From contig NZ_SNWP01000010.1 of the NCBI RefSeq assembly GCF_004361915.1, positions 1,514,050-1,578,049 of the forward strand: a stretch of 64,000 nucleotides of DNA. The letters run 5' to 3'. The position numbers and the translations under genes are program-made. Below are positions 1-64,000 of the stretch, in pieces. The stretch is from Sediminibacterium goheungense. GTDB lineage: Bacteria > Bacteroidota > Bacteroidia > Chitinophagales > Chitinophagaceae. Below the pieces are notes generated by a model. That model had not been told where the DNA came from and made no database searches. It saw only the letters and a list, made by a program, of their open reading frames with translations. Position 1 is the first letter of the stretch. Every line of letters starts with the position of its first letter.

Positions 1-439
1 TTTTATCTGAATTTTCTAACCTCTTTTCAGGAAAAAAATTAGTTGAAGATGGTTGTATTGTATTCTTCAATCTATCTCGCTTTTTCAGTAAGATATTTTT
101 AACTTGATTTTTCTTAAACGCAAAATCATTTACAAAATACTTCAAAGGAGTTATACCCACTAAACCATTTTCTTTCAATTCATCTTCTTTTTTTTTGATT
201 AAGTCACTCCAGTTTTTTAAGAATGACTGTTCATCAATTATAACATCTTTTGATATCAGTTCTATCATTTTATGAAGTACAGAGCCAAAATGTGCATTTG
301 CATTTATAGGCAATAAAGATTGATATCCGAATGAATTAGCTAAAACTAATTTATAAGGACAACTTATAGCTGAATAATATTGGCTTGGCGAAATCCGATT
401 CACCATTTTTATTTTATGATCGCTTAACTTCTTAATCAT
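1..439 (-). CDS. PD-(D/E)XK nuclease-like protein, N-terminal part (gene continues past window start)
   Basis: The reading frame begins at the ATG at 439-437, overlapping the stop of the upstream helicase by 4 bp (ATGA), and is open to the window edge, so only about 146 residues are visible. The start of the protein (ISPSQYYSAISCPYKLVLAN, then HFGSVLHKMIE about 40 residues later) matches the known N-terminal pattern of RecB/AddB/Cas4-type PD-(D/E)XK nucleases: a Ser-x-S/T-x-x-x-x-Y segment, a Cys-Pro-Y/F box, then G-x-x-x-H. The catalytic D and E-x-K would lie beyond the window. The 4-bp overlap says it is translationally coupled to the helicase and belongs to the same operon. Family assignment is by motif only; a structural nuclease-like fold without activity is possible. 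Base composition is AT-rich like its neighbours. Confidence 0.6.
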   Translation of the reverse strand, partial: MIKKLSDHKIKMVNRISPSQYYSAISCPYKLVLANSFGYQSLLPINANAHFGSVLHKMIELISKDVIIDEQSFLKNWSDLIKKKEDELKENGLVGITPLKYFVNDFAFKKNQVKNILLKKRDRLKNTIQPSSTNFFPEKRLENSDK

Positions 440-3400
440 TTATTCATAATTTTTTCAAAGCACCAACCTATTCTTCTTTGAAGATTAAAGGTATCTAAGC
501 ATTCAAAATCATCCTCTACATTTCCTCCTTTACTAAGAATGTATTCGTGTGCTTCAATAATCCTATTTGTGTACCAAGCATCTTCTTCGGGTTTTTCTAA
601 TTTCCAAAATGGATGAACAATTAATATAATTTTTCTTCTACCATTTCTTGCTGAGCCATATTTGATTGCGGGTAATCCATCAAAGTCAATCATATAATCG
701 TCTTTTGTACTCCCTTCTTTGACAAAAAAGCTTTCAACAAACTGATCTCTCAATGTTGTAGCAAATGTTTTCCAATGTTTTAGTTCTACCTCTTCAAATT
801 TTCCATCTGCGCCGGACTTATAATTACTATCTCTAAATATTCTTAAAATACCTAAACCTAAACGCCAGTCCAAAAGACTATGCCAATTCATATTACGATA
901 TACCTTCAGGCAGTCGTAACAAGCATCATTGCATCTACTTTGATGCTCATCCGAATGAATTCGTGTTATGTATGTATCTAGTGATATTGGATGTAAGGCT
1001 TCATCAAGGATCGATTCAAACTCTTCGTAAAGTTTTCTAACAAACCCTGATCCGTTTGGCAGCTCATCTGTTAAAATAATTTCAGCAACGTTTTTCTTTA
1101 CAATATCATGAATTTCTCTTTTTGTTATGTCGGCGATTTCAATTTCTGTTGGGTCGACATCAAGTGTATCTGCCAAAACCCTTTGAAGTAAAAATGCACT
1201 TGAATAAAAACCTGCTCTTACTCCTAAACTCTGTCTCTCAAAATAATTTGGTTTGTCTTTCAGACTGAACATATCTAAATGCAACTCTGGGGGTACTGAA
1301 GTAGGATATAATTTTAAAATTTCAGTCTTCTTATTGATTGCAAGTGCTAAAGGATGTTCTTGAATTTTATTTATGAACTCAATACTGTACCCATTCTCAT
1401 TTATAAAAGGATTATTTGTACCGATAGCAGTTGGAACAAAAGCATCTTGTATCCATTGGTTGCGGAAAATCGAGTTCTTACGAGTCTCAGGATTATAATT
1501 TCGTATTTCATAATAACTACCTGAATAAAATTTGTCCCCATTTGTATTTATTCTCCAAGTTACATCCTTATCAGAAATTATAAGTTTTGCATTACCAACA
1601 TTTTTATCAAGTCTATTTGCATCATCTTCTGTTGAACGGTCAGCATAAATAGGTGGGCGATTTGTTACAAAGTCAGCCTCATCTTTATTGTCAGCTCCCA
1701 AAAGAAAATTTCCTCTGTATGCTTTAGGTGACTTAATTCTAAACTTTCCATATGTATAGGTATCAAAGTTTCCGCAACTTGGGCATTGCAAGTTCGTTGG
1801 TTCTTCATCTTCATTAAATGATTTATTATACCCGCATTGTTTGCACCTTTCCATCCATCTACTTAAATAGAAAGGAGAATTACCTGTCAAGCTATCTATC
1901 CTATTAGTTAAAATATCTCTACCGCCATCATTTAATTTTACAATATCTGAAGTAAAACCAATAGACTGATAAATAGCTTTGTCTTTTGTTTTCTGTGCAC
2001 CTGGGGCAAATTCATAAACTGCCATAGCTTGCCCTCTGTCAATTTTTAAAGTTTCATAATTTGGCGCTGTGCCGTGATAAAAATATTTTACGTCAGTTGG
2101 CATACCAAACATTGGAAGTATCCCGCCTTCAGCAAATTTTTGTGAAATATCATCAGTCGGAATTTCCGCATTCATTATTACACTTTCAAGTTTTGAAATA
2201 AACCCATCTATTGAAAGTACATCAGTAAAATAGGCTTGGAAACGCTCTTTCAAAGAGCTTATTTGATATGGTGTAATGCAATCAATAACTAGCTTAATCG
2301 CATCATTGTTAGTATTAATCCAATTTGTAATTTGCTCTTTGTATCTGTCCCAATTTTGGGTCTTTCCAAACACTCCGTGAATACTTGATTTACTTTCATC
2401 AAAGTTCTCATTCACGTTAATTGTCAAATATGCTTGTCGCAAAATCTCTTTTGAAAGTAGCCTCAAACAAATTCGTTCTTGCTTCATCGTTAGAAACGGT
2501 GTTGGTGGAGCATCACCGGTAATCTTTTGTGGATTAGAAAAATAAAATTCATCATGACTTCTACCTCTGCAAAACGTAAGGATTACCGAATATGCTTGTC
2601 CACGCCGTCCTGCACGTCCAACTCTTTGTTGATAATTAAATCTTTGAGGAGGCATATTAGCCAACATAACTGCCTGCAATGCTCCAATATCAACTCCAAC
2701 TTCTAACGTTGTAGTTACGCTTAATAAGTCAATTTGTTTTACAAGTGGGCTTCCCTCTGTTTTTAAAATAACATTTCGAAAGTGTCGCTGTCTTTGAAAC
2801 TGATTATCGGTTTGGCCAGTTAGTTCTTCGCAATGAATTCTTATTGGCTCTCTATTTTGAATCATTGCAGAATGAGATAAATAATTTTCTTCCCAAATTT
2901 TTTCGCAAGTTGTTTTATTGCTTGGGTTAAGCAGTGACTTTGTCTGCGTACAAACACCACCTGAAAAATGAAGATGTGCTCTTCTGCTTCTGCTGCTTAA
3001 CCAAACTTCATCAGATGCAATTGATGCTTTGATAAACAGATCTTCAAACTGCAACCCTGTATTTCCACTTAACAAATTTATTTCTGTTAACAATTCAAAA
3101 ATATTTTGACCTAAAAGTGTATCCGAAATAGAGAGTCGGTCTGCGACATTATAAATATACCCTTTACATAAGCTTGGAAAATTATTGTACGATATGATAT
3201 CAAAAGGAAAATTGTCTTCGTCAACTTGATTGTGAGTATATTTATCCCCTAAGATTCTGATAGTAGAATTTACAATTTCCAAAAACACATTTGGAGCTAA
3301 TCCAACTGTAGCTGCATATTTTGTAAGAGCAGGTGTGTCTGGATTAATTGTAAGATAACCTAATGCCGAACTTTCAAAAGAGTAAAACAAAGAGGCAAAA

Positions 3401-6400
3401 AACATATTTGCCATTTTTCGAAGTGTCCCTTTTTTTATTTCTTTTATAAATTCATCATCAACACCCTCAATCCACTGTTGTGGGTTCTCAAATTGAATTA
3501 CTTTATACCATGGAATTTTGGTGTCGGGAGTTGATTGTAATCTAATGTCATTGCCACCCGGATTGATTCCTAATTCGGCAATTCGCTTGACTAATGGGGC
3601 TAAATTCAAATTATTCGTATAGTCAACTAAATCCCTAACCTTAATAATTCTCGTTTCAATTTCTTGCATTTTTCTCAATGCAAATTTCTTATCACTGATT
3701 GCTTGGGGAGTTGTCCTATGGGTATTAGCATTATACCAAATATCATCAACTTCATCAACAAGTTCATGATGTGTTTTTCTAAATTCTGAAACTTTTTCAA
3801 TATTATCTTGTTTAAATGCTTTTAGTATTTCAAGTTTAATTATTAGTCGGCTATTCAATTCCCGAATCAAAAGTTCTCTCAGTAAATCCAAGAAATGATT
3901 TCTTTCAATGCCATTTGCAACTTGTGCTGAATCTTCTCTGCTATCTGAAAAAACAACCAATTTTCTTTCATCCTGTTTGCTTGGCAATTGATACATTAAT
4001 TCTTTTGCGAACATTTGACTTGACTTTGCGAAACCCGTTCTAAAACCTCTGATAGATGAAATTTTATTCTTGTTTGACCCTTGTGTATGCTTACTGTTGT
4101 TTACTCCACAAGCAGGGCAAACACAAGGAGTTGCTTTATGAGTATCAGCTACTGAAGTGTTAAGTGCAATATCTATACGAGGCGAATCTTTGTGTGCGAT
4201 TTTAAAATAATATCCTCTTCGCCAATTATTAGGTTCTTGCTCTGCCTTTTCATATGTTTCTTTTATATCCCCAGAATAAATATTTATTGAAGCCCTCTCC
4301 CAAGTTGAGATATAATCCTTTTGGTTAATAGAATTATTAATCGTTGTCTGCCGCCAATATCCATTTGGTCTTTCGTGTGGTTCAAAATCTTGATTACCTT
4401 TCACCCAAAAAACTGCATATTCTTGATATGTCCTCTTTTCTAAAAGTTTGTGTGGCGTTTTCTCTGGAATACCTTCAATATTAGGACTAAGTGGAAGCAG
4501 TTCAAAAAAGCTACCCGTATCATCTGATGCCTTTAATCGGCTTCCTCCGAATAACGTTGTTCCACAATTATCGCAATAGAGTAATTCTAATACCCTATAA
4601 CCCTTCTCTGATTTTATTTGGGCTTGTGAGTATAGTTTACCAACTGTTCTTTCTTCATCCTTAAAATTATCTTCTATATCATTTGCATTTAGCGAACCCC
4701 ATAATCCTTCAATATTACGAAAGAAATAGTGAAACCTAAGTCGTGGCAATTTTGATTCATTATTTTCAGATTCAATTTTTCTGAATTCCGGCAAGTCATA
4801 CATAGAACGGAGAATAAGTAACCCGCTTAATGCTTTTCGCAAATCATTATTTGAAGCACTGTCCCCAAATAGTTTTTCAGTTAAGATATCCTTGCCTTCA
4901 ATATCCCCGTTGGCTCTTAGAGAACATACAGCCCTCTCATTTCCATCAATCGTACAAGCATTATAAAGACGTTCTCTTAATTCTAATTTTTTATTGAGTA
5001 AAACTTTTAAAACTAATCGTCTTGGCTCGTCTTCTATTAAAGTAATATTAGCAAACAATTTTAACTCATTAGCTGTTAGCAAACATTGGTTAATAAATTC
5101 ATCTGAATCTACATTACCATTGTTTGCATAAAATGATTCACTTATTTTTTTGAAAGGATCAGTAGGAAGGTGTATTACTCCACTTGATAAAGGATGTACT
5201 GGATTGTTTTCTCCTTTGATAATCGAAAAGGAGCTTTTTGCATCAGAAACACCAAAAAAGTCTTGTATAAAATCTATACTCTTACTATCATTTGCATCAA
5301 GAGAAGCTGAAGATGCGAGTATTTTCAATTGAGAATGATTGGGATGTAACCCTAACCTATTCAAAATAAGTTTTAAAAGATACGCTACCTCTGTTCCTTG
5401 TGTACCTCTGTATAGGTGGAGCTCGTCAATGATTAAATGAAATACTCTGTTCTCTTTTTCTTTCTCTTTTTCTATTGCTGAGAGGTCTTTTGAATATTCA
5501 TCATCACAGTTTAGCCATGCTTTTGTTTTATCAAAAATACCGCTATCAATATCTCTCATAAGCATGATACTCAACATCGAGTAATTGGTAATCATAATGT
5601 CAGGTGGTGCAACTTGCATGTCAAATCGTGTTCGCATTTCTGCACCATCTAACCTAGGATAAAATGCGATCAAGTTTTCCGGTGTATCACTTAATCCATC
5701 GGATATATTTTTATTTTCTTCGATATGCTGTTTAATATCATTAGCTGCCTTTTCAAGTGAAGCTAACTCTTTACGTAGTTCTTCAACTTTATACTTGTTT
5801 ATTATTTTTGTTCCGCTTTCATTAAAAGAGAAAAGTTCTCCTGATGAAGGTGTACTACCGGTGTACCTTCCAAAATAAATAGAGTTATTATTCGCGTTAT
5901 TTTTCAACCATGTTCTTGTCTTATCCGAATCAAGTGATTTTCTCAGTCGAGTAAGCTGGTCTTCGACTAATGCATTCATTGGATAAAGAATAAGTGCTCT
6001 TACAGCTTGCGGTCTTCCATCATCAGGCCTTTGTCTTACTTCTGAACTTAATTCAAAATTTTTAACTATATCCTTATCTGCTAAATCAGAATTGTTCCAC
6101 CAGCAATTTGTATTAGTCCCTTTTGATTTCCCCCATTTTGAAAGCTCTTTTGAAATTTGTGCAAACAGTGGTAATAAAAAAGACTCTGTTTTACCCGAAC
6201 CTGTTCCTGATGTTATGATACAATGCTTATTATTCATTGCTTGTTTGAGCATGTTAGCTTGATGTGCATACATAGGGAAAGCGTCGGAAAATAACCCTGT
6301 CTTAACTAATGACTTGAATGTTTCCAACTCAACATCATCCATATTAGGAACGTCTGCTTTTGTAAGTTGTGTGATTGTAATGCCACTTGATTTGTAATCT

Positions 6401-6561
6401 GGTAATGGCTCTATCCAGGGTTCTCTATACAAAACCCTATCGGTGTTTAACTTGACTCTTCTCTCTGCATTTACAGAAGCAAATTTTGTATTAAATGCTG
6501 TTTCAACATAGCGTATGTAATTGTCTTTTATTGTGTCAAATGCTTTAATTGGATCTTTCAT
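436..6561 (-). CDS. Very large DEAD/DEAH-box helicase with DUF1998-type C-terminus (DruE/DrmA/MrfA-like), probable anti-phage defence
   Basis: 2041 residues. Superfamily 2 helicase core: Walker A SGTGSGKTE (about 118-126), DEAH-box variant DELH (379-382), motif III SSAS (about 417-420) and motif VI QRVGRAGRRGQ in the second RecA domain. Several zinc-type Cys pairs follow (CDNCG, CPACG, CKQCG with CPSCG). The C-terminus has the signature CNDACYDCLKVYRN followed by NWHSLLDWRLGLGIL, typical of the DUF1998/MZB domain. Known relatives are MrfA (about 750 aa), DISARM DrmA and Druantia DruE; the roughly 2000-aa size fits DruE best. Start: first ATG, 3 bp after the stop of the 967-aa gene upstream. 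Inferred role: ATP-driven DNA translocase or helicase acting with its operon partners against foreign DNA. The helicase call is secure; the system name is inference. Confidence 0.85.
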   Translation of the reverse strand: MKDPIKAFDTIKDNYIRYVETAFNTKFASVNAERRVKLNTDRVLYREPWIEPLPDYKSSGITITQLTKADVPNMDDVELETFKSLVKTGLFSDAFPMYAHQANMLKQAMNNKHCIITSGTGSGKTESFLLPLFAQISKELSKWGKSKGTNTNCWWNNSDLADKDIVKNFELSSEVRQRPDDGRPQAVRALILYPMNALVEDQLTRLRKSLDSDKTRTWLKNNANNNSIYFGRYTGSTPSSGELFSFNESGTKIINKYKVEELRKELASLEKAANDIKQHIEENKNISDGLSDTPENLIAFYPRLDGAEMRTRFDMQVAPPDIMITNYSMLSIMLMRDIDSGIFDKTKAWLNCDDEYSKDLSAIEKEKEKENRVFHLIIDELHLYRGTQGTEVAYLLKLILNRLGLHPNHSQLKILASSASLDANDSKSIDFIQDFFGVSDAKSSFSIIKGENNPVHPLSSGVIHLPTDPFKKISESFYANNGNVDSDEFINQCLLTANELKLFANITLIEDEPRRLVLKVLLNKKLELRERLYNACTIDGNERAVCSLRANGDIEGKDILTEKLFGDSASNNDLRKALSGLLILRSMYDLPEFRKIESENNESKLPRLRFHYFFRNIEGLWGSLNANDIEDNFKDEERTVGKLYSQAQIKSEKGYRVLELLYCDNCGTTLFGGSRLKASDDTGSFFELLPLSPNIEGIPEKTPHKLLEKRTYQEYAVFWVKGNQDFEPHERPNGYWRQTTINNSINQKDYISTWERASINIYSGDIKETYEKAEQEPNNWRRGYYFKIAHKDSPRIDIALNTSVADTHKATPCVCPACGVNNSKHTQGSNKNKISSIRGFRTGFAKSSQMFAKELMYQLPSKQDERKLVVFSDSREDSAQVANGIERNHFLDLLRELLIRELNSRLIIKLEILKAFKQDNIEKVSEFRKTHHELVDEVDDIWYNANTHRTTPQAISDKKFALRKMQEIETRIIKVRDLVDYTNNLNLAPLVKRIAELGINPGGNDIRLQSTPDTKIPWYKVIQFENPQQWIEGVDDEFIKEIKKGTLRKMANMFFASLFYSFESSALGYLTINPDTPALTKYAATVGLAPNVFLEIVNSTIRILGDKYTHNQVDEDNFPFDIISYNNFPSLCKGYIYNVADRLSISDTLLGQNIFELLTEINLLSGNTGLQFEDLFIKASIASDEVWLSSRSRRAHLHFSGGVCTQTKSLLNPSNKTTCEKIWEENYLSHSAMIQNREPIRIHCEELTGQTDNQFQRQRHFRNVILKTEGSPLVKQIDLLSVTTTLEVGVDIGALQAVMLANMPPQRFNYQQRVGRAGRRGQAYSVILTFCRGRSHDEFYFSNPQKITGDAPPTPFLTMKQERICLRLLSKEILRQAYLTINVNENFDESKSSIHGVFGKTQNWDRYKEQITNWINTNNDAIKLVIDCITPYQISSLKERFQAYFTDVLSIDGFISKLESVIMNAEIPTDDISQKFAEGGILPMFGMPTDVKYFYHGTAPNYETLKIDRGQAMAVYEFAPGAQKTKDKAIYQSIGFTSDIVKLNDGGRDILTNRIDSLTGNSPFYLSRWMERCKQCGYNKSFNEDEEPTNLQCPSCGNFDTYTYGKFRIKSPKAYRGNFLLGADNKDEADFVTNRPPIYADRSTEDDANRLDKNVGNAKLIISDKDVTWRINTNGDKFYSGSYYEIRNYNPETRKNSIFRNQWIQDAFVPTAIGTNNPFINENGYSIEFINKIQEHPLALAINKKTEILKLYPTSVPPELHLDMFSLKDKPNYFERQSLGVRAGFYSSAFLLQRVLADTLDVDPTEIEIADITKREIHDIVKKNVAEIILTDELPNGSGFVRKLYEEFESILDEALHPISLDTYITRIHSDEHQSRCNDACYDCLKVYRNMNWHSLLDWRLGLGILRIFRDSNYKSGADGKFEEVELKHWKTFATTLRDQFVESFFVKEGSTKDDYMIDFDGLPAIKYGSARNGRRKIILIVHPFWKLEKPEEDAWYTNRIIEAHEYILSKGGNVEDDFECLDTFNLQRRIGWCFEKIMNK

Positions 6562-6564
6562 AGC

Positions 6565-9468
6565 TTACCAGTCACTTTTGAATTGAATATTTTGGTTGAA
6601 TTTCTTAAACAAATTTTCAGCAAATATTTTAGGAACATTTTGATAGAATTGATAAATTAAATTACTACCGTCAATATTTATATTTTTATAATAAGGTGCT
6701 TCTCCACTAAGCAACATAATTGATTCAGCAATAAGTCGTGGAAGTTGAATATACTTTGGTATTGCCAACTCTTCAGTGTTTATATTATAGTAGATTATAT
6801 TTTTATTCTTTTCAGATAGTATTAAAAACTTTCCCCAATTCCTGTCTACTTCATATGATTTCCCATCGAGCCAAAGAATATGTGTGTATTGATATCTTAC
6901 GTAATACTCTTGCAACGAAAGATTTTTATCAATTTCCGTTGTATCTTTTACAAACTTTAATTGGTTAATATCAAATACCTTTCTTGCCCATTCATAGTTC
7001 GGTTTTTCTATAAATTTATTTGCTAAAATATTTTTCTTATAGCCTTCTATTGTTTCACTAAAGTCTTGTAACCCAAATTGTATAATTTGCGGTTGTGGAA
7101 TTGGCTTCTCGGTAATTCTAAACTCTATATTCAAATCACCAGCAATCCTTTGTAGTTTTTTCCAAGCATAAGTGCAGTTATTACAATTTGCTGGAGTGAG
7201 TCGAATTAAATCGGGTAGATAATAAATTTCAAGTTGCTTATTCTGAGGAATAATTTCAAGATTCACTTCATGAATATTGCAAATTTCTTGTAGATTTTCA
7301 ATAAATGATTTAGAATGACCTCCAATAAGAATTGCTTTCAGAGAATACTTTGAAGGAATAATTACGAACTGCGGTTTATTAATCGTAATCTTATCTAGAA
7401 AGTAATCATAATCTAGATAACCCAAGTAATCATAAAAACTAATTGCTGTTTGTTTTATGTACTTTGGACTTTGTTGAAACTTTGATAACCCCCAAAAATT
7501 TTCAATATTCTCGATTGAATCAATTATGTCCGAGAACTCTTGAAACTTCAAATTCCTTTTCATAGTTAGAATTTGGAGAATTAGATTTCCCTTATGAAGT
7601 TCAAATTGATTATTATTTATAAAAAATTGACTTGATACGTAAGAGTTCGAAAAAAATGGCATCGAGCAGGATGCTTGTCGTTTCCATTCATTGTATGTAG
7701 TATTACTTCCAGTAACATAAAATTCATCAGAACTATCGCTAATTTCACCGAAACAGTTTCGCTTAGTCAAATTTTCATTAACAATATCAAGCGGGTTAAA
7801 GTCAATATCAATAATCTGATATGGCAATTCAGAATTAACAATGTTTTCGTTTTCAATTTTGACTAAAAAATTCTGATTACAAATAACACTATCTGGAATA
7901 ATAAATTCTTCAGGAATAACTGAATTTTGGCAAAGCGATATTCTCTGATTTGTGTCAGAGTATTCTAAAAAAACATTTTCAGTTCCATCTGCACCATCAA
8001 TGTAAATTTTTGGAAGTAAATTTTTCAGATAACCCCTATTTTTAATTCTGATACCCCCGCGAAATTCTAATTTCTTTTTTGTCGTTATTCTTAAAATTTC
8101 TTCGGTGGGATGTGAATGCGGCGGGTTTTTAAATTTAAAAAGATTAAAACCAGTAGGAACTTTATCAAAGTCAATATAATTAAAGTCACCTTTTTTAAAA
8201 TTTGATCCCCACTCTTCAATACTTTGTTTTTTTGAATCGGAACAAAGCAGATACATCTGTGACCGTTTGCTAATTTTATCAGTTTCAATAAAATTATCTG
8301 CTGGCAAACCGAAATATAAGCCTGATGTATAAATTATAATTTCATTTTTTGTTGTACTTGCCTTCCACTTATTCTGATCATCTTTTAGATTTAAACTTTG
8401 ATTAAATTTAATGGCTAGAGGTTTTGAATATCCATTTCCAGAATTAAGAACCTCATTTCCGTCTAAATGTAACTCATCGGGAAAATCGTATGGAGAAAAC
8501 AAATAATAAAAATGATTAAAAGATTCATCTGCTTTATTTAAATTAAATGCTGAAAGGAGTGTTGCATAAACCCATCCTGATTTTGGAGTTGAAATTTTAT
8601 CGTCTTCATCATATTCAATAACATCCCCTTTCCAATTTATATACTCACGCTTTACAATATCAATAATTACTTTTCTTAAAGGGTTTTCTTCATCTGCTAC
8701 GATAGAAATTATTCTTGGACTAAAACCTGCTTGTGATACACCATAAAGTGTAATGATTCTTTGGAATTGTTTTTCGGGAATGATAGAGTTTGGAGCTATA
8801 TCTGATTTCCAGAAAATATTTGGAATATCTCGAATATTTTTAGGGGTAAGTAAGCATTGTGAAAACGCCTTGTTTACATAAACCCAATTATGATTTCCTA
8901 AACGTCTCTCAGTAAAGTATCCCAAATCAGTTTTATAATGTTCTTTGCTCCATTTCTCTAGATTATTCCAAACCCAATCAATTTCTTGAATTGTTCCGAT
9001 TCGCTTATTTGTAATTCCATTTTTCTGTAAGAAATTGTTGAGGGGCGGGAAAAAAGAGTTTGCTCTAAACTCATTAACATTATCAGTTAAGGGAATAATT
9101 AGGATAATTAAGTAAGCAAGATAAAAAGGATAAACAATCTTATTATCAGGGTGGTAGATTGATATTGAGTCAATTTTTAAATCTTCATTTTTATTTAATT
9201 CAAAAACAATTCTTTCAAACGATTTCCATTTATTAGCTACAACTAAAAATTTATCAATGAAATGTATCTTTGAAGATGTTTCTGGAAAATCGCCCTTAAT
9301 TGCTTTGCAGAAGTCTGCCCAACTTTCTTTTTCTGTTGCAATATTGAATTTAATTATTCCTAATTCAGAAATTTCTTTTTGAGTAACATATAAAAGAACC
9401 TCCCTATTCGCCATGTTTTGATTGAAGAGGTATTCTCCGATTATATGATTCCATTGAAGATATTTCAT
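6565..9468 (-). CDS. Unknown 967-aa protein, first gene of the helicase/nuclease operon
   Basis: I do not recognise a family. The protein is soluble-looking, with no signal peptide or membrane segment. It begins with NHIIGEYLFNQ and LLYVTQKEISELGI, has a long middle part rich in Asn, Ile and Lys, one CNNC pair (CNNCTYAWKKL) about 150 residues from the end, and a Gly/Glu motif LPRLIAESIMLLSGEAPYY near the C-terminus. It lies 3 bp upstream of the giant helicase and is the operon's promoter-proximal gene. In Druantia systems the DruE helicase is paired with a large protein of unknown fold (DruH or DruF); the position and size here are similar, but no motif proves homology. It may be the sensor or specificity subunit; that is inference. 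AT-rich codon use matches the rest of the island. Confidence 0.8.
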   Translation of the reverse strand: MKYLQWNHIIGEYLFNQNMANREVLLYVTQKEISELGIIKFNIATEKESWADFCKAIKGDFPETSSKIHFIDKFLVVANKWKSFERIVFELNKNEDLKIDSISIYHPDNKIVYPFYLAYLIILIIPLTDNVNEFRANSFFPPLNNFLQKNGITNKRIGTIQEIDWVWNNLEKWSKEHYKTDLGYFTERRLGNHNWVYVNKAFSQCLLTPKNIRDIPNIFWKSDIAPNSIIPEKQFQRIITLYGVSQAGFSPRIISIVADEENPLRKVIIDIVKREYINWKGDVIEYDEDDKISTPKSGWVYATLLSAFNLNKADESFNHFYYLFSPYDFPDELHLDGNEVLNSGNGYSKPLAIKFNQSLNLKDDQNKWKASTTKNEIIIYTSGLYFGLPADNFIETDKISKRSQMYLLCSDSKKQSIEEWGSNFKKGDFNYIDFDKVPTGFNLFKFKNPPHSHPTEEILRITTKKKLEFRGGIRIKNRGYLKNLLPKIYIDGADGTENVFLEYSDTNQRISLCQNSVIPEEFIIPDSVICNQNFLVKIENENIVNSELPYQIIDIDFNPLDIVNENLTKRNCFGEISDSSDEFYVTGSNTTYNEWKRQASCSMPFFSNSYVSSQFFINNNQFELHKGNLILQILTMKRNLKFQEFSDIIDSIENIENFWGLSKFQQSPKYIKQTAISFYDYLGYLDYDYFLDKITINKPQFVIIPSKYSLKAILIGGHSKSFIENLQEICNIHEVNLEIIPQNKQLEIYYLPDLIRLTPANCNNCTYAWKKLQRIAGDLNIEFRITEKPIPQPQIIQFGLQDFSETIEGYKKNILANKFIEKPNYEWARKVFDINQLKFVKDTTEIDKNLSLQEYYVRYQYTHILWLDGKSYEVDRNWGKFLILSEKNKNIIYYNINTEELAIPKYIQLPRLIAESIMLLSGEAPYYKNINIDGSNLIYQFYQNVPKIFAENLFKKFNQNIQFKSDW

Positions 9469-10052
9469 TATAATAACTGCTTTAAAGGACTCTTTTAGTA
9501 GAGCTAATATATTGGCGCTTACTTTAGCAATAAAAGCAAATGCTACGTAGCAATCTGATTTCTTTTTTTGTGGTGATAGTGAATTTATTTTTCATTTTAA
9601 TGTATTATATCAAGAAGCGTTTACTTGAAATGCTCCTAATTTGAATAATTTATATTTGCCCATTTAAGAGTCAAAATTTATTCTAAGGTGTTATTATCCT
9701 TGAAACTATAGATTTAGTGCTAATAGTATCGGTATTATGACCGCTAACGTTAAAGCCTTTGCGAAGGTTAGGGGGATTTACTCTGTCGCAAGCTTTTCGA
9801 AACTTTTCTTTATAAATCTAATATACTGAAGTTAGCTCATAAATCAAACACTAATTACTTAGCAAACAAAAAAACATTACTTAATTGAATTAAAAAATCA
9901 ATTAAGTAATTCAATACTACTCCGAAAACCTGAAATCAGATTTTAAGAACAAAAAATTAAGTACGTGTATAAAGATTGGCGTAAACATAAACTCAATGGA
10001 TTGTTTAATTCCTCTGTAAGATACTCTAGACTATATACTCGATATCTTCTCT
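9469..10052. other. 584-bp AT-rich intergenic region
   Basis: No convincing gene on either strand. It must contain the promoter of the minus-strand operon that starts at 9468; a sigma70-like TATAAT is visible on the minus strand near 9605-9615, without a clear -35 partner. An imperfect inverted repeat with about 13-bp arms and one bulged base (9875-9910) could end transcription of the zinc-finger-like gene at 10053-10676. A stretch near 9740-9790 (GCTAACGTTAAAGCC followed by GCGAAGG) looks like a small remnant repeat but has no second copy in this window. Confidence 0.4.
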
Positions 10053-10676
10053 TTAAGGATTTGATTCGTCCCCCATATTATCAAAAGAGGGATATGATCC
10101 GAATCGACCATTCTCTCTAAACTGATGAAATCCATACGATCCGTCTAATAGTTTTTCATTGTTTTTTTCATTATTACTTTTAATATATACCCTCTCCGAA
10201 TCTTTTGTTTTTTTGATTTCGTCCCTTTTATACTTATGTTTTGGCGGCTTACATCTTTTCTTATGTCTTTTCAAGTTCTTCTTTAAGACTGGTGATTCAC
10301 AATCATTACAAATCGTCATTTCTCTGTCATTCTGATTAATTTGATTACTTGATTGCGATTTTCTTTTCGTATCTAACTTGGATGAAATTATCGGTTTTTG
10401 ATATGGCTCTTTTCTTATTGAAGCTTTTTTCGGAGAACTAATTACTCTCTTTATACTTGTCCAAATATTTGTGTTGTACAAATGACTTGTAGGCTCAATT
10501 TTAGGCTTTAATTGTTCCCATTCTTCGTTAGTTATCTCCTCAGCTTCTATTATTTTATTTAGAATAGTAACTAATCGTTTTTTTTCTGGTGTAGGTATTG
10601 GAACTCCTTGATTTTCTTTTAACCATACTACAAGTTGATCAACATGCTCAATGAGTTTTTTTATAGCAAGTATCAT
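10053..10676 (-). CDS. Hypothetical protein with C2HC-type zinc-finger-like motif
   Basis: 207 residues. The N-terminal 75 residues look helical (KKLIEHVDQLVVWLKENQGV and EEITNEEWEQLKPKIEP). The middle is basic and Ser/Lys-rich. Around residues 130-150 there is CNDCESPVLKKNLKRHKKRC, a Cys-x2-Cys-x11-His-x4-Cys spacing that fits a zinc finger, and the surrounding Lys/Arg richness suits nucleic acid binding. No family is recognised. It lies between the defence operon and the RadC-like gene, on the same strand, in the AT-rich island. Function is unknown; a DNA-binding accessory or regulatory role is only a guess. Start: ATG at 10676-10674; no other start codon is better supported. Confidence 0.6.
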   Translation of the reverse strand: MILAIKKLIEHVDQLVVWLKENQGVPIPTPEKKRLVTILNKIIEAEEITNEEWEQLKPKIEPTSHLYNTNIWTSIKRVISSPKKASIRKEPYQKPIISSKLDTKRKSQSSNQINQNDREMTICNDCESPVLKKNLKRHKKRCKPPKHKYKRDEIKKTKDSERVYIKSNNEKNNEKLLDGSYGFHQFRENGRFGSYPSFDNMGDESNP

Positions 10677-10831
10677 AAAGAAATAAGTTATTTTCCATAA
10701 AGAGGTTTATAAGCAGTTTCGATTGATTCTTTGAATATACGTATATGAAAATAAATTTATTTAAATTTAACCGAAGTGTCATTGATATTGCATATTTTTC
10801 TGATAAAAAAGTTTCATAGTACTTCTCAATA

Positions 10832-11287
10832 TCAGAGTATATCATTCTCAAAACTAAAAAACTCTCTCCCGAAAGGTGAAATAATCAAATGATCTAATAG
10901 TTTCATATCCATTAGTTTAGCAGCTTCTCGTAAACGACTCGTAAGGTCTATATCAGCTTGTGAAGGCTTAAGATTTCCACTTGGATGGTTATGTGCAATG
11001 ATGAAAGCACTCGAAGCAGTATTTAAAGCAATAGTGAACACGATTTTGATATCGGCAATAGTAAACTTTGTTCCTCCTTCTGACAATCCATAAACTCCAA
11101 TTACTCTTCCTAAACTGTTTAGGTACATTATTACCAGTTGCTCTTTATATGCGATGGTATCAGGATTAAAATACTTTCTCATAATAGTATAAGCATCTAA
11201 AGCAGTTTTAATGATCGGTTTATCAGAAATAGCAGGTTTGTATGAGATTTGAATCTCAGCAACCACGGAATTATTTAGGTCTTTCAT
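10832..11287 (-). CDS. RadC-like JAB/MPN domain protein, mobile-element type
   Basis: About 151 residues from the ATG at 11287 (MKDLNNSVVAEIQ), chosen because an upstream ATG would add a hydrophobic tail overlapping the preceding gene. It carries the JAMM-type motif HNHPSGNLKPSQADID and ends in DHLIISPFGREFFSF, both hallmarks of the RadC family. It lacks the N-terminal helix-hairpin-helix region of chromosomal RadC, so it is the short form common on Bacteroidota integrative and conjugative elements. Members of this family are predicted metal-dependent JAB hydrolases, but no activity is firmly established and the old DNA repair label is doubtful. It follows the 82-aa gene by 1 bp, an arrangement I associate with mobile elements. 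This supports the view that the region is an acquired island. Confidence 0.85.
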   Translation of the reverse strand: MKDLNNSVVAEIQISYKPAISDKPIIKTALDAYTIMRKYFNPDTIAYKEQLVIMYLNSLGRVIGVYGLSEGGTKFTIADIKIVFTIALNTASSAFIIAHNHPSGNLKPSQADIDLTSRLREAAKLMDMKLLDHLIISPFGREFFSFENDIL

Positions 11288-11288
11288 A

Positions 11289-11537
11289 TTAAAAGTTGAT
11301 TTGAATAATGAAATAATAATGAGGTAAAATCTTACCATTAACCAGATAGGCAAGCACATATACCGGCAGATAAGAACAAACGGCTTCTACATACACAGTA
11401 GTTCCTTTGGGGATTGTCTCTGTATCATGTATGCATAGCACTCTAAAGGGAGTGTAAAGGACTTTTAATTCTCCTTTTTCATTGACAAGATATAAGCACC
11501 CATAACTTGGGTAACGCAAGCTGAATGATTCACTCAT
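11289..11537 (-). CDS. Small conserved-looking hypothetical protein upstream of radC-like gene
   Basis: 82 residues, starting MSESFSLRYPSYGCLYLVNE, beta-rich with VLYTPFRVLC and VYVEAV segments. Its stop lies 1 bp from the start of the RadC-like gene, so the two are likely co-transcribed. From memory, very similar short proteins (a YPSYG motif, then a VLYTPFKVLC-type segment) sit directly before radC-like genes on Bacteroidota mobile elements; I could not verify this here. Function unknown. The ATG at 11537 lies just past the U-tract of a terminator hairpin (11543-11579), so its promoter is either embedded there or transcription reads through. Confidence 0.65.
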   Translation of the reverse strand: MSESFSLRYPSYGCLYLVNEKGELKVLYTPFRVLCIHDTETIPKGTTVYVEAVCSYLPVYVLAYLVNGKILPHYYFIIQINF

Positions 11538-11542
11538 AGCAT

Positions 11543-11579
11543 AAAAGAAAAAGCCCCATGATCATTTGATCACAGGGCG
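11543..11579 (-). terminator. Intrinsic terminator-like hairpin before the radC-like pair
   Basis: On the minus strand an imperfect GC-capped hairpin (GCCC...GGGC ends with a nearly complementary TGATC/GATCA middle) is followed by a T-rich tract. It sits immediately downstream of the short reading frame at 11585-11653, as expected for the end of a gene whose front part has been lost. Confidence 0.55.
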
Positions 11580-11584
11580 GGTTA

Positions 11585-11653
11585 TTAATTCAAGTACCAA
11601 TTCTGGACCTTTTCTTTTAAGGCAAAGCGGATCTGTTCAAGGTGGGTAAGCAT
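11585..11653 (-). pseudogene. Possible C-terminal remnant of a lost gene (22 codons)
   Basis: A 22-codon frame reading MLTHLEQIRFALKEKVQNWY then LN, two in-frame stops in the next codons region, and a terminator hairpin directly after. The amphipathic helical composition looks like real protein, and a stop followed by a terminator looks like a true gene end. Upstream it runs into the degenerate terminator and tRNA copy, so the front part appears to have been replaced when the tRNA units were duplicated or when an element integrated. It might instead be a tiny independent gene. Family unknown. Confidence 0.3.
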
Positions 11654-11710
11654 CTGCACTATTGGGGAAGTATAAAAAAGAAAGTCCCCACATTGCTGTG
11701 AGGCTTCTCG

Positions 11711-11793
11711 CTCCCAAAGCTGGACTTGAACCAGCGACCCTCTGATTAATCCGCCTCTGGCGGAATGCTCTAACCAACTATCTTATTTTGAGA
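11711..11793 (-). pseudogene. Degraded tRNA-Asn copy with palindromic anticodon-arm replacement
   Basis: The 3' half (T arm GCTGG...CCAGC and 3' acceptor strand TTTGGGA) is intact and identical to the true tRNA-Asn. The 5' side is decayed: the acceptor reads TCTCAAA and the D-stem GCTC is changed to AGAT. The 5' half of the anticodon stem-loop is replaced by the palindrome TCCGCCAGAGGCGGA (6-bp arms). No functional cloverleaf can form. Confidence 0.8.
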
Positions 11794-11799
11794 ACACCA

Positions 11800-11833
11800 C
11801 AAAACAAAAAACCCTCCGCATTACTGCGGAGGG
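11800..11833 (-). terminator. Intrinsic terminator downstream of the second tRNA copy
   Basis: A perfect 9-bp stem (CCCTCCGCA / TGCGGAGGG) with a 4-nt loop, followed on the minus strand by an A/T-rich tract equivalent to a U-run. It ends transcription of the tRNA-like gene at 11839-11920. Confidence 0.8.
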
Positions 11834-11838
11834 CTCTG

Positions 11839-11920
11839 CTCCCAAAGCTGGACTTGAACCAGCGACCCTCTGATTAATCCGCCTCAGGCGGAATGCTCTA
11901 ACCCCTGGAGCTACTTGGGA
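11839..11920 (-). pseudogene. tRNA-like gene: intact acceptor, D and T arms, rebuilt anticodon arm
   Basis: 82 nt. Acceptor TCCCAAG/TTTGGGA pairs over 7 bp (one G-U), the D stem GCTC/GAGC and T stem GCTGG/CCAGC are intact, and it has its own terminator. In place of the 7 nt CTGACTG of tRNA-Asn it carries the 15-nt palindrome TCCGCCTGAGGCGGA, which forms a 6-bp hairpin with a TGA loop and leaves an unpaired 3' anticodon strand. The D loop also differs from tRNA-Asn. A tRNA with anticodon TGA can be forced but would have C at position 33 and an unstructured long variable region, so I call it a tRNA-like pseudogene. Confidence 0.65.
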
Positions 11921-11928
11921 AAAGTATA

Positions 11929-11961
11929 AAAAAGAAAAAGCCTCACATTTCTGTGAGGCTT
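11929..11961 (-). terminator. Intrinsic terminator downstream of tRNA-Asn
   Basis: A perfect 10-bp stem (AAGCCTCACA / TGTGAGGCTT) with a 4-nt loop, then a T-rich tract on the minus strand. It sits 4 bp past the 3' end of the intact tRNA-Asn. A mutated version of the same hairpin is at 11684-11704 after the third copy. Confidence 0.85.
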
Positions 11962-11965
11962 CTCG

Positions 11966-12039
11966 CTCCCAAAGCTGGACTTGAACCAGCGACCCTCTGA
12001 TTAACAGTCAGATGCTCTAACCAACTGAGCTATTTGGGA
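11966..12039 (-). tRNA. tRNA-Asn (anticodon GTT)
   Basis: 74 nt, with a complete cloverleaf: acceptor TCCCAAA/TTTGGGA plus discriminator G, D stem GCTC/GAGC, anticodon stem TCTGA/TCAGA with loop CTGTTAA (anticodon GTT, reads AAC/AAU), T arm GCTGG-TTCAAGT-CCAGC. CCA is not encoded. It is the only intact copy of the three tandem units and borders the accessory island on its 3' side. Confidence 0.95.
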
Positions 12040-12112
12040 ATACCGTTTCCCTTTCGGGGTGGCAAAAATAGGGAAAATTGCAATCTGGCAAAATCTATAT
12101 CCAAAAAAATAC

Positions 12113-12442
12113 TCAAAATGAGATATAAATTCCGTCGGCACGTTGTTCCAATGGGTAGGTTTTCAGGTAATAACCCTCTCCACTGGTATTCCGCCCGTTT
12201 TTTATGTTGAAACGATAACGGTGCAAAGGGCATACCACCTGACCCAATGCATCTACAAAACCATCGGCCATGATTCCACTCGCATGCGGACATTTATACG
12301 CAAAGGCATAAAGCCCCTCCTGGTGCCGGGCCAGGGTAATTTTCTTTCCCGCCACTTCTATCACACACATCTGGTTGGCCTGCCATTGAAATACCGTTTC
12401 AGCCTCGCCGATTTTATGCCATTGCTTAACCGATTCAAACAT
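12113..12442 (-). CDS. Rieske-type [2Fe-2S] ferredoxin
   Basis: 109 residues. The two cluster-binding boxes are CPHASG (Cys-x-His) and CPLHRYRF (Cys-x2-His), separated by about 16 residues, as in small soluble Rieske ferredoxins of the dioxygenase and nitrite-reductase small-subunit type. The beta-rich N-terminus (WQANQMCVIEVAGKKITLAR) fits the same fold, and the length is normal for a stand-alone ferredoxin. It would carry electrons to an oxygenase or reductase, but no partner gene is adjacent, so the redox partner is unknown. It is a single gene between the tRNA-Asn and a divergent outer-membrane-type gene. Confidence 0.85.
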   Translation of the reverse strand: MFESVKQWHKIGEAETVFQWQANQMCVIEVAGKKITLARHQEGLYAFAYKCPHASGIMADGFVDALGQVVCPLHRYRFNIKNGRNTSGEGYYLKTYPLEQRADGIYISF

Positions 12443-12501
12443 TTTATTATATTTTTTTCTTATAATATCTTAATTTTGCCTTATATAATCTCCCCGTAAA
12501 G

Positions 12502-13140
12502 ATGCATAAACATCGACTCAATTTATTGATTGTTTTATTATTGGCCGGTATACATGGTTTTGCCCAAAACCATGGCGTAGATCAGGCTTTTGGCTTACTT
12601 GGCAGCAGGGCCGACATCAGCGGACTAGCGAGATACAGAACCGATAGTACTGCCATCGATGCCAACTATACAATGCGGGTAAAACAAATAGGCATTGTGT
12701 ATTCCATCCGCAAAGACCTGATTAGCTGGAGAGGGGGTTCTGTCTGCATCGGCTCTCCCATGATGCTGGGCATTAGCTTTACCAACCGTTACCGTTCCAT
12801 TGATTTCGACGGTACCAAAAACGATACCATCCAGGGTAAAAAAGGCGGCCACCTGGCTTTTGAAATACCCCTCGTTGCCGACTTTAATATTGGCCTGCAT
12901 TCCGCTTCAGATGATTCGAGGCGCTCGCTGGGCTTGTATGTAGGTGGTGGTTACCAGTATAGTTATACCAAAGTATATACATCTGTAGGCAAAGTGCCGT
13001 TTGATAGTTTTGATCCCGTTTTCAGAGCGGGACTCAGAATGGGTAAATCATGGGAAACCAGGTGGAGCCTGGGTTTTAATATGCGTGGTGTTTCCGGCGG
13101 CAACCGTACTTATAGCATTCACTGGCTGAAAGAACTCTAA
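12502..13140 (+). CDS. Secreted/outer-membrane beta-rich hypothetical protein
   Basis: 212 residues. A signal peptide is clear (LNLLIVLLLAGIHGFAQ, cut after Ala-Gln). The mature part alternates hydrophobic and polar residues with many Gly and aromatic residues (GLYVGGGYQYSYTKVYTSVG), typical of small 8-strand outer-membrane barrels. The barrel family cannot be named. It is transcribed away from the Rieske gene with a 59-bp shared spacer, and followed by a repeat-bearing spacer before convergent hflX. Role unknown; location in the cell envelope is likely. Confidence 0.6.
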   Translation: MHKHRLNLLIVLLLAGIHGFAQNHGVDQAFGLLGSRADISGLARYRTDSTAIDANYTMRVKQIGIVYSIRKDLISWRGGSVCIGSPMMLGISFTNRYRSIDFDGTKNDTIQGKKGGHLAFEIPLVADFNIGLHSASDDSRRSLGLYVGGGYQYSYTKVYTSVGKVPFDSFDPVFRAGLRMGKSWETRWSLGFNMRGVSGGNRTYSIHWLKEL

Positions 13141-13143
13141 TCC

Positions 13144-13258
13144 GCTCTCTGCGTAAACTCCGTTTTCTCTTGTTCTCTGCGGTTCCTTCCTGCGTCAGGA
13201 TGACGTTATGAAATCTACAACCACAGATAACAAGAAGGCGCAGCGTTTACGCAGGGGA
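13144..13258. repeat. Dispersed intergenic inverted repeat (CTCTGCGTAAAC family)
   Basis: The left arm contains CTCTGCGTAAACTCCG and TTCTCTGCGGTT; the right arm, read in reverse complement, contains CCTGCGTAAACGCTG and TTATCTGTGGTT. Related copies occur at 19521-19606 and 52706-52751, and a more distant one near 50285-50355. It sits between convergent genes and may act as a hairpin terminator or be a non-autonomous repeat. Confidence 0.6.
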
Positions 13259-13261
13259 TAT

Positions 13262-14449
13262 TTAGAAATGAACGGTTTTGTAGGGATAACGTACCTGGTA
13301 CATATCACGCACTTTATTGAGGATCAGTTCACGCAGTGCATCAATGTTTTTTCTTTCAAGGGCCGATACGAATACACAGTTATGGTCGGTGGCTCTCTCC
13401 CATTTTTCGCGGAGCTCTAAGAGAATTTCCTGCTTCACTTCATCTTCCAACCATTCATCAAAGGTTTTCTCTTCATAAAGATCCATTTTATTGAAGATGG
13501 TGAGGATGGGTTTTTCAAATGCTTTCAGCTCCTGCAATGTCTTGTTCACCACACCTATCTGGTCTTCATACTGTGGATGCGATACATCTACCACATGTAA
13601 TAGAATATCGGCTTCACGTACTTCATCCAATGTACTTTTAAAACTCTCTACGAGGTGGTGTGGCAGTTTGCGGATAAAACCTACCGTATCGCTCAACAGA
13701 AAAGGTGTGTTTTCAAATACCAGCTTACGCGTGGTGGTATCCAACGTGGCAAATAATTTGTTCTCTGCAAACACTTCACTCTTACTCAACAAATTCATCA
13801 GCGTGCTTTTACCCACATTGGTATAACCCACCAACGATACCCTGATGAGTTCTCCTCTTTCCTTGCGCTGTGTGAACGACTGCTTATCAATTTCACCCAG
13901 CCTTTTTCGTAGCAGGGATATTTTATCTTTTACAATCCGGCGGTCTGTTTCAATCTCCGTTTCACCCGGGCCCCTTGTACCAATACCACCACCCTGGCGC
14001 TCCAGGTGTTTCCACATACCTTTTAGTCTGGGTAAAAGGTATTGATATTGTGCCAGCTCCACCTGCACTTTGGCCTGTGCTGTTCGGGCACGGCGCGCGA
14101 AAATATCGAGAATAAGATCGCTTCTGTCGATGGTTTTTACACCCAGTTCTTTTTCAATATTGGTGATCTGCGATCCGGTGAGCTCATCATCGAAAATGAC
14201 AAGGTCTATTTTTTTTCCGGATACATATTCTTTGATCTCTTCCAGTTTTCCTTTCCCAACAAAAGTGCGGCTATCGGGGTGGGGAAGTTTCTGGGTAAAT
14301 TTCCGCACGGTTTGGGCTCCGGCTGTTTCTGCCAGAAAAGCCAGCTCGTCGAGGTATTCATATACCTGCTCCTGCGTCTGTTCCTTTTGAATCACACCTA
14401 CCAGTACAGCTGTTTCTTCTTCTTTTATTTTGTGTTGCTTCTCAATCAA
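13262..14449 (-). CDS. hflX: Ribosome-associated GTPase HflX
   Basis: 395 residues. The N-terminal HflX domain carries the family's ATP-site signatures TFVGKGKLEEI and FDDELTGSQ, then the glycine-rich linker GGIGTRGPGETEIETDRR. The G domain has G1 GYTNVGKST, the switch segment TLDTTTRKL, G3 DTVGFIRKLP and G4 NKMD. Length and order match HflX. In other bacteria HflX binds the large ribosomal subunit and splits stalled or heat-damaged 70S ribosomes. It is a single minus-strand gene, facing the barrel gene across a repeat-bearing spacer. Housekeeping; nothing odd. Confidence 0.95.
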   Translation of the reverse strand: MIEKQHKIKEEETAVLVGVIQKEQTQEQVYEYLDELAFLAETAGAQTVRKFTQKLPHPDSRTFVGKGKLEEIKEYVSGKKIDLVIFDDELTGSQITNIEKELGVKTIDRSDLILDIFARRARTAQAKVQVELAQYQYLLPRLKGMWKHLERQGGGIGTRGPGETEIETDRRIVKDKISLLRKRLGEIDKQSFTQRKERGELIRVSLVGYTNVGKSTLMNLLSKSEVFAENKLFATLDTTTRKLVFENTPFLLSDTVGFIRKLPHHLVESFKSTLDEVREADILLHVVDVSHPQYEDQIGVVNKTLQELKAFEKPILTIFNKMDLYEEKTFDEWLEDEVKQEILLELREKWERATDHNCVFVSALERKNIDALRELILNKVRDMYQVRYPYKTVHF

Positions 14450-14513
14450 AATCTATTCCTCTTTTTTACAAAGGTAATTGTTCGCAGGTTGTGTAAATAC
14501 TTTTAATAAAGGG

Positions 14514-14625
14514 GCATTTAGGGGTTAGGTATTAGGTATGAGGAGTTAGGGTTAGAGATTTGGGCGTTGCGTTTATATAAACTACCGTCTTGTACCTAAT
14601 ACCTAACTCCTAACCCCTATCAAAC
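14514..14625. repeat. Imperfect inverted repeat built of TTAGGTATTAGG/GGAGTTAGG modules
   Basis: The left arm (about 14519-14549) and the reverse complement of the right arm (about 14598-14622) share AGGGGTTAGG and AGGTATTAGGTA blocks in slightly different order. Similar low-complexity modules occur at 18588-18692 and 59948-60000. It lies upstream of hflX, between two minus-strand genes. Confidence 0.55.
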
Positions 14626-14643
14626 GTGAACTTTTGATTCAAA

Positions 14644-14678
14644 TAAAAACCCCGTCACTGCGTTATCAGTGACGGGGT
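14644..14678 (-). terminator. Intrinsic terminator of the beta-barrel gene at 14743-15483
   Basis: A perfect 12-bp stem (ACCCCGTCACTG / CAGTGACGGGGT) with a 6-nt loop, followed on the minus strand by TTTTTATTT. Confidence 0.85.
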
Positions 14679-14742
14679 GTTGTTGAACAAAGAAATGTTC
14701 AACTTCGACATTCGATATTGGACATTTCTCTGTTCTGCTGTT

Positions 14743-15483
14743 TTATAATCCGCTGATGGTTACACCAATCGAAAACTTACGCATAACAGGCCCGGTTCCA
14801 TCTTTTAATACACTATTCAGTTGGTAGCCGGCATCAATAGAAAAAATACCATAACCCACTCTTGCAGTAGCTGCCAGCATGGTTCCGTTGATGAATCTTT
14901 TGCTGCTCGATTTCTCTACATAAGAGGTACCATATAAACTCTGTCCGTTTTTATTTACATAGTTCTTACCCTTGGTATATGATTTAAGCAGGGTTCCCAG
15001 TTTCAGGCCCACGGCTGCTTTCCAGGATTTAGCCGGATTTTCAGGGTTTGAATAATAACGCAGTTCCAAAGGAATTTCCAGATAAATACTGGTGAGTTTG
15101 AATTTATCGAAATGGTTGGTACTGTCTACATTGGTAAAAGGTAAACGTGTGGTAGGCGATTTTATGTCTACTTTGGTATTCTTAAAGAAAATATTACTGG
15201 CGCCGATACCTGCTCCCAAACCAATACTCATTTTCTTATTGCTCTTAAAGGGCCTGTCTACCATAAAGTAGATATTAAAATGCCTGCTGAAACCATTGCC
15301 TGTGCGAACACTGTCGGGGCGGTTGGTCCAGCTATCGCCACCATATTGTATCATCAGGTGATCGGCAGGGCGGTCTGAAAGATCGATCTTGCTCCAGTCT
15401 GTTTTTTTCTTGTTCTCCGTTTTTTGTGCAGTAGCCAGCAGGGTTCCTGTAAATGCCAAAAGCAGTAATAATATCTTTTTCAT
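14743..15483 (-). CDS. Outer-membrane beta-barrel protein (PorT-like family)
   Basis: About 246 residues from the ATG at 15483, where a signal peptide begins (MKKILLLLLAFTGTLLATAQ); the longer frame adds a non-signal leader. A short region with SDRPADHLMIQYGGDSW follows, then repeated barrel strands (GLGAGIGASNIFF, SIYLEIPLELRYY, AAVGLKLGTLL, GYGIFSIDAGYQLN) ending in a hydrophobic strand FSIGVTISGL. This matches the widespread Bacteroidota 'outer membrane beta-barrel' group related to PorT. No function can be assigned. It is monocistronic, with its own strong terminator. Confidence 0.7.
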   Translation of the reverse strand: MKKILLLLLAFTGTLLATAQKTENKKKTDWSKIDLSDRPADHLMIQYGGDSWTNRPDSVRTGNGFSRHFNIYFMVDRPFKSNKKMSIGLGAGIGASNIFFKNTKVDIKSPTTRLPFTNVDSTNHFDKFKLTSIYLEIPLELRYYSNPENPAKSWKAAVGLKLGTLLKSYTKGKNYVNKNGQSLYGTSYVEKSSSKRFINGTMLAATARVGYGIFSIDAGYQLNSVLKDGTGPVMRKFSIGVTISGL

Positions 15484-15621
15484 GTTCTCGTTTCGTTGCG
15501 CCAATATATGGCAATAGGGCGCAAAAATAACAGAATTGGCTGCACGGAAGTGGTTAAAAATTAGTCAAATCGATGTTTTCACTGTTTTTGGGCCATTAAT
15601 TGCTTAAAAAACTGCCTTCTT

Positions 15622-16281
15622 TTAAACCGATGGCCTGATGATACCCGCCTTTAGCGCATAGGTAATAACAGTTGCCACACTTCTGGCCCCGATCTTATCC
15701 ATGATACGAACCCGGTAACTTTCTACCGTTCTTTTACCCACGGAAAGCCTGTCGGCTATTTCCTTACTGGTGAGTTCCTTGCAAATAAGTTTTACGATCT
15801 GTTTCTCCATTTCATTCAGTGATATAAGTCCCAGGCTTTTAGGATCACTATGCTTTCCGGCAATGATTTTGGATATTTTCTCAGTCACTTCCAGCGAGAA
15901 ATAAGGTTTGTGTGTGTACACTACCCTGATGGCCTTCGACAACTCTTCGGGCCCCACACCTTTTACCAGAAAACCCAATGCACCTGCTTCCAGCATTTCA
16001 ATGATCAGGTAATCTTCGCTGAACGAACTGAGCGCCAGAATCCTGGTGCCGGGGTAGGCGCGGCACAATCTTTTGGTGGCTTCAATACCATCCAGATAAG
16101 GCATCCTGATATCTGTTATGATAACATCGGGAGCCAATTGCTTTACTTTCAGCACCAGTTCCTTTCCATCACTCACTTCTCCTTTTACCCAGAACTGCGG
16201 ATCGCGGGCCAGCATGAGCTTCAAACCCTCCCGATAGATCAGGTGATCGTCTGCTATGAGTATGGAGATTTTTTTCTGCAT
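15622..16281 (-). CDS. Response regulator, NarL/FixJ family (receiver + LuxR HTH)
   Basis: 219 residues. The receiver domain (1-125) has acidic pocket DD at 11-12, phospho-acceptor Asp57 in IITDIRMP, Ser in LALSSFS and Lys in LVKGVG. The C-terminal LuxR-type helix-turn-helix (about 150-215) reads LNEMEKQIVKLICKELTSKE and TVESYRVRIMDKIG. It would bind DNA when phosphorylated by a sensor kinase, which is not adjacent. The gene lies 23 bp downstream of recQ on the same strand and may be read through from it, though a functional link is not evident. Targets unknown. Confidence 0.92.
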   Translation of the reverse strand: MQKKISILIADDHLIYREGLKLMLARDPQFWVKGEVSDGKELVLKVKQLAPDVIITDIRMPYLDGIEATKRLCRAYPGTRILALSSFSEDYLIIEMLEAGALGFLVKGVGPEELSKAIRVVYTHKPYFSLEVTEKISKIIAGKHSDPKSLGLISLNEMEKQIVKLICKELTSKEIADRLSVGKRTVESYRVRIMDKIGARSVATVITYALKAGIIRPSV

Positions 16282-16304
16282 AATGCTTTTTACATTTTAC
16301 ATGA

Positions 16305-18479
16305 TCAGGCTTCGCCAGCCGCTGCTGCAAGTGTGAGTTTAATATCACCATAACTGATTTCTTCGGGTAGGTTTTCCTTAAGCTGCCGCAGACTTTCTTT
16401 ACCGTATTTTAGTATTGCAGCCTCTATCAGTTCTCTTTTATCTGCCGGTATCAGCCCATCAATGTCCAGCTCGCCTTTTGCCACATAATACGACAGGTGC
16501 GACTCAATGGTATTCGGAGATAATACACGTTGTGCAGCAATCGCTTCAATGCTCATTCCGCCTTTATATAGGTCAAGACTTGTTTTTTTGGTATCTGTTT
16601 CCCGTTCTCTTGGTGCAGCAGCTATTCTTCTTTCTCTCTTAGGCTTCTTCAATTCAATACGTGTATCGATACTGTTTTCATTGCAGTAGTCTTGCACCAT
16701 TTCTAAAAAAGGCTGTCCATATCGTTCAATTTTATACACACCAAAACCTGATATTTTAGCCAGGTCATCTGTTACCAGGGGTAAATAAGTAGCCAGATCC
16801 ATCAAACTACTATCACTCAATATGAGATAGGCTGGCACATTTTCTTCATGCGCCATTTTATTACGCAGCTTCTTCAGGTTTTCGAAAAGCGCTTTCTCAT
16901 AAGCATGCTGCTGGTAAATAACCGGCTCTTTTACAGTTGATACGACCTGGATTGGTGCGTGCAAATACACTTTCTCTCCTTTAAACAATACCGCTTTGCT
17001 TTTCTCTGTAAGTTTCAGAACAGGGTATTGTGCATCACTCATCTGCAGGTAACCACTGCTTAAGAGTTCTCTGGTGTAATGTGTCCACTCATCTTTGGGT
17101 TTGTCTTTCCCGATTCCATATACAGATAGCTGTTTATGCTCGGCCCTGATTTTCTCGCTGGCACTTCCACGCAGCAGGTCTACAATATAGCCAATACCAA
17201 ATTTTTCATTCACCCTTGCTACCGCACTCATAATTTTTTGCGCTACGATGGTTTGATCAGATAGTTCGGGTTTGTGTATACAGGTATCGCAAGCACCGCA
17301 ATAATCGGGCGACTGCTCTCCGAAATAATTGAGCAGGTATTTTCTGCGGCATTGTTTTGTTTCGCAGAAAGCCACCATTTTATCGAGCTTGTCGAGCAGT
17401 ATTTTTGTCTGCGCAGGATTGTTCTCTACCTGTGCAAAATTTTTCAGCTTCATCACATCTCCGGCTCCATAAAACAATACCGCTTCACTGGGCAATCCGT
17501 CTCTACCCGCACGGCCTGTTTCCTGGTAATAGCCTTCGATGTTTTTAGGGAGATCGGCATGTATTACAAAACGTACATTACTTTTATTGATCCCCATACC
17601 AAAGGCAATGGTAGCCACGATGATGCGTATATCATCTTTCAAAAAAAGATCCTGTCTTTGATCGCGCGTGGCTTTATCCAGGCCCGCATGATAAGCGGCT
17701 GCATTAAAGCCATCCTGCTTCAGGTCTTCTGCCAAACGCTCTGTAGCATTGCGACTCAAACAATAAATAATACCACTATCGCCTTCATGTTCTGTGAGGT
17801 AATCTACCAGCTCATGGTAATAGCTTTTTTTTGGTTTTACATAGTAGGTAATATTGGGACGGTTGAAACTGTTTTCAAATACCTTGTATTGCTTCAGGTG
17901 CAGCTGTTCAATAATATCTTTCTTGGTAAGTGCATCTGCTGTTGCGGTAAGTGCAATCACCGGAATTTCCGGAAACTGCGTTTTGAGTTCACTCAACACA
18001 CGATACTCGGGTCTGAAATCGTGCCCCCACTGACTGATACAATGCGCCTCATCAATGGCAAAGAGTGCGGGCTTTGCTTCTGTTTTCAGGAACTGGAGAA
18101 AATTGATGTCGGACCCTACCAATCTTTCCGGTGCTACATAGAGCAGCTTCAGTTCATTCCTACGCAGTTGTTGTAGTATCTGTTCTCTTTCGGATGGATG
18201 TTGTGTACTGTTGAGGAAGGCGGCTTTCACACCGTTAAGTGTGAGTGCATCTACCTGGTCTTTCATGAGTGCAATCAGCGGACTCACCACCACCGTTACA
18301 CCTTCCACACACAAAGCAGGTACCTGATAGCATAAACTTTTGCCACCACCGGTGGGCATCAACACCACAGCATCTTCTGCACGAAGAAGGTGTTCAATGA
18401 TTTCCTGCTGATTATGCCTGAATTCGTTATAACCGAATACGGTTTGTAAAATTTCTGCCGGCGCTGCTATTCGTTTCAT
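16305..18479 (-). CDS. recQ: ATP-dependent DNA helicase RecQ
   Basis: 724 residues. Helicase core: Walker A TGGGKS (43-48), DEAH box (143-146), SPLIALMKDQ (motif Ia) and YYQETGRAGRDG (motif VI). The RecQ-specific aromatic loop ISQWGHDFRPEY follows DEAH. The zinc site is Cys-rich (CRRKYL and CGACDTC), followed by the winged-helix RQC part and an HRDC domain (about 530-605). A C-terminal helix-turn-helix extension (SIEAIAAQRVLSPNTIESHL) is common in longer Bacteroidota RecQs. It unwinds DNA 3' to 5' in recombination and repair. Start: ATG at 18479. It lies upstream of the response regulator with a 23-bp gap. Confidence 0.95.
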   Translation of the reverse strand: MKRIAAPAEILQTVFGYNEFRHNQQEIIEHLLRAEDAVVLMPTGGGKSLCYQVPALCVEGVTVVVSPLIALMKDQVDALTLNGVKAAFLNSTQHPSEREQILQQLRRNELKLLYVAPERLVGSDINFLQFLKTEAKPALFAIDEAHCISQWGHDFRPEYRVLSELKTQFPEIPVIALTATADALTKKDIIEQLHLKQYKVFENSFNRPNITYYVKPKKSYYHELVDYLTEHEGDSGIIYCLSRNATERLAEDLKQDGFNAAAYHAGLDKATRDQRQDLFLKDDIRIIVATIAFGMGINKSNVRFVIHADLPKNIEGYYQETGRAGRDGLPSEAVLFYGAGDVMKLKNFAQVENNPAQTKILLDKLDKMVAFCETKQCRRKYLLNYFGEQSPDYCGACDTCIHKPELSDQTIVAQKIMSAVARVNEKFGIGYIVDLLRGSASEKIRAEHKQLSVYGIGKDKPKDEWTHYTRELLSSGYLQMSDAQYPVLKLTEKSKAVLFKGEKVYLHAPIQVVSTVKEPVIYQQHAYEKALFENLKKLRNKMAHEENVPAYLILSDSSLMDLATYLPLVTDDLAKISGFGVYKIERYGQPFLEMVQDYCNENSIDTRIELKKPKRERRIAAAPRERETDTKKTSLDLYKGGMSIEAIAAQRVLSPNTIESHLSYYVAKGELDIDGLIPADKRELIEAAILKYGKESLRQLKENLPEEISYGDIKLTLAAAAGEA

Positions 18480-18587
18480 GAATACTTACAATGATACGCC
18501 TGCAAGATAAGTGCTGTTCGCCGGGATTGGCAATAGGTATTTTTACCTGATTTGGGTTGGCTGTTTGCTCTTAGCCATTCGCTATTA

Positions 18588-18692
18588 GCAATTAGCTTCT
18601 AGGCTTGCTCTGAACGCAATCGAAGGGGTTAGGAATAAGGAATGAGCAAGTAGAAAATTTTCTCTCCTTTCTCATTCCTTATTTCTCTGTTT
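18588..18692. repeat. Intergenic inverted repeat of GGAATAAGGAATGAG type
   Basis: GGAATAAGGAATGAG near 18630 is mirrored by CTCATTCCTTATTTCTCTG near 18672. The second arm's ATTCCTTATTTCTCTGTT block recurs, inverted, at about 54572-54592, and TTTCTCTGTT endings are seen near 14725 and 59125. Low-complexity mini-repeat, probably non-coding. Confidence 0.5.
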
Positions 18693-18707
18693 GTTATTTC
18701 TCTGTTT

Positions 18708-19487
18708 CTACAGCTCTCTGATCCAGATATTCCGATAGCTCATCGGATTGCCACCATCGTTACCATGATCCTGTAATACCAGGGGTTCTTTGTCCTTGTG
18801 TTTTTTGTAAACGGGTGGGCCGATCCATTTGGTGCCTCCTTTTATTTCTACATTGTTTTGTACCAGTACGCCATTATGCAGTACTGTTATACGCGCAGGT
18901 GTTTGTACGGTACCATCAGCATAAAACTGCGGTGCGGTAAAGATCACATCATAGGTCTGCCATTCGCCCGGTTTGCGGCTGGCATTTACGAGTGGTATAT
19001 GCTGTTTGTAAATACTACCTGCCTGTCCGTTTACATAGGTTGGGTTTTCGTATGAATCGAGTACCTGTAATTCATATTCACCCATAAAAAAGATACCGCT
19101 ATTACCTCTCGACTGACTACTGCCTGCAATTACAGCGGGCGATCTCCATTCTATGTGCAGCTGGCAACTGCCAAAACCCTGTTTGGTTTGCAGGTCACCC
19201 GAGGTTTTTACTACGGTTAAAGCTCCGTCTTTATCAATTTTCCATCCGGGCGCACCACCGCCTTTTTTCTGGAAAGCATTGATGTCTTTTCCATTGAAGA
19301 GTACAATGGCATCAGAAGGTGCATCGGCTGCTGTTTTACCCGGTGTTACTTTAGCAGGTACAGGCTCCCATACTTCTGTTTTTTTGGATAGTTGTACAAG
19401 ACTATCCATATTGATGTTACGGTTCTGTGCACCTGCCATTCCGCATAGAGCGATGGCGATGGGGACTAAAATGGTTTGTTTTTTCAT
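18708..19487 (-). CDS. DUF1080 family, predicted 3-keto-glycoside hydrolase/lyase, secreted
   Basis: 259 residues with a signal peptide (KKQTILVPIAIALCGMAGAQ). The DUF1080 core is recognisable by IVLFNGKDINAFQKK, GFGSCQLHIEWRSP, RGNSGIFFMGEYELQVLDS and GEWQTYDVIFTAPQF, a concanavalin-like jelly roll. Proteins of this family are now described as 3-keto-disaccharide hydrolases or lyases that act after a glycoside 3-dehydrogenase. A Gfo/Idh/MocA oxidoreductase that could supply the 3-keto sugar is the next gene upstream on the same strand (121-bp gap). It would act in the periplasm. The family call is firm; the substrate is unknown. Confidence 0.85.
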   Translation of the reverse strand: MKKQTILVPIAIALCGMAGAQNRNINMDSLVQLSKKTEVWEPVPAKVTPGKTAADAPSDAIVLFNGKDINAFQKKGGGAPGWKIDKDGALTVVKTSGDLQTKQGFGSCQLHIEWRSPAVIAGSSQSRGNSGIFFMGEYELQVLDSYENPTYVNGQAGSIYKQHIPLVNASRKPGEWQTYDVIFTAPQFYADGTVQTPARITVLHNGVLVQNNVEIKGGTKWIGPPVYKKHKDKEPLVLQDHGNDGGNPMSYRNIWIREL

Positions 19488-19520
19488 GTGGTCTTTGCTT
19501 CGTTGATGAGTTGATATAAA

Positions 19521-19606
19521 TCTCTGCGTAAATCCTGTATCCTCTTGTTCTATGAGCTTGGTAATTTCACCGCAGAGAACATGAAAACGCTGAGTTTACG
19601 CAGGGT
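19521..19606. repeat. Second copy of the CTCTGCGTAAAC-family inverted repeat
   Basis: The left arm contains CTCTGCGTAAATCCTG and CTCTTGTTCT; the right arm, reverse complemented, contains CCTGCGTAAACTCAGCG and TGTTCTCTGCGGT. Same family and same inverted arrangement as at 13144-13258. It separates the DUF1080 gene from the oxidoreductase. Confidence 0.6.
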
Positions 19607-19608
19607 AA

Positions 19609-20940
19609 TTATATGATGGGCAGTTTATATCCATTATGGTATTGGGCTGCCAGGTATTTTTGATTGATATTGTTATCCGTGAATTTACCCTGTTGGGTGT
19701 TCCAGAATAATTTCTGGTTGGTTCGGTAGGCAATATTACCCATCTGAGACAATCTCGCAATTTTAGCGGCTTCCTGAATAGAACAATTCAACTGTTCAGC
19801 TTTTCTGGAACGCACTACCGAAATAAAATTCTCCCAGTGTTTATTCAATCCATTATCGGTTGATTTCTGAAAAGGTATGGCTACTCTGGGTTCATTCTTT
19901 TTCTCTTCTATTACTTCCCATCCGTTTCTATTCAGTACCAATGTACCTGCATTACCGATAAAAGCAATGCCATGGTCGCGGTTGTAGCTTCCGTTACCGA
20001 TACCCAGTGCATGGTCCCAGACAATATTAAACTTATCAAACTCGTATAATGCCATCAATGTATCGGGTGTTTCATCAGCCGAATCGGGTTTGGCAAATTT
20101 GCCACCCAGTGTGGCAATAGATTTGGGTGTATCTGCCTTCATACCCATCAATGCATAATCGAGCAGGTGTACACCCCAGTCTGTCATTAAGCCACCCGCA
20201 TAATCCCAGAACCAGCGGAAAGTGAAATGAAAGCGATTGATGTTAAAGGGTCTGTTCTGCGCCGGTCCCAGCCATTGTTTATAATCTACGCCTGCGGGCA
20301 CCGCTGAATCGGGCTTATGATCCAGTGGTTGTTTCCAGTCGAGATAGCACCATACTTTTACCGTTCTTACATTACCGAGCTGACCACTGTGTACGAAATT
20401 AACGGCATCGGTAAAATGCTGCTGGCTTCGCTGCCATTGTCCGGCCTGTACTATTTTACCATACTTCTGCTGCGCCGCCACCATGGCATTACATTCGACG
20501 ATGGAATTACCAACGGGCTTTTCTACGTATACATCTTTACCGGCTTCACAGGCATGTATCATTTGCAGTGCATGCCAATGATCGGGTGTGCCGATAATAA
20601 CGGCATCAATATCTTTCTGATCAAGCAGTTTCCGGTAATCATTGTATACACGCACAGTATTGGGGTCAATACCCATCTTTTGCAGATCGGTCTGGCGCTT
20701 ACTGATGACAGACTGATCAATATCGCAGATAGCTGCGAGCACCACACCCGGTACTTTTAATGCTGCTGTAACATTTGACCAGCCCATACCATTGATACCG
20801 ATAGCCCCAATACGCACCTGATCGCTGGGCATGATGTTATTACGGAAATAGGCGAAACCATTTTGTGCAAATGCAGAGGCAAGTAAGGCTCCTCCGGTGA
20901 GCAGGGTTCCCTGTTGCAAAAATTTTCTTCTCGATGACAT
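19609..20940 (-). CDS. Gfo/Idh/MocA family oxidoreductase, Tat-exported
   Basis: 443 residues. It starts with a twin-arginine signal (MSSRRKFLQQGTLLTGGALL), as usual for periplasmic Bacteroidota members. The NAD(P)-binding Rossmann fold follows (VRIGAIGINGMGW, AAICDID), then IIGTPDHWHALQMIHACEAG and the catalytic-type lysine segment KDVYVEKPVGNS, which are classic family motifs. The C-terminal half has GGLMTDWGVHLLDYALMG, also characteristic. Such enzymes oxidise or reduce sugar hydroxyls; together with the DUF1080 gene downstream it suggests a glycoside 3-oxidation and cleavage route. Cofactor and substrate are inferred only from the family. Confidence 0.9.
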   Translation of the reverse strand: MSSRRKFLQQGTLLTGGALLASAFAQNGFAYFRNNIMPSDQVRIGAIGINGMGWSNVTAALKVPGVVLAAICDIDQSVISKRQTDLQKMGIDPNTVRVYNDYRKLLDQKDIDAVIIGTPDHWHALQMIHACEAGKDVYVEKPVGNSIVECNAMVAAQQKYGKIVQAGQWQRSQQHFTDAVNFVHSGQLGNVRTVKVWCYLDWKQPLDHKPDSAVPAGVDYKQWLGPAQNRPFNINRFHFTFRWFWDYAGGLMTDWGVHLLDYALMGMKADTPKSIATLGGKFAKPDSADETPDTLMALYEFDKFNIVWDHALGIGNGSYNRDHGIAFIGNAGTLVLNRNGWEVIEEKKNEPRVAIPFQKSTDNGLNKHWENFISVVRSRKAEQLNCSIQEAAKIARLSQMGNIAYRTNQKLFWNTQQGKFTDNNINQKYLAAQYHNGYKLPII

Positions 20941-21002
20941 AGTGCTTGCTTCCTTTTATGGGGTCATAAATTAGGAAGATTTCGCCAAACTATGAAATGA
21001 TA

Positions 21003-21929
21003 TCAGGCAGCCGTTTCTTTTGGCGCCAATGAAGGCAGGCTTTCTGTACTGACTGTTTCTGTTACGGGTGATTCTGTCATTTGCAACTGTATTCTTTTCG
21101 TGATATCATGCAAAGACGTTACCCGCTGTACGGTATATGGAATGGTATCAAGCCCGGATACAAACTTGAGGATATAATTATAAATACCAATGATATTACC
21201 CGCCAGTATGGTGGTGCCCGCCACATGATAAGTTATGAGTAAGGATAAGGTAATAACCACCATTACCATCATTTCCATGATACCAAAGTTCCATGCTTCC
21301 TGATCGCTGATGCGTATCTGCCATTTACGAAGGTTATTAAAATGACGATGAATGGCTTTTTTATCGCCTGATGAAATAATATTCACCTGCTGCTCCAGTT
21401 CATCGTTTTTGAGCTGGGTTAATTTCTTCATCCTTTTTCCATAGAAATAACTGATGGTCATTACAGGTATGAGCATGGCCAGACAAAGCAGCACTACGGT
21501 TGATTCATAGAAAAACAGCAATATCATGGAGCCCAGTATATTGTAGAGGGCTTCAATAATATATACCAGATCAAATTCCAGAAAATCAATCAGCTCTCTT
21601 GCCAGTGTTGAGTGTGCGCTTAGTTTGGATACTTCTGTTGATTTAATTTTTCTGGACAGAAACTTTGTTACCAGTGATGTATAAATAGCGGAATAGGTTC
21701 TTGTATCGTACCTGTGCCGCAATATGCCGATTACCAACCAGGAAAAATGTACAGCGGATAAGATGATAAGCCCACGGTAAGAACCCTGCATCAGATCATT
21801 AATGGCAACACCGAGAAAGAAGGGACGCAATAAGGCACCCGTCATCTCCAGCGAAAATAAAAACCAGGTGATACCCAGTCTTATTTTATGCACTTTCATT
21901 AGTTCTTTCAATACATTCATTTCTAACAT
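21003..21929 (-). CDS. ABC-exporter-like six-TM domain protein without ATPase domain
   Basis: About 308 residues from the ATG at 21929, preceded by GAAAGG six bases upstream; an earlier start would add an unlikely leader. Hydrophobic segments at roughly 20-40, 45-65, 120-140, 145-165, 230-250 and 255-275 give the layout of a type IV ABC exporter membrane domain (ABC six-TM), including the coupling-helix-like stretch between TM2 and TM3. The protein ends without Walker A, signature or Walker B motifs, so it is a TMD-only protein. It lies 106 bp downstream of the ATP-grasp/SET fusion on the same strand and could export the cluster's product with an ATPase encoded elsewhere, or be a non-transport membrane protein. 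Function uncertain. Confidence 0.65.
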   Translation of the reverse strand: MLEMNVLKELMKVHKIRLGITWFLFSLEMTGALLRPFFLGVAINDLMQGSYRGLIILSAVHFSWLVIGILRHRYDTRTYSAIYTSLVTKFLSRKIKSTEVSKLSAHSTLARELIDFLEFDLVYIIEALYNILGSMILLFFYESTVVLLCLAMLIPVMTISYFYGKRMKKLTQLKNDELEQQVNIISSGDKKAIHRHFNNLRKWQIRISDQEAWNFGIMEMMVMVVITLSLLITYHVAGTTILAGNIIGIYNYILKFVSGLDTIPYTVQRVTSLHDITKRIQLQMTESPVTETVSTESLPSLAPKETAA

Positions 21930-22035
21930 AAAAAACCTTTCAATCAAATAATTGTCTGCACCGATAGCATGCACCGGCATTAACTATTGTTCATGGATGT
22001 GGGTTAGTACTTGGACAATGATTTGCTGCCCTGGT

Positions 22036-23505
22036 TTAAGAGCGTTGTTGTTCTTCTCTTCTGGTAACGGTATTACCGGGTTTGCCGGTGATCCATTTTC
22101 TACAGCTTTGGGTTCCGCATTGGCATTGAAAGGGCTCCATGTGTTCATCCAGAAAGTCGGCGTAATCGAGGGTTAGTTCTTCGCCTTTTTGAATGGATCG
22201 GATGGCTTTTACATTCAAACCATCATAAGCAGTGTTGGGTTCGCAACTATGGTTTTGGGGAGCCCATGCCAGTGGATCATTATCCCAGAGCAAAAATACT
22301 TCATTACTCAGGGGATACGCATATCGACGGAAAGTTTCTTTTTCAACATCGTTCCAGTGCTGTTCTACATAACGCCTGGTAACTATGCGTTGTGAGCGTC
22401 CCTCACCTTTGAATACCAATTCATTACACATGATGTTTCGGGTTGCACAAATGCCATAGCCTGCCAGTGCATTGCCCCTGACTTCATAATTTTTCTGCAT
22501 GCGTAAATGCCTGGCAATTCCTTCCCGGATCATGTGCCGCAGAAAACCGGCCTGTCCGATACCATCATATTGTAAAATATAATCTGCCGAGCCTTCGTAT
22601 CCATTGGTGTAAAAAACGGAGCAGGTAAAATTGATTTCCAGAAAATAGAGTACACCTTTTTCATCCATCCTGAAATCGAGACGCGCATAACCAATACCGT
22701 TAAATGCTTTGAAAATTTTCTGTGCCGCCTCTCTTAATCCTTGATTGATGGATGAATCGCTACAGGGAATATTGGCTGCAGGATGGAGTGCAGATGTTTT
22801 GAGTTCATAGGTTTTGAAAGCATACCCCTCCGGAAACATAAATTCAACAGGCTGAAAAGTAGTAGCGGTATGGCCATCTTCATTAGCGGCAATCAATACT
22901 GTAAACTCCCTTCCTGCAATATATTGCTCTACCAACAGCTGTGGATATTCAGGAAGCAATGTGTTGATTTTTTTGCCGAGTTCTTCTTTATTATGTACCA
23001 ACGATGCTTTATCGATACCCAGGCTATCACCTGCTTTAGACGGCTTTACAAACAAAGGAAAACCCAATGCTGCCATCGAATCTATATCGGTTGATACATC
23101 TGCCAGTATATAGGCGGGTGTTTGAACCCCTTCACAATACGCGATGTATTTCATGATTTCCTTTGAAGGATCATACAGCTGTGTATTGGGACCAGTATAA
23201 GGAAGCGCCAACAGTTCCAATGTATAAATCACATCAATAGACGGCACTTCCCATTCAAGATACCCCTCGCAGAGATTTACAAAAACATCGTAGTCTTTAT
23301 GCTGTAAATCTTTGAGTTGTTTATAGGTAGTGAGTTTGTTCAGAAAAAAATGATCAACTGTTGCACCCGGTAATAATCCACTCAGGTTTCGCGGTGGGTC
23401 GTAGGTTTTATAGTCAACATCAGTTGTTGAATAATCAGGTTGCAGCACTGCAACCTTCATTCCTGCTGCCCAGTTTGTATCGAAAGATGAATTTTGTTTT
23501 TCCAT
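22036..23505 (-). CDS. ATP-grasp ligase (D-Ala-D-Ala-ligase-like) fused to a C-terminal SET domain
   Basis: 489 residues. The N-terminal ATP-grasp part (about 15-330) shows LFVKPSKAGDSLGI (ATP-binding loop), LLVEQYIAGREFTVLI, GYARLDFRMD and the metal site LEINFTCS, as in D-Ala-D-Ala ligase relatives. The C-terminal SET domain (about 338-455) shows GNALAGYGICATRNI, the SAM/catalytic motif NHSCEPN (418-424), GEELTLDYADF, and post-SET zinc cysteines CQCGTQSC (461-468). An amide-forming enzyme is thus joined to a lysine-methyltransferase-type domain, an unusual fusion. It lies 6 bp after a second ATP-grasp gene, so the two are coupled. Likely role: ligation plus N-methylation on one small peptide or amino compound; the substrate is unknown. 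Confidence 0.85.
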   Translation of the reverse strand: MEKQNSSFDTNWAAGMKVAVLQPDYSTTDVDYKTYDPPRNLSGLLPGATVDHFFLNKLTTYKQLKDLQHKDYDVFVNLCEGYLEWEVPSIDVIYTLELLALPYTGPNTQLYDPSKEIMKYIAYCEGVQTPAYILADVSTDIDSMAALGFPLFVKPSKAGDSLGIDKASLVHNKEELGKKINTLLPEYPQLLVEQYIAGREFTVLIAANEDGHTATTFQPVEFMFPEGYAFKTYELKTSALHPAANIPCSDSSINQGLREAAQKIFKAFNGIGYARLDFRMDEKGVLYFLEINFTCSVFYTNGYEGSADYILQYDGIGQAGFLRHMIREGIARHLRMQKNYEVRGNALAGYGICATRNIMCNELVFKGEGRSQRIVTRRYVEQHWNDVEKETFRRYAYPLSNEVFLLWDNDPLAWAPQNHSCEPNTAYDGLNVKAIRSIQKGEELTLDYADFLDEHMEPFQCQCGTQSCRKWITGKPGNTVTRREEQQRS

Positions 23506-23511
23506 AACGCA

Positions 23512-24660
23512 TTACCTGACTGATGAACTTGCTGATGCTTTTTGTGTTAGCTGTTTGGTATGCCGATGAATGGCTTCACTGATAATTTCCATAATAAGGT
23601 TGGCAAAGCTCTGTTTGTTTACACGTAAAATGGCACCGATAGAAGTGAAATTTTCATCCTCGCTCAACCCGCACTGTGCATTTACTTCCAGTACATATAA
23701 TTTTCCTGTGTAGCGGTCCTGTCTTATATCAACCCTTGTATAACCTGTTCCACGAACAGCCAGAAAGGCCGATAGGCTCAGTTCTTTCAACTGTTCCTGT
23801 AGCTGCGCATCTGCTTCACGGTACTCATAGAAATTTTCATCGGCGGGCATCGGTGTTTCTTCTTCATAAATTTCCCAAAGCCTGTCGAAGGAAAGAAATT
23901 TTTCTCTCTCAGGCAAAGAAGCATGAAATACCCTTTCTACACCCTTATAAACTTTACAGTTTTGAGGTTCTGTCCAGGATCCCACAATCATGGTGGTGTA
24001 TTCCGGTCCTTCAATAAAAGTTTCTGCGATGAGTCCGTCTGCTGCAAGATCCCAGCCACGGTAACCTGCAAACATAGCTGCCACCTGTGTCTGTAGATCG
24101 GTCAGCTTATCTACCACATTCCTGATACCTACACCCATGCTGCCTCCGGAAATAGAGGGTTTCACAATAAGTGGTGAACCCAGTTTATCAAATACTTCCT
24201 GTTTTGCATCTGATGCAGCATGAATAGCGACCCATTCGGCTGTTGATACACTTGCCGTATCAAAAGCTTTTTTCATCGGTATTTTTGATGTGGTAATGGT
24301 ATAGAAATATTCATCAGCGCCCGTATAGATTAATCCGGATGCATCGAGCATTTTAACCACAGATATACCGGGTGTTCCATTGATTTCATCACCATCACAT
24401 AAATTGAGTACAACAGGTATATGGTTGCTGGTTTCCTTTTCCGCAATAATCTGTGCAATTACAGTTGCATAATCTGCCAAGGTCACCGGTTGCCATCGCC
24501 ATTGGATGTTTAATGCAGAAAATATTTTACTGTATTCAGCTATACTTTGTGAGAAGTCGTAGTAGTAATCAATATTGGGATCTTCGGTTTGCAGTGAAGG
24601 TGCCAGCACCCATACATATAAATGACTCATATTTTCTTTACTGATATCGCAGGTATCCAT
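23512..24660 (-). CDS. ATP-grasp ligase, D-Ala-D-Ala-ligase-like
   Basis: 382 residues; the ATG at residue 11 (MSHLYVWVLAPSLQ) is an alternative start at 24630. ATP-grasp features: PLIVKPSISGGSMGVGI (165-180), GLIAETFIEGPEYTTMIV (209-226), GYTRVDIRQD (306-315) and the Mg-site LYVLEVNAQCGLS (321-333). The N-terminal preATP domain includes VVLNLCDGDEINGTPG, where D-Ala-D-Ala ligases have the nucleotide/substrate loop. It is not a housekeeping Ddl: sequence and length differ, and it sits 12 bp after a SET-domain gene and 6 bp before an ATP-grasp/SET fusion. It probably activates a carboxylate by phosphorylation and joins it to an amine in a two-ligase pathway. Substrates unknown. Confidence 0.85.
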   Translation of the reverse strand: MDTCDISKENMSHLYVWVLAPSLQTEDPNIDYYYDFSQSIAEYSKIFSALNIQWRWQPVTLADYATVIAQIIAEKETSNHIPVVLNLCDGDEINGTPGISVVKMLDASGLIYTGADEYFYTITTSKIPMKKAFDTASVSTAEWVAIHAASDAKQEVFDKLGSPLIVKPSISGGSMGVGIRNVVDKLTDLQTQVAAMFAGYRGWDLAADGLIAETFIEGPEYTTMIVGSWTEPQNCKVYKGVERVFHASLPEREKFLSFDRLWEIYEEETPMPADENFYEYREADAQLQEQLKELSLSAFLAVRGTGYTRVDIRQDRYTGKLYVLEVNAQCGLSEDENFTSIGAILRVNKQSFANLIMEIISEAIHRHTKQLTQKASASSSVR

Positions 24661-24672
24661 TCTTTACAATCA

Positions 24673-25167
24673 CTATCGGTTTTGAATCTGTAACAGGATA
24701 AAACGGGTAAGGCGGTAATTTACTAACTGCGTTTCAGTCAATGATGCAGCTCCTGCTATCGTACCCAGGCATTTTACACTACCGCAATTACAGGTAAATG
24801 GTGAAGCCATCTGCCATTCTGTTGATGGATAAAAGAATACCATTTCATCATCAGGTTGAATGGAGCGTAGCGCTACCAGTTCCATTTTTTCGGTATCGAA
24901 AAAAACATTGGGTTCGCAACTATGGTTGGTATACTGTAAACATTCCGGTTCGAGTGTGATATGTTTATTCAATCCTGTTTGCAGTGTAAGATAACTGGGT
25001 GTGGTATAGGTTTCTTTGGCACTGAAAGAACAAATGATTTCTCCTTCATCAAAAAAAACTGTTGCGTGTAAAGAGTGTTGCCCTGTTGCAGGATTTCTGA
25101 ACACTTTTGCAAAGTCTGTTTTTGCAAGTTTAGGTGTTTCCGGTATCACCAGTGGTAGGGGTATCAT
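24673..25167 (-). CDS. Stand-alone small SET-domain protein (predicted lysine methyltransferase)
   Basis: 164 residues. The SET core is compact: HSLHATVFFDEGEIICSFSA, then NHSCEPN (81-87), VALRSIQPDDEMVFFYPSTE, and a post-SET zinc cluster CNCGSVKC (126-133). All SAM-binding and zinc residues expected for the family are visible, so an active methyltransferase is plausible. It closely parallels the SET part of the fusion protein two genes downstream, suggesting duplication. It is the first gene of the minus-strand cluster. SET enzymes methylate lysine side chains of proteins; whether the target here is a protein or a small product of the ATP-grasp ligases is open. Confidence 0.8.
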   Translation of the reverse strand: MIPLPLVIPETPKLAKTDFAKVFRNPATGQHSLHATVFFDEGEIICSFSAKETYTTPSYLTLQTGLNKHITLEPECLQYTNHSCEPNVFFDTEKMELVALRSIQPDDEMVFFYPSTEWQMASPFTCNCGSVKCLGTIAGAASLTETQLVNYRLTRFILLQIQNR

Positions 25168-25285
25168 GCGGCTTCAGGATTAACTCTTTAAATTACAGAA
25201 TACTGCAGCACGTAGGCTGAAAGCCGCATGGATATTAGTCCACATTTAGCTGTGAATTATGCACAATAACATCAATATTTATTTT

Positions 25286-25337
25286 CAAGCCACAGATGCA
25301 CAGATTTTAGATAATCAATCTGTGCATCTGTGGCTTG
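25286..25337. repeat. Perfect 21-bp inverted repeat in the divergent intergenic region
   Basis: Arms at 25286-25306 and 25317-25337 are perfect complements (ending in CACAGATGCACAGATT), separated by 10 nt. The hairpin lies between the divergent SET cluster and the ridA gene. No T-tract follows on either side, so it is not a typical terminator; it may be a dispersed palindrome or a regulatory site for the two divergent units. Confidence 0.7.
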
Positions 25338-25414
25338 AATAATCGTTCTATGGATATGTCTACGGAATCTTTTAATTTGGGTACGGTAAAAATCAACTGT
25401 TTAAAATCATCAAT

Positions 25415-25888
25415 ATGCTCAATCCTTCTCCCGATGCCGCTTTTGAAGCCTTACAGCTAACCCTTCCGCCTGCTCCTGCGCCACTGGGTGTGTACAAACC
25501 CTGTTTAATAGATGGTAATTATCTCTATCTCTCCGGTCATGGTACACTGCAAAATGATGGCACATGGATTGTAGGTATTGTAGGACTGGATATGGATAAA
25601 GAATCTGCTAAATCAGCTGCACGTCAGGTAGGATTAGCGATGCTTGCCACCATTAAAAATAAACTGGGTAGTTTCCATAAAATTAAACGGGTGATTAAAG
25701 TATTGGGTATGGTAAATGCGGTGCAGGGTTTTGCGGATCATCCTTATGTGATCAATGGCTGCAGTGAATTATTTGCTGCTATATGGGGCCCGGATCATGG
25801 TGTTGGTGTGAGAAGTGCAGTAGGCATGAGTTCTCTACCCGGGAATATTCCCGTTGAAATAGAAGCGATATTTGAATTACATACTTAA
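25415..25888 (+). CDS. RidA family (YjgF/YER057c/UK114) protein
   Basis: 157 residues. It contains LYLSGHGTLQNDG near the N-terminus, a long helix with AAR...LAMLATIKNKLGSFHKIKRV, and the C-terminal GVGVRSAVGMSSLPGNIPVEI, whose arginine and following residues form the active-site pocket in RidA proteins. RidA hydrolyses reactive enamine/imine intermediates made by PLP enzymes. It is followed 8 bp later by a PLP-dependent D-threonine-aldolase-like gene, a sensible pairing: PLP enzyme makes the imine, RidA clears it. It resembles the atypical longer RidA group rather than E. coli RidA. Confidence 0.85.
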   Translation: MLNPSPDAAFEALQLTLPPAPAPLGVYKPCLIDGNYLYLSGHGTLQNDGTWIVGIVGLDMDKESAKSAARQVGLAMLATIKNKLGSFHKIKRVIKVLGMVNAVQGFADHPYVINGCSELFAAIWGPDHGVGVRSAVGMSSLPGNIPVEIEAIFELHT

Positions 25889-25896
25889 CATGATTT

Positions 25897-27009
25897 ATGG
25901 CAGTAAAAAACTGGTTTGAACTGGCACTTGCAGACGATATCGATTCACCTGCCTTACTCGTCTATCCTGAACGGGTACAACAAAATATACAGGCTGCGAT
26001 TACAATGATGGGTGAACCAGACAGATTAAGGCCACATATTAAAACACATAAAACGGCTGAGGTAACCAGGTTGTTGATGAATGCAGGTGTGCAACAATTT
26101 AAATGTGCCACTATTGCTGAAGCCGAATTGCTGGGTATGTGTAAAGCCCCGGATGTATTGCTGGCTTATCAACCACTGGGACCCAAACTTGATCGCTTCT
26201 TTTCATTAATCGGACAATACCCTGATACAAGTTATGCTTGTGTAACAGATCATATAGCGGCTGTTACGGCTATGGCGTTGAAAGCACGTGCACAAAATCT
26301 GATATTGAATGTTTATATCGATTTAAATGTGGGCATGAACAGAACCGGTATTGCACCTGAAGATGCGATGGAGCTGGTTGATTTTTGCCTGAATGAACCT
26401 GCTATTCACTTAGCCGGCTTGCATGCATATGATGGTCATCTGCGCAATCCTGATCCTGAGCAAAGAAAAGAAGATTGTGATGAAGCTTTTGCACGGGTTA
26501 CAGATTTGCAAAACCGGATCTCCATAAAACATCCTGTTCATCTACCCATTATTGCCGGCGGTAGCCCCAGTTTTCCGATACATGCTAAACGCAAAGAAGT
26601 TATTTGCAGCCCGGGCACTTTTGTTTACTGGGACCATGGATATGCCCATGCTTTTCCGGAGCAGCCTTTTGTACATGCCGCCCTGGTAATGACGCGTATC
26701 ATCTCTTTACCTGCGCAGGGACTTATCTGCACAGACCTTGGTCATAAATCCATTGCATCTGAGAACCCGATTGATAAACGTGTTTTCTTTTTAAATGCAG
26801 ATGACCTTACCCCCGTTTCCCAGAGTGAAGAACACCTTATACTAAAAGCACCGGATCAACATACTTACAAAGTGGGTGATCTGTTGTATGGATTGCCTTA
26901 TCATATTTGTCCTACCTGTGCCTTATATGAACGCGCATTTACCATAAAAAACCATCAGAAAACAGGCGAGTGGTTACATATTGCCCGCGACCGTAAAATC
27001 ACTAACTAA
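25897..27009 (+). CDS. D-threonine aldolase / D-serine dehydratase-like PLP enzyme (fold type III)
   Basis: 370 residues. It opens with DIDSPALLVYPERVQQNI and RPHIKTHKT; Lys49 in this motif is the expected PLP-binding lysine, as in D-threonine aldolase and DSD1-type D-serine dehydratases. The alanine-racemase-like TIM barrel follows (LILNVYIDLNVGMNRTGI, HLAGLHAYDGHL). The C-terminal beta domain has GLPYHICPTCALY, whose His and Cys bind the catalytic metal in this family. It acts on D-beta-hydroxy amino acids such as D-Thr or D-Ser. It is in an apparent operon with RidA and divergent from the ATP-grasp/SET cluster, which hints that a D-amino acid or its aldehyde is part of the chemistry. The exact reaction is not decidable by eye. 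Confidence 0.85.
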   Translation: MAVKNWFELALADDIDSPALLVYPERVQQNIQAAITMMGEPDRLRPHIKTHKTAEVTRLLMNAGVQQFKCATIAEAELLGMCKAPDVLLAYQPLGPKLDRFFSLIGQYPDTSYACVTDHIAAVTAMALKARAQNLILNVYIDLNVGMNRTGIAPEDAMELVDFCLNEPAIHLAGLHAYDGHLRNPDPEQRKEDCDEAFARVTDLQNRISIKHPVHLPIIAGGSPSFPIHAKRKEVICSPGTFVYWDHGYAHAFPEQPFVHAALVMTRIISLPAQGLICTDLGHKSIASENPIDKRVFFLNADDLTPVSQSEEHLILKAPDQHTYKVGDLLYGLPYHICPTCALYERAFTIKNHQKTGEWLHIARDRKITN

Positions 27010-27160
27010 CCGGGCATTGCAACTGAATAAGGTACTCGCTCCCTTTCTCCCTGTAAAAACACTTTTCCGGCAGCTGCTATTTTTTGGCAAATATTTGATA
27101 ATAAACAACTTATAAAAGCTGGCACTGTATTTGCCTTTTAAAGGGTATAAACCAGATACT

Positions 27161-27631
27161 ATGAAAAAGTTATTCGTTATCGCAGGATTTTTGCTCAGTA
27201 TATCATCTATACAGAAGGCTGATGCACAGATACGCATCAATGCCAATATTAATATTGGTTCACAACCTTTATGGGGACCTGTAGGCTACGATCATGTTGA
27301 TTATTATTACCTGCCGGATATTGATGTGTACTATTATGTTCCTGAACGTCGCTTTATTTACCTGGATGGCAGTAGATGGATTTTTGCAGCCTCCTTACCT
27401 ACACGTTTTGGCAGCATTAATTTATACTCAGTTCCCAAAATTGTAATCAATGAACCTAAACCTTATTTAAGGGCTGATGTATACCGTGTAAAATACAAAG
27501 GATGGAAGGGGCCTAAACAAATCGTGATCAGAGATAGTGATGATGAGCGTTACAGAAACCATCCCGGAAGAGCGTTGGGTCATGATAAAGGGCGTGGCAA
27601 AGGACATGGTAAAGGCAAGGGCCGGGATTAA
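27161..27631 (+). CDS. Small secreted hypothetical protein with basic Gly/Lys/His tail
   Basis: 156 residues from the ATG at 27161, which begins a signal peptide (MKKLFVIAGFLLSISSIQKA, cut after DAQ); an earlier frame start adds a non-signal leader. The mature part is Tyr-rich (VDYYYLPDIDVYYYVPERRF, IYLDGSRW), then ends with a low-complexity tail of GRGKGHGKGKGRD type. Proteins of this shape (YYYLPD.. and IYLDGSRW) are common but uncharacterised in Bacteroidota. It is probably exported; the basic tail may bind anionic polymers. Followed by a strong hairpin shared with the convergent protease gene. Confidence 0.65.
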   Translation: MKKLFVIAGFLLSISSIQKADAQIRINANINIGSQPLWGPVGYDHVDYYYLPDIDVYYYVPERRFIYLDGSRWIFAASLPTRFGSINLYSVPKIVINEPKPYLRADVYRVKYKGWKGPKQIVIRDSDDERYRNHPGRALGHDKGRGKGHGKGKGRD

Positions 27632-27662
27632 TTCGTTTTCGATCCCTATGAATCCATATATC

Positions 27663-27739
27663 GCTGCGGAACAACCTTGTATCATTCTTGTCTTGGTTAT
27701 AGGATATTGAGAAAAGATGATACAAGGTTGTTTCGCAGC
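27663..27739. terminator. Bidirectional 23-bp hairpin between convergent genes
   Basis: Arms 27663-27685 and 27717-27739 are complementary over 23 bp with one G-U type mismatch, loop 31 nt. It lies exactly between the convergent stop codons at 27631 and 27744 and probably serves both directions, although a T-tract is weak. Confidence 0.6.
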
Positions 27740-27743
27740 ATTT

Positions 27744-30554
27744 TTATTGTACAATAAGTTTACCTGTTATTTCTCTTTGATTGGTTTGTGTAATGGTATA
27801 AAAATAAATACCTTTTTGCAGCAATGGCATCTGCAGTTGGTTGCTGGCTCCTGTTAGGGCGGCTTTCATCTGCAAACGTCCAAACAAATCATAAAGCCTG
27901 AAAGTTTTGTTATCCGGATCTTCTGTAAGTACCTGTATAGACCTGCCGGGTTGCACCGGATTTGGGAAAACATAATAAGGTTGGTTCCCGAAATGAATCA
28001 CCTGTGCTGGTTGGGTGTAATAGGAAATGCCATTGCTTAGTACAATTTTCGAACGGTATATATTCAATCCATTATTTGCAGATGCAGTAATGGTAAATTG
28101 TGTATTTACAACAGGGGTAATTTCCTGGATGGCAGTATACCCGTTTTGTGTAAGTTTTTCAACTATAATTTTTGCTACCTGATAGGTGGTACCCAGTTGC
28201 AGCGTAAGCCTCGCCATATTGGTACCGAACGGATCGGCAATAAAGCTACTGATGTAACAACCTGTTTGCTGTGTGGTATAGTTAAAGGTGTAAGATTTTT
28301 GTGCTTCTGCTCCATTGGTTAAAACCGGGGCTACTGTAAAATAGCGGTTGGTATTGTTTTGTTTGTATTGTATAAGTGCCGTATCACTAATAGTAATCAA
28401 GGGTTGCAGGTATTGATCGCCCAATGTATACACACGATACTGGCTCACATTTGCCTTTTGCCAGTAAATTAAAAATGAATCTAGACAGTTAAACCCAGTA
28501 TTGATAGGCAGCGGCATTGATATGGTAACTGTATCACTTAGCCAGTCACGCAGTGGCATTTGTAATCGAAATTGAATAACTGCCATGGTATCGGGTGGCT
28601 GCCAGGCATAACTATTTTTACTAAGGTCAACAGCATTGGCCAGTGTTTGCCATATGCCATTATTTAACCGGTATAATAAGGTGGCTGTATCTGTTATGGT
28701 TGTATGCCATCTTATTAGATTCTTCCGCTTTGGCTCAAGGTGATCTCCTTTTACCGGGTAGCTGAATTGAAAATGCTGTAAGGTATCGTATTGCCAGGCG
28801 ATTGCGTATGGCTGTTTTCCTGTAGCTACCTGATGGGCTTTTATTCTTAGTTGGTATTCTCCTGCAACCGGCAGATCAATCGTAACCTGTTCATTGTTGT
28901 TCAGCGAATCTTTTTTTCTGATAGCCAACTGCTGCAGGGAGTCTTTTTGTGTGTATGCATTTAACACCCAGGGCAACCAACTTGTTGAAGTAGTTGTGTG
29001 AACAACTGTAAGATCAAGATCATTGATGAGCGCTTTATAGGTATTTGCCTGTGCAGCGGGATCAATCCAGCTCAGGGTAACTTTCAACTGTTTTGTATTT
29101 GCCGGTATGTTGATGCGATGTATTTTTTCTTCCTGGTTGTTTACAGAATCAACCACAATTCTCCCATCGATAATATTCTGTATGGCCGATTTTGCATTTA
29201 CACTACCGTAGCCTGAAACAAAATCAATATTTTTTGGTCCTGTATCATCTGCAGTATTAAGTAATACAGCGCGTACAATATCAGATGTTGGTATAGTTCC
29301 GTTCTGTTTTTGCCAGGCTTGCTGAAGTAGTATAGCAGTACCCGATACAATGGCTGCAGCACCCGATGTACCATCTTCTCCCAGTGCTACCAGTTCAGGT
29401 TTTACCCTGCCATCATAAGCAGGGCCGCGGGAACTCAATAGTGGCGTATTACCCAATGAATCCATAGCACCAACAGCTATACTATTCTTCGACATTTTAA
29501 AACTACCGGAAAGATTCGCAAAGCCCGGTATACCTGCATAGTTACCGGAAGAAGATGTTTGCGTACCCAGATTACCCGCTGAAAAAATATGTAATAGTGT
29601 TTTCTGCTGGTTTTGCTGTGCATCATAAGCTGCTGCATCGGCACCGTAATAATTTTCTATCCCTGTTCCATAAGAATGATTCTGTACCGTAACCTGTAAA
29701 TTGTTTAATACGGTATTTGCATCCGGTAAAAGATTACTAAAACTGGTAGAGGTAATGCCTGCAGCCCATGCCATTCCTTTTCCTGTATAAAAGCTATTTC
29801 CTGCACCGGCTGCAATGGTTGCCATGGTAGTAGCATGTGTTTCCATAAGACCTGATGCAATGGGCGATGAAATATATCTTCCTTTGAAATCGATATCAGT
29901 TGTATCCATTTTATTTTCCTTTACAGCCAGTCTGAATCCTTTCCCATTTATATCCGGCCATAAACGATGTGCGAGATTACCTTTATTGGCAGACAGGTCA
30001 AAGCCTGTGAGCTCACGTTCTGTATAGGGTACTCTTACCCTGTCAATAAATAAAACGTCCTTTCTGTTTAGAACAGCTTGTTCTATATACCGCCAGGATG
30101 TTTTTACCTGTAGGGTTTTCTGATTGTCTGCAATACTTTCTATCTGAATTAGTGGATCATTATTCAGTGAACTGATGAATGCGTATGTATTTTCCAGCTC
30201 AATTATCCAACTCTGTATTTTTTCCTTTTGATTTTTTTCTGCGGGAATAAAAAAATTTAGAGGGAACTTCCATGCGTTGTTAACACTGAAGAGGTTGCCA
30301 TATTGTTTGAAATGACTAAAAGTAGCCTGATCTGATACTCTTATTATAGCGATGGTATCCGCAAGTTTCCGCAACACTTCACTATGTGCAGGCAATTTCC
30401 CGACAAATAAAAAATCTGGATTTTGTTTATCGAAACCATTTGCATTTCTACTTAAAAAATGAACAAACTGAAGAGGGTATGCTGATGTTTTGTTCTGTGC
30501 ATCTGCACAAAACGATAAGCATATACAGCAGAACAGCAGTAATCTCATGTACAT
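27744..30554 (-). CDS. Subtilisin-like S8 serine protease with T9SS C-terminal sorting domain
   Basis: 936 residues. Signal peptide RLLLFCCICLSFCADAQ. The peptidase S8 domain runs about 190-460: His240 in METHATTMATIAAG, oxyanion Asn328 in FSAGNLG, and Ser397 in GTSGAAAIVSG. The Asp box is atypical: the expected strand reads FRLAVKENKMDTTDIDFKG, with no standard D-S/T-G. Beta-sandwich and Ig-like regions follow, and the end is a type A T9SS sorting domain (VFPNPVQPG, LYDLFGRLQ, KGIYFYTITQTN, GKLIV). It is predicted to be exported by the type IX system and bound at or released from the cell surface. Substrate unknown. Confidence 0.88.
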   Translation of the reverse strand: MYMRLLLFCCICLSFCADAQNKTSAYPLQFVHFLSRNANGFDKQNPDFLFVGKLPAHSEVLRKLADTIAIIRVSDQATFSHFKQYGNLFSVNNAWKFPLNFFIPAEKNQKEKIQSWIIELENTYAFISSLNNDPLIQIESIADNQKTLQVKTSWRYIEQAVLNRKDVLFIDRVRVPYTERELTGFDLSANKGNLAHRLWPDINGKGFRLAVKENKMDTTDIDFKGRYISSPIASGLMETHATTMATIAAGAGNSFYTGKGMAWAAGITSTSFSNLLPDANTVLNNLQVTVQNHSYGTGIENYYGADAAAYDAQQNQQKTLLHIFSAGNLGTQTSSSGNYAGIPGFANLSGSFKMSKNSIAVGAMDSLGNTPLLSSRGPAYDGRVKPELVALGEDGTSGAAAIVSGTAILLQQAWQKQNGTIPTSDIVRAVLLNTADDTGPKNIDFVSGYGSVNAKSAIQNIIDGRIVVDSVNNQEEKIHRINIPANTKQLKVTLSWIDPAAQANTYKALINDLDLTVVHTTTSTSWLPWVLNAYTQKDSLQQLAIRKKDSLNNNEQVTIDLPVAGEYQLRIKAHQVATGKQPYAIAWQYDTLQHFQFSYPVKGDHLEPKRKNLIRWHTTITDTATLLYRLNNGIWQTLANAVDLSKNSYAWQPPDTMAVIQFRLQMPLRDWLSDTVTISMPLPINTGFNCLDSFLIYWQKANVSQYRVYTLGDQYLQPLITISDTALIQYKQNNTNRYFTVAPVLTNGAEAQKSYTFNYTTQQTGCYISSFIADPFGTNMARLTLQLGTTYQVAKIIVEKLTQNGYTAIQEITPVVNTQFTITASANNGLNIYRSKIVLSNGISYYTQPAQVIHFGNQPYYVFPNPVQPGRSIQVLTEDPDNKTFRLYDLFGRLQMKAALTGASNQLQMPLLQKGIYFYTITQTNQREITGKLIVQ

Positions 30555-30682
30555 AGGAAACCGGAATAAATAAAGATAAGGAAATCATTTTTCCGATGGC
30601 CTGCGTATGTACTATGGAATTGTTCTGACTGTTTTTGAGAGATGTTGAGTTTTATTGCGGTTTTGCAACAGCGTTGCTCAAA

Positions 30683-30709
30683 TTGAGTTTTGTCTGATTC
30701 CTACATTTC
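30683..30709 (+). promoter_or_regulatory. Possible Bacteroidota promoter of the M57 protease gene
   Basis: A TTG (30683) followed about 16 bp later by TACATTTC resembles the Bacteroidota -33/-7 elements (TTTG and TAnnTTTG). It lies about 65 bp upstream of the ATG at 30773. Weak match. Confidence 0.25.
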
Positions 30710-30772
30710 TTATATTCATTTAGAGAAATCCAAATTCACTGTAAACCATTTTTAAAATCCAAACTAAAACAC

Positions 30773-31585
30773 ATGAGAAAAAACATGCGCCTTTCTTTGG
30801 CTGCCATCGCATTTTTGATGGCTGCCGTTTCCTGTACTAAAACAGCTGCACCTGAGCAGGAAATCAAACAAGAGATTTCACAGGATGTAATCAACAGTGT
30901 GAAAGCACTGGGCTTTTCTACCAGCAATATTATTGCCGATGAAGGTGGTTATATTGTTGAGGGTGATATTTTTATTCCCGCAAACGAGTTAAACCGTTCT
31001 CTGAATGGTGCTTTTTTGCGCGTAGGTGATGTTGAACAGTATCGCACCACCAATCTGGTAACCGGATTACCCAGAACCATTACAGTTGCTTTATCAAGCA
31101 GAATCAGTGCTTCTGTTTACGGGCCTGTACTTGACGAAGTGGTGCGTAGGTATAACGCAGAAAATCTTCAGATCAGACTTCAGCGTGTAAGCTCCGGTGC
31201 GAATATTACTTTTGACCGTGCGAGTGGAAGTTATCTGGCTTCTGCAGGCTTTCCAACATCAAGTGGCAACCCTTATAACCTCGTGAAGGTAAACACCAAT
31301 GCAATTGGTTCTGGTACTTCCACTACTTTCATTAATTACGCTGCCACCATATTTGCACATGAACTCGGACATTGTATTGGTTTCCGTCATACCGACTATA
31401 TGAACCGTGCTTATAGTTGTGGTGGTACCGCTACCAATGAAGGTGCTTCAACAGTAGGCGCTATTCTTATACCGGGTACACCCAGCGGACCCGATCCTAA
31501 TTCATGGATGCTGGCCTGTATTGGCACCAATGTGAATCGTCCTTTTAATGCCAATGACAGAGTAGCCCTGAATTATTTATATTAA
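30773..31585 (+). CDS. M57-type (dual-action HEIGH) metalloprotease, lipoprotein
   Basis: 270 residues. The N-terminal lipoprotein signal has the lipobox AAVSC (Cys21), so it is membrane-anchored, probably at the outer membrane. The metzincin-like zinc motif is HELGHCIGFRHTD (196-208): His196, Glu197, His200, His206, all present. This matches the dual-action HEIGH metallopeptidase family (M57, PF12388) common in Bacteroidota. The preceding 100 residues form the usual prodomain-like region with VIN.VKALGFSTSNI and VEGDIFIP. Predicted extracytoplasmic endopeptidase; substrate unknown. Single gene followed by a perfect terminator. An alternative start is four residues downstream. Confidence 0.9.
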   Translation: MRKNMRLSLAAIAFLMAAVSCTKTAAPEQEIKQEISQDVINSVKALGFSTSNIIADEGGYIVEGDIFIPANELNRSLNGAFLRVGDVEQYRTTNLVTGLPRTITVALSSRISASVYGPVLDEVVRRYNAENLQIRLQRVSSGANITFDRASGSYLASAGFPTSSGNPYNLVKVNTNAIGSGTSTTFINYAATIFAHELGHCIGFRHTDYMNRAYSCGGTATNEGASTVGAILIPGTPSGPDPNSWMLACIGTNVNRPFNANDRVALNYLY

Positions 31586-31616
31586 TTAATACCTGAATCA
31601 AAAAATGGTTTACAGC

Positions 31617-31646
31617 AAAAGGGCTCCCGATACCGGGAGCCCTTAT
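31617..31646. terminator. Bidirectional intrinsic terminator
   Basis: A perfect 9-bp stem GGGCTCCCG / CGGGAGCCC with a 4-nt loop, A-run before and T-rich after, between the convergent genes ending at 31585 and 31667. Confidence 0.85.
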
Positions 31647-31666
31647 CATTTATCGTGGCTATTGAG

Positions 31667-32140
31667 TTAGTCGATGGGTTCTTTATCTTTTTTTCGGCTA
31701 TTTCTTCCTACAGCGTAATGCGGTTTTAACTCCTTATAAATCTGGTTAAACTGTTCACTACCCGATAAAGCTGCATTTTTTGAATTATGAAAATAAGCAC
31801 GTGTTTGCTTAAGTATTTCGTTACCCAATAACAGTTTTGCATCTTCCATTTTTGTCTTCACTTCTTCCAGTTCACTGATCAATTCATTGTATTGTTTATA
31901 GAGCTGTATATAATTATTGCAGGTATTCACATCTACATATGAAGGAACCGTAGCAGGATTCTTTCGCATGTACAGTACCGCTTTTTCAACAAAATCTTTT
32001 TTCTTATCGTTCAGCTTGAACATACTCCTTCGCTCCGTAGGTTTTAACTTGATATTCTGGGGTAGCATATTTCTCAGTGCAGCAATATGCTGTCTGAACG
32101 ACATGAGTTCCGATCCTACAAAGCTTCTGAAAGAGGCCAT
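31667..32140 (-). CDS. Hypothetical coiled-coil protein
   Basis: 157 residues, no signal peptide or membrane segment. The central part (about 75-115) is a probable coiled coil (YIQLYKQYNELISELEEVKT). The N-terminal part has a basic patch (LKPTERRSMFKLNDKKKDF) and the tail is lysine/arginine-rich (GRNSRKKDKEPID). No family is recognised. It ends at a terminator shared with the M57 protease and begins 65 bp from the DMT transporter gene. Codon use is like its core neighbours, so probably a lineage-specific core gene. Confidence 0.55.
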   Translation of the reverse strand: MASFRSFVGSELMSFRQHIAALRNMLPQNIKLKPTERRSMFKLNDKKKDFVEKAVLYMRKNPATVPSYVDVNTCNNYIQLYKQYNELISELEEVKTKMEDAKLLLGNEILKQTRAYFHNSKNAALSGSEQFNQIYKELKPHYAVGRNSRKKDKEPID

Positions 32141-32204
32141 AACAGGTTATTTAGCATTATAACGCTGTTGTGAAATAGAAAATTGCTTATTCAAAATAAT
32201 TTAA

Positions 32205-32651
32205 TCAGGCTTTTCGGTTAATCAGATAGGCGCCACCGATAAGCATGGCAACCCCCAGTATTTTTTGCCAGTTAATTGGGCTTTGCCTGAAACCAAATAG
32301 CCCGAAATGATCAAAAAGCAGGGCAAAAAGTAGTTGCCCGGCAATTACGAGGGCAAATACATTTGCAGAGCCAATCTGCTGAACAGAATAGATAATCACC
32401 GTTACAAAAAAAGCACCCAGCAAACCACCACTAAATTTATACCATTCTATCTGTTGCAATTGTTGTGCATTTGGTAAAGGCTGCCGGGTTAACCCAATTA
32501 CCAGCGCCAGTGCAATGGTTCCTACGAGGAAAGAAATGAAAGCAGCTACCCACTGGTTATTCACAGCTACTTTTAGCTGACTATTTACACCAGCTTGTGT
32601 GGTGATGGTTAAACCCGCCATCAGGGGCAGGATATACACAAGGTATTTCAT
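32205..32651 (-). CDS. DMT-superfamily small membrane protein (DUF606/YdcZ type)
   Basis: 148 residues with four to five hydrophobic segments (VYILPLMAGLTITTQAGVN, WVAAFISFLVGTIALALVI, GGLLGAFFVTVIIYSV, NVFALVIAGQLLFALLFDHF, ILGVAMLIGGAYLI). Motifs such as AGVNSQL near the start, GGLLGAFFV and the DHFG segment are typical of the DUF606 family within the drug/metabolite transporter superfamily. It probably transports a small molecule across the inner membrane as an oligomer; the substrate is unknown. It lies 13 bp after the DEAD helicase gene on the same strand and may be co-transcribed. Confidence 0.85.
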   Translation of the reverse strand: MKYLVYILPLMAGLTITTQAGVNSQLKVAVNNQWVAAFISFLVGTIALALVIGLTRQPLPNAQQLQQIEWYKFSGGLLGAFFVTVIIYSVQQIGSANVFALVIAGQLLFALLFDHFGLFGFRQSPINWQKILGVAMLIGGAYLINRKA

Positions 32652-32664
32652 CGGTAATCAGTTA

Positions 32665-33903
32665 TCAGGATGGTTTTCGGTTGGGTCTTGGCGAACCATT
32701 TCTTCTGTTGCCCCCAGACCTGCGATTTTGAGAACCTGAACGTGGGGCTCTTGGTGAATAAGCCGGTGTAGGACCAAATTCTTCCGGTACATTTCCTTTG
32801 GGAACGGGCTCGCCGAGCAGTGCCTCAATAGCCCCCATTTTATTCTGTTCCTTTTCACCTACCAATGTAAAAGCTGTTCCGGTACTGGCTGCCCGCGCAG
32901 TTCTACCAATACGGTGAACATAGTCTTCACCATCATTGGGCACATCATAATTAATAACAAGGTCAATATCTTCTATATCAATACCTCTGCTAAGGATATC
33001 TGTGGCTACCAGAATATTCAGTTTTTTATTCCTGAAATCCTGTAATACCTGTTCTCGTTTTTGTTGTTCAAGATCTGAATGAATTTCTTCTGCAGATAGT
33101 TTTGCACGCTTTAATTCGGCGGTAAGCTGTTTTACATTTTGTTTCTTGGAGCAGAAAACAATTACATTATTGTATTGCTTACTGCTCAGCATATCTTTTA
33201 TAATCGGCACTTTCTGTGCTTCGTATACGATAAAGGCTTTCTGAACAATTTTCTCTGGTGGTTTAGAAATAGCGATATTGATTTCAACCGGTTCATGCAG
33301 AATTTTCCTTGCCAGTTCTCTCATTTTCTGTGGCATGGTTGCGGAGAAAAGCAGGTTCTGTCTTTCTTTGGGAAGAAAGGAAATGATACGCATGATGTCA
33401 TCATTGAAACCCATATCGAGCATACGGTCTGCCTCATCCAATACCAGGTATTTCAACCCTTTCAGTTTCACATAACCCATATTCAAATGCGCAATCATTC
33501 TACCGGGTGTACAAACCACGATGTCTACACCCTGCGTTAGTGCCTTTTTCTCATTATTGAATGAATTGCCATCACCACCACCATATACGGCTATAGAACT
33601 TACATCTGTAAAATAGGATAAACCCTCAAGCCCCTCTGCAATCTGTATAGCCAGTTCACGGGTAGGCACAATAATCATGGCATTGATATCATGAACAGCA
33701 TGTGATTCTGTAAGTAAGCGATGAATGAGTGGTAACAGAAAGGCAGCTGTTTTGCCGGTACCTGTCTGAGCAGAAGCGATGATGTCTTTTCCTTCTAAAA
33801 TGGGAACCATTACCTGCTGCTGCACCGGTGTGGCAGTTTCGTATCCCATTGCATCTATGCCGTCGAGTATTCTTTGATCGAGTCCTAAATCTGTAAACTT
33901 CAA
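32665..33903 (-). CDS. DEAD-box RNA helicase (RhlE-like)
   Basis: 412 residues. All DEAD-box motifs are visible in order: FTDLGLDQRILDGI and TPVQQQVMVP (Q motif), AQTGTGKT, PTRELAIQ, TPGRM, VLDEADRMLDMGF, FSATMP, ILVATDILSRGIDI and HRIGRTARA. The C-terminal tail (about 375-412) is short, basic and rich in Arg, Asn, Pro and Gly, as in RhlE-type helicases that use the tail to bind RNA. It likely helps ribosome assembly or RNA turnover, especially in the cold. First gene of a two-gene unit with the DMT-type transporter. Confidence 0.93.
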   Translation of the reverse strand: MKFTDLGLDQRILDGIDAMGYETATPVQQQVMVPILEGKDIIASAQTGTGKTAAFLLPLIHRLLTESHAVHDINAMIIVPTRELAIQIAEGLEGLSYFTDVSSIAVYGGGDGNSFNNEKKALTQGVDIVVCTPGRMIAHLNMGYVKLKGLKYLVLDEADRMLDMGFNDDIMRIISFLPKERQNLLFSATMPQKMRELARKILHEPVEINIAISKPPEKIVQKAFIVYEAQKVPIIKDMLSSKQYNNVIVFCSKKQNVKQLTAELKRAKLSAEEIHSDLEQQKREQVLQDFRNKKLNILVATDILSRGIDIEDIDLVINYDVPNDGEDYVHRIGRTARAASTGTAFTLVGEKEQNKMGAIEALLGEPVPKGNVPEEFGPTPAYSPRAPRSGSQNRRSGGNRRNGSPRPNRKPS

Positions 33904-34074
33904 AATGGTTAATTATTATTTGATCGTTCAGTAAAGATACTACGAAAAAAATTGATCCCGACATACATCTATCTGAAGAGAATACGGCAGCGCCCTATTC
34001 TCTTTTCTTTACCGGGTGTTCTAGAAAGGAAAACAGGGAGCTGCAGATGGGTATCAAATAACAACAGAACTATC

Positions 34075-36231
34075 TTATAAACGAACTTTGATGCCACCAT
34101 TGGCCACAAAACCATCCACGGGTGCATAGATATCTTTAAATACAGGGTTATTCACCGAACCGGTATACAAGGGCCCGAATTTTGTTTGGCGGGTATCACT
34201 AAAATTTTCAAGATTGATAAACAGAGAAAAATGCTCCCAGGATCTTTCTGCCATCAACCCGAATATCCAGTAAGATTTTCCTTTTGTTCCATCATTTAAC
34301 TGTTGCGGACTGAAGAAATAAGCTTCCAGTCCGATCTTTAGCTTTTCTTCTTTTTCATACATCAGTACATTGTTCAATCTGTGGCGTGCCGTCAGGGGAA
34401 ACCATGTTTTGCTATTGCTATAGTGTGTATTTACATCTGCATAGGTGTACCCGATAAATAATTTAAGATCGTTATAGCTGAATCGAAGATTGGTTTCCAT
34501 TCCTTTTGTGTCGATATAACCCGCTGCATTCTGAAATTGCTGGTCGCCTGTTCCGGTTGTAGTAAGTACCAATGGCCGGTTGAGTTTGGTATAGAAAAAC
34601 AGTTGGTTAACTGTAAGTCCGAGTTCGCCGATCTGTGTGCGGTAATTAATATCAAAATTTACTCCTTTCGATCTTTCATTCTGTGTATTCGATTCATTGA
34701 TCGGCAACATACGCTGAAACTGATTTTTTTCCGATTCTTCATTAAATACAGTAGGTGTTTTATACCCTGCACCGGCCCCTAATCTCAATGTTAAACGCTC
34801 TGTCGGTTTCAACATCATCGATATTCTTGGGAGCCATTCAAAACCATATTGTTTAACATAGTCGCCCCTCAAACCGGTTTCTATAGCTAGTTGAGAAAAT
34901 GGTTTCCAGCTGTTTTGTACAAAAACACCCAGGGTATTGTATGCATAATTGCGTAGTATATTGCTGCTCTGTTTATCTTCTGTAAATTTATCTGTTAGCA
35001 GATTGGCTCCTACTATCCAGTCTGCTTTTTCTGATCCGGCATTATAGGTTGCTTCCGAAAAAGTTGATTGCTGCAATCCCTTAAATGCATATCCGGGTAT
35101 CTGAATAGAGCGGTTAAAGCGGGTATAACTATTTTTAAAAGTGTACCGCTTCGTTTCACTAAGTTTATGAGTTATGAGTGCCTGCGTTGTAAATCGATCT
35201 GTATGATTCTGTTCAAAATAACCAGCTGATCCGTTTTTTATATAATCAATACTTCCGCCGGTTCTGGCTTCAGTGATATAGCTGAACCCAATATTAGCGG
35301 TTGTTTTTTCTCCATAAAGAAATAACCTTGGGTTGATAGTGTACCGTTCAAATTTGGGAATAGCTGTAAAGCCCAAGTTTGAAGGATCATAAGCCAAAGC
35401 TGTATTACGGGAACCATATACCGTTGTGCCCCATTTCTCAAATCGCTGGCTATAAAAGCCACTAAGGTCAAGACCACCAGCACTTGTTCCGTTGGCCATA
35501 AAATTCAGTTCTCTTTGCTCTCCCGGTGTTTTAGATACCAGATTTACAAGACCTGCAATAGCACCTGCACCATACAAAGTAGATGCAGAACCTTTGATTA
35601 CTTCAATTTGTTTTAAATCGAGGGGTGCTATCTGCATTAAACTTAGTCCGCCCGAGAAGCCGCCATATAAAGGAAAACCATCTCTGAGTACCTGTGTATA
35701 CCTGCCATCAAGCCCCTGTATACGAATGCTTGAATTATAGGAAGTGGCAGATGTTTGTTGTGTTTGTATTCCGGTACTTTCATTCAGTAACATCCGTATA
35801 TCACCTGGTTTCATGTTCCCTTTTTCAGTAAGTTCTTCTCCGGATATGGTTTCAACCCGGGTAGGAATATCACTGATAGTTCTACTCATTCTTGTGGCTG
35901 TTACAATCACTTCTTCTTCATGTTCCTCTGCTTCTTCCATCAAAACAATGATTTCATTGTCTTTATCCTGTGGTATAGCTAATTTAATTTCCTGTTCTTT
36001 CATGCCCACATACGAAAGCTTTAACAGGTAATTACCTTGTGGTATATTGACAAATAGCAGGCTACCCGAACTATCTGCCATTATGGTTTTTTTCAAGGCT
36101 GTAATAGTAGCAGTTGCGCCTTTAAGTGGTGCATTATCGTGTTTATCTTTTACTGATAATTTAATGGTATGCTGTGCAGATATAGCTGTACCTAATAGTA
36201 ACAGCATACACAATGAAAGTATATGTTTCAT
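34075..36231 (-). CDS. TonB-dependent outer-membrane receptor
   Basis: About 718 residues from the ATG at 36231, where the signal peptide starts (MKHILSLCMLLLLGTAISAQ); the longer frame adds an unlikely leader. A carboxypeptidase-like regulatory domain follows (IKLSVKDKHDNAPLKGATAT), then a TonB-box-like EEVIVTATRMSRT, plug domain (IRIQGLDGRYTQVLRDGFPL, IEVIKGSASTLYGAGAIAGL) and a 22-strand barrel ending in VANGGIKVRL. It takes up a ligand with TonB energy. A small Cys-rich secreted protein 38 bp upstream suggests a metal ligand such as copper or zinc, but this is inference. No SusD partner, so not a polysaccharide utilisation locus. Confidence 0.92.
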   Translation of the reverse strand: MKHILSLCMLLLLGTAISAQHTIKLSVKDKHDNAPLKGATATITALKKTIMADSSGSLLFVNIPQGNYLLKLSYVGMKEQEIKLAIPQDKDNEIIVLMEEAEEHEEEVIVTATRMSRTISDIPTRVETISGEELTEKGNMKPGDIRMLLNESTGIQTQQTSATSYNSSIRIQGLDGRYTQVLRDGFPLYGGFSGGLSLMQIAPLDLKQIEVIKGSASTLYGAGAIAGLVNLVSKTPGEQRELNFMANGTSAGGLDLSGFYSQRFEKWGTTVYGSRNTALAYDPSNLGFTAIPKFERYTINPRLFLYGEKTTANIGFSYITEARTGGSIDYIKNGSAGYFEQNHTDRFTTQALITHKLSETKRYTFKNSYTRFNRSIQIPGYAFKGLQQSTFSEATYNAGSEKADWIVGANLLTDKFTEDKQSSNILRNYAYNTLGVFVQNSWKPFSQLAIETGLRGDYVKQYGFEWLPRISMMLKPTERLTLRLGAGAGYKTPTVFNEESEKNQFQRMLPINESNTQNERSKGVNFDINYRTQIGELGLTVNQLFFYTKLNRPLVLTTTGTGDQQFQNAAGYIDTKGMETNLRFSYNDLKLFIGYTYADVNTHYSNSKTWFPLTARHRLNNVLMYEKEEKLKIGLEAYFFSPQQLNDGTKGKSYWIFGLMAERSWEHFSLFINLENFSDTRQTKFGPLYTGSVNNPVFKDIYAPVDGFVANGGIKVRL

Positions 36232-36269
36232 GATTCTTGTATAGTTAAATGAAAAAAACGTCTTATTAA

Positions 36270-36575
36270 CTATACAGTTTTCGGAGGCTCTAATAAACGT
36301 GCTGTATAAGAGCATGAATACCGATTGGTATTTCTTTCATGGTATATTGTTACCAACGCTGGTATAAATGTAATTTCAGAGAGGGTATTGAATTGGGTGA
36401 ATCCGTTACAATAGCCACAGGTTACAAATGGTGAGCAATTGTCATCTGTACTTTCGTCATCCGCATGTGCTGTCATTTCTACAGTTACCTCATTACACTG
36501 ATCGCTGGCACAGCAGGGAGTAAATGCCGCTGCTAATGTGATGAGTAGTAATATAAATGCAAAAAATTTCTTCAT
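36270..36575 (-). CDS. Small secreted cysteine-rich protein upstream of TonB receptor (DUF6660-like)
   Basis: 101 residues. Signal peptide MKKFFAFILLLITLAAAF, followed by TPCCASDQCNEV, an acidic/His stretch (TAHADDESTDDNC), and SPFVTCGYCNGFTQF. Six or more Cys plus His and acidic residues suggest metal binding or disulphide pairs. From memory this resembles DUF6660, small proteins that often precede TonB receptors linked to copper; not verified. It lies 38 bp upstream of the receptor on the same strand, so the two form a likely operon, possibly metal-regulated. Confidence 0.65.
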   Translation of the reverse strand: MKKFFAFILLLITLAAAFTPCCASDQCNEVTVEMTAHADDESTDDNCSPFVTCGYCNGFTQFNTLSEITFIPALVTIYHERNTNRYSCSYTARLLEPPKTV

Positions 36576-36656
36576 GTATCTGTCACGGATTATCAGATAG
36601 TATTACCTGTTCCGTATTTCATATAGCAAATGACCGGATTTTTCCTTTAGCCCTGT

Positions 36657-37730
36657 TTACAATTTTTCGTAGAGTTTTCTCAATTTTTCCCTCGTCATAA
36701 TTTTTTCCCAGTCTTTACCGAGAGCATTTTCCCAGAGTGGTTTCATGCCAAGCGATACATTGATCATGGTATCAAACTGTTCATCGGTTAATCCTTTACA
36801 GATACCTTCCGGAATTTCGATCTTGTTTTTCTCTACCATGTATTTAAACTCCTTTACACCAGCCGGATAATATTCTTCGAGGTAATTCATCACAATACAG
36901 TTACCAATACCATGTTTGGTACCGAGCAGGTAACTGAGGCCATAGCTTACCGCATGCGCTACGCCTACCTGCGAATAGGCAATACTCATACCACCTGCAT
37001 AAGATGCCATCATTAATTGGTCATCGCTTTCATCATCCCAATAATCCTTGTCCACAAATACTTTCTGGCAGAGCTGGAGGGCTTTTTCGCCATAGCTTTT
37101 ACTGAATTCATTCAAATAGGTTCCTTCGAGGCTTTCAATACAGTGTATATAACAGTCCATACCAGTATAAAAGCGTTGGTTCACCGGCGCATCTTTGGTA
37201 AGTTCCGGATCTAATACAATCTGATCGAATGGTGTAAAATCACTGTTCATACCCAGTTTTCTGGTAGGGCCCGTAAGTACCGTCGTTCGGCTTACCTCAG
37301 CACCTGTTCCACTAAGGGTGGGTATACCGGCTTTGTAAACACCGGGTTGTTTTACAAGATCCCAGCCCTGATAGTCGGCAGAAGAGCCGGGATTATTCAT
37401 CATGAGCGATACCGCTTTGGCCAGATCCATGGTTGATCCACCACCGATACCAATTACACCACTAACAGTTCCAAACTTTTCTTTAAGGCTGTTGGCCAAT
37501 GCATCTACCTGCGTGGTTTTGGGCTCGTAGGTAACATCGGCAAAAATGATTTCATCTTTACCTCGCAACGGAACTCTTTCTGCCAGTGGTTTTCCCTGAA
37601 AAAAATGGTCTACCAGAAAGATCATCGGGGCATCTGCTTTTCTTCTGGGTGCCAGTATCTCATCCAACTGATTAAAGGCACCCCGGCCAAATACCACATA
37701 ATCGACCATCTTAAAATTCCGGAAACTCAT
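36657..37730 (-). CDS. kdnB: Iron-containing alcohol dehydrogenase, KdnB-like (Kdo 8-oxidase)
   Basis: About 357 residues from the ATG at 37730 (MSFRNFKMVDYVVFGRGAF). The NAD-binding part has IGIGGGSTMDLAKAVS and the glycine motif TLSGTGAEVSRT; the metal site residues are in GMDCYIHCIES and HAVSYGLSYLLGTKHGIGN. Sequence details fit KdnB (3-deoxy-D-manno-octulosonate 8-oxidase) rather than generic alcohol dehydrogenases. With the aminotransferase KdnA and cytidylyltransferase KdsB, KdnB makes CMP-8-amino-Kdo for lipopolysaccharide. A kdsB gene lies about 11 kb away in this window; kdnA is not seen here. I am fairly sure of the family and moderately sure of KdnB. Confidence 0.75.
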   Translation of the reverse strand: MSFRNFKMVDYVVFGRGAFNQLDEILAPRRKADAPMIFLVDHFFQGKPLAERVPLRGKDEIIFADVTYEPKTTQVDALANSLKEKFGTVSGVIGIGGGSTMDLAKAVSLMMNNPGSSADYQGWDLVKQPGVYKAGIPTLSGTGAEVSRTTVLTGPTRKLGMNSDFTPFDQIVLDPELTKDAPVNQRFYTGMDCYIHCIESLEGTYLNEFSKSYGEKALQLCQKVFVDKDYWDDESDDQLMMASYAGGMSIAYSQVGVAHAVSYGLSYLLGTKHGIGNCIVMNYLEEYYPAGVKEFKYMVEKNKIEIPEGICKGLTDEQFDTMINVSLGMKPLWENALGKDWEKIMTREKLRKLYEKL

Positions 37731-37914
37731 GATTGGTGTTTTTAATAAAGAATACTGCAAACATACTTAGAAGGATTAACTTCTGAAAAATCATTAGCCA
37801 TTAAGAATAATTGAAGCATTATCAACTTTTTACTGTTTTGCGAAATATGGATTTTTTTCTCTCTTTTAGGGGGATTGATGTATTTTACTGTTTTAAAGCG
37901 CTTCTGTTTTAGTC

Positions 37915-39048
37915 ATGATAACCTGCCTTCAACAATTTATTGCCGGACAGTTCCTGAAAGGGTCTATTGGTAAAGATTTTCTAACTTTTATGAGTCCGGA
38001 GAATCTTCTGATAGGCGTTCAGATCATGGCAGTAGGTATTACGCTGGCTGTCATCCTTATTTATGCCCAGTTGCTGGCTAAAAAGAGGATGCATTTTTAT
38101 ACCCAGCGCATACAGAATAATATTGAAGTTTGGATCAGTCATATCATCCTGGAAGAGTCTGTTGAAGGTATTGATATCCCTAAAAAATTCTACCGCCTGC
38201 TTGAAGATCCGAAGGCAAGACAAATTGCCATTGATGAACTTACCAATTGTAAAAAGAATTTTTCAGGTATTGTAGCAGAAAATATAGTAGCCCTATATAA
38301 TAAACTGGGGCTTCGGGATGATTCGTTATCAAAGATCAAGAATACACGAAAATGGGAAGTTCAGGCAAGAGGTATCCAGGAACTCTATCTGATGGACCAA
38401 AAAAACCTGCTCACCAAAATTTATCGGGAAACCAACAGTAAAAATGAATTTGTTCGTTCAGAGGCACAGATTGCGATTATTTATATGACAGGTTTTAATG
38501 GTTTACGTTTTTTGGATGTAATCTCTTACCCGCTAACACTCTGGCAGCAAATTAAATTACTGGAACAGTTGCGGTTGTTTGGTAAAAAAGAAGATTTATC
38601 TGACCGAATACCTAATTGGCTAGAATCAAAAAATGAAACCGTAGTTATATTCGCTTTACGACTTGCAGCAGAATATCAGCAGTTTGCAGTTATAGATGCC
38701 ATCAGGGGTTGTTTGGTACATCCTTCATCAGCTGTAAGAACAAGAGCCATTAAAACACTGATTGTTTTGGCTGACGAAAAAACAGCTTTTACTTTAACAG
38801 GTTATTTCGCAAAAGAAAATTTTGAAAATCAGGTCCATATTCTCGACAGCCTTTTGTCTTTTGCCACGGATGAGCAACACGCATTTCTGGAAAAATTATT
38901 GGATGCTCCCGACAATATTATTAAACTAAAAGCCGCTATGGTACTCGCAAATAATTGTACTGATGGTTTAAGTACCATAGAAAAAAGAGCATTGGTTGAG
39001 CCCGAACCTTTTGAAAGAATACTCAGGCATGTTAAATCTGTAAAATGA
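37915..39048 (+). CDS. Membrane-anchored HEAT-repeat protein
   Basis: 377 residues from the ATG at 37915; a start at 37990 (MSPENLLIGVQIMAVG) is equally plausible. One N-terminal membrane helix (about 33-53, VQIMAVGITLAVILIYAQLL) is followed by a helical domain and, from about 110 on, HEAT-like repeats (IRGCLVHPSSAVRTRAIKTL, DAPDNIIKLKAAMVLA). The stop overlaps the start of the GT2-fusion gene by 4 bp (ATGA), so translation is coupled and the two proteins are probably partners. HEAT proteins often act as scaffolds. In this context it may assemble or regulate the polysaccharide synthase on the cytoplasmic face; inference. Confidence 0.8.
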   Translation: MITCLQQFIAGQFLKGSIGKDFLTFMSPENLLIGVQIMAVGITLAVILIYAQLLAKKRMHFYTQRIQNNIEVWISHIILEESVEGIDIPKKFYRLLEDPKARQIAIDELTNCKKNFSGIVAENIVALYNKLGLRDDSLSKIKNTRKWEVQARGIQELYLMDQKNLLTKIYRETNSKNEFVRSEAQIAIIYMTGFNGLRFLDVISYPLTLWQQIKLLEQLRLFGKKEDLSDRIPNWLESKNETVVIFALRLAAEYQQFAVIDAIRGCLVHPSSAVRTRAIKTLIVLADEKTAFTLTGYFAKENFENQVHILDSLLSFATDEQHAFLEKLLDAPDNIIKLKAAMVLANNCTDGLSTIEKRALVEPEPFERILRHVKSVK

Positions 39049-42000
39049 ACTGGAATATTTTAGTAGATATACTTTTTGATATACTTACTTATGGAATTTT
39101 TATTTATTCCACTTTACTCCTTTTATCATACATAGCCATTGCTGTTTTTTCGATCGGTGAAACACGTAAATATCTTAAGAAAAATAGTTTTACCGACTAC
39201 CGCATGCTGGCATCATCTGTTCATGCACCATCTGTAACCATTCTCGCACCGGCATATAACGAGGGTATGACCATCGTTGAGAATATCCGGTCTCTACTTT
39301 CTATTTATTATGTAAACCTTGAGCTGATTGTTATTAATGATGGTAGTAAGGATGACTGTCTGCAAAAAATGATTACAGCATATGATCTCGAAAAAATTGA
39401 CTACTTCGTTGATTACAAAATTAAAACCAAAGAAGTAAGGGGTGTATATAAGAGCCGTAATCCTATTTACCATAAACTACTGGTAGTAGATAAAGTAAAT
39501 GGAGGTAAAGCCGATGCTTTGAATGTAGGCATCAATATTGCTTCCAATAAATACCTTGTTTGTATTGACGTAGATTGTATTCTTGAACAGGATGCACTCC
39601 TGAAAATGATCAAACCTTTTCTTGAACAGACAGATGAAAAAGTTATTGCCTCCGGTGGCGTGGTTCGTATTGCCAATTCATGCGTAATTGAAGATGGTAA
39701 ACTGGTAAAAGTGAAACTGGCTTCTGAGTATTTACCAAGGATGCAGATATTGGAGTATATCCGTGCATTCATACTGGGAAGAATGGCCTGGAGCAGACTG
39801 AACGGTCTTATGCTGATATCCGGTGCTTTTGGTGCTTTCGATAAAGAAATCGCCATTAAATGCGGCGGGTATGATCATAATACCGTTGGAGAAGATATGG
39901 AGCTGGTGGTGAGAATGCGGCGTTATATGGAGGAAAGAAATGAAAAGTACCGGGTAACTTATATACCTGATCCGCTTTGCTGGACAGAAGCACCCAATTC
40001 ATTTAATATTCTTGGCCGTCAGAGAAACCGCTGGACCCGTGGAACCATTGAAACGCTGAAGTTTCATAAGAAAATGTTTTTCAATCCTAAGTATGGCCTA
40101 CTCGGTATGCTGAGTTACCCTTATTGGTTTTTCTTTGAAATGTGCGCACCGGTCATTGAATTCTTTGGATTTGTATGCTTTTTCATTTTTGCTGCATTTG
40201 GTTTGCTTGATTGGGGATTCTTTTTCGCCTATCTGCTTTTTATTATTTCTTTCGGCTATCTCTATTCCGCTTTCGCCATTTTAATGGAAGTGATTACCTA
40301 CAACCAATACAAGCGGCGAACGGATATCCTGATTCTATTGTTAACCGCTTTAACAGAACCCTTTTACTTCCATCCATTTGTGGTTTGGAGTGCCATCAAA
40401 GGTTATATTGATTATTTCAGAAAGAAAAAAGCCTGGGGTGAAATGACCCGACAGGGTTTTACACAGAAAGCAACTACCAATACACCCGTACCTATTGTTG
40501 AGGCACCGGCCTTGGTTGTACCAGAACCAGTAATAGCAGTAACTGAGGCCACAACAGAAGAACCTGTTATAGCAGTAAAAGAATCTTTTTATAAAAGAAA
40601 AGTGGCTCCATTTTTATCAAAAATACCCGATGTGTTATTTGAATCGTTCAGGTATTATATAGGTCATATGCTCGTGCTTTTATTATTACTATTTGTTGCA
40701 CGTGGTATTGAACTGGGTATTGACTATTCTGAACATGGGAAACCAGCGCAACTTGATAAAATCATATTATACGGTCTTGCAAAAGATATAGCTTTTGCTA
40801 CACTTATTACCCTGTGGGGCTATATACCTTTTACCCTTCTTTTTATCATCGGAAGAAAAACAGCTCATATCAGCTTTATCATTTTTGGTACACTACTCAC
40901 GTTGGTACAGATTGCCTTATCAAAGTATTTTGTTACATCACTGGTTCCATTAGGTGCAGATTTATGGTCCTATTCCTGGGCAGATATACAACAAACTGTT
41001 GGTGCTTCCGGAGGATTGAATATTGTCACCATTGCATTACTCGTGGTAACAACCTGTATTTTTGCAATTTCGCTTCGTAAACTGCCACATTTATTACTCC
41101 CCAATGATGGACTAGTTGTATTTTTTATATTGATGGTTGTAACAGGCGGTATCCGTAACCTTTCCAGAGTTACAGATAACATGCTACCCGGTAATGAATA
41201 CAGTAATAATCTATCGCTAAATAAATCGTATTTCTTTTACAAAGCCTCTTATGATCAATTCTTCCCGACAACTATAGAAGATGATATCTATAAAGACGAG
41301 TATGTACCAGATAATATGCTGGTAGAAGATGTAGAAGTTGATCCGAAAAATTTTCCATTCTTACACAGAATAGATAGTACTAAGAATGTCTTATCTCCCT
41401 TTTTTGTAAAGGCAGATTCTACACCGCCTAATTTTGTAATCATTCTGGTAGAAGGTTTGGGACGAGCATTCAGCAACCAAAATGCCTATCTCGGTAGTTT
41501 TACCCCTTTTCTTGACTCTTTATCAACACAAAGTCTTTATTGGGAAAACTTCTTAAGTACCAGTGGTAGAACCTTTAGTGTATTACCCTCCGTACTCGGG
41601 TCATTGCCGTTCGGGAATACGGGCTTTACTGAATTGGGAGATCAGATGCCAGAGCATATTTCACTTGTTAGTCTGCTAAAACGCAACAATTACAAAACCT
41701 CTTTTTACTATGGAGGTGATGCTTCTTTTGATAATATGGCTGTTTTTCTTAGGAAAACAGGTATCGATAAAGTGTACGATGAAGAAAATTTCCCATCATC
41801 CGGTGGTTATTTTAAACTTCCTGCCTCCGCTTCTGGTTTTAGTTGGGGTTATGATGATGCTTCCGTATTCAAATATGCACTTACAGATACAGATACACTA
41901 TCCCCTTCATTAAAAGTGCTGCTTACTGTTGCAACACATAGTCCATTCCTTATTAATAATGCGAGTACATATCTGAATTTTTTTGAAAAAAGAATGGAGG

Positions 42001-42629
42001 ACTTAAAATTTTCAGAAGCGCAGAAAAAAACCTATCGAAACTATAGTAAACAATATGCCAGCATCCTGTATACCGATCAGGCAATAAAGGAATTTATTAA
42101 TAATTATCGCAGGAGAAGTGATTTTAAGAATACCGTCTTCATCATTACAGGTGATCATAGAATGCCCGAAATACCTATGAGTACTAAAATCGACAGGTAT
42201 CATGTTCCATTACTTATTTATTCTCCATTGCTTGCCAAAAAACAAAAGTTTTCTTCTGTATCCAGTCATTTTGATATTACCCCTACACTTACTGCTTGGC
42301 TTAAGTATAGTCATAAATTAAATATACCCGATATCAATGCGTGGTTAGGAACTGGTATAGATACGGCTGTAAGGTTTAGGAATATCCATACGATTGCACT
42401 GAAACAAACCAAACCTGAATTGATCGATTTTGTACGCGGAGATTATATGCTGAATGGCGATGCGGTATTTAAAATTATGCCCAATATGGATCTGGAGCCT
42501 GACAATACGCCTGAAAAAAAATTCTCCCTGAAGTCTGCTTTTAATAAATTCAAAAAGAATAACCAGGATTTTGTAACCAATGGCAAATTGGTACCAGACA
42601 GCCTGTCAAAAAAATATGGTGGTCGCTAA
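39045..42629 (+). CDS. Cellulose-synthase-like GT2 fused to an alkaline-phosphatase-superfamily transferase (LtaS/BcsG-like)
   Basis: 1194 residues, two enzymes in one chain. N-terminal half: membrane helix, then processive GT2 domain with VTILAPAYNEG, VINDGS, VDVDC (DxD), ED in GEDMELVVR and the QRNRW (QxxRW) motif, followed by several membrane helices (about 355-460). After a flexible Pro/Glu/Val linker come about five membrane helices (about 535-700) and a periplasmic domain resembling LTA synthase/phosphoethanolamine transferases: NFVIILVEGLGR, STSGRTFSVLPS (nucleophile Thr), THSPF, ITGDHR and SSHFDITPT. It would make a polysaccharide and decorate it with phosphoglycerol or phosphoethanolamine, as BcsA plus BcsG do for cellulose. 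The coupling is seen; the product is inference. Confidence 0.88.
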   Translation: MNWNILVDILFDILTYGIFIYSTLLLLSYIAIAVFSIGETRKYLKKNSFTDYRMLASSVHAPSVTILAPAYNEGMTIVENIRSLLSIYYVNLELIVINDGSKDDCLQKMITAYDLEKIDYFVDYKIKTKEVRGVYKSRNPIYHKLLVVDKVNGGKADALNVGINIASNKYLVCIDVDCILEQDALLKMIKPFLEQTDEKVIASGGVVRIANSCVIEDGKLVKVKLASEYLPRMQILEYIRAFILGRMAWSRLNGLMLISGAFGAFDKEIAIKCGGYDHNTVGEDMELVVRMRRYMEERNEKYRVTYIPDPLCWTEAPNSFNILGRQRNRWTRGTIETLKFHKKMFFNPKYGLLGMLSYPYWFFFEMCAPVIEFFGFVCFFIFAAFGLLDWGFFFAYLLFIISFGYLYSAFAILMEVITYNQYKRRTDILILLLTALTEPFYFHPFVVWSAIKGYIDYFRKKKAWGEMTRQGFTQKATTNTPVPIVEAPALVVPEPVIAVTEATTEEPVIAVKESFYKRKVAPFLSKIPDVLFESFRYYIGHMLVLLLLLFVARGIELGIDYSEHGKPAQLDKIILYGLAKDIAFATLITLWGYIPFTLLFIIGRKTAHISFIIFGTLLTLVQIALSKYFVTSLVPLGADLWSYSWADIQQTVGASGGLNIVTIALLVVTTCIFAISLRKLPHLLLPNDGLVVFFILMVVTGGIRNLSRVTDNMLPGNEYSNNLSLNKSYFFYKASYDQFFPTTIEDDIYKDEYVPDNMLVEDVEVDPKNFPFLHRIDSTKNVLSPFFVKADSTPPNFVIILVEGLGRAFSNQNAYLGSFTPFLDSLSTQSLYWENFLSTSGRTFSVLPSVLGSLPFGNTGFTELGDQMPEHISLVSLLKRNNYKTSFYYGGDASFDNMAVFLRKTGIDKVYDEENFPSSGGYFKLPASASGFSWGYDDASVFKYALTDTDTLSPSLKVLLTVATHSPFLINNASTYLNFFEKRMEDLKFSEAQKKTYRNYSKQYASILYTDQAIKEFINNYRRRSDFKNTVFIITGDHRMPEIPMSTKIDRYHVPLLIYSPLLAKKQKFSSVSSHFDITPTLTAWLKYSHKLNIPDINAWLGTGIDTAVRFRNIHTIALKQTKPELIDFVRGDYMLNGDAVFKIMPNMDLEPDNTPEKKFSLKSAFNKFKKNNQDFVTNGKLVPDSLSKKYGGR

Positions 42630-42632
42630 CCA

Positions 42633-43829
42633 CTATTGTAAAGATGTATAATAGTCGTTTAAAATGGTAGTTACCAATGGTCTGTATAGTTTCCAGAAAA
42701 AACTTTTTCTTTCAAGTGGTTCACCAGAAGTGTACATCATCCATTTAAAAAAGCCTACCCATTTAAAATAAGAGGAGGTTAGTGTTACAGGGTTATCACA
42801 AAAATCGGCTGAAAAATAAAAAAAGCGATAGTCGTTTTCAGCCACATGTGCCGTTACTGCCGGAAACCGCATGGGTAAATTATATTTTGCCAGCTCATTG
42901 GCTCCGTTGCCGTTTGCATCAATTACAAATTCTGAAAGCACTTCATTTTTTATTGTATCGGCACTGATTACATCAAACCAGAAAGAGTATTTCATTTTAT
43001 CTGGCATTCCATAATGTTCCCTGCCTTTTTTATTGGCATATATATGAGGAAGTTCGTTTGCAAGATGGGTTTCATTTTCCAGTATCACCACTTCTTCATT
43101 TGCTGCCTGAATAAATGCGATACCGCTTTTTGTAAAGGGCCATTTTCCGTTATGTGTACGTTTATAATTCCGGATCAGCCATGGTGGCAACTCTTTATTC
43201 ACGGTGGTATCAAAAGATTCGAAATACCTGCCAATCCACCCAGACCAGGTAATATTGAACATTTCTTCGAACTCACGTCTGATGGCGGTATCGGTGGGTG
43301 AACCTATTGAATTAAATTCGGTGATAATAAGCTTCTTCTTTTCTTTCATTTTCCTGAGCAAGAAAATATCCTGTTTGCTCATGCCTCCGTATACAATTCC
43401 TGACCTGTCCTGACTATTTCCTACTTTATACCATTCGTTTTTAAAAACGCCATAGGCATCGGTTACATAAGTGGCTTTAATACGGTTACTGAGGTCGTTT
43501 AGTTGTGAAGTATCAAAACGTTCCAATCCTTTTAACTTATATTGTTCCTTTTCCATCGGAAAAAATCCGAAGTAATCAATATCAGGATTGTAGAGATCTG
43601 TTTTGTTCTTGGTAAATTTTTCCTGGTTTAATACCCAGTGAAGAGATATATGTTCCTGACCCGGATACTTGATAACAGTCTTATCGATGATGGCAATCAA
43701 CATGGGTCTTTTAGGTGTAAAAAACCAGGCCAATAACATCCAGAATGGGAATAAGAAAATAGCAAGGGCGAGTAAGCCTCTCCATGATATGGATATACGT
43801 GCTTTATTTTCTAAAATCTTCTTAGCCAT
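42633..43829 (-). CDS. Unknown membrane-anchored protein of a predicted exopolysaccharide operon
   Basis: 398 residues. A single N-terminal signal anchor (LLALAIFLFPFWMLLAWFF) is followed by a large domain on the outer face of the inner membrane. Segments such as DYFGFFPMEKEQYKLKG, ATYVTDAYGVFKNEW, SGIVYGGMSKQDIFLLRKMK and LIITEFNSIGSPTD suggest an alpha/beta fold like GATase1- or deacetylase-type barrels, but no known catalytic motif is complete. Its start overlaps the end of the YaiO-like gene by 19 bp, so they are coupled. It may trim, modify or guide the nascent polymer across the periplasm. Function not recognised. Confidence 0.7.
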   Translation of the reverse strand: MAKKILENKARISISWRGLLALAIFLFPFWMLLAWFFTPKRPMLIAIIDKTVIKYPGQEHISLHWVLNQEKFTKNKTDLYNPDIDYFGFFPMEKEQYKLKGLERFDTSQLNDLSNRIKATYVTDAYGVFKNEWYKVGNSQDRSGIVYGGMSKQDIFLLRKMKEKKKLIITEFNSIGSPTDTAIRREFEEMFNITWSGWIGRYFESFDTTVNKELPPWLIRNYKRTHNGKWPFTKSGIAFIQAANEEVVILENETHLANELPHIYANKKGREHYGMPDKMKYSFWFDVISADTIKNEVLSEFVIDANGNGANELAKYNLPMRFPAVTAHVAENDYRFFYFSADFCDNPVTLTSSYFKWVGFFKWMMYTSGEPLERKSFFWKLYRPLVTTILNDYYTSLQ

Positions 43830-45073
43830 CCAATACTGAATTGATATTGATTACCGATGGTTTTTGGCAGGTATTCCTGATTAAACCAATTGGCATCGAT
43901 GGTAAACACATTGAAGCGTGCTATTTTTTTCCGGAACATAGCTCCGGCTTTATAAGATATCAATTTTGTATTTCCGTTGATCTGTATGGCATTAAACCTA
44001 TCATCAGGCGATATACCATATCCTGCATTAAAGCCTAACATATCATCGGCACTGGCATAATAATAACGTGCAGATATGTTGTAAGAAGATGATACCGTAC
44101 TGGTAAATGTACTGGGTGTAATATAAGTTCTTGCACCAAATAGCCAGCTCTTATAATACTTTCCGATATAACCGGTATATACCCATGTAGGGTCGCCAGT
44201 GAATTTGAGGTAACGCACACCCAATTCCGCTTCATAACTTTTTGGCAGATTGGCGTACAATGAAAAGCCTCCTCTCCATTTTGGAAAAACACCTACCTGG
44301 TCTGAGTAACCCAATCCAACATATGTATAAAAAGTATTGGATATGCGGGGATACGCTTCTAATTCATATTGATAACCATCTGTTTTAAAACGGTTGGCAT
44401 AGGTTACTCTTCCTATAATAGATCCAATACCCGTCGTACGCCCATAGTCAACGCTCACCAGATGCCAGGGGTCTGCAAACTGCTTATCAAAAGTGACAAA
44501 ATCATAGCTTACGCCGATTTTATTTTTGGCAGCATTTTCTCTAATGCGATTCGCCAGTGCCCTGGCTTCTGTATTATTCTTATTGATCCTGATCAGATTC
44601 TGTACTGTTTTATCAGCATCCTGAAAACGGCGCATGGCATTCAATACACGGGCTTTTTTTAATAATAAGCCTTCCGATTTTGGGTGATAGGTAAGCCCTT
44701 CTTCTGATACTTTCAATGATTTGTCATAATCATCATTCCAGTAAGTCATATCGGCATATGCCATACAGGCATCTTCATAGCCTGGAGTTTGTTTCAGTAC
44801 TTCTTCAAAACAAATACGGGCACTATCGTAGTTTTTGGACCAGGTATATATTCTGCCCAGGAAAACACGCAGGTCAGCATAATTGGGGCTTTTAGCTATG
44901 GCTTTATAGAGGTATCCCTTTGCCTTTGGATAATTGTCTTCATCGAAAGCTGCTTTTTTTGCTGCCTGTAATAAACCATCAGAACTGGAAGTGTCTATCT
45001 GCGATATAGCTTTTTCAGCCATGAATAACATCATAGTGAAACAGGCACATGTAAAGAGTGTTGGTAAGCGCAT
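43811..45073 (-). CDS. TPR plus outer-membrane beta-barrel protein (YaiO-like)
   Basis: 420 residues. Signal peptide (LPTLFTCACFTMMLFMAEKA, cut after ISQ). The N-terminal part (about 30-185) has TPR repeats (YPKAKGYLYKAIAKSPNYAD, YDSARICFEEVLKQTPGYED, YDKSLKVSEEGLTYHPKSEG). The C-terminal half is a beta-barrel (VSVDYGRTTGIGSIIGRVTY, WLFGARTYITPSTFTSTV) ending in FSIGWLRRF, the YaiO-type barrel. TPR plus barrel in one chain is the layout of exopolysaccharide exporters such as BcsC and PgaA, here in miniature. Predicted export pore for the polymer made by the facing GT2 fusion. The family is clear; the export role is inferred. Confidence 0.85.
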   Translation of the reverse strand: MRLPTLFTCACFTMMLFMAEKAISQIDTSSSDGLLQAAKKAAFDEDNYPKAKGYLYKAIAKSPNYADLRVFLGRIYTWSKNYDSARICFEEVLKQTPGYEDACMAYADMTYWNDDYDKSLKVSEEGLTYHPKSEGLLLKKARVLNAMRRFQDADKTVQNLIRINKNNTEARALANRIRENAAKNKIGVSYDFVTFDKQFADPWHLVSVDYGRTTGIGSIIGRVTYANRFKTDGYQYELEAYPRISNTFYTYVGLGYSDQVGVFPKWRGGFSLYANLPKSYEAELGVRYLKFTGDPTWVYTGYIGKYYKSWLFGARTYITPSTFTSTVSSSYNISARYYYASADDMLGFNAGYGISPDDRFNAIQINGNTKLISYKAGAMFRKKIARFNVFTIDANWFNQEYLPKTIGNQYQFSIGWLRRF

Positions 45074-45100
45074 ACTTACTTACTAGGTTATGTATAATCA

Positions 45101-45469
45101 TTATCTGGCAGAACGGGCCATCAGTCTTTTAACGCGGATGGACAATTCATTCAGGCTAAATGGTTTCGTTATATAGTCATCAGCACCCAATTCAAAGGCT
45201 TCCATAACCACTTTTTCCTGCTCCATTGCTGAAAGTATAATGATGGGTATCGGCTTTTCCAGTTTTTGCTTCAAAAGGGCGGTTATTTCGAGTCCTGAAG
45301 CATAAGGCATCATAATATCTGAAATGACAAGATCGGGTGACAGCTCTTCAATTTTTGCGATGGCTTCTCTTCCATCATGTGTTGTGATCACCTCATAGCC
45401 TTCCTTCTTCAGTTTCAGCTCAATGGTTTTCAACAACATAGGTTCATCTTCTGCAACGAGGATTTTCAT
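45101..45469 (-). CDS. Single-domain response regulator (receiver only)
   Basis: 122 residues, only a receiver domain: acidic pair in LVAEDEP, phospho-acceptor Asp51 in VISDIMMP, Ser/Thr in IILSAME and Lys in YITKPFS. No output domain. It lies 27 bp upstream of the YaiO-like exporter gene and about 50 bp after the hybrid kinase gene, all on the minus strand. It may relay phosphate from the kinase to control synthase or exporter activity by protein contact. Complete and normal for its class. Confidence 0.93.
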   Translation of the reverse strand: MKILVAEDEPMLLKTIELKLKKEGYEVITTHDGREAIAKIEELSPDLVISDIMMPYASGLEITALLKQKLEKPIPIIILSAMEQEKVVMEAFELGADDYITKPFSLNELSIRVKRLMARSAR

Positions 45470-45519
45470 ATTCAGTCTGGCTATTGTGGATATTGATTTT
45501 TAAAAGTACGGGTTTTCTT

Positions 45520-48498
45520 TTATCGACCCATGATCTGTTCCTTTTCCTCTGTTAATTGTTTCTGCATCTGGTCGAAAAGGCGGCTTACTTCACCTATTTT
45601 GTCCCTTATTCTATCGGTTTCCGTCCTTTCTCTGGCATTGGCTTCAATAGTTCCCAGTAATTCAGAAATGCGGGAAGCCTGCAACATGGCCAAAGCTCCT
45701 TTCAATTTATGGGCCAACTTATACATTTCATCATACTGGTCTGTATTTCCAAGGGCTATCAGTTCCCTTATCTGGTTAGGCGTGTTCTCCATAAATAAAT
45801 TCAGTACATCCAGTAATGAGTCTTTATCATCTAATCCTTCCAGCAGGGATAGATCATACAGCTTTTCACCATTCATGTTGTCGGTGTTTTCGGTAATGGA
45901 TTCTTTTCGTGTAGAAAGTAGTTTTACTAATCTTTTATAAAGGTGATTAAAATCGAAAGGTTTCAACATAAATTCATTCATACCTACCTGTTCCGATCTT
46001 TCCTGATCGCCCTTCAATGCTGTAGCCGTCATGGCAATAATTGGTGTTTGCAGCTTCAATACGGTTCGTATATATTCTGTTGCTTCATATCCATCCATTA
46101 CGGGCATTTGAATATCCATAATGATCAAATCATAATTTGCATTTTTATTTTCCAGCAGATCAATGGCCATTCGGCCATTATGGGCAATATCAACTGTACC
46201 GCCTACTTTTTTCAATACATAGGATACCAGTTTCTGGTTTACCTCATTATCTTCTACTACCAGAAATTTTTTACCTTTCAGCAGCAGTGATTCGTCTTCC
46301 GGTTCCTGTGTTATTTCCTGCTCCAGTATATCATAAGGAATACTTACAGAAAATACAGAACCACCACCTGGTATATTTGCTACAGCAATACTTCCCTGCT
46401 GAATTTCAACCAAACCTTTACATATAGCCAGACCCAGACCGGCTCCGCCATAATTACGTGCAATATCCGGACCCGCCTGTGTGAATGCATCAAAAATGAC
46501 CGTTGTCTTATCTTCCGGTATGCCAATACCTGTATCAGTTACTGTAAATAGAAAGTTTGCTTTACTACCTTCCTGATTTACCTGCTCTACTTTTATCCGC
46601 ACTTCGCCGGATACTGTAAACTTCACTGCATTCCCGACGATATTGACCAGTATCTGATTAAGGCGGTAAGGATCTCCAATTATAGTTTCCGGTAAGGAAG
46701 GTTCACACTCAATAATCAATTGCAGCTCTTTTCTTGCCGCTTCATGTTCAAACTGTGCCCGGATATTATTCAGCACTTCTCTGATACTGAAACTTGTTTT
46801 ATCAATCGTCAGACGGCCTGCTTTAATTTTTGAAAAATCAAGTATATCATTCACTATTACCAACAGGTTGTTTACAGAACGCTTAATCATACCTGTAAAT
46901 TCTTTCTGCTGACTATTGAGTTCCGTTTGCAATAATAGATTGGTCATACCTTGTATACCGTTCATCGGTGTACGTATCTCATGACTCATATTCGCCAGAA
47001 ACTGCTCCTGCAAATACTTGGCTTCTTCCGCATTTTTTCTGGCCTCAATTAACTTTTGCTGGTACAATACCCTGTCGGTGATGTCGGTAGCGATACCACC
47101 AATGCCAAATATTTTTCGGCGATGATCGATCAGTGGGAACTTAATCACCAGTAAATTCTTTCTTCCTTCAGTACCATATATCCATTCTTCTGCTTCAACA
47201 GGCTTTCTGGTACTGATTACCTCATCGTCCAGTCTTTTATAATGATCTGCCGCTTCTTTTTCACTGAAGTCATAATCGGTTTTATCAATCACCATTTCAT
47301 CTGTTACACCCATCATTTCTTTAAACCTTCTGTTAACCATGATATAACGACCATCCAGATTTTTAATAAAGATGAGTGATGTGGTATTTTCCAGAATGGC
47401 CTCCAGTCTCAATTGGTTTTCTTTTGAACGCTGTTCAGCTTCTTTTAACTCGAGCTCAATTCTTTTCTTCTCTGTTATGTCTTTTACCATACACTGATAC
47501 CCGAGTACCAGATCGTCTTTTATAAGTAGCTGTGCTGTTTGTTCCACCCATTTTTGCTGCCCGCTTTTTGTTCTGGTAATAAACTCAAGTGTAGTTGAGG
47601 GTATTCGTTGCTGAAATTGGTTGGTATAATGATTGAATACCTGTTGTAACCATGAGGGATGTAATAAAAATGAAAAATCTTTTCCGATCAGTTCTTCTAC
47701 CGTGTAACCCGTAAGGTCTCCAACCTGTTTATTGGCAAAAGTTATGGTACCATTTTCATCTGTTGTGTACATTACCACACTGGCGTTTTCAATTATATTT
47801 CGGTACTTTTCATCGCTATATCCCACACTTTCTTCTGCTTTTTTACGCAATGCAAGGTCTCTGTTCAACTGTATAATCAGGATAAGTACTACAATGAATG
47901 CAATGATGCCTCCAATAAGAGAAGTATAACCAATACTAGATGAGCTTCGTTCATTTGCCGTTGCCCTTCTAATGAGCAGTCTTTCGCCTATAACTGTCAT
48001 ACTATCCAGTATCTTATAAATAGCCTGTGAGTATATGGCACCTTCACCCCGGTATTCCATCCTTTCCATGATCTCTTCATGGCTTTGTCTGCCTTCCAGA
48101 ACAGCCTTTTGAAATTCGCTTTTATTATGAATCAGTTCCTTAACCGACGCTAACTGGTCGGTAGAGAAAGCTGTGTCATTTTTTATTCTTTCGGCCAGTT
48201 GTGTAAGGTAGAGCTGTGACTCTGCCTGAATTTTTACTATATATTGTTTCCAGGAAGTATCTTTTGAGAGAATATAGTTTCGTGTAGATGATTCAGCTCT
48301 GGCAACTGATGATTTTAACTGCGAAACTTCTTTCAGTATAGAATAGGTATGGTTTAGCCAGTAACTGGCTTTTGAAAGGTCTTTTTGCTGCTGGTATAAT
48401 ACCCCGCCCAAAAAAATCAATGTAAGAACAGAAAAGAAAAATAACCAGCGAACCCTTCCATACATTTTAGGTGTCTTGCTCTTTGGGAAATTGCTCAT
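45520..48498 (-). CDS. Hybrid sensor histidine kinase: CHASE3, two PAS, HisKA, HATPase, receiver, HPt
   Basis: 992 residues. Domain order: membrane helix (about 13-32), CHASE3-like sensor with SVARAESSTRNYILSKD, second membrane helix (about 193-215), PAS 1 (about 225-345, YRNIIENASVVMYTTDENG), PAS 2 (about 365-485), HisKA with phospho-His in NMSHEIRTPMNG, HATPase (IVGNAVKFT, GTGIPEDK-type and GGAGLGLAI boxes), receiver with Asp in LIIMDIQMPVMDG, and a C-terminal HPt (LAHKLKGALAML). It is a complete phosphorelay kinase. First gene of the minus-strand operon with a receiver protein and the exporter, so it probably controls the exopolysaccharide system. The signal is unknown. Confidence 0.93.
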   Translation of the reverse strand: MSNFPKSKTPKMYGRVRWLFFFSVLTLIFLGGVLYQQQKDLSKASYWLNHTYSILKEVSQLKSSVARAESSTRNYILSKDTSWKQYIVKIQAESQLYLTQLAERIKNDTAFSTDQLASVKELIHNKSEFQKAVLEGRQSHEEIMERMEYRGEGAIYSQAIYKILDSMTVIGERLLIRRATANERSSSSIGYTSLIGGIIAFIVVLILIIQLNRDLALRKKAEESVGYSDEKYRNIIENASVVMYTTDENGTITFANKQVGDLTGYTVEELIGKDFSFLLHPSWLQQVFNHYTNQFQQRIPSTTLEFITRTKSGQQKWVEQTAQLLIKDDLVLGYQCMVKDITEKKRIELELKEAEQRSKENQLRLEAILENTTSLIFIKNLDGRYIMVNRRFKEMMGVTDEMVIDKTDYDFSEKEAADHYKRLDDEVISTRKPVEAEEWIYGTEGRKNLLVIKFPLIDHRRKIFGIGGIATDITDRVLYQQKLIEARKNAEEAKYLQEQFLANMSHEIRTPMNGIQGMTNLLLQTELNSQQKEFTGMIKRSVNNLLVIVNDILDFSKIKAGRLTIDKTSFSIREVLNNIRAQFEHEAARKELQLIIECEPSLPETIIGDPYRLNQILVNIVGNAVKFTVSGEVRIKVEQVNQEGSKANFLFTVTDTGIGIPEDKTTVIFDAFTQAGPDIARNYGGAGLGLAICKGLVEIQQGSIAVANIPGGGSVFSVSIPYDILEQEITQEPEDESLLLKGKKFLVVEDNEVNQKLVSYVLKKVGGTVDIAHNGRMAIDLLENKNANYDLIIMDIQMPVMDGYEATEYIRTVLKLQTPIIAMTATALKGDQERSEQVGMNEFMLKPFDFNHLYKRLVKLLSTRKESITENTDNMNGEKLYDLSLLEGLDDKDSLLDVLNLFMENTPNQIRELIALGNTDQYDEMYKLAHKLKGALAMLQASRISELLGTIEANARERTETDRIRDKIGEVSRLFDQMQKQLTEEKEQIMGR

Positions 48499-48580
48499 AC
48501 TTCAATCAGTTATGGGTAAAGACCGGGGTATTGTAAAGATAGGTCTTGCCATTCACTGTTTCACTGATTTAAGGGCTTTT

Positions 48581-49309
48581 TCAGGTCAGCATTTTTTGTG
48601 CCCTTTCCAGATCTTCCGGTGTATCAATCTCCACACCCATATAATCTGTAACCACCATTTTTATGGGTACACCATATTCCAGATAGCGCAGACATTCAAT
48701 TTTTTCTGCAGCTTCGAGTGGTGTCATAGGCCAGTTGGTGAAATTGAGTAATGCCTGTTTGCGGAATGCATATACACCAATATGTTCGTAATAAGTAATA
48801 GATGCATCTGTACTCCTCGGATAGGGTAATACACTCCTTGAAAACATCAGTGCATGGTAGTTTCTGTCAACCGCTACTTTTACATAATTGGGGTCCTCAA
48901 TAAATTTTTTCTCTTTCAATACCTGCATCAGTGATGCTACCTGCACATTTCCCCCTTCTTCTCCTTCAAAAACCCGTAATAATTGTTGCAGCGGTTCTTT
49001 TTTTACAAAAGGTTCATCACCCTGTACATTTACCACCACATCAACATCCAGATCGGCTATGGCTTCTGCAATACGATCACTACCGCTTTCATGCGTTTTT
49101 TTACTCATGATAGCCCTGCCTCCATGCGTGATAATTTCCTGAAAAATAATATCGCTATCGGTTACCACATATACTTCATCAAACAAACCGGTTGCGAGGG
49201 TATTATCGTAGGTATGACGTATCACTGTTTTCGGACCAAGCGTTTGCATCAGCTTAGCCGGAAACCTGGTAGCTGCATATCGAGCAGGAATAAAAGCCGC
49301 AATTTTCAT
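48581..49309 (-). CDS. kdsB: CMP-Kdo synthetase KdsB
   Basis: 242 residues, the usual length. Diagnostic segments: [16 protein letters not shown] (nucleotide-binding start), [30 protein letters not shown] and the C-terminal [16 protein letters not shown] with [13 protein letters not shown]. It makes CMP-Kdo from Kdo and CTP for lipopolysaccharide core synthesis; in organisms with KdnA/KdnB it instead activates 8-amino-Kdo. A KdnB-like gene lies at 36657-37730. Single minus-strand gene between the hybrid kinase and the sterol-desaturase-family gene. Confidence 0.95.
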
Positions 49310-49372
49310 GAACCAATTTTAAGTAAAGATCGAAGTTCTTATGCAAAATCTAACGATCAAATGAACGCCATC

Positions 49373-50194
49373 CTAATAATCAGTTTTTACATTTCTATCA
49401 AAAGGTATTTTTAGCTGATAAGTAAGGCTTTCATCTGTGCTATCATCGAGCACATCAAGACCATAACGTAATTGCTCTACAGGTGTGTAATTGAATGTGC
49501 CGAATAGGCGATCCCAGATAGAAAAAATATTACCATAATTAGAATCCGTTTGCGGACGAACATAATGGTGATGCACTTTATGCATATCAGGTGAAACGAT
49601 TACCCAACTGATCGCTCTATCCATCCATAAAGGCAGGCGGATATTTGCATGATTAAACTGTGAAAGTACCGCACTCATACTCTGGTACAACATTACCAGC
49701 CACATGGGTGCACCACATAATACAACACCAATGGTTGTAAATACAGCCCTGAATACACTTTCGCCAGGATGGTGCCTATTCGCAGTGGTCGTATCTACAT
49801 GTGTATCTGCATGGTGTACCATATGAAACTTCCACATCCACTTCACTTTATGTTCAATAAAATGAATAAACCAGGCACCAACAAGATCAAGTAACAAAAG
49901 GCCAAGCAGCAGGAACCATATGGAACTGAGATTGATCCATTGCAGTAAGCCAAAACCTTTCGCCACTGCCCAGTCGCTCGATTGTACGATCAATAAAGCA
50001 AAAGCAAAATTGATGATGATGGTGGTAAAGGTGAAAAAAATATTAATTGATGCGTGTTTCCATTTATTATAACTGAACCGGAACAAAGGAATGGCACCTT
50101 CTATGATCCAGAAAAAAGTAATACCACCTGCAAGAATCAATGCCCGGTGCAAACTTGGAATCGTACTGAAATATTGAATGATTGAATCGATCAT
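49373..50194 (-). CDS. Sterol desaturase / fatty acid hydroxylase family membrane protein
   Basis: About 273 residues from the ATG at 50194; the longer frame would need a TTG start. Four or five membrane helices. Diiron histidine boxes are HFIEHKVKW (HxxxH), FHMVHHADTH with NRHHPGE, and a final HKVHHHYVRP, giving the eight-His pattern of the fatty acid hydroxylase superfamily. The enzyme would hydroxylate or desaturate a lipid or carotenoid at the membrane with O2; the exact substrate cannot be read from sequence. Neighbours give no hint. Confidence 0.88.
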   Translation of the reverse strand: MIDSIIQYFSTIPSLHRALILAGGITFFWIIEGAIPLFRFSYNKWKHASINIFFTFTTIIINFAFALLIVQSSDWAVAKGFGLLQWINLSSIWFLLLGLLLLDLVGAWFIHFIEHKVKWMWKFHMVHHADTHVDTTTANRHHPGESVFRAVFTTIGVVLCGAPMWLVMLYQSMSAVLSQFNHANIRLPLWMDRAISWVIVSPDMHKVHHHYVRPQTDSNYGNIFSIWDRLFGTFNYTPVEQLRYGLDVLDDSTDESLTYQLKIPFDRNVKTDY

Positions 50195-50235
50195 AATGGC
50201 TGGCAATTGTTACTTCAAGATAATTAAAATGTAGG

Positions 50236-50414
50236 GAAGTCGGAGAGTCCGAAAGTCGGAGAGTCCGGAAGAGGTTTGTATCATTTTGAACTTGCCGCGA
50301 AACGCCGGGGTAAAAAACCGCAGGTTTTCACAGAGTAGGGCACGGAGTTACATCGAGGTCTTACTAGCCATATATCCTCTTCCGGACTTTCGGACTCTCC
50401 CGACTACCGGACTT
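50236..50414. repeat. Imperfect inverted repeat of GGAGAGTCCG/AAAGTCGG modules, about 180 bp
   Basis: The left arm (about 50236-50274) and right arm (about 50376-50414) are reverse complements in the first 13 bp and then share the same GAGAGTCCG and AAAGTCGG blocks in shuffled order. The interior (about 50285-50355) has a degenerate relative of the CTCTGCGTAAAC family. MITE-like, no coding frame. It sits between dnaN and the sterol-desaturase-family gene. Confidence 0.6.
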
Positions 50415-50416
50415 GC

Positions 50417-50444
50417 ATAAAAAACCCCGGAAATTACCCGGGGT
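50417..50444 (-). terminator. Intrinsic terminator of dnaN
   Basis: A 7-bp GC-rich stem ACCCCGG / CCGGGGT with a 7-nt loop, followed on the minus strand by a run of T. It lies about 25 bp after the dnaN stop. Confidence 0.8.
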
Positions 50445-50469
50445 CTTATTATTATTAAGATGCAGAAGC

Positions 50470-51585
50470 TTAATTATTCAACATCAAAGGCATTACCAGC
50501 ATCAGCAGGTCTTCCCCTTCGGCTTGTTCTGTGGGTTTAATCAGACCCGCTTTGGTAGGGGTTGATAGTTCCATTTTTACGTCTTCGGTATCTGCTGCGC
50601 TCAGCATTTCGATCAGAAACTTGGCGTTGAAAGCAATCTGAAGGTCTTCACCATCATACTGACAGTTCATTCTTTCATTACCCTCAAAGCTAAAATCAAT
50701 ATCCTGGGCGGCCATCTGTAATTCGCTGCCAGTAATGCTCAAAGCTACCTGGTTGGTGCTTTTGTTACTGAACACATTTACACGACGCAATGCATTCTGG
50801 AAATCGGCTTTGTTTACAATTAGTTTGTATGGATTGTCTGCAGGAATCACCACCTTATAATCGGGAAAACGTGCATCAATCAGTCTACAAATCATCTGTG
50901 TTGAACCGTGGTTTACAAAAAGATGGTTGCTGTTATAACTTACGGTAATGGCATCGTCATTGTCAGGCAATGCATTCTTTAACAGGTTCAATGGCTTTTT
51001 AGGCACAATGAATGAATCTGTTTTAGAAGCTTTTGCATCTGTTCGCTTGTATTTTACCAGTCGGTGTGCATCAGTAGCTACAAACTGTACCGCATCTTTC
51101 GATAATTCAAAAAATACACCTGTCATGGCAGGTCTGAGGTCATCATTACTTACTGCAAAGAGGGTTTTATTGATGGCAGTCAGTAATCCACTGCTGGTCA
51201 TTTCAAAACCGGTAGTATCATCAGCAGCAGGTTCCTTAGGGAAATTATCCGGGTTTTCCCCCATGACTTTATACTTACCGTTATCGCTGGTGATTTCGAT
51301 GGCGAAATTTTTGTCGATATTAAACGTAAGTGGTTGATCTGCAATGTTTTTTAAAGAATCCATTAGGATTTTCGCCGGGATACAAACCTTACCGTTTGCC
51401 TTACTTTCCACGTCCATCTGAACACGCATCACGGTTTCCAGATCGGTGGCTACTACATTGAGTTTTTTATCCTGTATTTCAAATAAAAAGTCCTCCAGAA
51501 TCGGTAAAACCGTATTCGCATTAATTACACCACTGATCTGCTGCAGGTGTTTTAAGAGAGAAGAGGAAGAAACAATAAATTTCAT
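50470..51585 (-). CDS. dnaN: DNA polymerase III subunit beta (sliding clamp)
   Basis: 371 residues, the typical clamp length, with three similar folds. Recognisable segments: MKFIVSSSSLLKHLQQISGV at the start, LPILEDFLFEIQDKKLNVVATDLE, FVATDAHRLVKYKR, IDARFPDYKVVIP and the C-terminal LLMLVMPLMLNN tail. It holds replicative polymerase on DNA and binds many repair proteins. It is a single minus-strand gene with its own terminator; dnaA is not adjacent, as is common in Bacteroidota, so no origin is implied. Confidence 0.95.
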   Translation of the reverse strand: MKFIVSSSSLLKHLQQISGVINANTVLPILEDFLFEIQDKKLNVVATDLETVMRVQMDVESKANGKVCIPAKILMDSLKNIADQPLTFNIDKNFAIEITSDNGKYKVMGENPDNFPKEPAADDTTGFEMTSSGLLTAINKTLFAVSNDDLRPAMTGVFFELSKDAVQFVATDAHRLVKYKRTDAKASKTDSFIVPKKPLNLLKNALPDNDDAITVSYNSNHLFVNHGSTQMICRLIDARFPDYKVVIPADNPYKLIVNKADFQNALRRVNVFSNKSTNQVALSITGSELQMAAQDIDFSFEGNERMNCQYDGEDLQIAFNAKFLIEMLSAADTEDVKMELSTPTKAGLIKPTEQAEGEDLLMLVMPLMLNN

Positions 51586-51698
51586 TCTGTGGAATTTAGA
51601 TACGCAACAAACCTAATGCAAAATGTTAACATTCCGCAACCAAAATTCAGGGTAATGATTCCGGGAAAAGCAACAATGTGAATGAGTTGTGGATTGGA

Positions 51699-52115
51699 TC
51701 AGGAAACCCGGCCAAGGCTTTCCAGCAATTCCTGGTAACGCATCCGGGTAATGGGCTTTACAATATAATCTGTTACGGAGCTATACTGGTGTGAGCGTCT
51801 TATATCTGCATCATCTACAGAAGAGCTCACTACATAGAGCAGCATATTTTTGGGAAAATCGTTACACAATTTTTCATACTCATCTAAAAATTCCCAGCCA
51901 TTCATAACGGGCATATTGATATCTAGAAAAATCACATCGGGCAGGTTCGCTATATCCTTGCTATTTTCGCCTGAGAAAAAAGCAAGTGCTTCACTACCGT
52001 CATAAAAAGACTGGATATTTTTGGCCATACCGGTTGCTTCCAGCATTTTTCTTGCTGTAAACTGATAGATCTTGTCATCATCAATTAAACAAACCGAATG
52101 TTGAATAAGGCTCAT
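51699..52115 (-). CDS. Response regulator receiver protein (CheY-like)
   Basis: 138 residues from the ATG at 52115 (MSLIQHSVCLIDDDKIYQF). A receiver domain only: acidic residues DDD at 12-14, phospho-acceptor Asp65 in VIFLDINMPVMNGWEFL, and Lys in DYIVKPIT. The loop after beta-4 reads YVVSSSVDDADI, giving the S/T position. Such single receivers are often downstream of atypical histidine kinases; none is adjacent. Divergent from recX with a 63-bp shared spacer. Role unknown. Confidence 0.9.
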   Translation of the reverse strand: MSLIQHSVCLIDDDKIYQFTARKMLEATGMAKNIQSFYDGSEALAFFSGENSKDIANLPDVIFLDINMPVMNGWEFLDEYEKLCNDFPKNMLLYVVSSSVDDADIRRSHQYSSVTDYIVKPITRMRYQELLESLGRVS

Positions 52116-52178
52116 TGAACAGGAATTCAGGTTTACAAACAAATATAACTAATAAAAGTACAATTTATTGTCCACCAT

Positions 52179-52661
52179 ATGTTTCGCAATAACCTAACCC
52201 CCGATCAGGCCTGGCAAAAAATAAAACATTACTGTGCCTATCAGGAGCGAAACCATCAGGAGGTTAAGGAAAAGCTTTTTGGCTTTGGTATACGCAAAAC
52301 CGATGTTGATCTGCTGATCAGCCGTCTGATAGAGGAAGATTACCTGAATGAAGCCCGTTTTGCGGTACAATTTGCCGGCGGACACTTCCGTCTGAAGAAA
52401 TGGGGCAGGGTAAAAATTATATATGAGCTGAAGCAGAAAAGGATTAGTTCTGCAAATATTAAATCTGCCTTAAAAGAAATTAATGAGGAGGATTACAGAG
52501 CTGTTTTACAAAAAATGGCGGCTGTTAAGTGGCGTTCCTTAAAAAATGAACAGCACCTCAACCGGCGCGCCAAAACCACCCAATTCCTCCTCCACAAAGG
52601 GTATGAACCACAACTCATTCACGAAGCCATTGAGCAAATCAGAAGAGCCGATAAGGAGTAA
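52179..52661 (+). CDS. recX: RecX family regulatory protein
   Basis: 160 residues, the usual size. Three tandem three-helix modules: AWQKIKHYCAYQERNHQEVK..KLFGFGI, then LISRLIEEDYLNEARFAVQF and GRVKIIYELKQKRIS, then HKGYEPQLIHEAIEQI at the end. The motif LIEEDYLNEARFA is the RecX signature. RecX binds RecA filaments and usually limits RecA activity. It is not next to recA here. Divergent from a CheY-like gene. Confidence 0.9.
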   Translation: MFRNNLTPDQAWQKIKHYCAYQERNHQEVKEKLFGFGIRKTDVDLLISRLIEEDYLNEARFAVQFAGGHFRLKKWGRVKIIYELKQKRISSANIKSALKEINEEDYRAVLQKMAAVKWRSLKNEQHLNRRAKTTQFLLHKGYEPQLIHEAIEQIRRADKE

Positions 52662-52705
52662 CCGGGATAACATTCCATGTTGCCCATCAAGCGTACCGAC
52701 ATTAT

Positions 52706-52751
52706 AAAGGACACCACAAAGAACATGAGATAACGGAGGTTGCGCAGAGAA
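52706..52751. repeat. Partial copy of the CTCTGCG repeat family
   Basis: In reverse complement it reads CTCTGCGCAACCTCCG, then CATGTTCTTTGTGGT, matching one arm of the repeats at 13144-13258 and 19521-19606. Only one arm is present. Confidence 0.45.
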
Positions 52752-52793
52752 TATTCGGGAATAGTTTATCTTAGTTTACCCAAGGCCCCCCTG

Positions 52794-53729
52794 ATGAAGC
52801 TACTGCTTGCGATTGTCTGCTTTCTGATATGTTTTTGTTGTATTGCGCAACAGGAGAAATTGTTGCGGAAAGAATTTTCGTTTACCACAGAAAATGATGC
52901 CTTTCTTTTTAAAATTAAAGATGCCTATTATACCAACGGCATTTTTTTCAACTACCGTATAGCCGACAGTACCAGCCAACGTAAAAAAATTCACTCATTT
53001 ACCCTAGGGCAGAAAATATTTACACCTGCTTCCCGAAAAGCAGAAACCACCAATGAAATTGATCGACCTTATTGTGGTTATCTCTTTATGCAATACACAC
53101 AAATCAACAGTTATAAAAAAGATGCGCTATTACAATGGGGTGGTAATATTAGTCTGGTAGGTAAAGCATCATTGGGTGAAGCCCTTCAGAATACATATCA
53201 TAAACTACTCGATTATAAGCGTTTTGAAGGATGGAAATATCAGGTGAGAAACGCTATGGGTTTAGATTTGTATGGTTCATATGCCCAAACGCTCTTTCAT
53301 TACAGAAATACTGTTAAGCTGGTTCCTCTGGCAGAAGCCACATTGGGTACCAACTTTACCAATATAAAAGCTGGCGCTATTTTCTGCTTGGGGGCATTTG
53401 AAAAAAATAATCGTTCTGCACTCTTCAATACAAGGGCTTCATCGGGATATGCATTGCCGGAAAAGAAAACAGAACTCTTTGTATATACTTACCCTGCCTG
53501 GATACTACAGGTATACAATGCAACTTTACAGGGCGGGCTTTTCAGCAAAGGCACTGGAGCAGTATTGGCAAAACCTGAAACATGGGTTTTTGAACAACGT
53601 CTGGGCATTTGCTTTGCTCAGGATCGTTTCAGCAGTCGTATTGAATTTGTACACCAATCGAAAGAAACCGCCATACAACTAACCGCCCAGAATTATGGCT
53701 CACTGCAAATAGGTATCCGTATGTTTTAA
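52794..53729 (+). CDS. LpxR-like lipid A deacylase (outer-membrane, DUF2219)
   Basis: About 311 residues from the ATG at 52794, where the signal peptide begins (MKLLLAIVCFLICFCCIAQ); the longer frame adds an unrelated leader. LpxR family segments are clear: FTTENDAFLF and DAYYTNGIFFNYRI (N-terminal Asn/Asp calcium site), HSFTLGQKIFTP, EIDRPYCGYLFMQY. The rest is barrel strands ending in GSLQIGIRMF. LpxR removes the 3'-acyloxyacyl chain of lipid A in the outer membrane and can change host recognition. Family call good; activity assumed. Next gene downstream is an omega-amidase, 36 bp later. Confidence 0.85.
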   Translation: MKLLLAIVCFLICFCCIAQQEKLLRKEFSFTTENDAFLFKIKDAYYTNGIFFNYRIADSTSQRKKIHSFTLGQKIFTPASRKAETTNEIDRPYCGYLFMQYTQINSYKKDALLQWGGNISLVGKASLGEALQNTYHKLLDYKRFEGWKYQVRNAMGLDLYGSYAQTLFHYRNTVKLVPLAEATLGTNFTNIKAGAIFCLGAFEKNNRSALFNTRASSGYALPEKKTELFVYTYPAWILQVYNATLQGGLFSKGTGAVLAKPETWVFEQRLGICFAQDRFSSRIEFVHQSKETAIQLTAQNYGSLQIGIRMF

Positions 53730-53765
53730 TGAACATCCTGTCTTCTTTCCGATTAACTTGCAGTT

Positions 53766-54581
53766 ATGTCATCACTTAGTTTTTCTATTATTCAGTCTTC
53801 ACTATACTGGGAAGATAAAACTGCCAATCTCCAAATGTTTGAGGAGAAAATCAATAGTATTAAAGAAAAAACAGAAATCGTTGTACTACCCGAAATGTTC
53901 AGTACCGGTTTTAGCATGCGCCCGGAAGCATTGGCAGAAAACATGGATGGTAGTTCGGTTCAATGGATGAAAGGAATGGCTGCCCAAAAGAAAATCATAC
54001 TCACAGGTAGCCTGATTATACAGGATGGCGATCATTTTTATAATCGTTTGTTATGGGTATTACCCAATGGTGAGCTTGGTTACTATGATAAAAGACATCG
54101 TTTTGCTTTTGCAGGAGAGGACCAGTATTATACAGCAGGAAATAAACGTTTGATTGCACAGGTAAAAGGATGGAGAATCAACCTGCAGATTTGTTACGAT
54201 CTGCGTTTCCCAGTATGGGCACGCCAGCAAACGAATGAACAAGGACCCGAATTTGACGCCATCATTTATGTGGCCAACTGGCCCGAAAGAAGAAGTCATG
54301 CATGGAAGACTTTGCTTACAGCCCGTGCCATCGAAAACCAATCGTATGTAATTGGTGTAAACAGGGTGGGTAATGATGGTAACAATATTTACCACAGTGG
54401 TAATAGTATGGTAATAGATCCGTTAGGTGAAGTTCTGTACCATAAAGAACACGATGAAGATATTTTCAGCATTACGCTACAAAAAGAATCGGTGGAGAAT
54501 GTTCGTTCGAGATTTCCTTTTTGGAAAGATGCAGATAGCTTTTATATAACGCAAGACCAGAGGCAGGGAACAGAGAAATAA
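53766..54581 (+). CDS. Omega-amidase / nitrilase family hydrolase (YafV-like)
   Basis: 271 residues. The catalytic triad of the nitrilase superfamily is visible: Glu in VVLPEMFSTGFSM, Lys in YYDKRHRFAFAGE, and Cys in LQICYDLRFPVWA. A second Glu-type segment precedes ANWPERRSHAWKTLLTARAI. The GFSMRPE loop and DKRHRFAFAGED stretch are those of omega-amidase, which hydrolyses 2-oxoglutaramate and 2-oxosuccinamate in methionine-salvage and glutamine-transaminase repair. A single gene, 71 bp before the NagA-like gene on the same strand. Confidence 0.9.
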   Translation: MSSLSFSIIQSSLYWEDKTANLQMFEEKINSIKEKTEIVVLPEMFSTGFSMRPEALAENMDGSSVQWMKGMAAQKKIILTGSLIIQDGDHFYNRLLWVLPNGELGYYDKRHRFAFAGEDQYYTAGNKRLIAQVKGWRINLQICYDLRFPVWARQQTNEQGPEFDAIIYVANWPERRSHAWKTLLTARAIENQSYVIGVNRVGNDGNNIYHSGNSMVIDPLGEVLYHKEHDEDIFSITLQKESVENVRSRFPFWKDADSFYITQDQRQGTEK

Positions 54582-54652
54582 GGAATATGAAATCTTCAAA
54601 GTAAGGGGAGCTATAGCTGCCTTACAAAAAATATTCAGGAGAAAATAATTTT

Positions 54653-55750
54653 ATGCGAGAGCGCAACACTTATTTTGCCAACCGTTTATTTACCGGCAGC
54701 CGATGGCTGGAACAGCAGGTGGTGGTTACAGAACGATCTGCCATTGTAGATATTGTACCCGCTACAGTTATTCATGAACCTTATACTGCACAGTTCCCTG
54801 TAATGGCACCCGCTTTAATGGATATTCAGATTTATGGTGCGCATGATCGCCTACTCTCAGTATATCCGGAACCCGCTTCACTGGAACTTTTGTACCATTA
54901 TTGCAGAGAGGGCGGTGCCGCTTATTTTCAACCTACAGTGGCTACCAATAGCTATGATGTTTTTAAAAAAGCGATTGATGCAGTTGCTGCTTACCAGAAA
55001 AACGGTGGAAGGGGCTGTATGGGTCTACATATTGAAGGCCCCTGGATCAATCCCGTAAAAAGAGGTGCACATTTAGCAGAATTTATACATGTACCAACGG
55101 TTGATCAGGTGCAAGCTTTACTTGACTATGGAAAGGGTATCATCACTATGATTACCCTGGCGCCTGAAACCTGTTCAGCGGATATCATCAACCTCATCCG
55201 ATCTTATGGTATTGTAATTTCTGCCGGACATAGTAATGCTACTTATCAGCAAGCAATCGATGCATTCAATAAGGGCATTCCAACAGCAACACACTTATTC
55301 AATGCCATGAGCGCATTACAGCATCGTGAACCAGGACTGGTAGGTGCTATTTTCGATCATGAGTCGGTAATGTGCAGTATCGTACCCGATGGCTACCATG
55401 TAGATTTTGCAGCCATCCGCATTGCTAAAAAACAAATGAATGAAAGACTGTTTGCCATTACCGATGCGGTTACCAATACCACCACCGGACCTTATCCGCA
55501 TAAGCTTAATGGAGATAAATACGAATCGAATGGAACCCTGAGTGGTTCTGCATTGAATATGATAGGCTGTGTAAAGAATCTCGTTCAAAAAGCACATATT
55601 ACACTGGATGAAGCCTTACGTATGTGCAGCCTCTATCCGGCACAGGTAATGGGTCTTTCACACAGAACCGGTAGAATTGAAAAGGGCTACAATGTAGCAA
55701 TGGTGGGCTTAACAGAGACACTGGAAGTTTTGAAAGTGGTGGATGAGTAA
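54653..55750 (+). CDS. nagA: N-acetylglucosamine-6-phosphate deacetylase
   Basis: 365 residues. NagA landmarks: LMDIQIYGAHDR (N-terminal metal-site region), GGAAYFQPTVATNS, GLHIEGPWINPVKRGAH (HIEGP with substrate His), metal His residues in SAGHSNATYQQA and THLFNAMSALQHREPG, and catalytic Asp in FAITDAVTN. It deacetylates GlcNAc-6-phosphate in amino-sugar recycling. It lacks the first HxH seen in other amidohydrolases, which is normal for one-metal NagA enzymes. No nagB next door. Start ATG preceded by GGAG-like bases. Confidence 0.9.
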   Translation: MRERNTYFANRLFTGSRWLEQQVVVTERSAIVDIVPATVIHEPYTAQFPVMAPALMDIQIYGAHDRLLSVYPEPASLELLYHYCREGGAAYFQPTVATNSYDVFKKAIDAVAAYQKNGGRGCMGLHIEGPWINPVKRGAHLAEFIHVPTVDQVQALLDYGKGIITMITLAPETCSADIINLIRSYGIVISAGHSNATYQQAIDAFNKGIPTATHLFNAMSALQHREPGLVGAIFDHESVMCSIVPDGYHVDFAAIRIAKKQMNERLFAITDAVTNTTTGPYPHKLNGDKYESNGTLSGSALNMIGCVKNLVQKAHITLDEALRMCSLYPAQVMGLSHRTGRIEKGYNVAMVGLTETLEVLKVVDE

Positions 55751-55808
55751 ATACCGCAGGGAACACATAAAACTCAGCAAACCACATGTAACAGAAGCAA
55801 CCTTGGTC

Positions 55809-56139
55809 TTAAAGCTTCTGTAGTTGTACTATCATCTGTGGAAGAAATGTTTCTTTGATATTCCAGACTATAGAATAATCTATACCAAAATAGTCATGAA
55901 CAATTCTGTTTCTGAAACCGCGAATCTTATGCCAGTCTATTTCATTATGTATCTCTTTAAACTCCTCAGGTAGCCCTATTTGCAGCTTCACCAATAATCT
56001 CAAAGTTTCTGATAACTGCATCAACCGTCTTGGAATCGGTTGTAAAATCCTCTAAAGTCAGGCCTTCGGTATAGTCCAGAATTTTCTGTCCACTTTCGAG
56101 TATATCTTCTATTAGTAAACCGGTGGATCTTTTAGACAT
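55809..56139 (-). pseudogene. HepT-like HEPN toxin, frameshifted
   Basis: The start (ATG at 56139, MSKRSTGLLIEDILESGQKI) and the end (RNRIVHDYFGIDYSIVW) together make a normal 110-residue HepT (DUF86) protein with the catalytic Rx4HxY motif RNRIVHDY. The two halves are in different frames: around 55974-55976 a run of three G on the minus strand has one base too many (AATAGGGCTACC), so the first frame stops just after GEAANRAT. Removing one G restores LPEEFKEI in frame. HepT is an HEPN RNase toxin whose partner MntA lies directly upstream, overlapping by 8 bp. Either a real inactivating mutation or a sequencing error in a homopolymer. Confidence 0.8.
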
Positions 56140-56398
56140 ATACAATATCAGATTCTATTGCCTGATAATATTTAAGTTTAATCCCTTTTTTAGATACAAG
56201 ATCAATTTTTCGTTTGAACTTTTGTTCAAGATAATCAGCCAAATCAATAAACTCTACACCAACAGGTTTGGAAAAATCTACGATAATATCGATATCACTT
56301 GTAGCAGAAGAGAAATCGTCTCTTACAACAGACCCAAAAAGACCGATTTCACTGATTGCGTATTTTTCAATCAATTACGGCTTTAGTTTAACCAGCAT
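56132..56398 (-). pseudogene. MntA-like antitoxin nucleotidyltransferase, interrupted near the start
   Basis: The body (KYAISEIGLFGSVVRDDF then SDIDIIVDF) has the GSx10DxD active site of minimal nucleotidyltransferases that AMPylate and neutralise HepT. The natural start is probably the ATG at 56398 (MLVKLKP), but the eighth codon is TAA; the frame continues LIEKYAIS, exactly where a normal MntA would continue. So a nonsense change seems to cut the gene, unless translation restarts at the TTG at 56374. It overlaps the hepT start by 8 bp, the normal MntA-HepT layout. Both partners being damaged suggests decay of the module. Confidence 0.7.
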
Positions 56399-56542
56399 GC
56401 CTTTTATAGACGCTAATTGTGTTATACTACAAAGATACGAAACCCTCCGATAATCTATTATTAAGGTCTAAGATGCTGATAATCAGATAGTGTTTGACGT
56501 AAAGATTCTTTCACTTCAAAAGATAAGTATTCGCTCATTCTC

Positions 56543-58033
56543 TTACCTGTTATCGTTAGAGGCACCAATCATCTTCTTCACTTCCGCCAGTTTAATATCA
56601 TATCCTTCTTTTATTGCCTGAGAAGATGGCTTGATTGTAATATCAGGTATAATACCATGACCCTTGGGGCGGTCTTTGTCCATTACCAAACGATACATGG
56701 GTAAACTCACCATTATACCCGAGTTGGGTAACGTGATTTTGGGAATATGCATGGCTGAGTTACCATAATAGCCTCCACCCGTTTCTTCACCCACTACTTT
56801 TACATTCGGCTGGCCCTGCAGTTGTGAAATAAACATGGTGGCGGCAGAAAATGTATAACCACCCTGTATCAGGTACACTTTACCATTGTAATGATGCGTT
56901 TCTCTCGGCATATATTCATGACGCTCATACCTTCTGTAATGAATTTTTCCATCTTTTTCTTTGCTGGCACCGAAGTTCATAGCAAACCAATAAATCAAAG
57001 TTGGTTTGATATAACGGCCGTAGGTAAATTTTCTGCTGATAGCTGCTACTGTATCGCCTACCCTGAAAGGCTTATCAATTAAATATTGAGTAAGCCTTAT
57101 GCTATTACTCACATTACCACCGCCATTCTCTCTCAGGTCCATCACAAGGTTTTGTATGGATAGTTTTTTCAGCGTCCTGAATGATTTTCTAAAAAAACTC
57201 TTTAACCTGCCGCCGGTAAAGGTAGTGAGCCTTATATAGGCCGTACTTGCGGCTGAATCAATTAGCATACTCCTTTTATTGAGGAGAGTAAGCTTTCTTA
57301 TTTCCCTTCTTGTTAAACGCGGTTCTTTTATCGCTTCTTTTTTTCTGCCTGTATCTATTACCGGTCGATAGGCTTTTATCGTCGTTTCTTTTTCACTATT
57401 GGTTGAATCGATATAGCGAATGATATATACAGAATCCTCATCACCCAGAATGGTTTTATACCAACCGGGAAAGTTCCCACTGATCACCTGGCTTTTATGG
57501 TTTATGCCATATCCATCGGTACTGATATATTGATACATGGTGTCCAGTAGCTGTGCCGGAGTTCGTTGATTGATGGCAGTAATGATGGTACCTCGTTTGA
57601 AAATGCTGTCGTTCCGATGGATACTACCTAATACTACCAGACTATCGTCCCATGCTTTGACAGACAAGGGAAATTGCGGGTAGCGATACAGACCAGCTAT
57701 TTTACCATATGCTTTTGAAAAGCGAACGGTAGTATGGCCACATCGTATACGTGCCACCAGTTTCGAAACGAGGTTTTTGTATGTTGGCTCATTCAATGAA
57801 TCGGTAATACCAGCAATGGTTTCCTGAAAATAGTAATCAATGCTGTCTTTGGGTGTGTACCAATACAAACTGGGATGATTGGCTTCCAGTATTTTTTTCA
57901 GTAGTACAATATCTTCTATCAATGGTGCCGCTGCCATTTTGGGTAATGGTGGCGGCATACGTTGTGCAGATACCTGTTGCCAGATACCCGCAACCAATAC
58001 CAGCACTGCAACCATTGAGCTTACTGTCTTCAT
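56543..58033 (-). CDS. S41 family peptidase (C-terminal processing type), secreted
   Basis: 496 residues. Signal peptide KTVSSMVAVLVLVAGIWQQV. The N-terminal helical part includes LKKILEANHPSLYWYTPKDS and ARIRCGHTTVRFS, typical of the TSPc/S41 group in Bacteroidota. A PDZ-like insertion (about 140-190) is followed by the catalytic core VMDLRENGGGNVSNS and IQGGYTFSAATMF, where Ser of FSAAT is the nucleophile, then KVVGEETGGG. Expected periplasmic or surface protease that degrades misfolded or partly folded proteins. It lies 6 bp upstream of nothing obvious on its own strand except thiL, whose stop is at 58040, so the two may share a transcript (thiL first). Confidence 0.88.
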   Translation of the reverse strand: MKTVSSMVAVLVLVAGIWQQVSAQRMPPPLPKMAAAPLIEDIVLLKKILEANHPSLYWYTPKDSIDYYFQETIAGITDSLNEPTYKNLVSKLVARIRCGHTTVRFSKAYGKIAGLYRYPQFPLSVKAWDDSLVVLGSIHRNDSIFKRGTIITAINQRTPAQLLDTMYQYISTDGYGINHKSQVISGNFPGWYKTILGDEDSVYIIRYIDSTNSEKETTIKAYRPVIDTGRKKEAIKEPRLTRREIRKLTLLNKRSMLIDSAASTAYIRLTTFTGGRLKSFFRKSFRTLKKLSIQNLVMDLRENGGGNVSNSIRLTQYLIDKPFRVGDTVAAISRKFTYGRYIKPTLIYWFAMNFGASKEKDGKIHYRRYERHEYMPRETHHYNGKVYLIQGGYTFSAATMFISQLQGQPNVKVVGEETGGGYYGNSAMHIPKITLPNSGIMVSLPMYRLVMDKDRPKGHGIIPDITIKPSSQAIKEGYDIKLAEVKKMIGASNDNR

Positions 58034-58039
58034 AAGCGA

Positions 58040-59074
58040 TTATTGCTGAAAGGCATTCCAGCCTTGTGCAGTGATGGCAAAACTATTACCTCCTTTGGTG
58101 AGTAATTTGCAACCTTCTTCCAGTTCTGTCATATAGCCAATTACACTGATCTCTTCATTCAGTGTAATTTTTTCATGATCTTCCTGTTTCAGGGTAAAGA
58201 TCAATTCATAATCTTCACCTCCATTCAGGGCACACACCGTAGGATCCAAACCAAATTTGAATGCTGCTTTTCTGCTGTCTTCTGCAATCGGAAGTTTCTC
58301 TTCATAAATACGGCAGCCCAGGTTACTCTGCTTGCAAAGGTGAAGTACTTCACTGCTGATACCATCACTTACATCCATCATGGCTGTAGGTACGATCTTT
58401 TGGCTTTCAAAAAAAGCAATGATATCTTTTCTGGCTTCTGGTTTTAACAGCCTGCCTACGATATAGCTTTCATTTTCGAGATCGGGTTGCACCTGTGGAT
58501 TTTCTAAATAAATTTTCTTTTCTCTTTCCATCAAAGTCAACCCCAGAAAAGCACCCCCCAGATCGCCACTCACACAAATCAGGTCGCCTTTTGATGCGGT
58601 GCTTCTTTTTACAAACTGGTCTGGTGTTACTTCACCAATAGCTGTTACTGAAATAATCAATCCTTTCTGAGAAGTAGAAGTATCTCCGCCAATCAGGTCA
58701 ACCCCATGTTTTTCACAGGCTATATGTATGCCTTCATACAGTTCATTGATGGCTTCCACACTAAAACGATTGCTCATGCCAATACTCACGGTTATTTGTG
58801 TAGGTGTGGCATTCATTGCATAGATATCGCTCAGGTTTACCATCACCGCTTTATAGCCAAGATGCTTTAACGGTGTGTACATAAGATCGAAATGTATGCC
58901 TTCCAGTAGCAGATCTGTACTGATCACAGTCTGTTTACCAAAATGGTCTATTACTGCCGCATCATCGCCCACACCCAGTATGGTGGATGCATTATGTGTT
59001 TCGAAATTACGCGTCAGATGATCGATTAAACCAAACTCACCCAGGGTTTGTATTTCTGTTCTTGTTTCACTCAT
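58040..59074 (-). CDS. thiL: Thiamine-monophosphate kinase
   Basis: 344 residues from the ATG at 59074 (MSETRTEIQTLGEFGLIDHL); the frame's earlier start is less likely. ThiL landmarks: LGVGDDAAVID, STDLLLEGIHFDL, GYKAVMVNLSDIYAM, LIGGDTSTS (Mg/ATP site), CVSGDLGGAFLGL, MMDVSDGISSEV and NGGEDYELIF. It phosphorylates thiamine monophosphate to the diphosphate cofactor. Its stop is 6 bp from the S41 peptidase start on the same strand, so they are probably co-transcribed without obvious functional link. Confidence 0.95.
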   Translation of the reverse strand: MSETRTEIQTLGEFGLIDHLTRNFETHNASTILGVGDDAAVIDHFGKQTVISTDLLLEGIHFDLMYTPLKHLGYKAVMVNLSDIYAMNATPTQITVSIGMSNRFSVEAINELYEGIHIACEKHGVDLIGGDTSTSQKGLIISVTAIGEVTPDQFVKRSTASKGDLICVSGDLGGAFLGLTLMEREKKIYLENPQVQPDLENESYIVGRLLKPEARKDIIAFFESQKIVPTAMMDVSDGISSEVLHLCKQSNLGCRIYEEKLPIAEDSRKAAFKFGLDPTVCALNGGEDYELIFTLKQEDHEKITLNEEISVIGYMTELEEGCKLLTKGGNSFAITAQGWNAFQQ

Positions 59075-59150
59075 AATTAATATTGAATAATGAATACCCA
59101 ATGTTCAACCGCGAAATCAGATATTCGATATTTCTCTGTTCCTCTGTTTC

Positions 59151-59936
59151 TTAACGCGACTCCACAGCTGCCCCATTCACAATGGCTACCAGTTCATCGT
59201 GAATTTTTCCGTTGGTAGCAATGATGTGTGGCTGATAGGGAGAGTAATACGCTCCTGTAAAGTCTGTTACCTTACCTCCTGCTTCTTCCACCATCAGAAA
59301 ACCGGCTGCACTATCCCATGCCTGTAATTTATGTTCATAGAAACCATCGAATCGACCCGCAGCTACCCAACAAAGATCAATGGCCGCACTACCCAGTCTT
59401 CTTACGGGCACACCCTTTCTGATTAATTTTTCGAATACCTGTAAAGGTCCGTTTTCCATGTCCAGATAGGTATAAGGGAAACCGGTTACCAGACAGCTTT
59501 TAATGACTTCTGTTTTATCACTTACCTGTATTTTTTTATCGTTCAGTGTGGCACCAAAACCTTTCTGTGCAAAATAAAATTCATTGATAAAAGGATTGTA
59601 CACCGCACCGAGTATCATTTGTCCATCCTGCTCAATACCAATACTCACACAACAGATAGGAATACCGTTCGCAAAATTTACGGTACCATCAATCGGATCA
59701 ATGATCCATTTATAAGAAGAATCCTGTACAATTTCTCCCGTTTCTTCACTCAAAATAAAATGATCGGGATAATCCTGTCTGATCACTTCAAAAATGGCTT
59801 TCTCCGCCGCGTGGTCGGCTTCTGTTACCAGGTTATTGATTCCTTCTTTATTACTGATTTTGAAATTACCATTGAAAAATCGCTGTAATTCTGCGGCACC
59901 AGCCTCGGTAGCCTTGATAAGGGTTTGTTTTAGCAT
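59151..59936 (-). CDS. Inositol monophosphatase family phosphatase (SuhB-like)
   Basis: 261 residues. Metal-binding motifs of the family are complete: ILSEETGE, WIIDPIDGTVNFANGIP and the C-terminal LQAWDSAAGFLMVEEAGGKV. N-terminal NLVTEADHAAEKAI is also typical. It dephosphorylates inositol monophosphate or a related sugar phosphate; in some bacteria the homologue SuhB also works in rRNA antitermination. Substrate is not decidable by eye. Single gene, divergent from the GT2 gene at 60010 across a short repeat-bearing spacer. Confidence 0.92.
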   Translation of the reverse strand: MLKQTLIKATEAGAAELQRFFNGNFKISNKEGINNLVTEADHAAEKAIFEVIRQDYPDHFILSEETGEIVQDSSYKWIIDPIDGTVNFANGIPICCVSIGIEQDGQMILGAVYNPFINEFYFAQKGFGATLNDKKIQVSDKTEVIKSCLVTGFPYTYLDMENGPLQVFEKLIRKGVPVRRLGSAAIDLCWVAAGRFDGFYEHKLQAWDSAAGFLMVEEAGGKVTDFTGAYYSPYQPHIIATNGKIHDELVAIVNGAAVESR

Positions 59937-60009
59937 GCTGCAAAAGTAACGAGATGGAAGAAGAAATCAGGAATCAGGAATAAGAAATAAGAAGTCAGAT
60001 TGTCATTGT

Positions 60010-61230
60010 GTGGAGATAGGGTGCGTATTCCTGCTTATTATTGCAGTAGAAAATCTTTATTTGGAGCTGAGTATCATCATAGTAAATTACAGGGTACCCG
60101 TTTTTCTGGAGCAATGTATTTTATCCGTAAAGCGCTCGATGCAGCAGATTAGCGGTGAAATTATTGTAGTCGATAATGCTTCGGAAGATAAAAGTGTTGA
60201 GCATCTCAGGAAAGCTTTTCCGGATGTGCAGTTTATTTTTTCTCCAACCAATATTGGTTTTGCCAGGGCTAATAACCTGGGACTGGCACATGCCAGCGGG
60301 CAGTATGTTCTTTTTCTGAATCCCGATACGCTGGTACCTGAAAACACCCTATCACATTGCGTACAATTCCTGCATAAGAATATAAGTTGCGGGGCCGTGG
60401 GTGTGAGAATGATCAATGGATTTGGAAATTATTTACCCGAAAGTAAAAGAGCGAGACCTGGCTTATTGAATGCCTTTTTCAAGCTTACAGGTGTCGCGGC
60501 TTTGTTTCCGAAATCAGGATGGCTGAATCATTATGCACTCGGACATCTTTCTATTCAGGAACAACATCCGGTAGCCATTCTTGCTGGCGCATTTATGATG
60601 GTGAGAAAAACCATTCTTAATCAGTTGGATGGTTTCGACGCCGCCTTTTTTATGTACGGAGAAGATGTAGACCTTTCTGTACGTGTTCAGCAACTGGGTT
60701 ATTCCATTTTCTATCTGGGCGATGCCTGTATCATTCACTATAAGGGTCAAAGCTCGCGTAACCGAACACAACAACAGAACCGTATTTTTTATAAAGCCAT
60801 GCGTTTGTTTGTACAAAAACATTACAGATTGGGCGGTTTATTAATTCCTTTTATTTTTCTGGTGCAGTGGATGGCTGCTTTTCGCAAATGGCTATCACCG
60901 CCCCGTTCTGTTATGCCCATGCTCAACAGTGTTTCTTCTGCTTTTGTATTGGGCGATTTGGTTGCCTGTGAACATGCCCGGTTGCTCATAAACAACAGAT
61001 CTAAACCCGGCATCATCAAAGGTTGTATCGGTATTCAGGAAAAAGCCCTCTCACAAATAGGACACCTGTCTGAGCTGAGTCTGCTTTGTCAGCAATACGA
61101 TATTAAACAACTGATTATATGTGTGCCTGATCTTTCGTTACAGGAAGCCACACAACTGATGACAAGGCTCAGGGGATTATTTTTCAGATTTGTATTTACG
61201 GGTTCCGATTCCTTACCATTTAACAACTGA
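60010..61230 (+). CDS. Glycosyltransferase family 2, rhamnosyltransferase-like
   Basis: Up to 406 residues from a GTG at 60010; a TTG at about 60058 (LELSIIIVNY) is a possible alternative, and no good ATG exists near the domain start. GT2 (GT-A fold) motifs: LSIIIVNYRVPVFLEQC, IIVVDNASEDKS, NIGFARANNLGLAHASG, VLFLNPDT (DxD-type) and GAFMMVRKTILNQLDGFDAAFFMYGEDVDL. The C-terminal 130 residues form a separate helical/hydrophobic part that may attach the protein to the membrane. It adds a sugar to lipopolysaccharide or another surface glycan. Followed at 61292 by the GH3-family gene. Confidence 0.88.
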   Translation: MEIGCVFLLIIAVENLYLELSIIIVNYRVPVFLEQCILSVKRSMQQISGEIIVVDNASEDKSVEHLRKAFPDVQFIFSPTNIGFARANNLGLAHASGQYVLFLNPDTLVPENTLSHCVQFLHKNISCGAVGVRMINGFGNYLPESKRARPGLLNAFFKLTGVAALFPKSGWLNHYALGHLSIQEQHPVAILAGAFMMVRKTILNQLDGFDAAFFMYGEDVDLSVRVQQLGYSIFYLGDACIIHYKGQSSRNRTQQQNRIFYKAMRLFVQKHYRLGGLLIPFIFLVQWMAAFRKWLSPPRSVMPMLNSVSSAFVLGDLVACEHARLLINNRSKPGIIKGCIGIQEKALSQIGHLSELSLLCQQYDIKQLIICVPDLSLQEATQLMTRLRGLFFRFVFTGSDSLPFNN

Positions 61231-61291
61231 CAAGATAGTTTTAGTAGTTTTTACTGTAGTTTCGTATATTCAATTAACCTGAGACCTAACG

Positions 61292-62824
61292 ATGTCTATC
61301 CTTGATATAAAATTGCCAAATCGTATTTTAAAAGCATTAAGGCTGCCGCAGAATAATCCGCGCAGACAACAGATCAGGGTATTAAAGAAGTTATTGCGCA
61401 AGGCCAGATTTACTGCTTTTGGTCAGCAATACCGTTTCGATGAAATTTTATTATCGAAACATCCGGGGAAAAAGTTTCAGGAACTGGTACCTACTTATAA
61501 TTATAATAAGATTCATAAAGATTGGTGGCATAAAACCCTGGAGGGTATTCCCGACATATGCTGGCCGGGTAAAATACGATACTATGCGCTCAGCAGTGGT
61601 ACGAGTGAGGCCGCCAGTAAATATATTCCCGTAACCAACGATCTGCTCAGCGGTAACAAGATTGTGATGATCAAACAACTGTTGAGCCTGCGTAATTATG
61701 AAAATATACCTTATAGTTCCATCGGCAAAGGATGGCTCACCCTAGGGGGTAGCACCGATTTACAAAAAGAAGGCCCTGGCTATTATGCCGGTGACCTGAG
61801 TGGGATTACGCAGAAAAAAGCGCCTTTCTGGTTTCAGCCCTTTTATAAACCCGGAAAAAAAATAGCCAAACAGAAAGATTGGAACAAAAAACTGGAAGAG
61901 ATTGTTGACAAGGCCCCTGAATGGGATATCGGTTTTCTGGTAGGCGTACCTGCCTGGATCCAGATGTGTATGGAAATGGTAATTGAGCGATATAAGCTCA
62001 ATAATATCCACGAAATGTGGCCCAATCTGGCCTTCTTCGTTCATGGCGGCGTAAGCTTTGAACCCTATAAAAAAGGGTTTGAAAGATTACTGGGTAAGCC
62101 CATTACCTATATTGAAACCTATCTGGCAAGTGAAGGTTTTATTGCTTACCAGGACCGTCAATTTGCAAAAGGCATGCGGCTGGTTACCAGTGAGCATATT
62201 TTCATGGAGTTTGTTCCTTTTGATGATAAGAATTTTGATGCCAATGGCGATATGATTGATAATCCGGAAGCACTCATGATTCATGAAGTGGAAGAAGGAA
62301 AAGATTATGCCTTACTCATCAGTACCTCAGCGGGCACCTGGCGCTATTTAATTGGCGATACACTTCGTTTTGTTGATAAGGAAAGATGTGAGATTGTCAT
62401 TACAGGCCGTACCAAACATTTTTTAAGTCTTGTAGGAGAACATCTGAGTGTTGATAATATGAACAAAGCCATTCAGCTGGCAAGTGAGCAGATGAATATC
62501 TGTATTCCTGAATTTACGGTAGCAGGTGTTCCTTATGGCAGTTTTTTTGCACACCATTGGTTCGTTGCCTGCAACGATCAGGTAGATAAGCAACGGTTGA
62601 CTCGCCTGATTGACGAGAAATTAAAAGAACTGAATGATGACTATGCTGTTGAGCGTAAAAGTGCACTCAAAGAAGTGATGCTTGATGTGTTAACGGAAGA
62701 ACAGTTTATGGAATTTATGCGCTCAAAAGGTAAAGTAGGTGGCCAACATAAATTTCCACGTGTACTGAAAGGAAAGATGCTCGAAGACTGGCAGGCATTC
62801 CTAAAAAAAGAACTGGTTCCCTGA
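61292..62824 (+). CDS. GH3 auxin-responsive-promoter family protein (acyl-acid-amido synthetase-like)
   Basis: 510 residues. GH3 family features: YYALSSGTSEAASKYIPVT (ATP/AMP P-loop-like, first adenylation motif), YIETYLASEGFIAYQ, LLISTSAGTWRYLIGDTLRF (third motif) and ITGRTKHFLSLVGEHLS. In plants GH3 enzymes couple acyl acids such as auxin or jasmonate to amino acids through an acyl-AMP; bacterial members are common in Bacteroidota but mostly uncharacterised. The next gene, a cyclophilin, begins on the last base of this stop codon. Substrate unknown. Confidence 0.88.
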   Translation: MSILDIKLPNRILKALRLPQNNPRRQQIRVLKKLLRKARFTAFGQQYRFDEILLSKHPGKKFQELVPTYNYNKIHKDWWHKTLEGIPDICWPGKIRYYALSSGTSEAASKYIPVTNDLLSGNKIVMIKQLLSLRNYENIPYSSIGKGWLTLGGSTDLQKEGPGYYAGDLSGITQKKAPFWFQPFYKPGKKIAKQKDWNKKLEEIVDKAPEWDIGFLVGVPAWIQMCMEMVIERYKLNNIHEMWPNLAFFVHGGVSFEPYKKGFERLLGKPITYIETYLASEGFIAYQDRQFAKGMRLVTSEHIFMEFVPFDDKNFDANGDMIDNPEALMIHEVEEGKDYALLISTSAGTWRYLIGDTLRFVDKERCEIVITGRTKHFLSLVGEHLSVDNMNKAIQLASEQMNICIPEFTVAGVPYGSFFAHHWFVACNDQVDKQRLTRLIDEKLKELNDDYAVERKSALKEVMLDVLTEEQFMEFMRSKGKVGGQHKFPRVLKGKMLEDWQAFLKKELVP

Positions 62825-63447
62825 TGAAATATCTTTTTATTTTCGCCTTGTTGTTTTCACTTTATGCAGGAGCACAGGCTCCGGCTATGGGTATACTAAA
62901 AAGAAGGGCGCCGGAAAGTTTTCAGGTATTATTCAAAACTACCAAAGGCGATTTTGTGCTGGAAGCTTATAGAAGATGGTCTCCTATGGGCGTTGACCGT
63001 TTATATCAGTTGGTAATTACGGGCTATTACAATGCAAGTTTTTTCTTCCGTGTTGAACCGGATTATCTGGTTCAGTTTGGTATTTCAGATAATATAGAGA
63101 AAAATATTTTCTGGCTTAGTAAAAAGCTACGTGATGAGCCAGTACTGCAGCTGCACAAAAAGGGCATTGTTGCTTTTGCGCGTAAACAAGCCAACAGCAG
63201 GGCTACCCAACTCTTTATTAATATGAAGGATAATCCTGAATTTGATACTACTGTGAAAGAAGGTGTGAAAGGATATACACCCATTGGTAAAGTCATTAAA
63301 GGCATGGATGTATTGGTAAGATTAAATGGCCAATACAGTAAAAAAGTCGCTGCCATGCAGGATTCTATTTATAGATACGGTAATAGCTATCTCTTTGAAA
63401 ATTTTCCAGGGCTGGATATGATTATTTCGGCAAAAATTCTGCGCTAG
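62824..63447 (+). CDS. Periplasmic cyclophilin-type peptidyl-prolyl isomerase
   Basis: 207 residues. Signal peptide KYLFIFALLFSLYAGAQA. Cyclophilin core: FKTTKGDFVLEAYRRWSPMG, VDRLYQLVITGYYNASFFFR (FFxR position), DYLVQFGISDN, GIVAFARKQANSRATQLFIN and YTPIGKVIKGMDVL. It catalyses cis-trans proline isomerisation during folding of exported proteins. The start codon overlaps the GH3 stop by one base (TGATG), so translation is coupled; a functional link to GH3 is not obvious. Some canonical active-site residues differ (VQFG rather than VQGG). Confidence 0.88.
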   Translation: MKYLFIFALLFSLYAGAQAPAMGILKRRAPESFQVLFKTTKGDFVLEAYRRWSPMGVDRLYQLVITGYYNASFFFRVEPDYLVQFGISDNIEKNIFWLSKKLRDEPVLQLHKKGIVAFARKQANSRATQLFINMKDNPEFDTTVKEGVKGYTPIGKVIKGMDVLVRLNGQYSKKVAAMQDSIYRYGNSYLFENFPGLDMIISAKILR

Positions 63448-63524
63448 ATTCATCCGTTAATCAAAACAAGACTGTTTTTTAAAATTATCCGCTTATTTTG
63501 AGTACCTAACCCAATGACCGCTGA

Positions 63525-64000
63525 ATGATAGCTCCACTGATGAAAGGATTGATACTGGGTCTTATTCTCAGTATTTCTGTTGGCCCTGTTATTTTTGCCA
63601 TAATAAAGCAAAGCATCAATAACGGGCATAAAGCGGGTTATGTTTTTGTAGCAGGCGTTTCTGCCAGTGATATTACATTGGTAATGGTCTGTAATTTTTT
63701 TACCGGCCTTTTTAATACAGCACTTTCTTATAAAAATACGATTGCCATTGCAGGGAGTATTTTTTTAATTGCCGTTGGCGTTTATACCTTATTCTTTAAA
63801 AAAGTACAGGTTGATGAGGAGAATAAACTCCTTACCAAAACCTTCCGGAAAAGAGATTATGCAGGCATTTTTCTTTCAGGATATTTTATGAATATGCTGA
63901 ATCCCGGTGTATTTCTTTTCTGGTTTGCCTGGACCACTTTAATCATGGCCGATTCACAAACAGCTACACATCCGGGCGAATACCGCTTTATTGTTTTTAC
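63525..64000 (+). CDS. LysE-family amino acid exporter, N-terminal part (cut by window end)
   Basis: About 158 residues visible from the ATG at 63525 (MIAPLMKGLILGL); a second in-frame ATG lies at 63540. Membrane helices and the LysE/RhtB signature are clear: LILSISVGPVIFAIIKQSIN, GHKAGYVFVAGVSASDITLV, SIFLIAVGVYTLFFKK and GYFMNMLNPGVFLFWFAWTT. The G-P in helix 1 and NPG box are conserved in the family. It would export an amino acid or similar small metabolite across the inner membrane. No stop is reached within the window. Confidence 0.88.
   Translation, partial: MIAPLMKGLILGLILSISVGPVIFAIIKQSINNGHKAGYVFVAGVSASDITLVMVCNFFTGLFNTALSYKNTIAIAGSIFLIAVGVYTLFFKKVQVDEENKLLTKTFRKRDYAGIFLSGYFMNMLNPGVFLFWFAWTTLIMADSQTATHPGEYRFIVF

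Follow-up and report, generated by a model that had tools for sequence, protein, structure and literature searches.

A co-inherited ATP-grasp and SET gene set of Bacteroidota includes a SET protein related to the methionine methylase BurB

SET-domain enzymes are classically lysine methylases. Small-molecule exceptions are BurB of Burkholderia thailandensis and its Streptomyces homologue, as described in PMC12542666 and PMC7496086, where BurB converts free methionine to S-methylmethionine. BurB (172 aa; PDB 9l4t and 9l4v) is unfused and belongs to the DMSP/malleicyprol pathway. Stand-alone ATP-grasp enzymes, for their part, build small peptide amides independently of NRPSs in the E-64, dapdiamide and tabtoxin pathways; the passages of PMC12568646 on these pathways show no SET methyltransferase. 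The other protein found in the literature searched to combine a SET-like with an ATP-grasp-type domain, TTLL12, is eukaryotic and TTL-type, has the SET-like domain first, lacks critical residues and, according to PMC3520985, shows neither methylation nor tyrosination in vitro. Bacteroidota also possess operons in which paired Ddl-like ATP-grasps accompany amino-acid modifying enzymes (a lysine 2,3-aminomutase, in some cases with a GNAT protein); these differ from the locus described here in having no SET gene.

Here we describe a gene set that joins the two enzyme types, found in a 64,000-nucleotide stretch of the Sediminibacterium goheungense genome (hereafter the window). It comprises four minus-strand open reading frames: SET1, a stand-alone SET protein (24673..25167; 164 aa); G1, a Ddl-like ATP-grasp ligase (23512..24660; 382 aa); FUS, an ATP-grasp/SET fusion (22036..23505; 489 aa); and gene 4, an ABC exporter-type transmembrane domain of family PF13748 (21003..21980; 325 aa). 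The intergenic gaps are 12 bp, 6 bp and, up to the longest frame of gene 4, 55 bp. Gene 4 probably starts at the internal ATG at 21929, consistent with homologous proteins of 293-313 aa in the loci fetched, and the last gap is then 106 bp. Pfam matches exceed the curated cut-offs in all four genes: SET in SET1 (34.2 bits), Dala_Dala_lig_C in G1 (51.2 bits), Dala_Dala_lig_C and SET in FUS (83.5 and 39.2 bits), and ABC_membrane_3 in gene 4 (148.8 bits). The strand, the gaps (the last one given the internal start) and the domain reading of the initial annotation are thus confirmed. All four genes are under purifying selection (dN/dS 0.07-0.15 against three relatives) with their catalytic motifs intact, and alignments of 54 FUS, 40 G1 and 35 SET1 sequences, the window's own included, show at most slight variation at the key motif residues. 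The GFO/IDH/MocA, 3-keto-disaccharide hydrolase and RecQ genes next to the operon were considered as parts of it and set aside, as they follow it in only some of the genus's loci; so was a divergent response-regulator gene, which lies upstream of the core in 16/32 loci but not beside the window's operon. The initial annotation knew of no described pathway of this composition, and there was none among the literature matches listed, although an earlier description may exist. Amidoligases were reportedly treated by Iyer et al. 2009, likely a prior analysis bearing on priority.

The main new result is that the nearest solved structure to SET1 is BurB. In profile searches BurB scored 77.4 bits (E 8e-21), and the best histone enzyme 37.4 bits. 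Foldseek placed BurB chains at ranks 1-3, and VIA-align gave BurB Z scores of 14.8 and 14.0, with the next entry at 11.3; the superposition itself has a higher rmsd (4.5 over 137 residues) than those of ASH1L entries of lower Z. As a control, the third SET protein of the window's genome matched SETD7 and vSET, and BurB was absent from its matches at E 0.001. In the SET tree, SET1 and a BurB-like Eleftheria protein share a branch with support of only 90/75, within which the neighbours of SET1 are Streptomyces and G403 proteins, not the Eleftheria one.

SET1 carries the N-H-S-C-E-P-N motif at residues 81-87 (24907..24927, minus strand), with N81, C84 and P86 invariant and H82 and N87 nearly so in the 35 sequences. 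A second stretch (24769..24831, minus strand) runs from Y113, invariant in the alignment and lying within FFYPSTEW, to the post-SET cysteines C126, C128 and C133; its Y-x-STE motif also occurs in BurB. By alignment, and in the numbering of PMC12542666, SET1 keeps the equivalents of the BurB SAM contact H93 and of the active-site Y124 and shares the NHSC-type histidine, whereas the SAM contacts H72, R133 and H138 read as L60, S122 and N127. BurB binds methionine through main-chain atoms (PMC12542666), and therefore sequence cannot reveal the substrate of SET1. No decarboxylase or further gene of the BurB pathway was seen in the operon, and the decarboxylase, aminotransferase and dehydrogenase of the DMSP pathway were found neither among the window's neighbours nor in common among the loci compared. 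The initial annotation had proposed methylation of the lysine type; this is not supported as stated, because the nearest solved homologue of SET1 methylates the sulfur of free methionine.

G1 and FUS are both D-Ala-D-Ala-ligase-like by Pfam and by PDB profile searches, and both keep the ATP-grasp K, R-x-D and E-x-N residues. In G1, the metal/catalytic motif R309/D311 ... E325/N327 (23680..23736, minus strand) is followed by a NAQCG[LI]SEDE-type sequence rather than the N-x-x-P-G of Ddl; the corresponding acceptor motif in FUS is NFTCS. The ATP-grasp domain of FUS spans residues 16-325 (22531..23460, minus strand), with K154, R275, D277, E290 and N292 invariant in 54 sequences (alignment restricted to frames of 450-520 aa, incomplete ones left out). 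Its SET domain spans residues 349-474 (22084..22461, minus strand) and includes NHSCEPN at 418-424, Y448 and the post-SET cysteines C461, C463 and C468. The intact ATP and Mg motifs of the two ligases, and the NHSC motif and post-SET cysteines of both SET domains, were therefore read correctly at the outset. The SET half of FUS alone has a dN/dS of 0.14-0.21 against three relatives and, by profile, is hardly nearer BurB (59 bits) than MLL1 (54 bits); SET3, too, is barely nearer BurB (44 bits) than histone enzymes (42 bits). The predicted FUS model is of moderate confidence (mean pLDDT 73.2 from 11 sequences; 45-84 in ten-residue blocks of the SET part), and in a Foldseek search with it D-Ala-D-Ala-type ligases made up all of the best 50 matches listed; the model is used here for the ligase fold, not for the SET pocket. 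Ddl-type amino-acid ligases share the ATP/Mg residues and profile of G1 and FUS and the fold of FUS, but they differ in the acceptor motif, fall in separate clades and lack the SET fusion, and the curated NCBIfam Ddl cut-offs are far from reached (88.6 of 243 and 92 of 245.65 bits).

The conserved core of the gene set is the G1 and FUS pair. Both genes occur in an identical set of 54 of the 101 genus genomes (contig-end pieces counted), so their pairing is not due to chance. SET1 is found in 37/101 and is missing from 20 of the 54 genomes with FUS; where SET1 and FUS co-occur (34 genomes), they are linked in 15 and apart in 19. The initial annotation had taken separation of the genes in relatives as evidence against a functional set: SET1 does stand apart from FUS in more than half of these genomes, but the two still co-occur. 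Full-length FUS matches extend to 39/298 genomes of the order and 17/395 of the phylum, including other Bacteroidota families. The arrangement varies: one family (f38) has the order SET1, FUS, a complete ABC exporter and a third SET gene, without G1, and two genomes (G355 and G484) have FUS with neither G1 nor SET1. Other phyla were covered through plasmids and one contig scan for close relatives. None of the 19 records from the plasmid search with FUS covers 80% of the query, and the 8 matches listed hit the ATP-grasp half only; within this coverage the fusion was not seen beyond Bacteroidota.

Gene 4 is accessory to the gene set, being present in 14/101 genus genomes. It contains no nucleotide-binding domain, and the next gene encodes a GFO/IDH/MocA oxidoreductase by Pfam; without an ATPase domain, gene 4 is therefore no exporter on its own. 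Of the export function first read into it, the transmembrane domain stands, and the complete ABC exporter after FUS in f38 agrees with it, but the missing ATPase and the narrow distribution in the genus do not.

SET1-like genes elsewhere bear on what the gene set may make. Three of the four plasmid-borne examples inspected in other phyla adjoin small-molecule or amino-acid enzymes: in Eleftheria, a SET gene whose product is close to BurB (E 1.7e-73) lies beside a PKS, a class-III aminotransferase and an aldehyde dehydrogenase; in Tabrizicola, beside a GHMP kinase, a PLP enzyme and an alanine-racemase-fold protein; and in Sphingomonas, beside an Orn/DAP/Arg-type decarboxylase, the pair sitting among signalling genes. 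No amino-acid context is evident for the Streptomyces plasmid gene. A SET domain is also fused to a SAM decarboxylase and a spermidine synthase in another Bacteroidota genome.

We consider it probable that the gene set directs NRPS-independent biosynthesis of a small molecule that derives from amino acids, contains amide linkage and is methylated on S or N. In this scheme SET1 would use SAM to methylate an amino acid in free form, or else a small amine or thioether; G1 and the ATP-grasp domain of FUS would activate carboxylates as acyl phosphates and join them in one or two amides; and the SET half of FUS would methylate either that substrate once more or the product of ligation, which would account for the fusion of ligase and methylase. 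Passage of the product across the membrane may be aided in some lineages by a membrane protein of the ABC type. A bolder extension, which we regard as speculative, is that SET domains widely methylate free amino acids and amines and that the Bacteroidota fusion, as a dedicated assembly unit combining ligation and methylation in one protein, makes a dipeptide of sulfonium or betaine type for export, which would represent a new class of peptide made without NRPSs.

Of the two products initially envisaged, a small methylated peptide and a tagged protein, the former thus persists as the best hypothesis, shorn of its lysine-type chemistry. We favour it over protein methylation because SET1 is nearest BurB and three of the four SET1-like plasmid genes inspected adjoin amino-acid enzymes. 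Protein modification, in which the ATP-grasps would attach an amino acid to a protein and lysine methylation by the SET domains would fall on that protein or another, is unlikely in our judgement, though it has precedents: the SET enzymes studied up to 2005 and covered in PMC1282579 all methylate protein lysine, and human TTLL12 unites a SET-like domain with a TTL-like (ATP-grasp) one (PMC3520985), albeit in reversed order and with critical residues lost. The SET half of FUS scores MLL1 nearly as high as BurB, and in G355 a MATCAP/QEGLA peptidase-like gene is found close to FUS; the wider context of one locus (L102), where GSHS-like, MATCAP/QEGLA, FGase and GGT genes surround FUS, occurs in one genome only and was not taken as support. 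However, SET1 is clearly nearer BurB than protein methylases, the ATP-grasps are Ddl-like, and no additional possible target gene is common to the core loci across families in the stretches fetched. We give similarly low credence to a lysine-derived version of the favoured reading, an N-methylated lysyl peptide, for which the ATP-grasps would ligate lysine and the SET domains methylate its side-chain amine. Among the 16 loci (15 genomes) of the best-scoring non-orthologous ATP-grasps, 9 pair tandem ATP-grasps with a lysine 2,3-aminomutase-like gene, 7 of the 9 also with a GNAT acetyltransferase, and by score the kinship holds (about 50-90 bits, compared with 44-69 for Ddl). Yet the tree, which carries a long-branch warning, makes FUS and G1 each other's nearest group, outside those ATP-grasps; these operons were accordingly rejected as direct relatives and kept as a rival lead only. 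The acceptor motifs also differ, and the substrate of BurB is methionine.

Two further readings take the ligases in other directions. That the Ddl-like pair makes or modifies the peptidoglycan stem dipeptide is improbable: G1 and FUS match D-Ala-D-Ala ligase profiles, and the FUS model matches such structures, but neither protein has N-x-x-P-G or comes near the NCBIfam cut-offs (92 of 245.65 bits at best), a separate Ddl-like gene with that motif lies elsewhere in the genome, and the pair was not found in 47/101 genus genomes. Least probable is graspetide-like RiPP biosynthesis, in which ATP-grasps would crosslink a ribosomal precursor peptide. PMC8939145 describes ATP-grasps together with an ABC transporter as usual for RiPP loci, and a frame of 19-24 aa on the operon strand, about 110 bp upstream of G1, is common to four close relatives. 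Against this, Pfam places the ATP-grasps with Ddl, and a survey of 546 small ORFs in the surroundings of 60 loci showed no precursor-peptide family that extends across loci; five small-ORF groups are present in at least 4 loci, but they do not extend beyond close relatives (6 loci at most) and otherwise run antisense to genes or lie between them.

A SET/ATP-grasp gene set that is co-inherited, reaches several families of Bacteroidota and has ligase and methylase in a single protein points to a metabolite yet to be characterised. SET1, G1 and FUS each have fewer than 500 residues, which makes their substrates directly testable. SET enzymes are otherwise known almost wholly as protein-lysine methylases; if the biosynthetic reading is true, the SET fold would have small-molecule methylation as a second general role.

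The minus-strand operon comprises four genes, each supported by an ORF and a Pfam match: a stand-alone SET protein (SET1; 24673–25167), a Ddl-like ATP-grasp (G1; 23512–24660), an ATP-grasp/SET fusion (FUS; 22036–23505; 88% identical to its best named relative, from a Sediminibacterium MAG) and an ABC transmembrane domain without ATPase (TMD; 21003–21980). ORFs, DNA and Pfam agree with the composition given in the initial annotation, and the ATP-grasp and SET motifs are, as it had said, intact. Invariant residues are K154, R275, D277, E290, N292, N418, H419, C421, D447, Y448, C461, C463 and C468 in FUS (n = 54 sequences), K167, R309, D311, E325 and N327 in G1 (n = 40), and N81, C84, Y113, C126, C128 and C133 in SET1 (n = 35), in which H82 is nearly invariant. 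Against three relatives, dN/dS was 0.09–0.11 for SET1, 0.11–0.15 for G1, 0.10–0.12 for FUS (0.14–0.21 for its SET half alone) and 0.07–0.10 for TMD, values that are rough because dS exceeds 1 in nine of the 12 whole-gene comparisons.

These parts are inherited jointly. G1 and FUS occur in an identical set of 54 of 101 genus genomes (counting pieces at contig ends), SET1 in 37 (34 with FUS) and TMD in 14 (13 with FUS); Fisher p values for co-occurrence ignore the relatedness of the genomes. SET1 stands without FUS in three genomes: G026 and G145, which are 69% and 95% complete, and G137, which has a SET1 piece. Full-length FUS matches were found in 39 of 298 genomes of the order and 17 of 395 of the phylum, in families f38, f44, f48 and f74 beyond the order, and 15 of the 16 phylum genomes with a SET1 match at E 1e-20 or better also carry FUS. 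In one order genome, G551, the stretch L121:7208–10249 encodes a FUS-type ATP-grasp without a SET domain, followed after 3 bp by a Schlafen/AlbA_2 protein with an HATPase_c_4 domain.

The FUS locus set (58 rows less three same-contig repeats, L045, L118 and L146) comprises 55 loci, in 41 of which G1 lies directly upstream of FUS on the same strand. The other 14 are two contig ends, nine f38 loci, G355, G484 and G356. In G356, G1 adjoins SET1 on a different contig from FUS. For G355, G484 and the nine genomes of f38, whole-genome searches with G1 (16 genomes in all) returned FUS alone and no G1. In f38 the order is SET1–FUS–ABC–SET3, SET3 being a third SET gene; of the nine contigs, one breaks off ahead of the ABC gene and another truncates SET1. 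Membrane and ATPase domains were both identified in the ABC gene of L104, which served as the reference for naming the ABC genes of the other f38 loci by similarity. Gene calling found SET1 in 20 of the 41 loci with G1 and missed it in L147 and L150, where it is also present; in L041 a single reading frame spans SET1 and G1. Among the 34 genus genomes with SET1 and FUS, SET1 adjoins G1 in 15 and lies apart in 19, on a different contig in 16 (in one of them, G036, perhaps through a contig break) and 56–87 kb away on the same contig in three.

In 16 of 32 loci the first gene upstream of the core is a divergent LuxR-type response regulator, in two diverged groups (L037, L038, L046 and L048; L052, L053 and L055–L064; 23–34% identical); the window's relative (15622–16281) is found instead on the downstream side of the operon, four genes away. 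In four close relatives a similar frame of 19–24 aa, on the same strand as the operon, precedes G1 by about 110 bp (L056:7407–7466, L057:7408–7482, L062:7643–7711 and L063:7821–7892); it may be a leader peptide, a regulatory element or chance. A divergent pair at 25415–27009 in the window encodes RidA/YjgF-like and D-serine dehydratase/3-hydroxyaspartate-aldolase-like proteins. In G355 (L102:3041–11099), GSH-synthetase-like, MATCAP/QEGLA, N-formylglutamate amidohydrolase-like, FUS and gamma-glutamyltranspeptidase genes follow one another on one strand.

The closest solved structure to SET1 is BurB of Burkholderia thailandensis, which methylates free methionine using SAM (PMC12542666, PMC7496086). 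Among all solved structures, BurB was the top match of the SET1 profile (77.4 bits, E 8e-21, 131 profile positions), histone methylases following far below (37.4 bits), and also of the window's single sequence (38.2 versus 27.9 bits). The predicted SET1 model (mean pLDDT 82.0) agrees: BurB chains led in Foldseek (E ~1e-9, TM 0.67–0.69; next E 5e-7) and VIA-align (Z 14.8 over 137 residues and 14.0 over 136, both at rmsd 4.5; next entry Z 11.3, rmsd 4.2 over 132). As a control, the genome's third SET protein matched SETD7 and vSET, with BurB not listed at E 0.001. BurB also led for the SET half of FUS (59.3 versus 54.0 bits) and SET3 (44.2 versus 41.7 bits), margins too small to mean much. With moderate confidence, our reading moves away from lysine-type or protein methylation and towards BurB-like methylation of a small molecule.

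In a SET tree of 34 rows, SET1 forms one clade (100/100) that groups, not strongly (90/75), with plasmid SETs, SET3 and some others, the FUS SET half standing apart; its neighbours within the branch are Streptomyces and G403 proteins, not Eleftheria's. A plasmid search with SET1 gave seven records, of which four were inspected (one of four from Streptomyces, and those of Eleftheria, Tabrizicola and Sphingomonas), and amino-acid enzymes adjoin the SET1-like gene in three. The Eleftheria protein is close to BurB and sits in a PKS/aminotransferase/dehydrogenase cluster; in Sphingomonas, SET and decarboxylase genes are surrounded by signalling genes; the Streptomyces gene, flanked by a polysaccharide monooxygenase and a SulP transporter, has no clear amino-acid context. 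The Tabrizicola piscis plasmid (21 kb, typed conjugative) has SET, GHMP kinase, PLP-dependent enzyme, DMT transporter and alanine-racemase-fold genes in a row (L203:1124–6125), possibly a small amino-acid pathway. G403, which has a lysine aminomutase operon and no FUS match, carries a SET1-like gene beside gamma-glutamyltranspeptidase (L191:8071–8520). In G347, SET, S-adenosylmethionine decarboxylase and spermidine synthase are fused (617 aa; L190:8468–10318), directly 5′ of a second SET protein (483 aa) whose remainder has no Pfam or NCBIfam match; a SET domain in polyamine metabolism is possible, and the literature matches listed held no account of this fusion.

Judged by sequence, G1 and FUS are Ddl-like and not Ddl: both score under curated Ddl cut-offs, lack the N-x-x-P-G motif and separate in the tree from the genome's other Ddl-like gene, forming two well-supported, mutually neighbouring clades on long branches. 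Among 16 loci fetched for the phylum's best-scoring non-orthologous ATP-grasps, nine (L123–L126, L128, L132, L134, L135 and L137) have a lysine 2,3-aminomutase-like gene alongside a tandem pair of Ddl-like ATP-grasps. Seven of these nine also carry a GNAT acetyltransferase, and the nine are spread over several families of Bacteroidota; the best 10 of 65 literature matches held no account of such an operon.

The SET/ATP-grasp gene set is real and conserved and, as the initial annotation had it, apparently undescribed: we found no description among the literature matches listed for ATP-grasp with SET domain, amidoligase neighbourhoods, Sediminibacterium or Chitinophagaceae SET, and S-methylmethionine, a search mostly outside subscription papers. 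SET1 and the FUS SET half would methylate a small amino-acid-like substrate, and G1 and the FUS ATP-grasp half would make amide bonds through acyl phosphates, a route that is established ATP-grasp ligase chemistry (PMC12568646). G355 and G484 have FUS but neither G1 nor SET1, an indication that FUS is the minimal unit; because it joins ligase and SET domain in one protein, ligation and methylation may act on one substrate, the product of which would be exported in some lineages.
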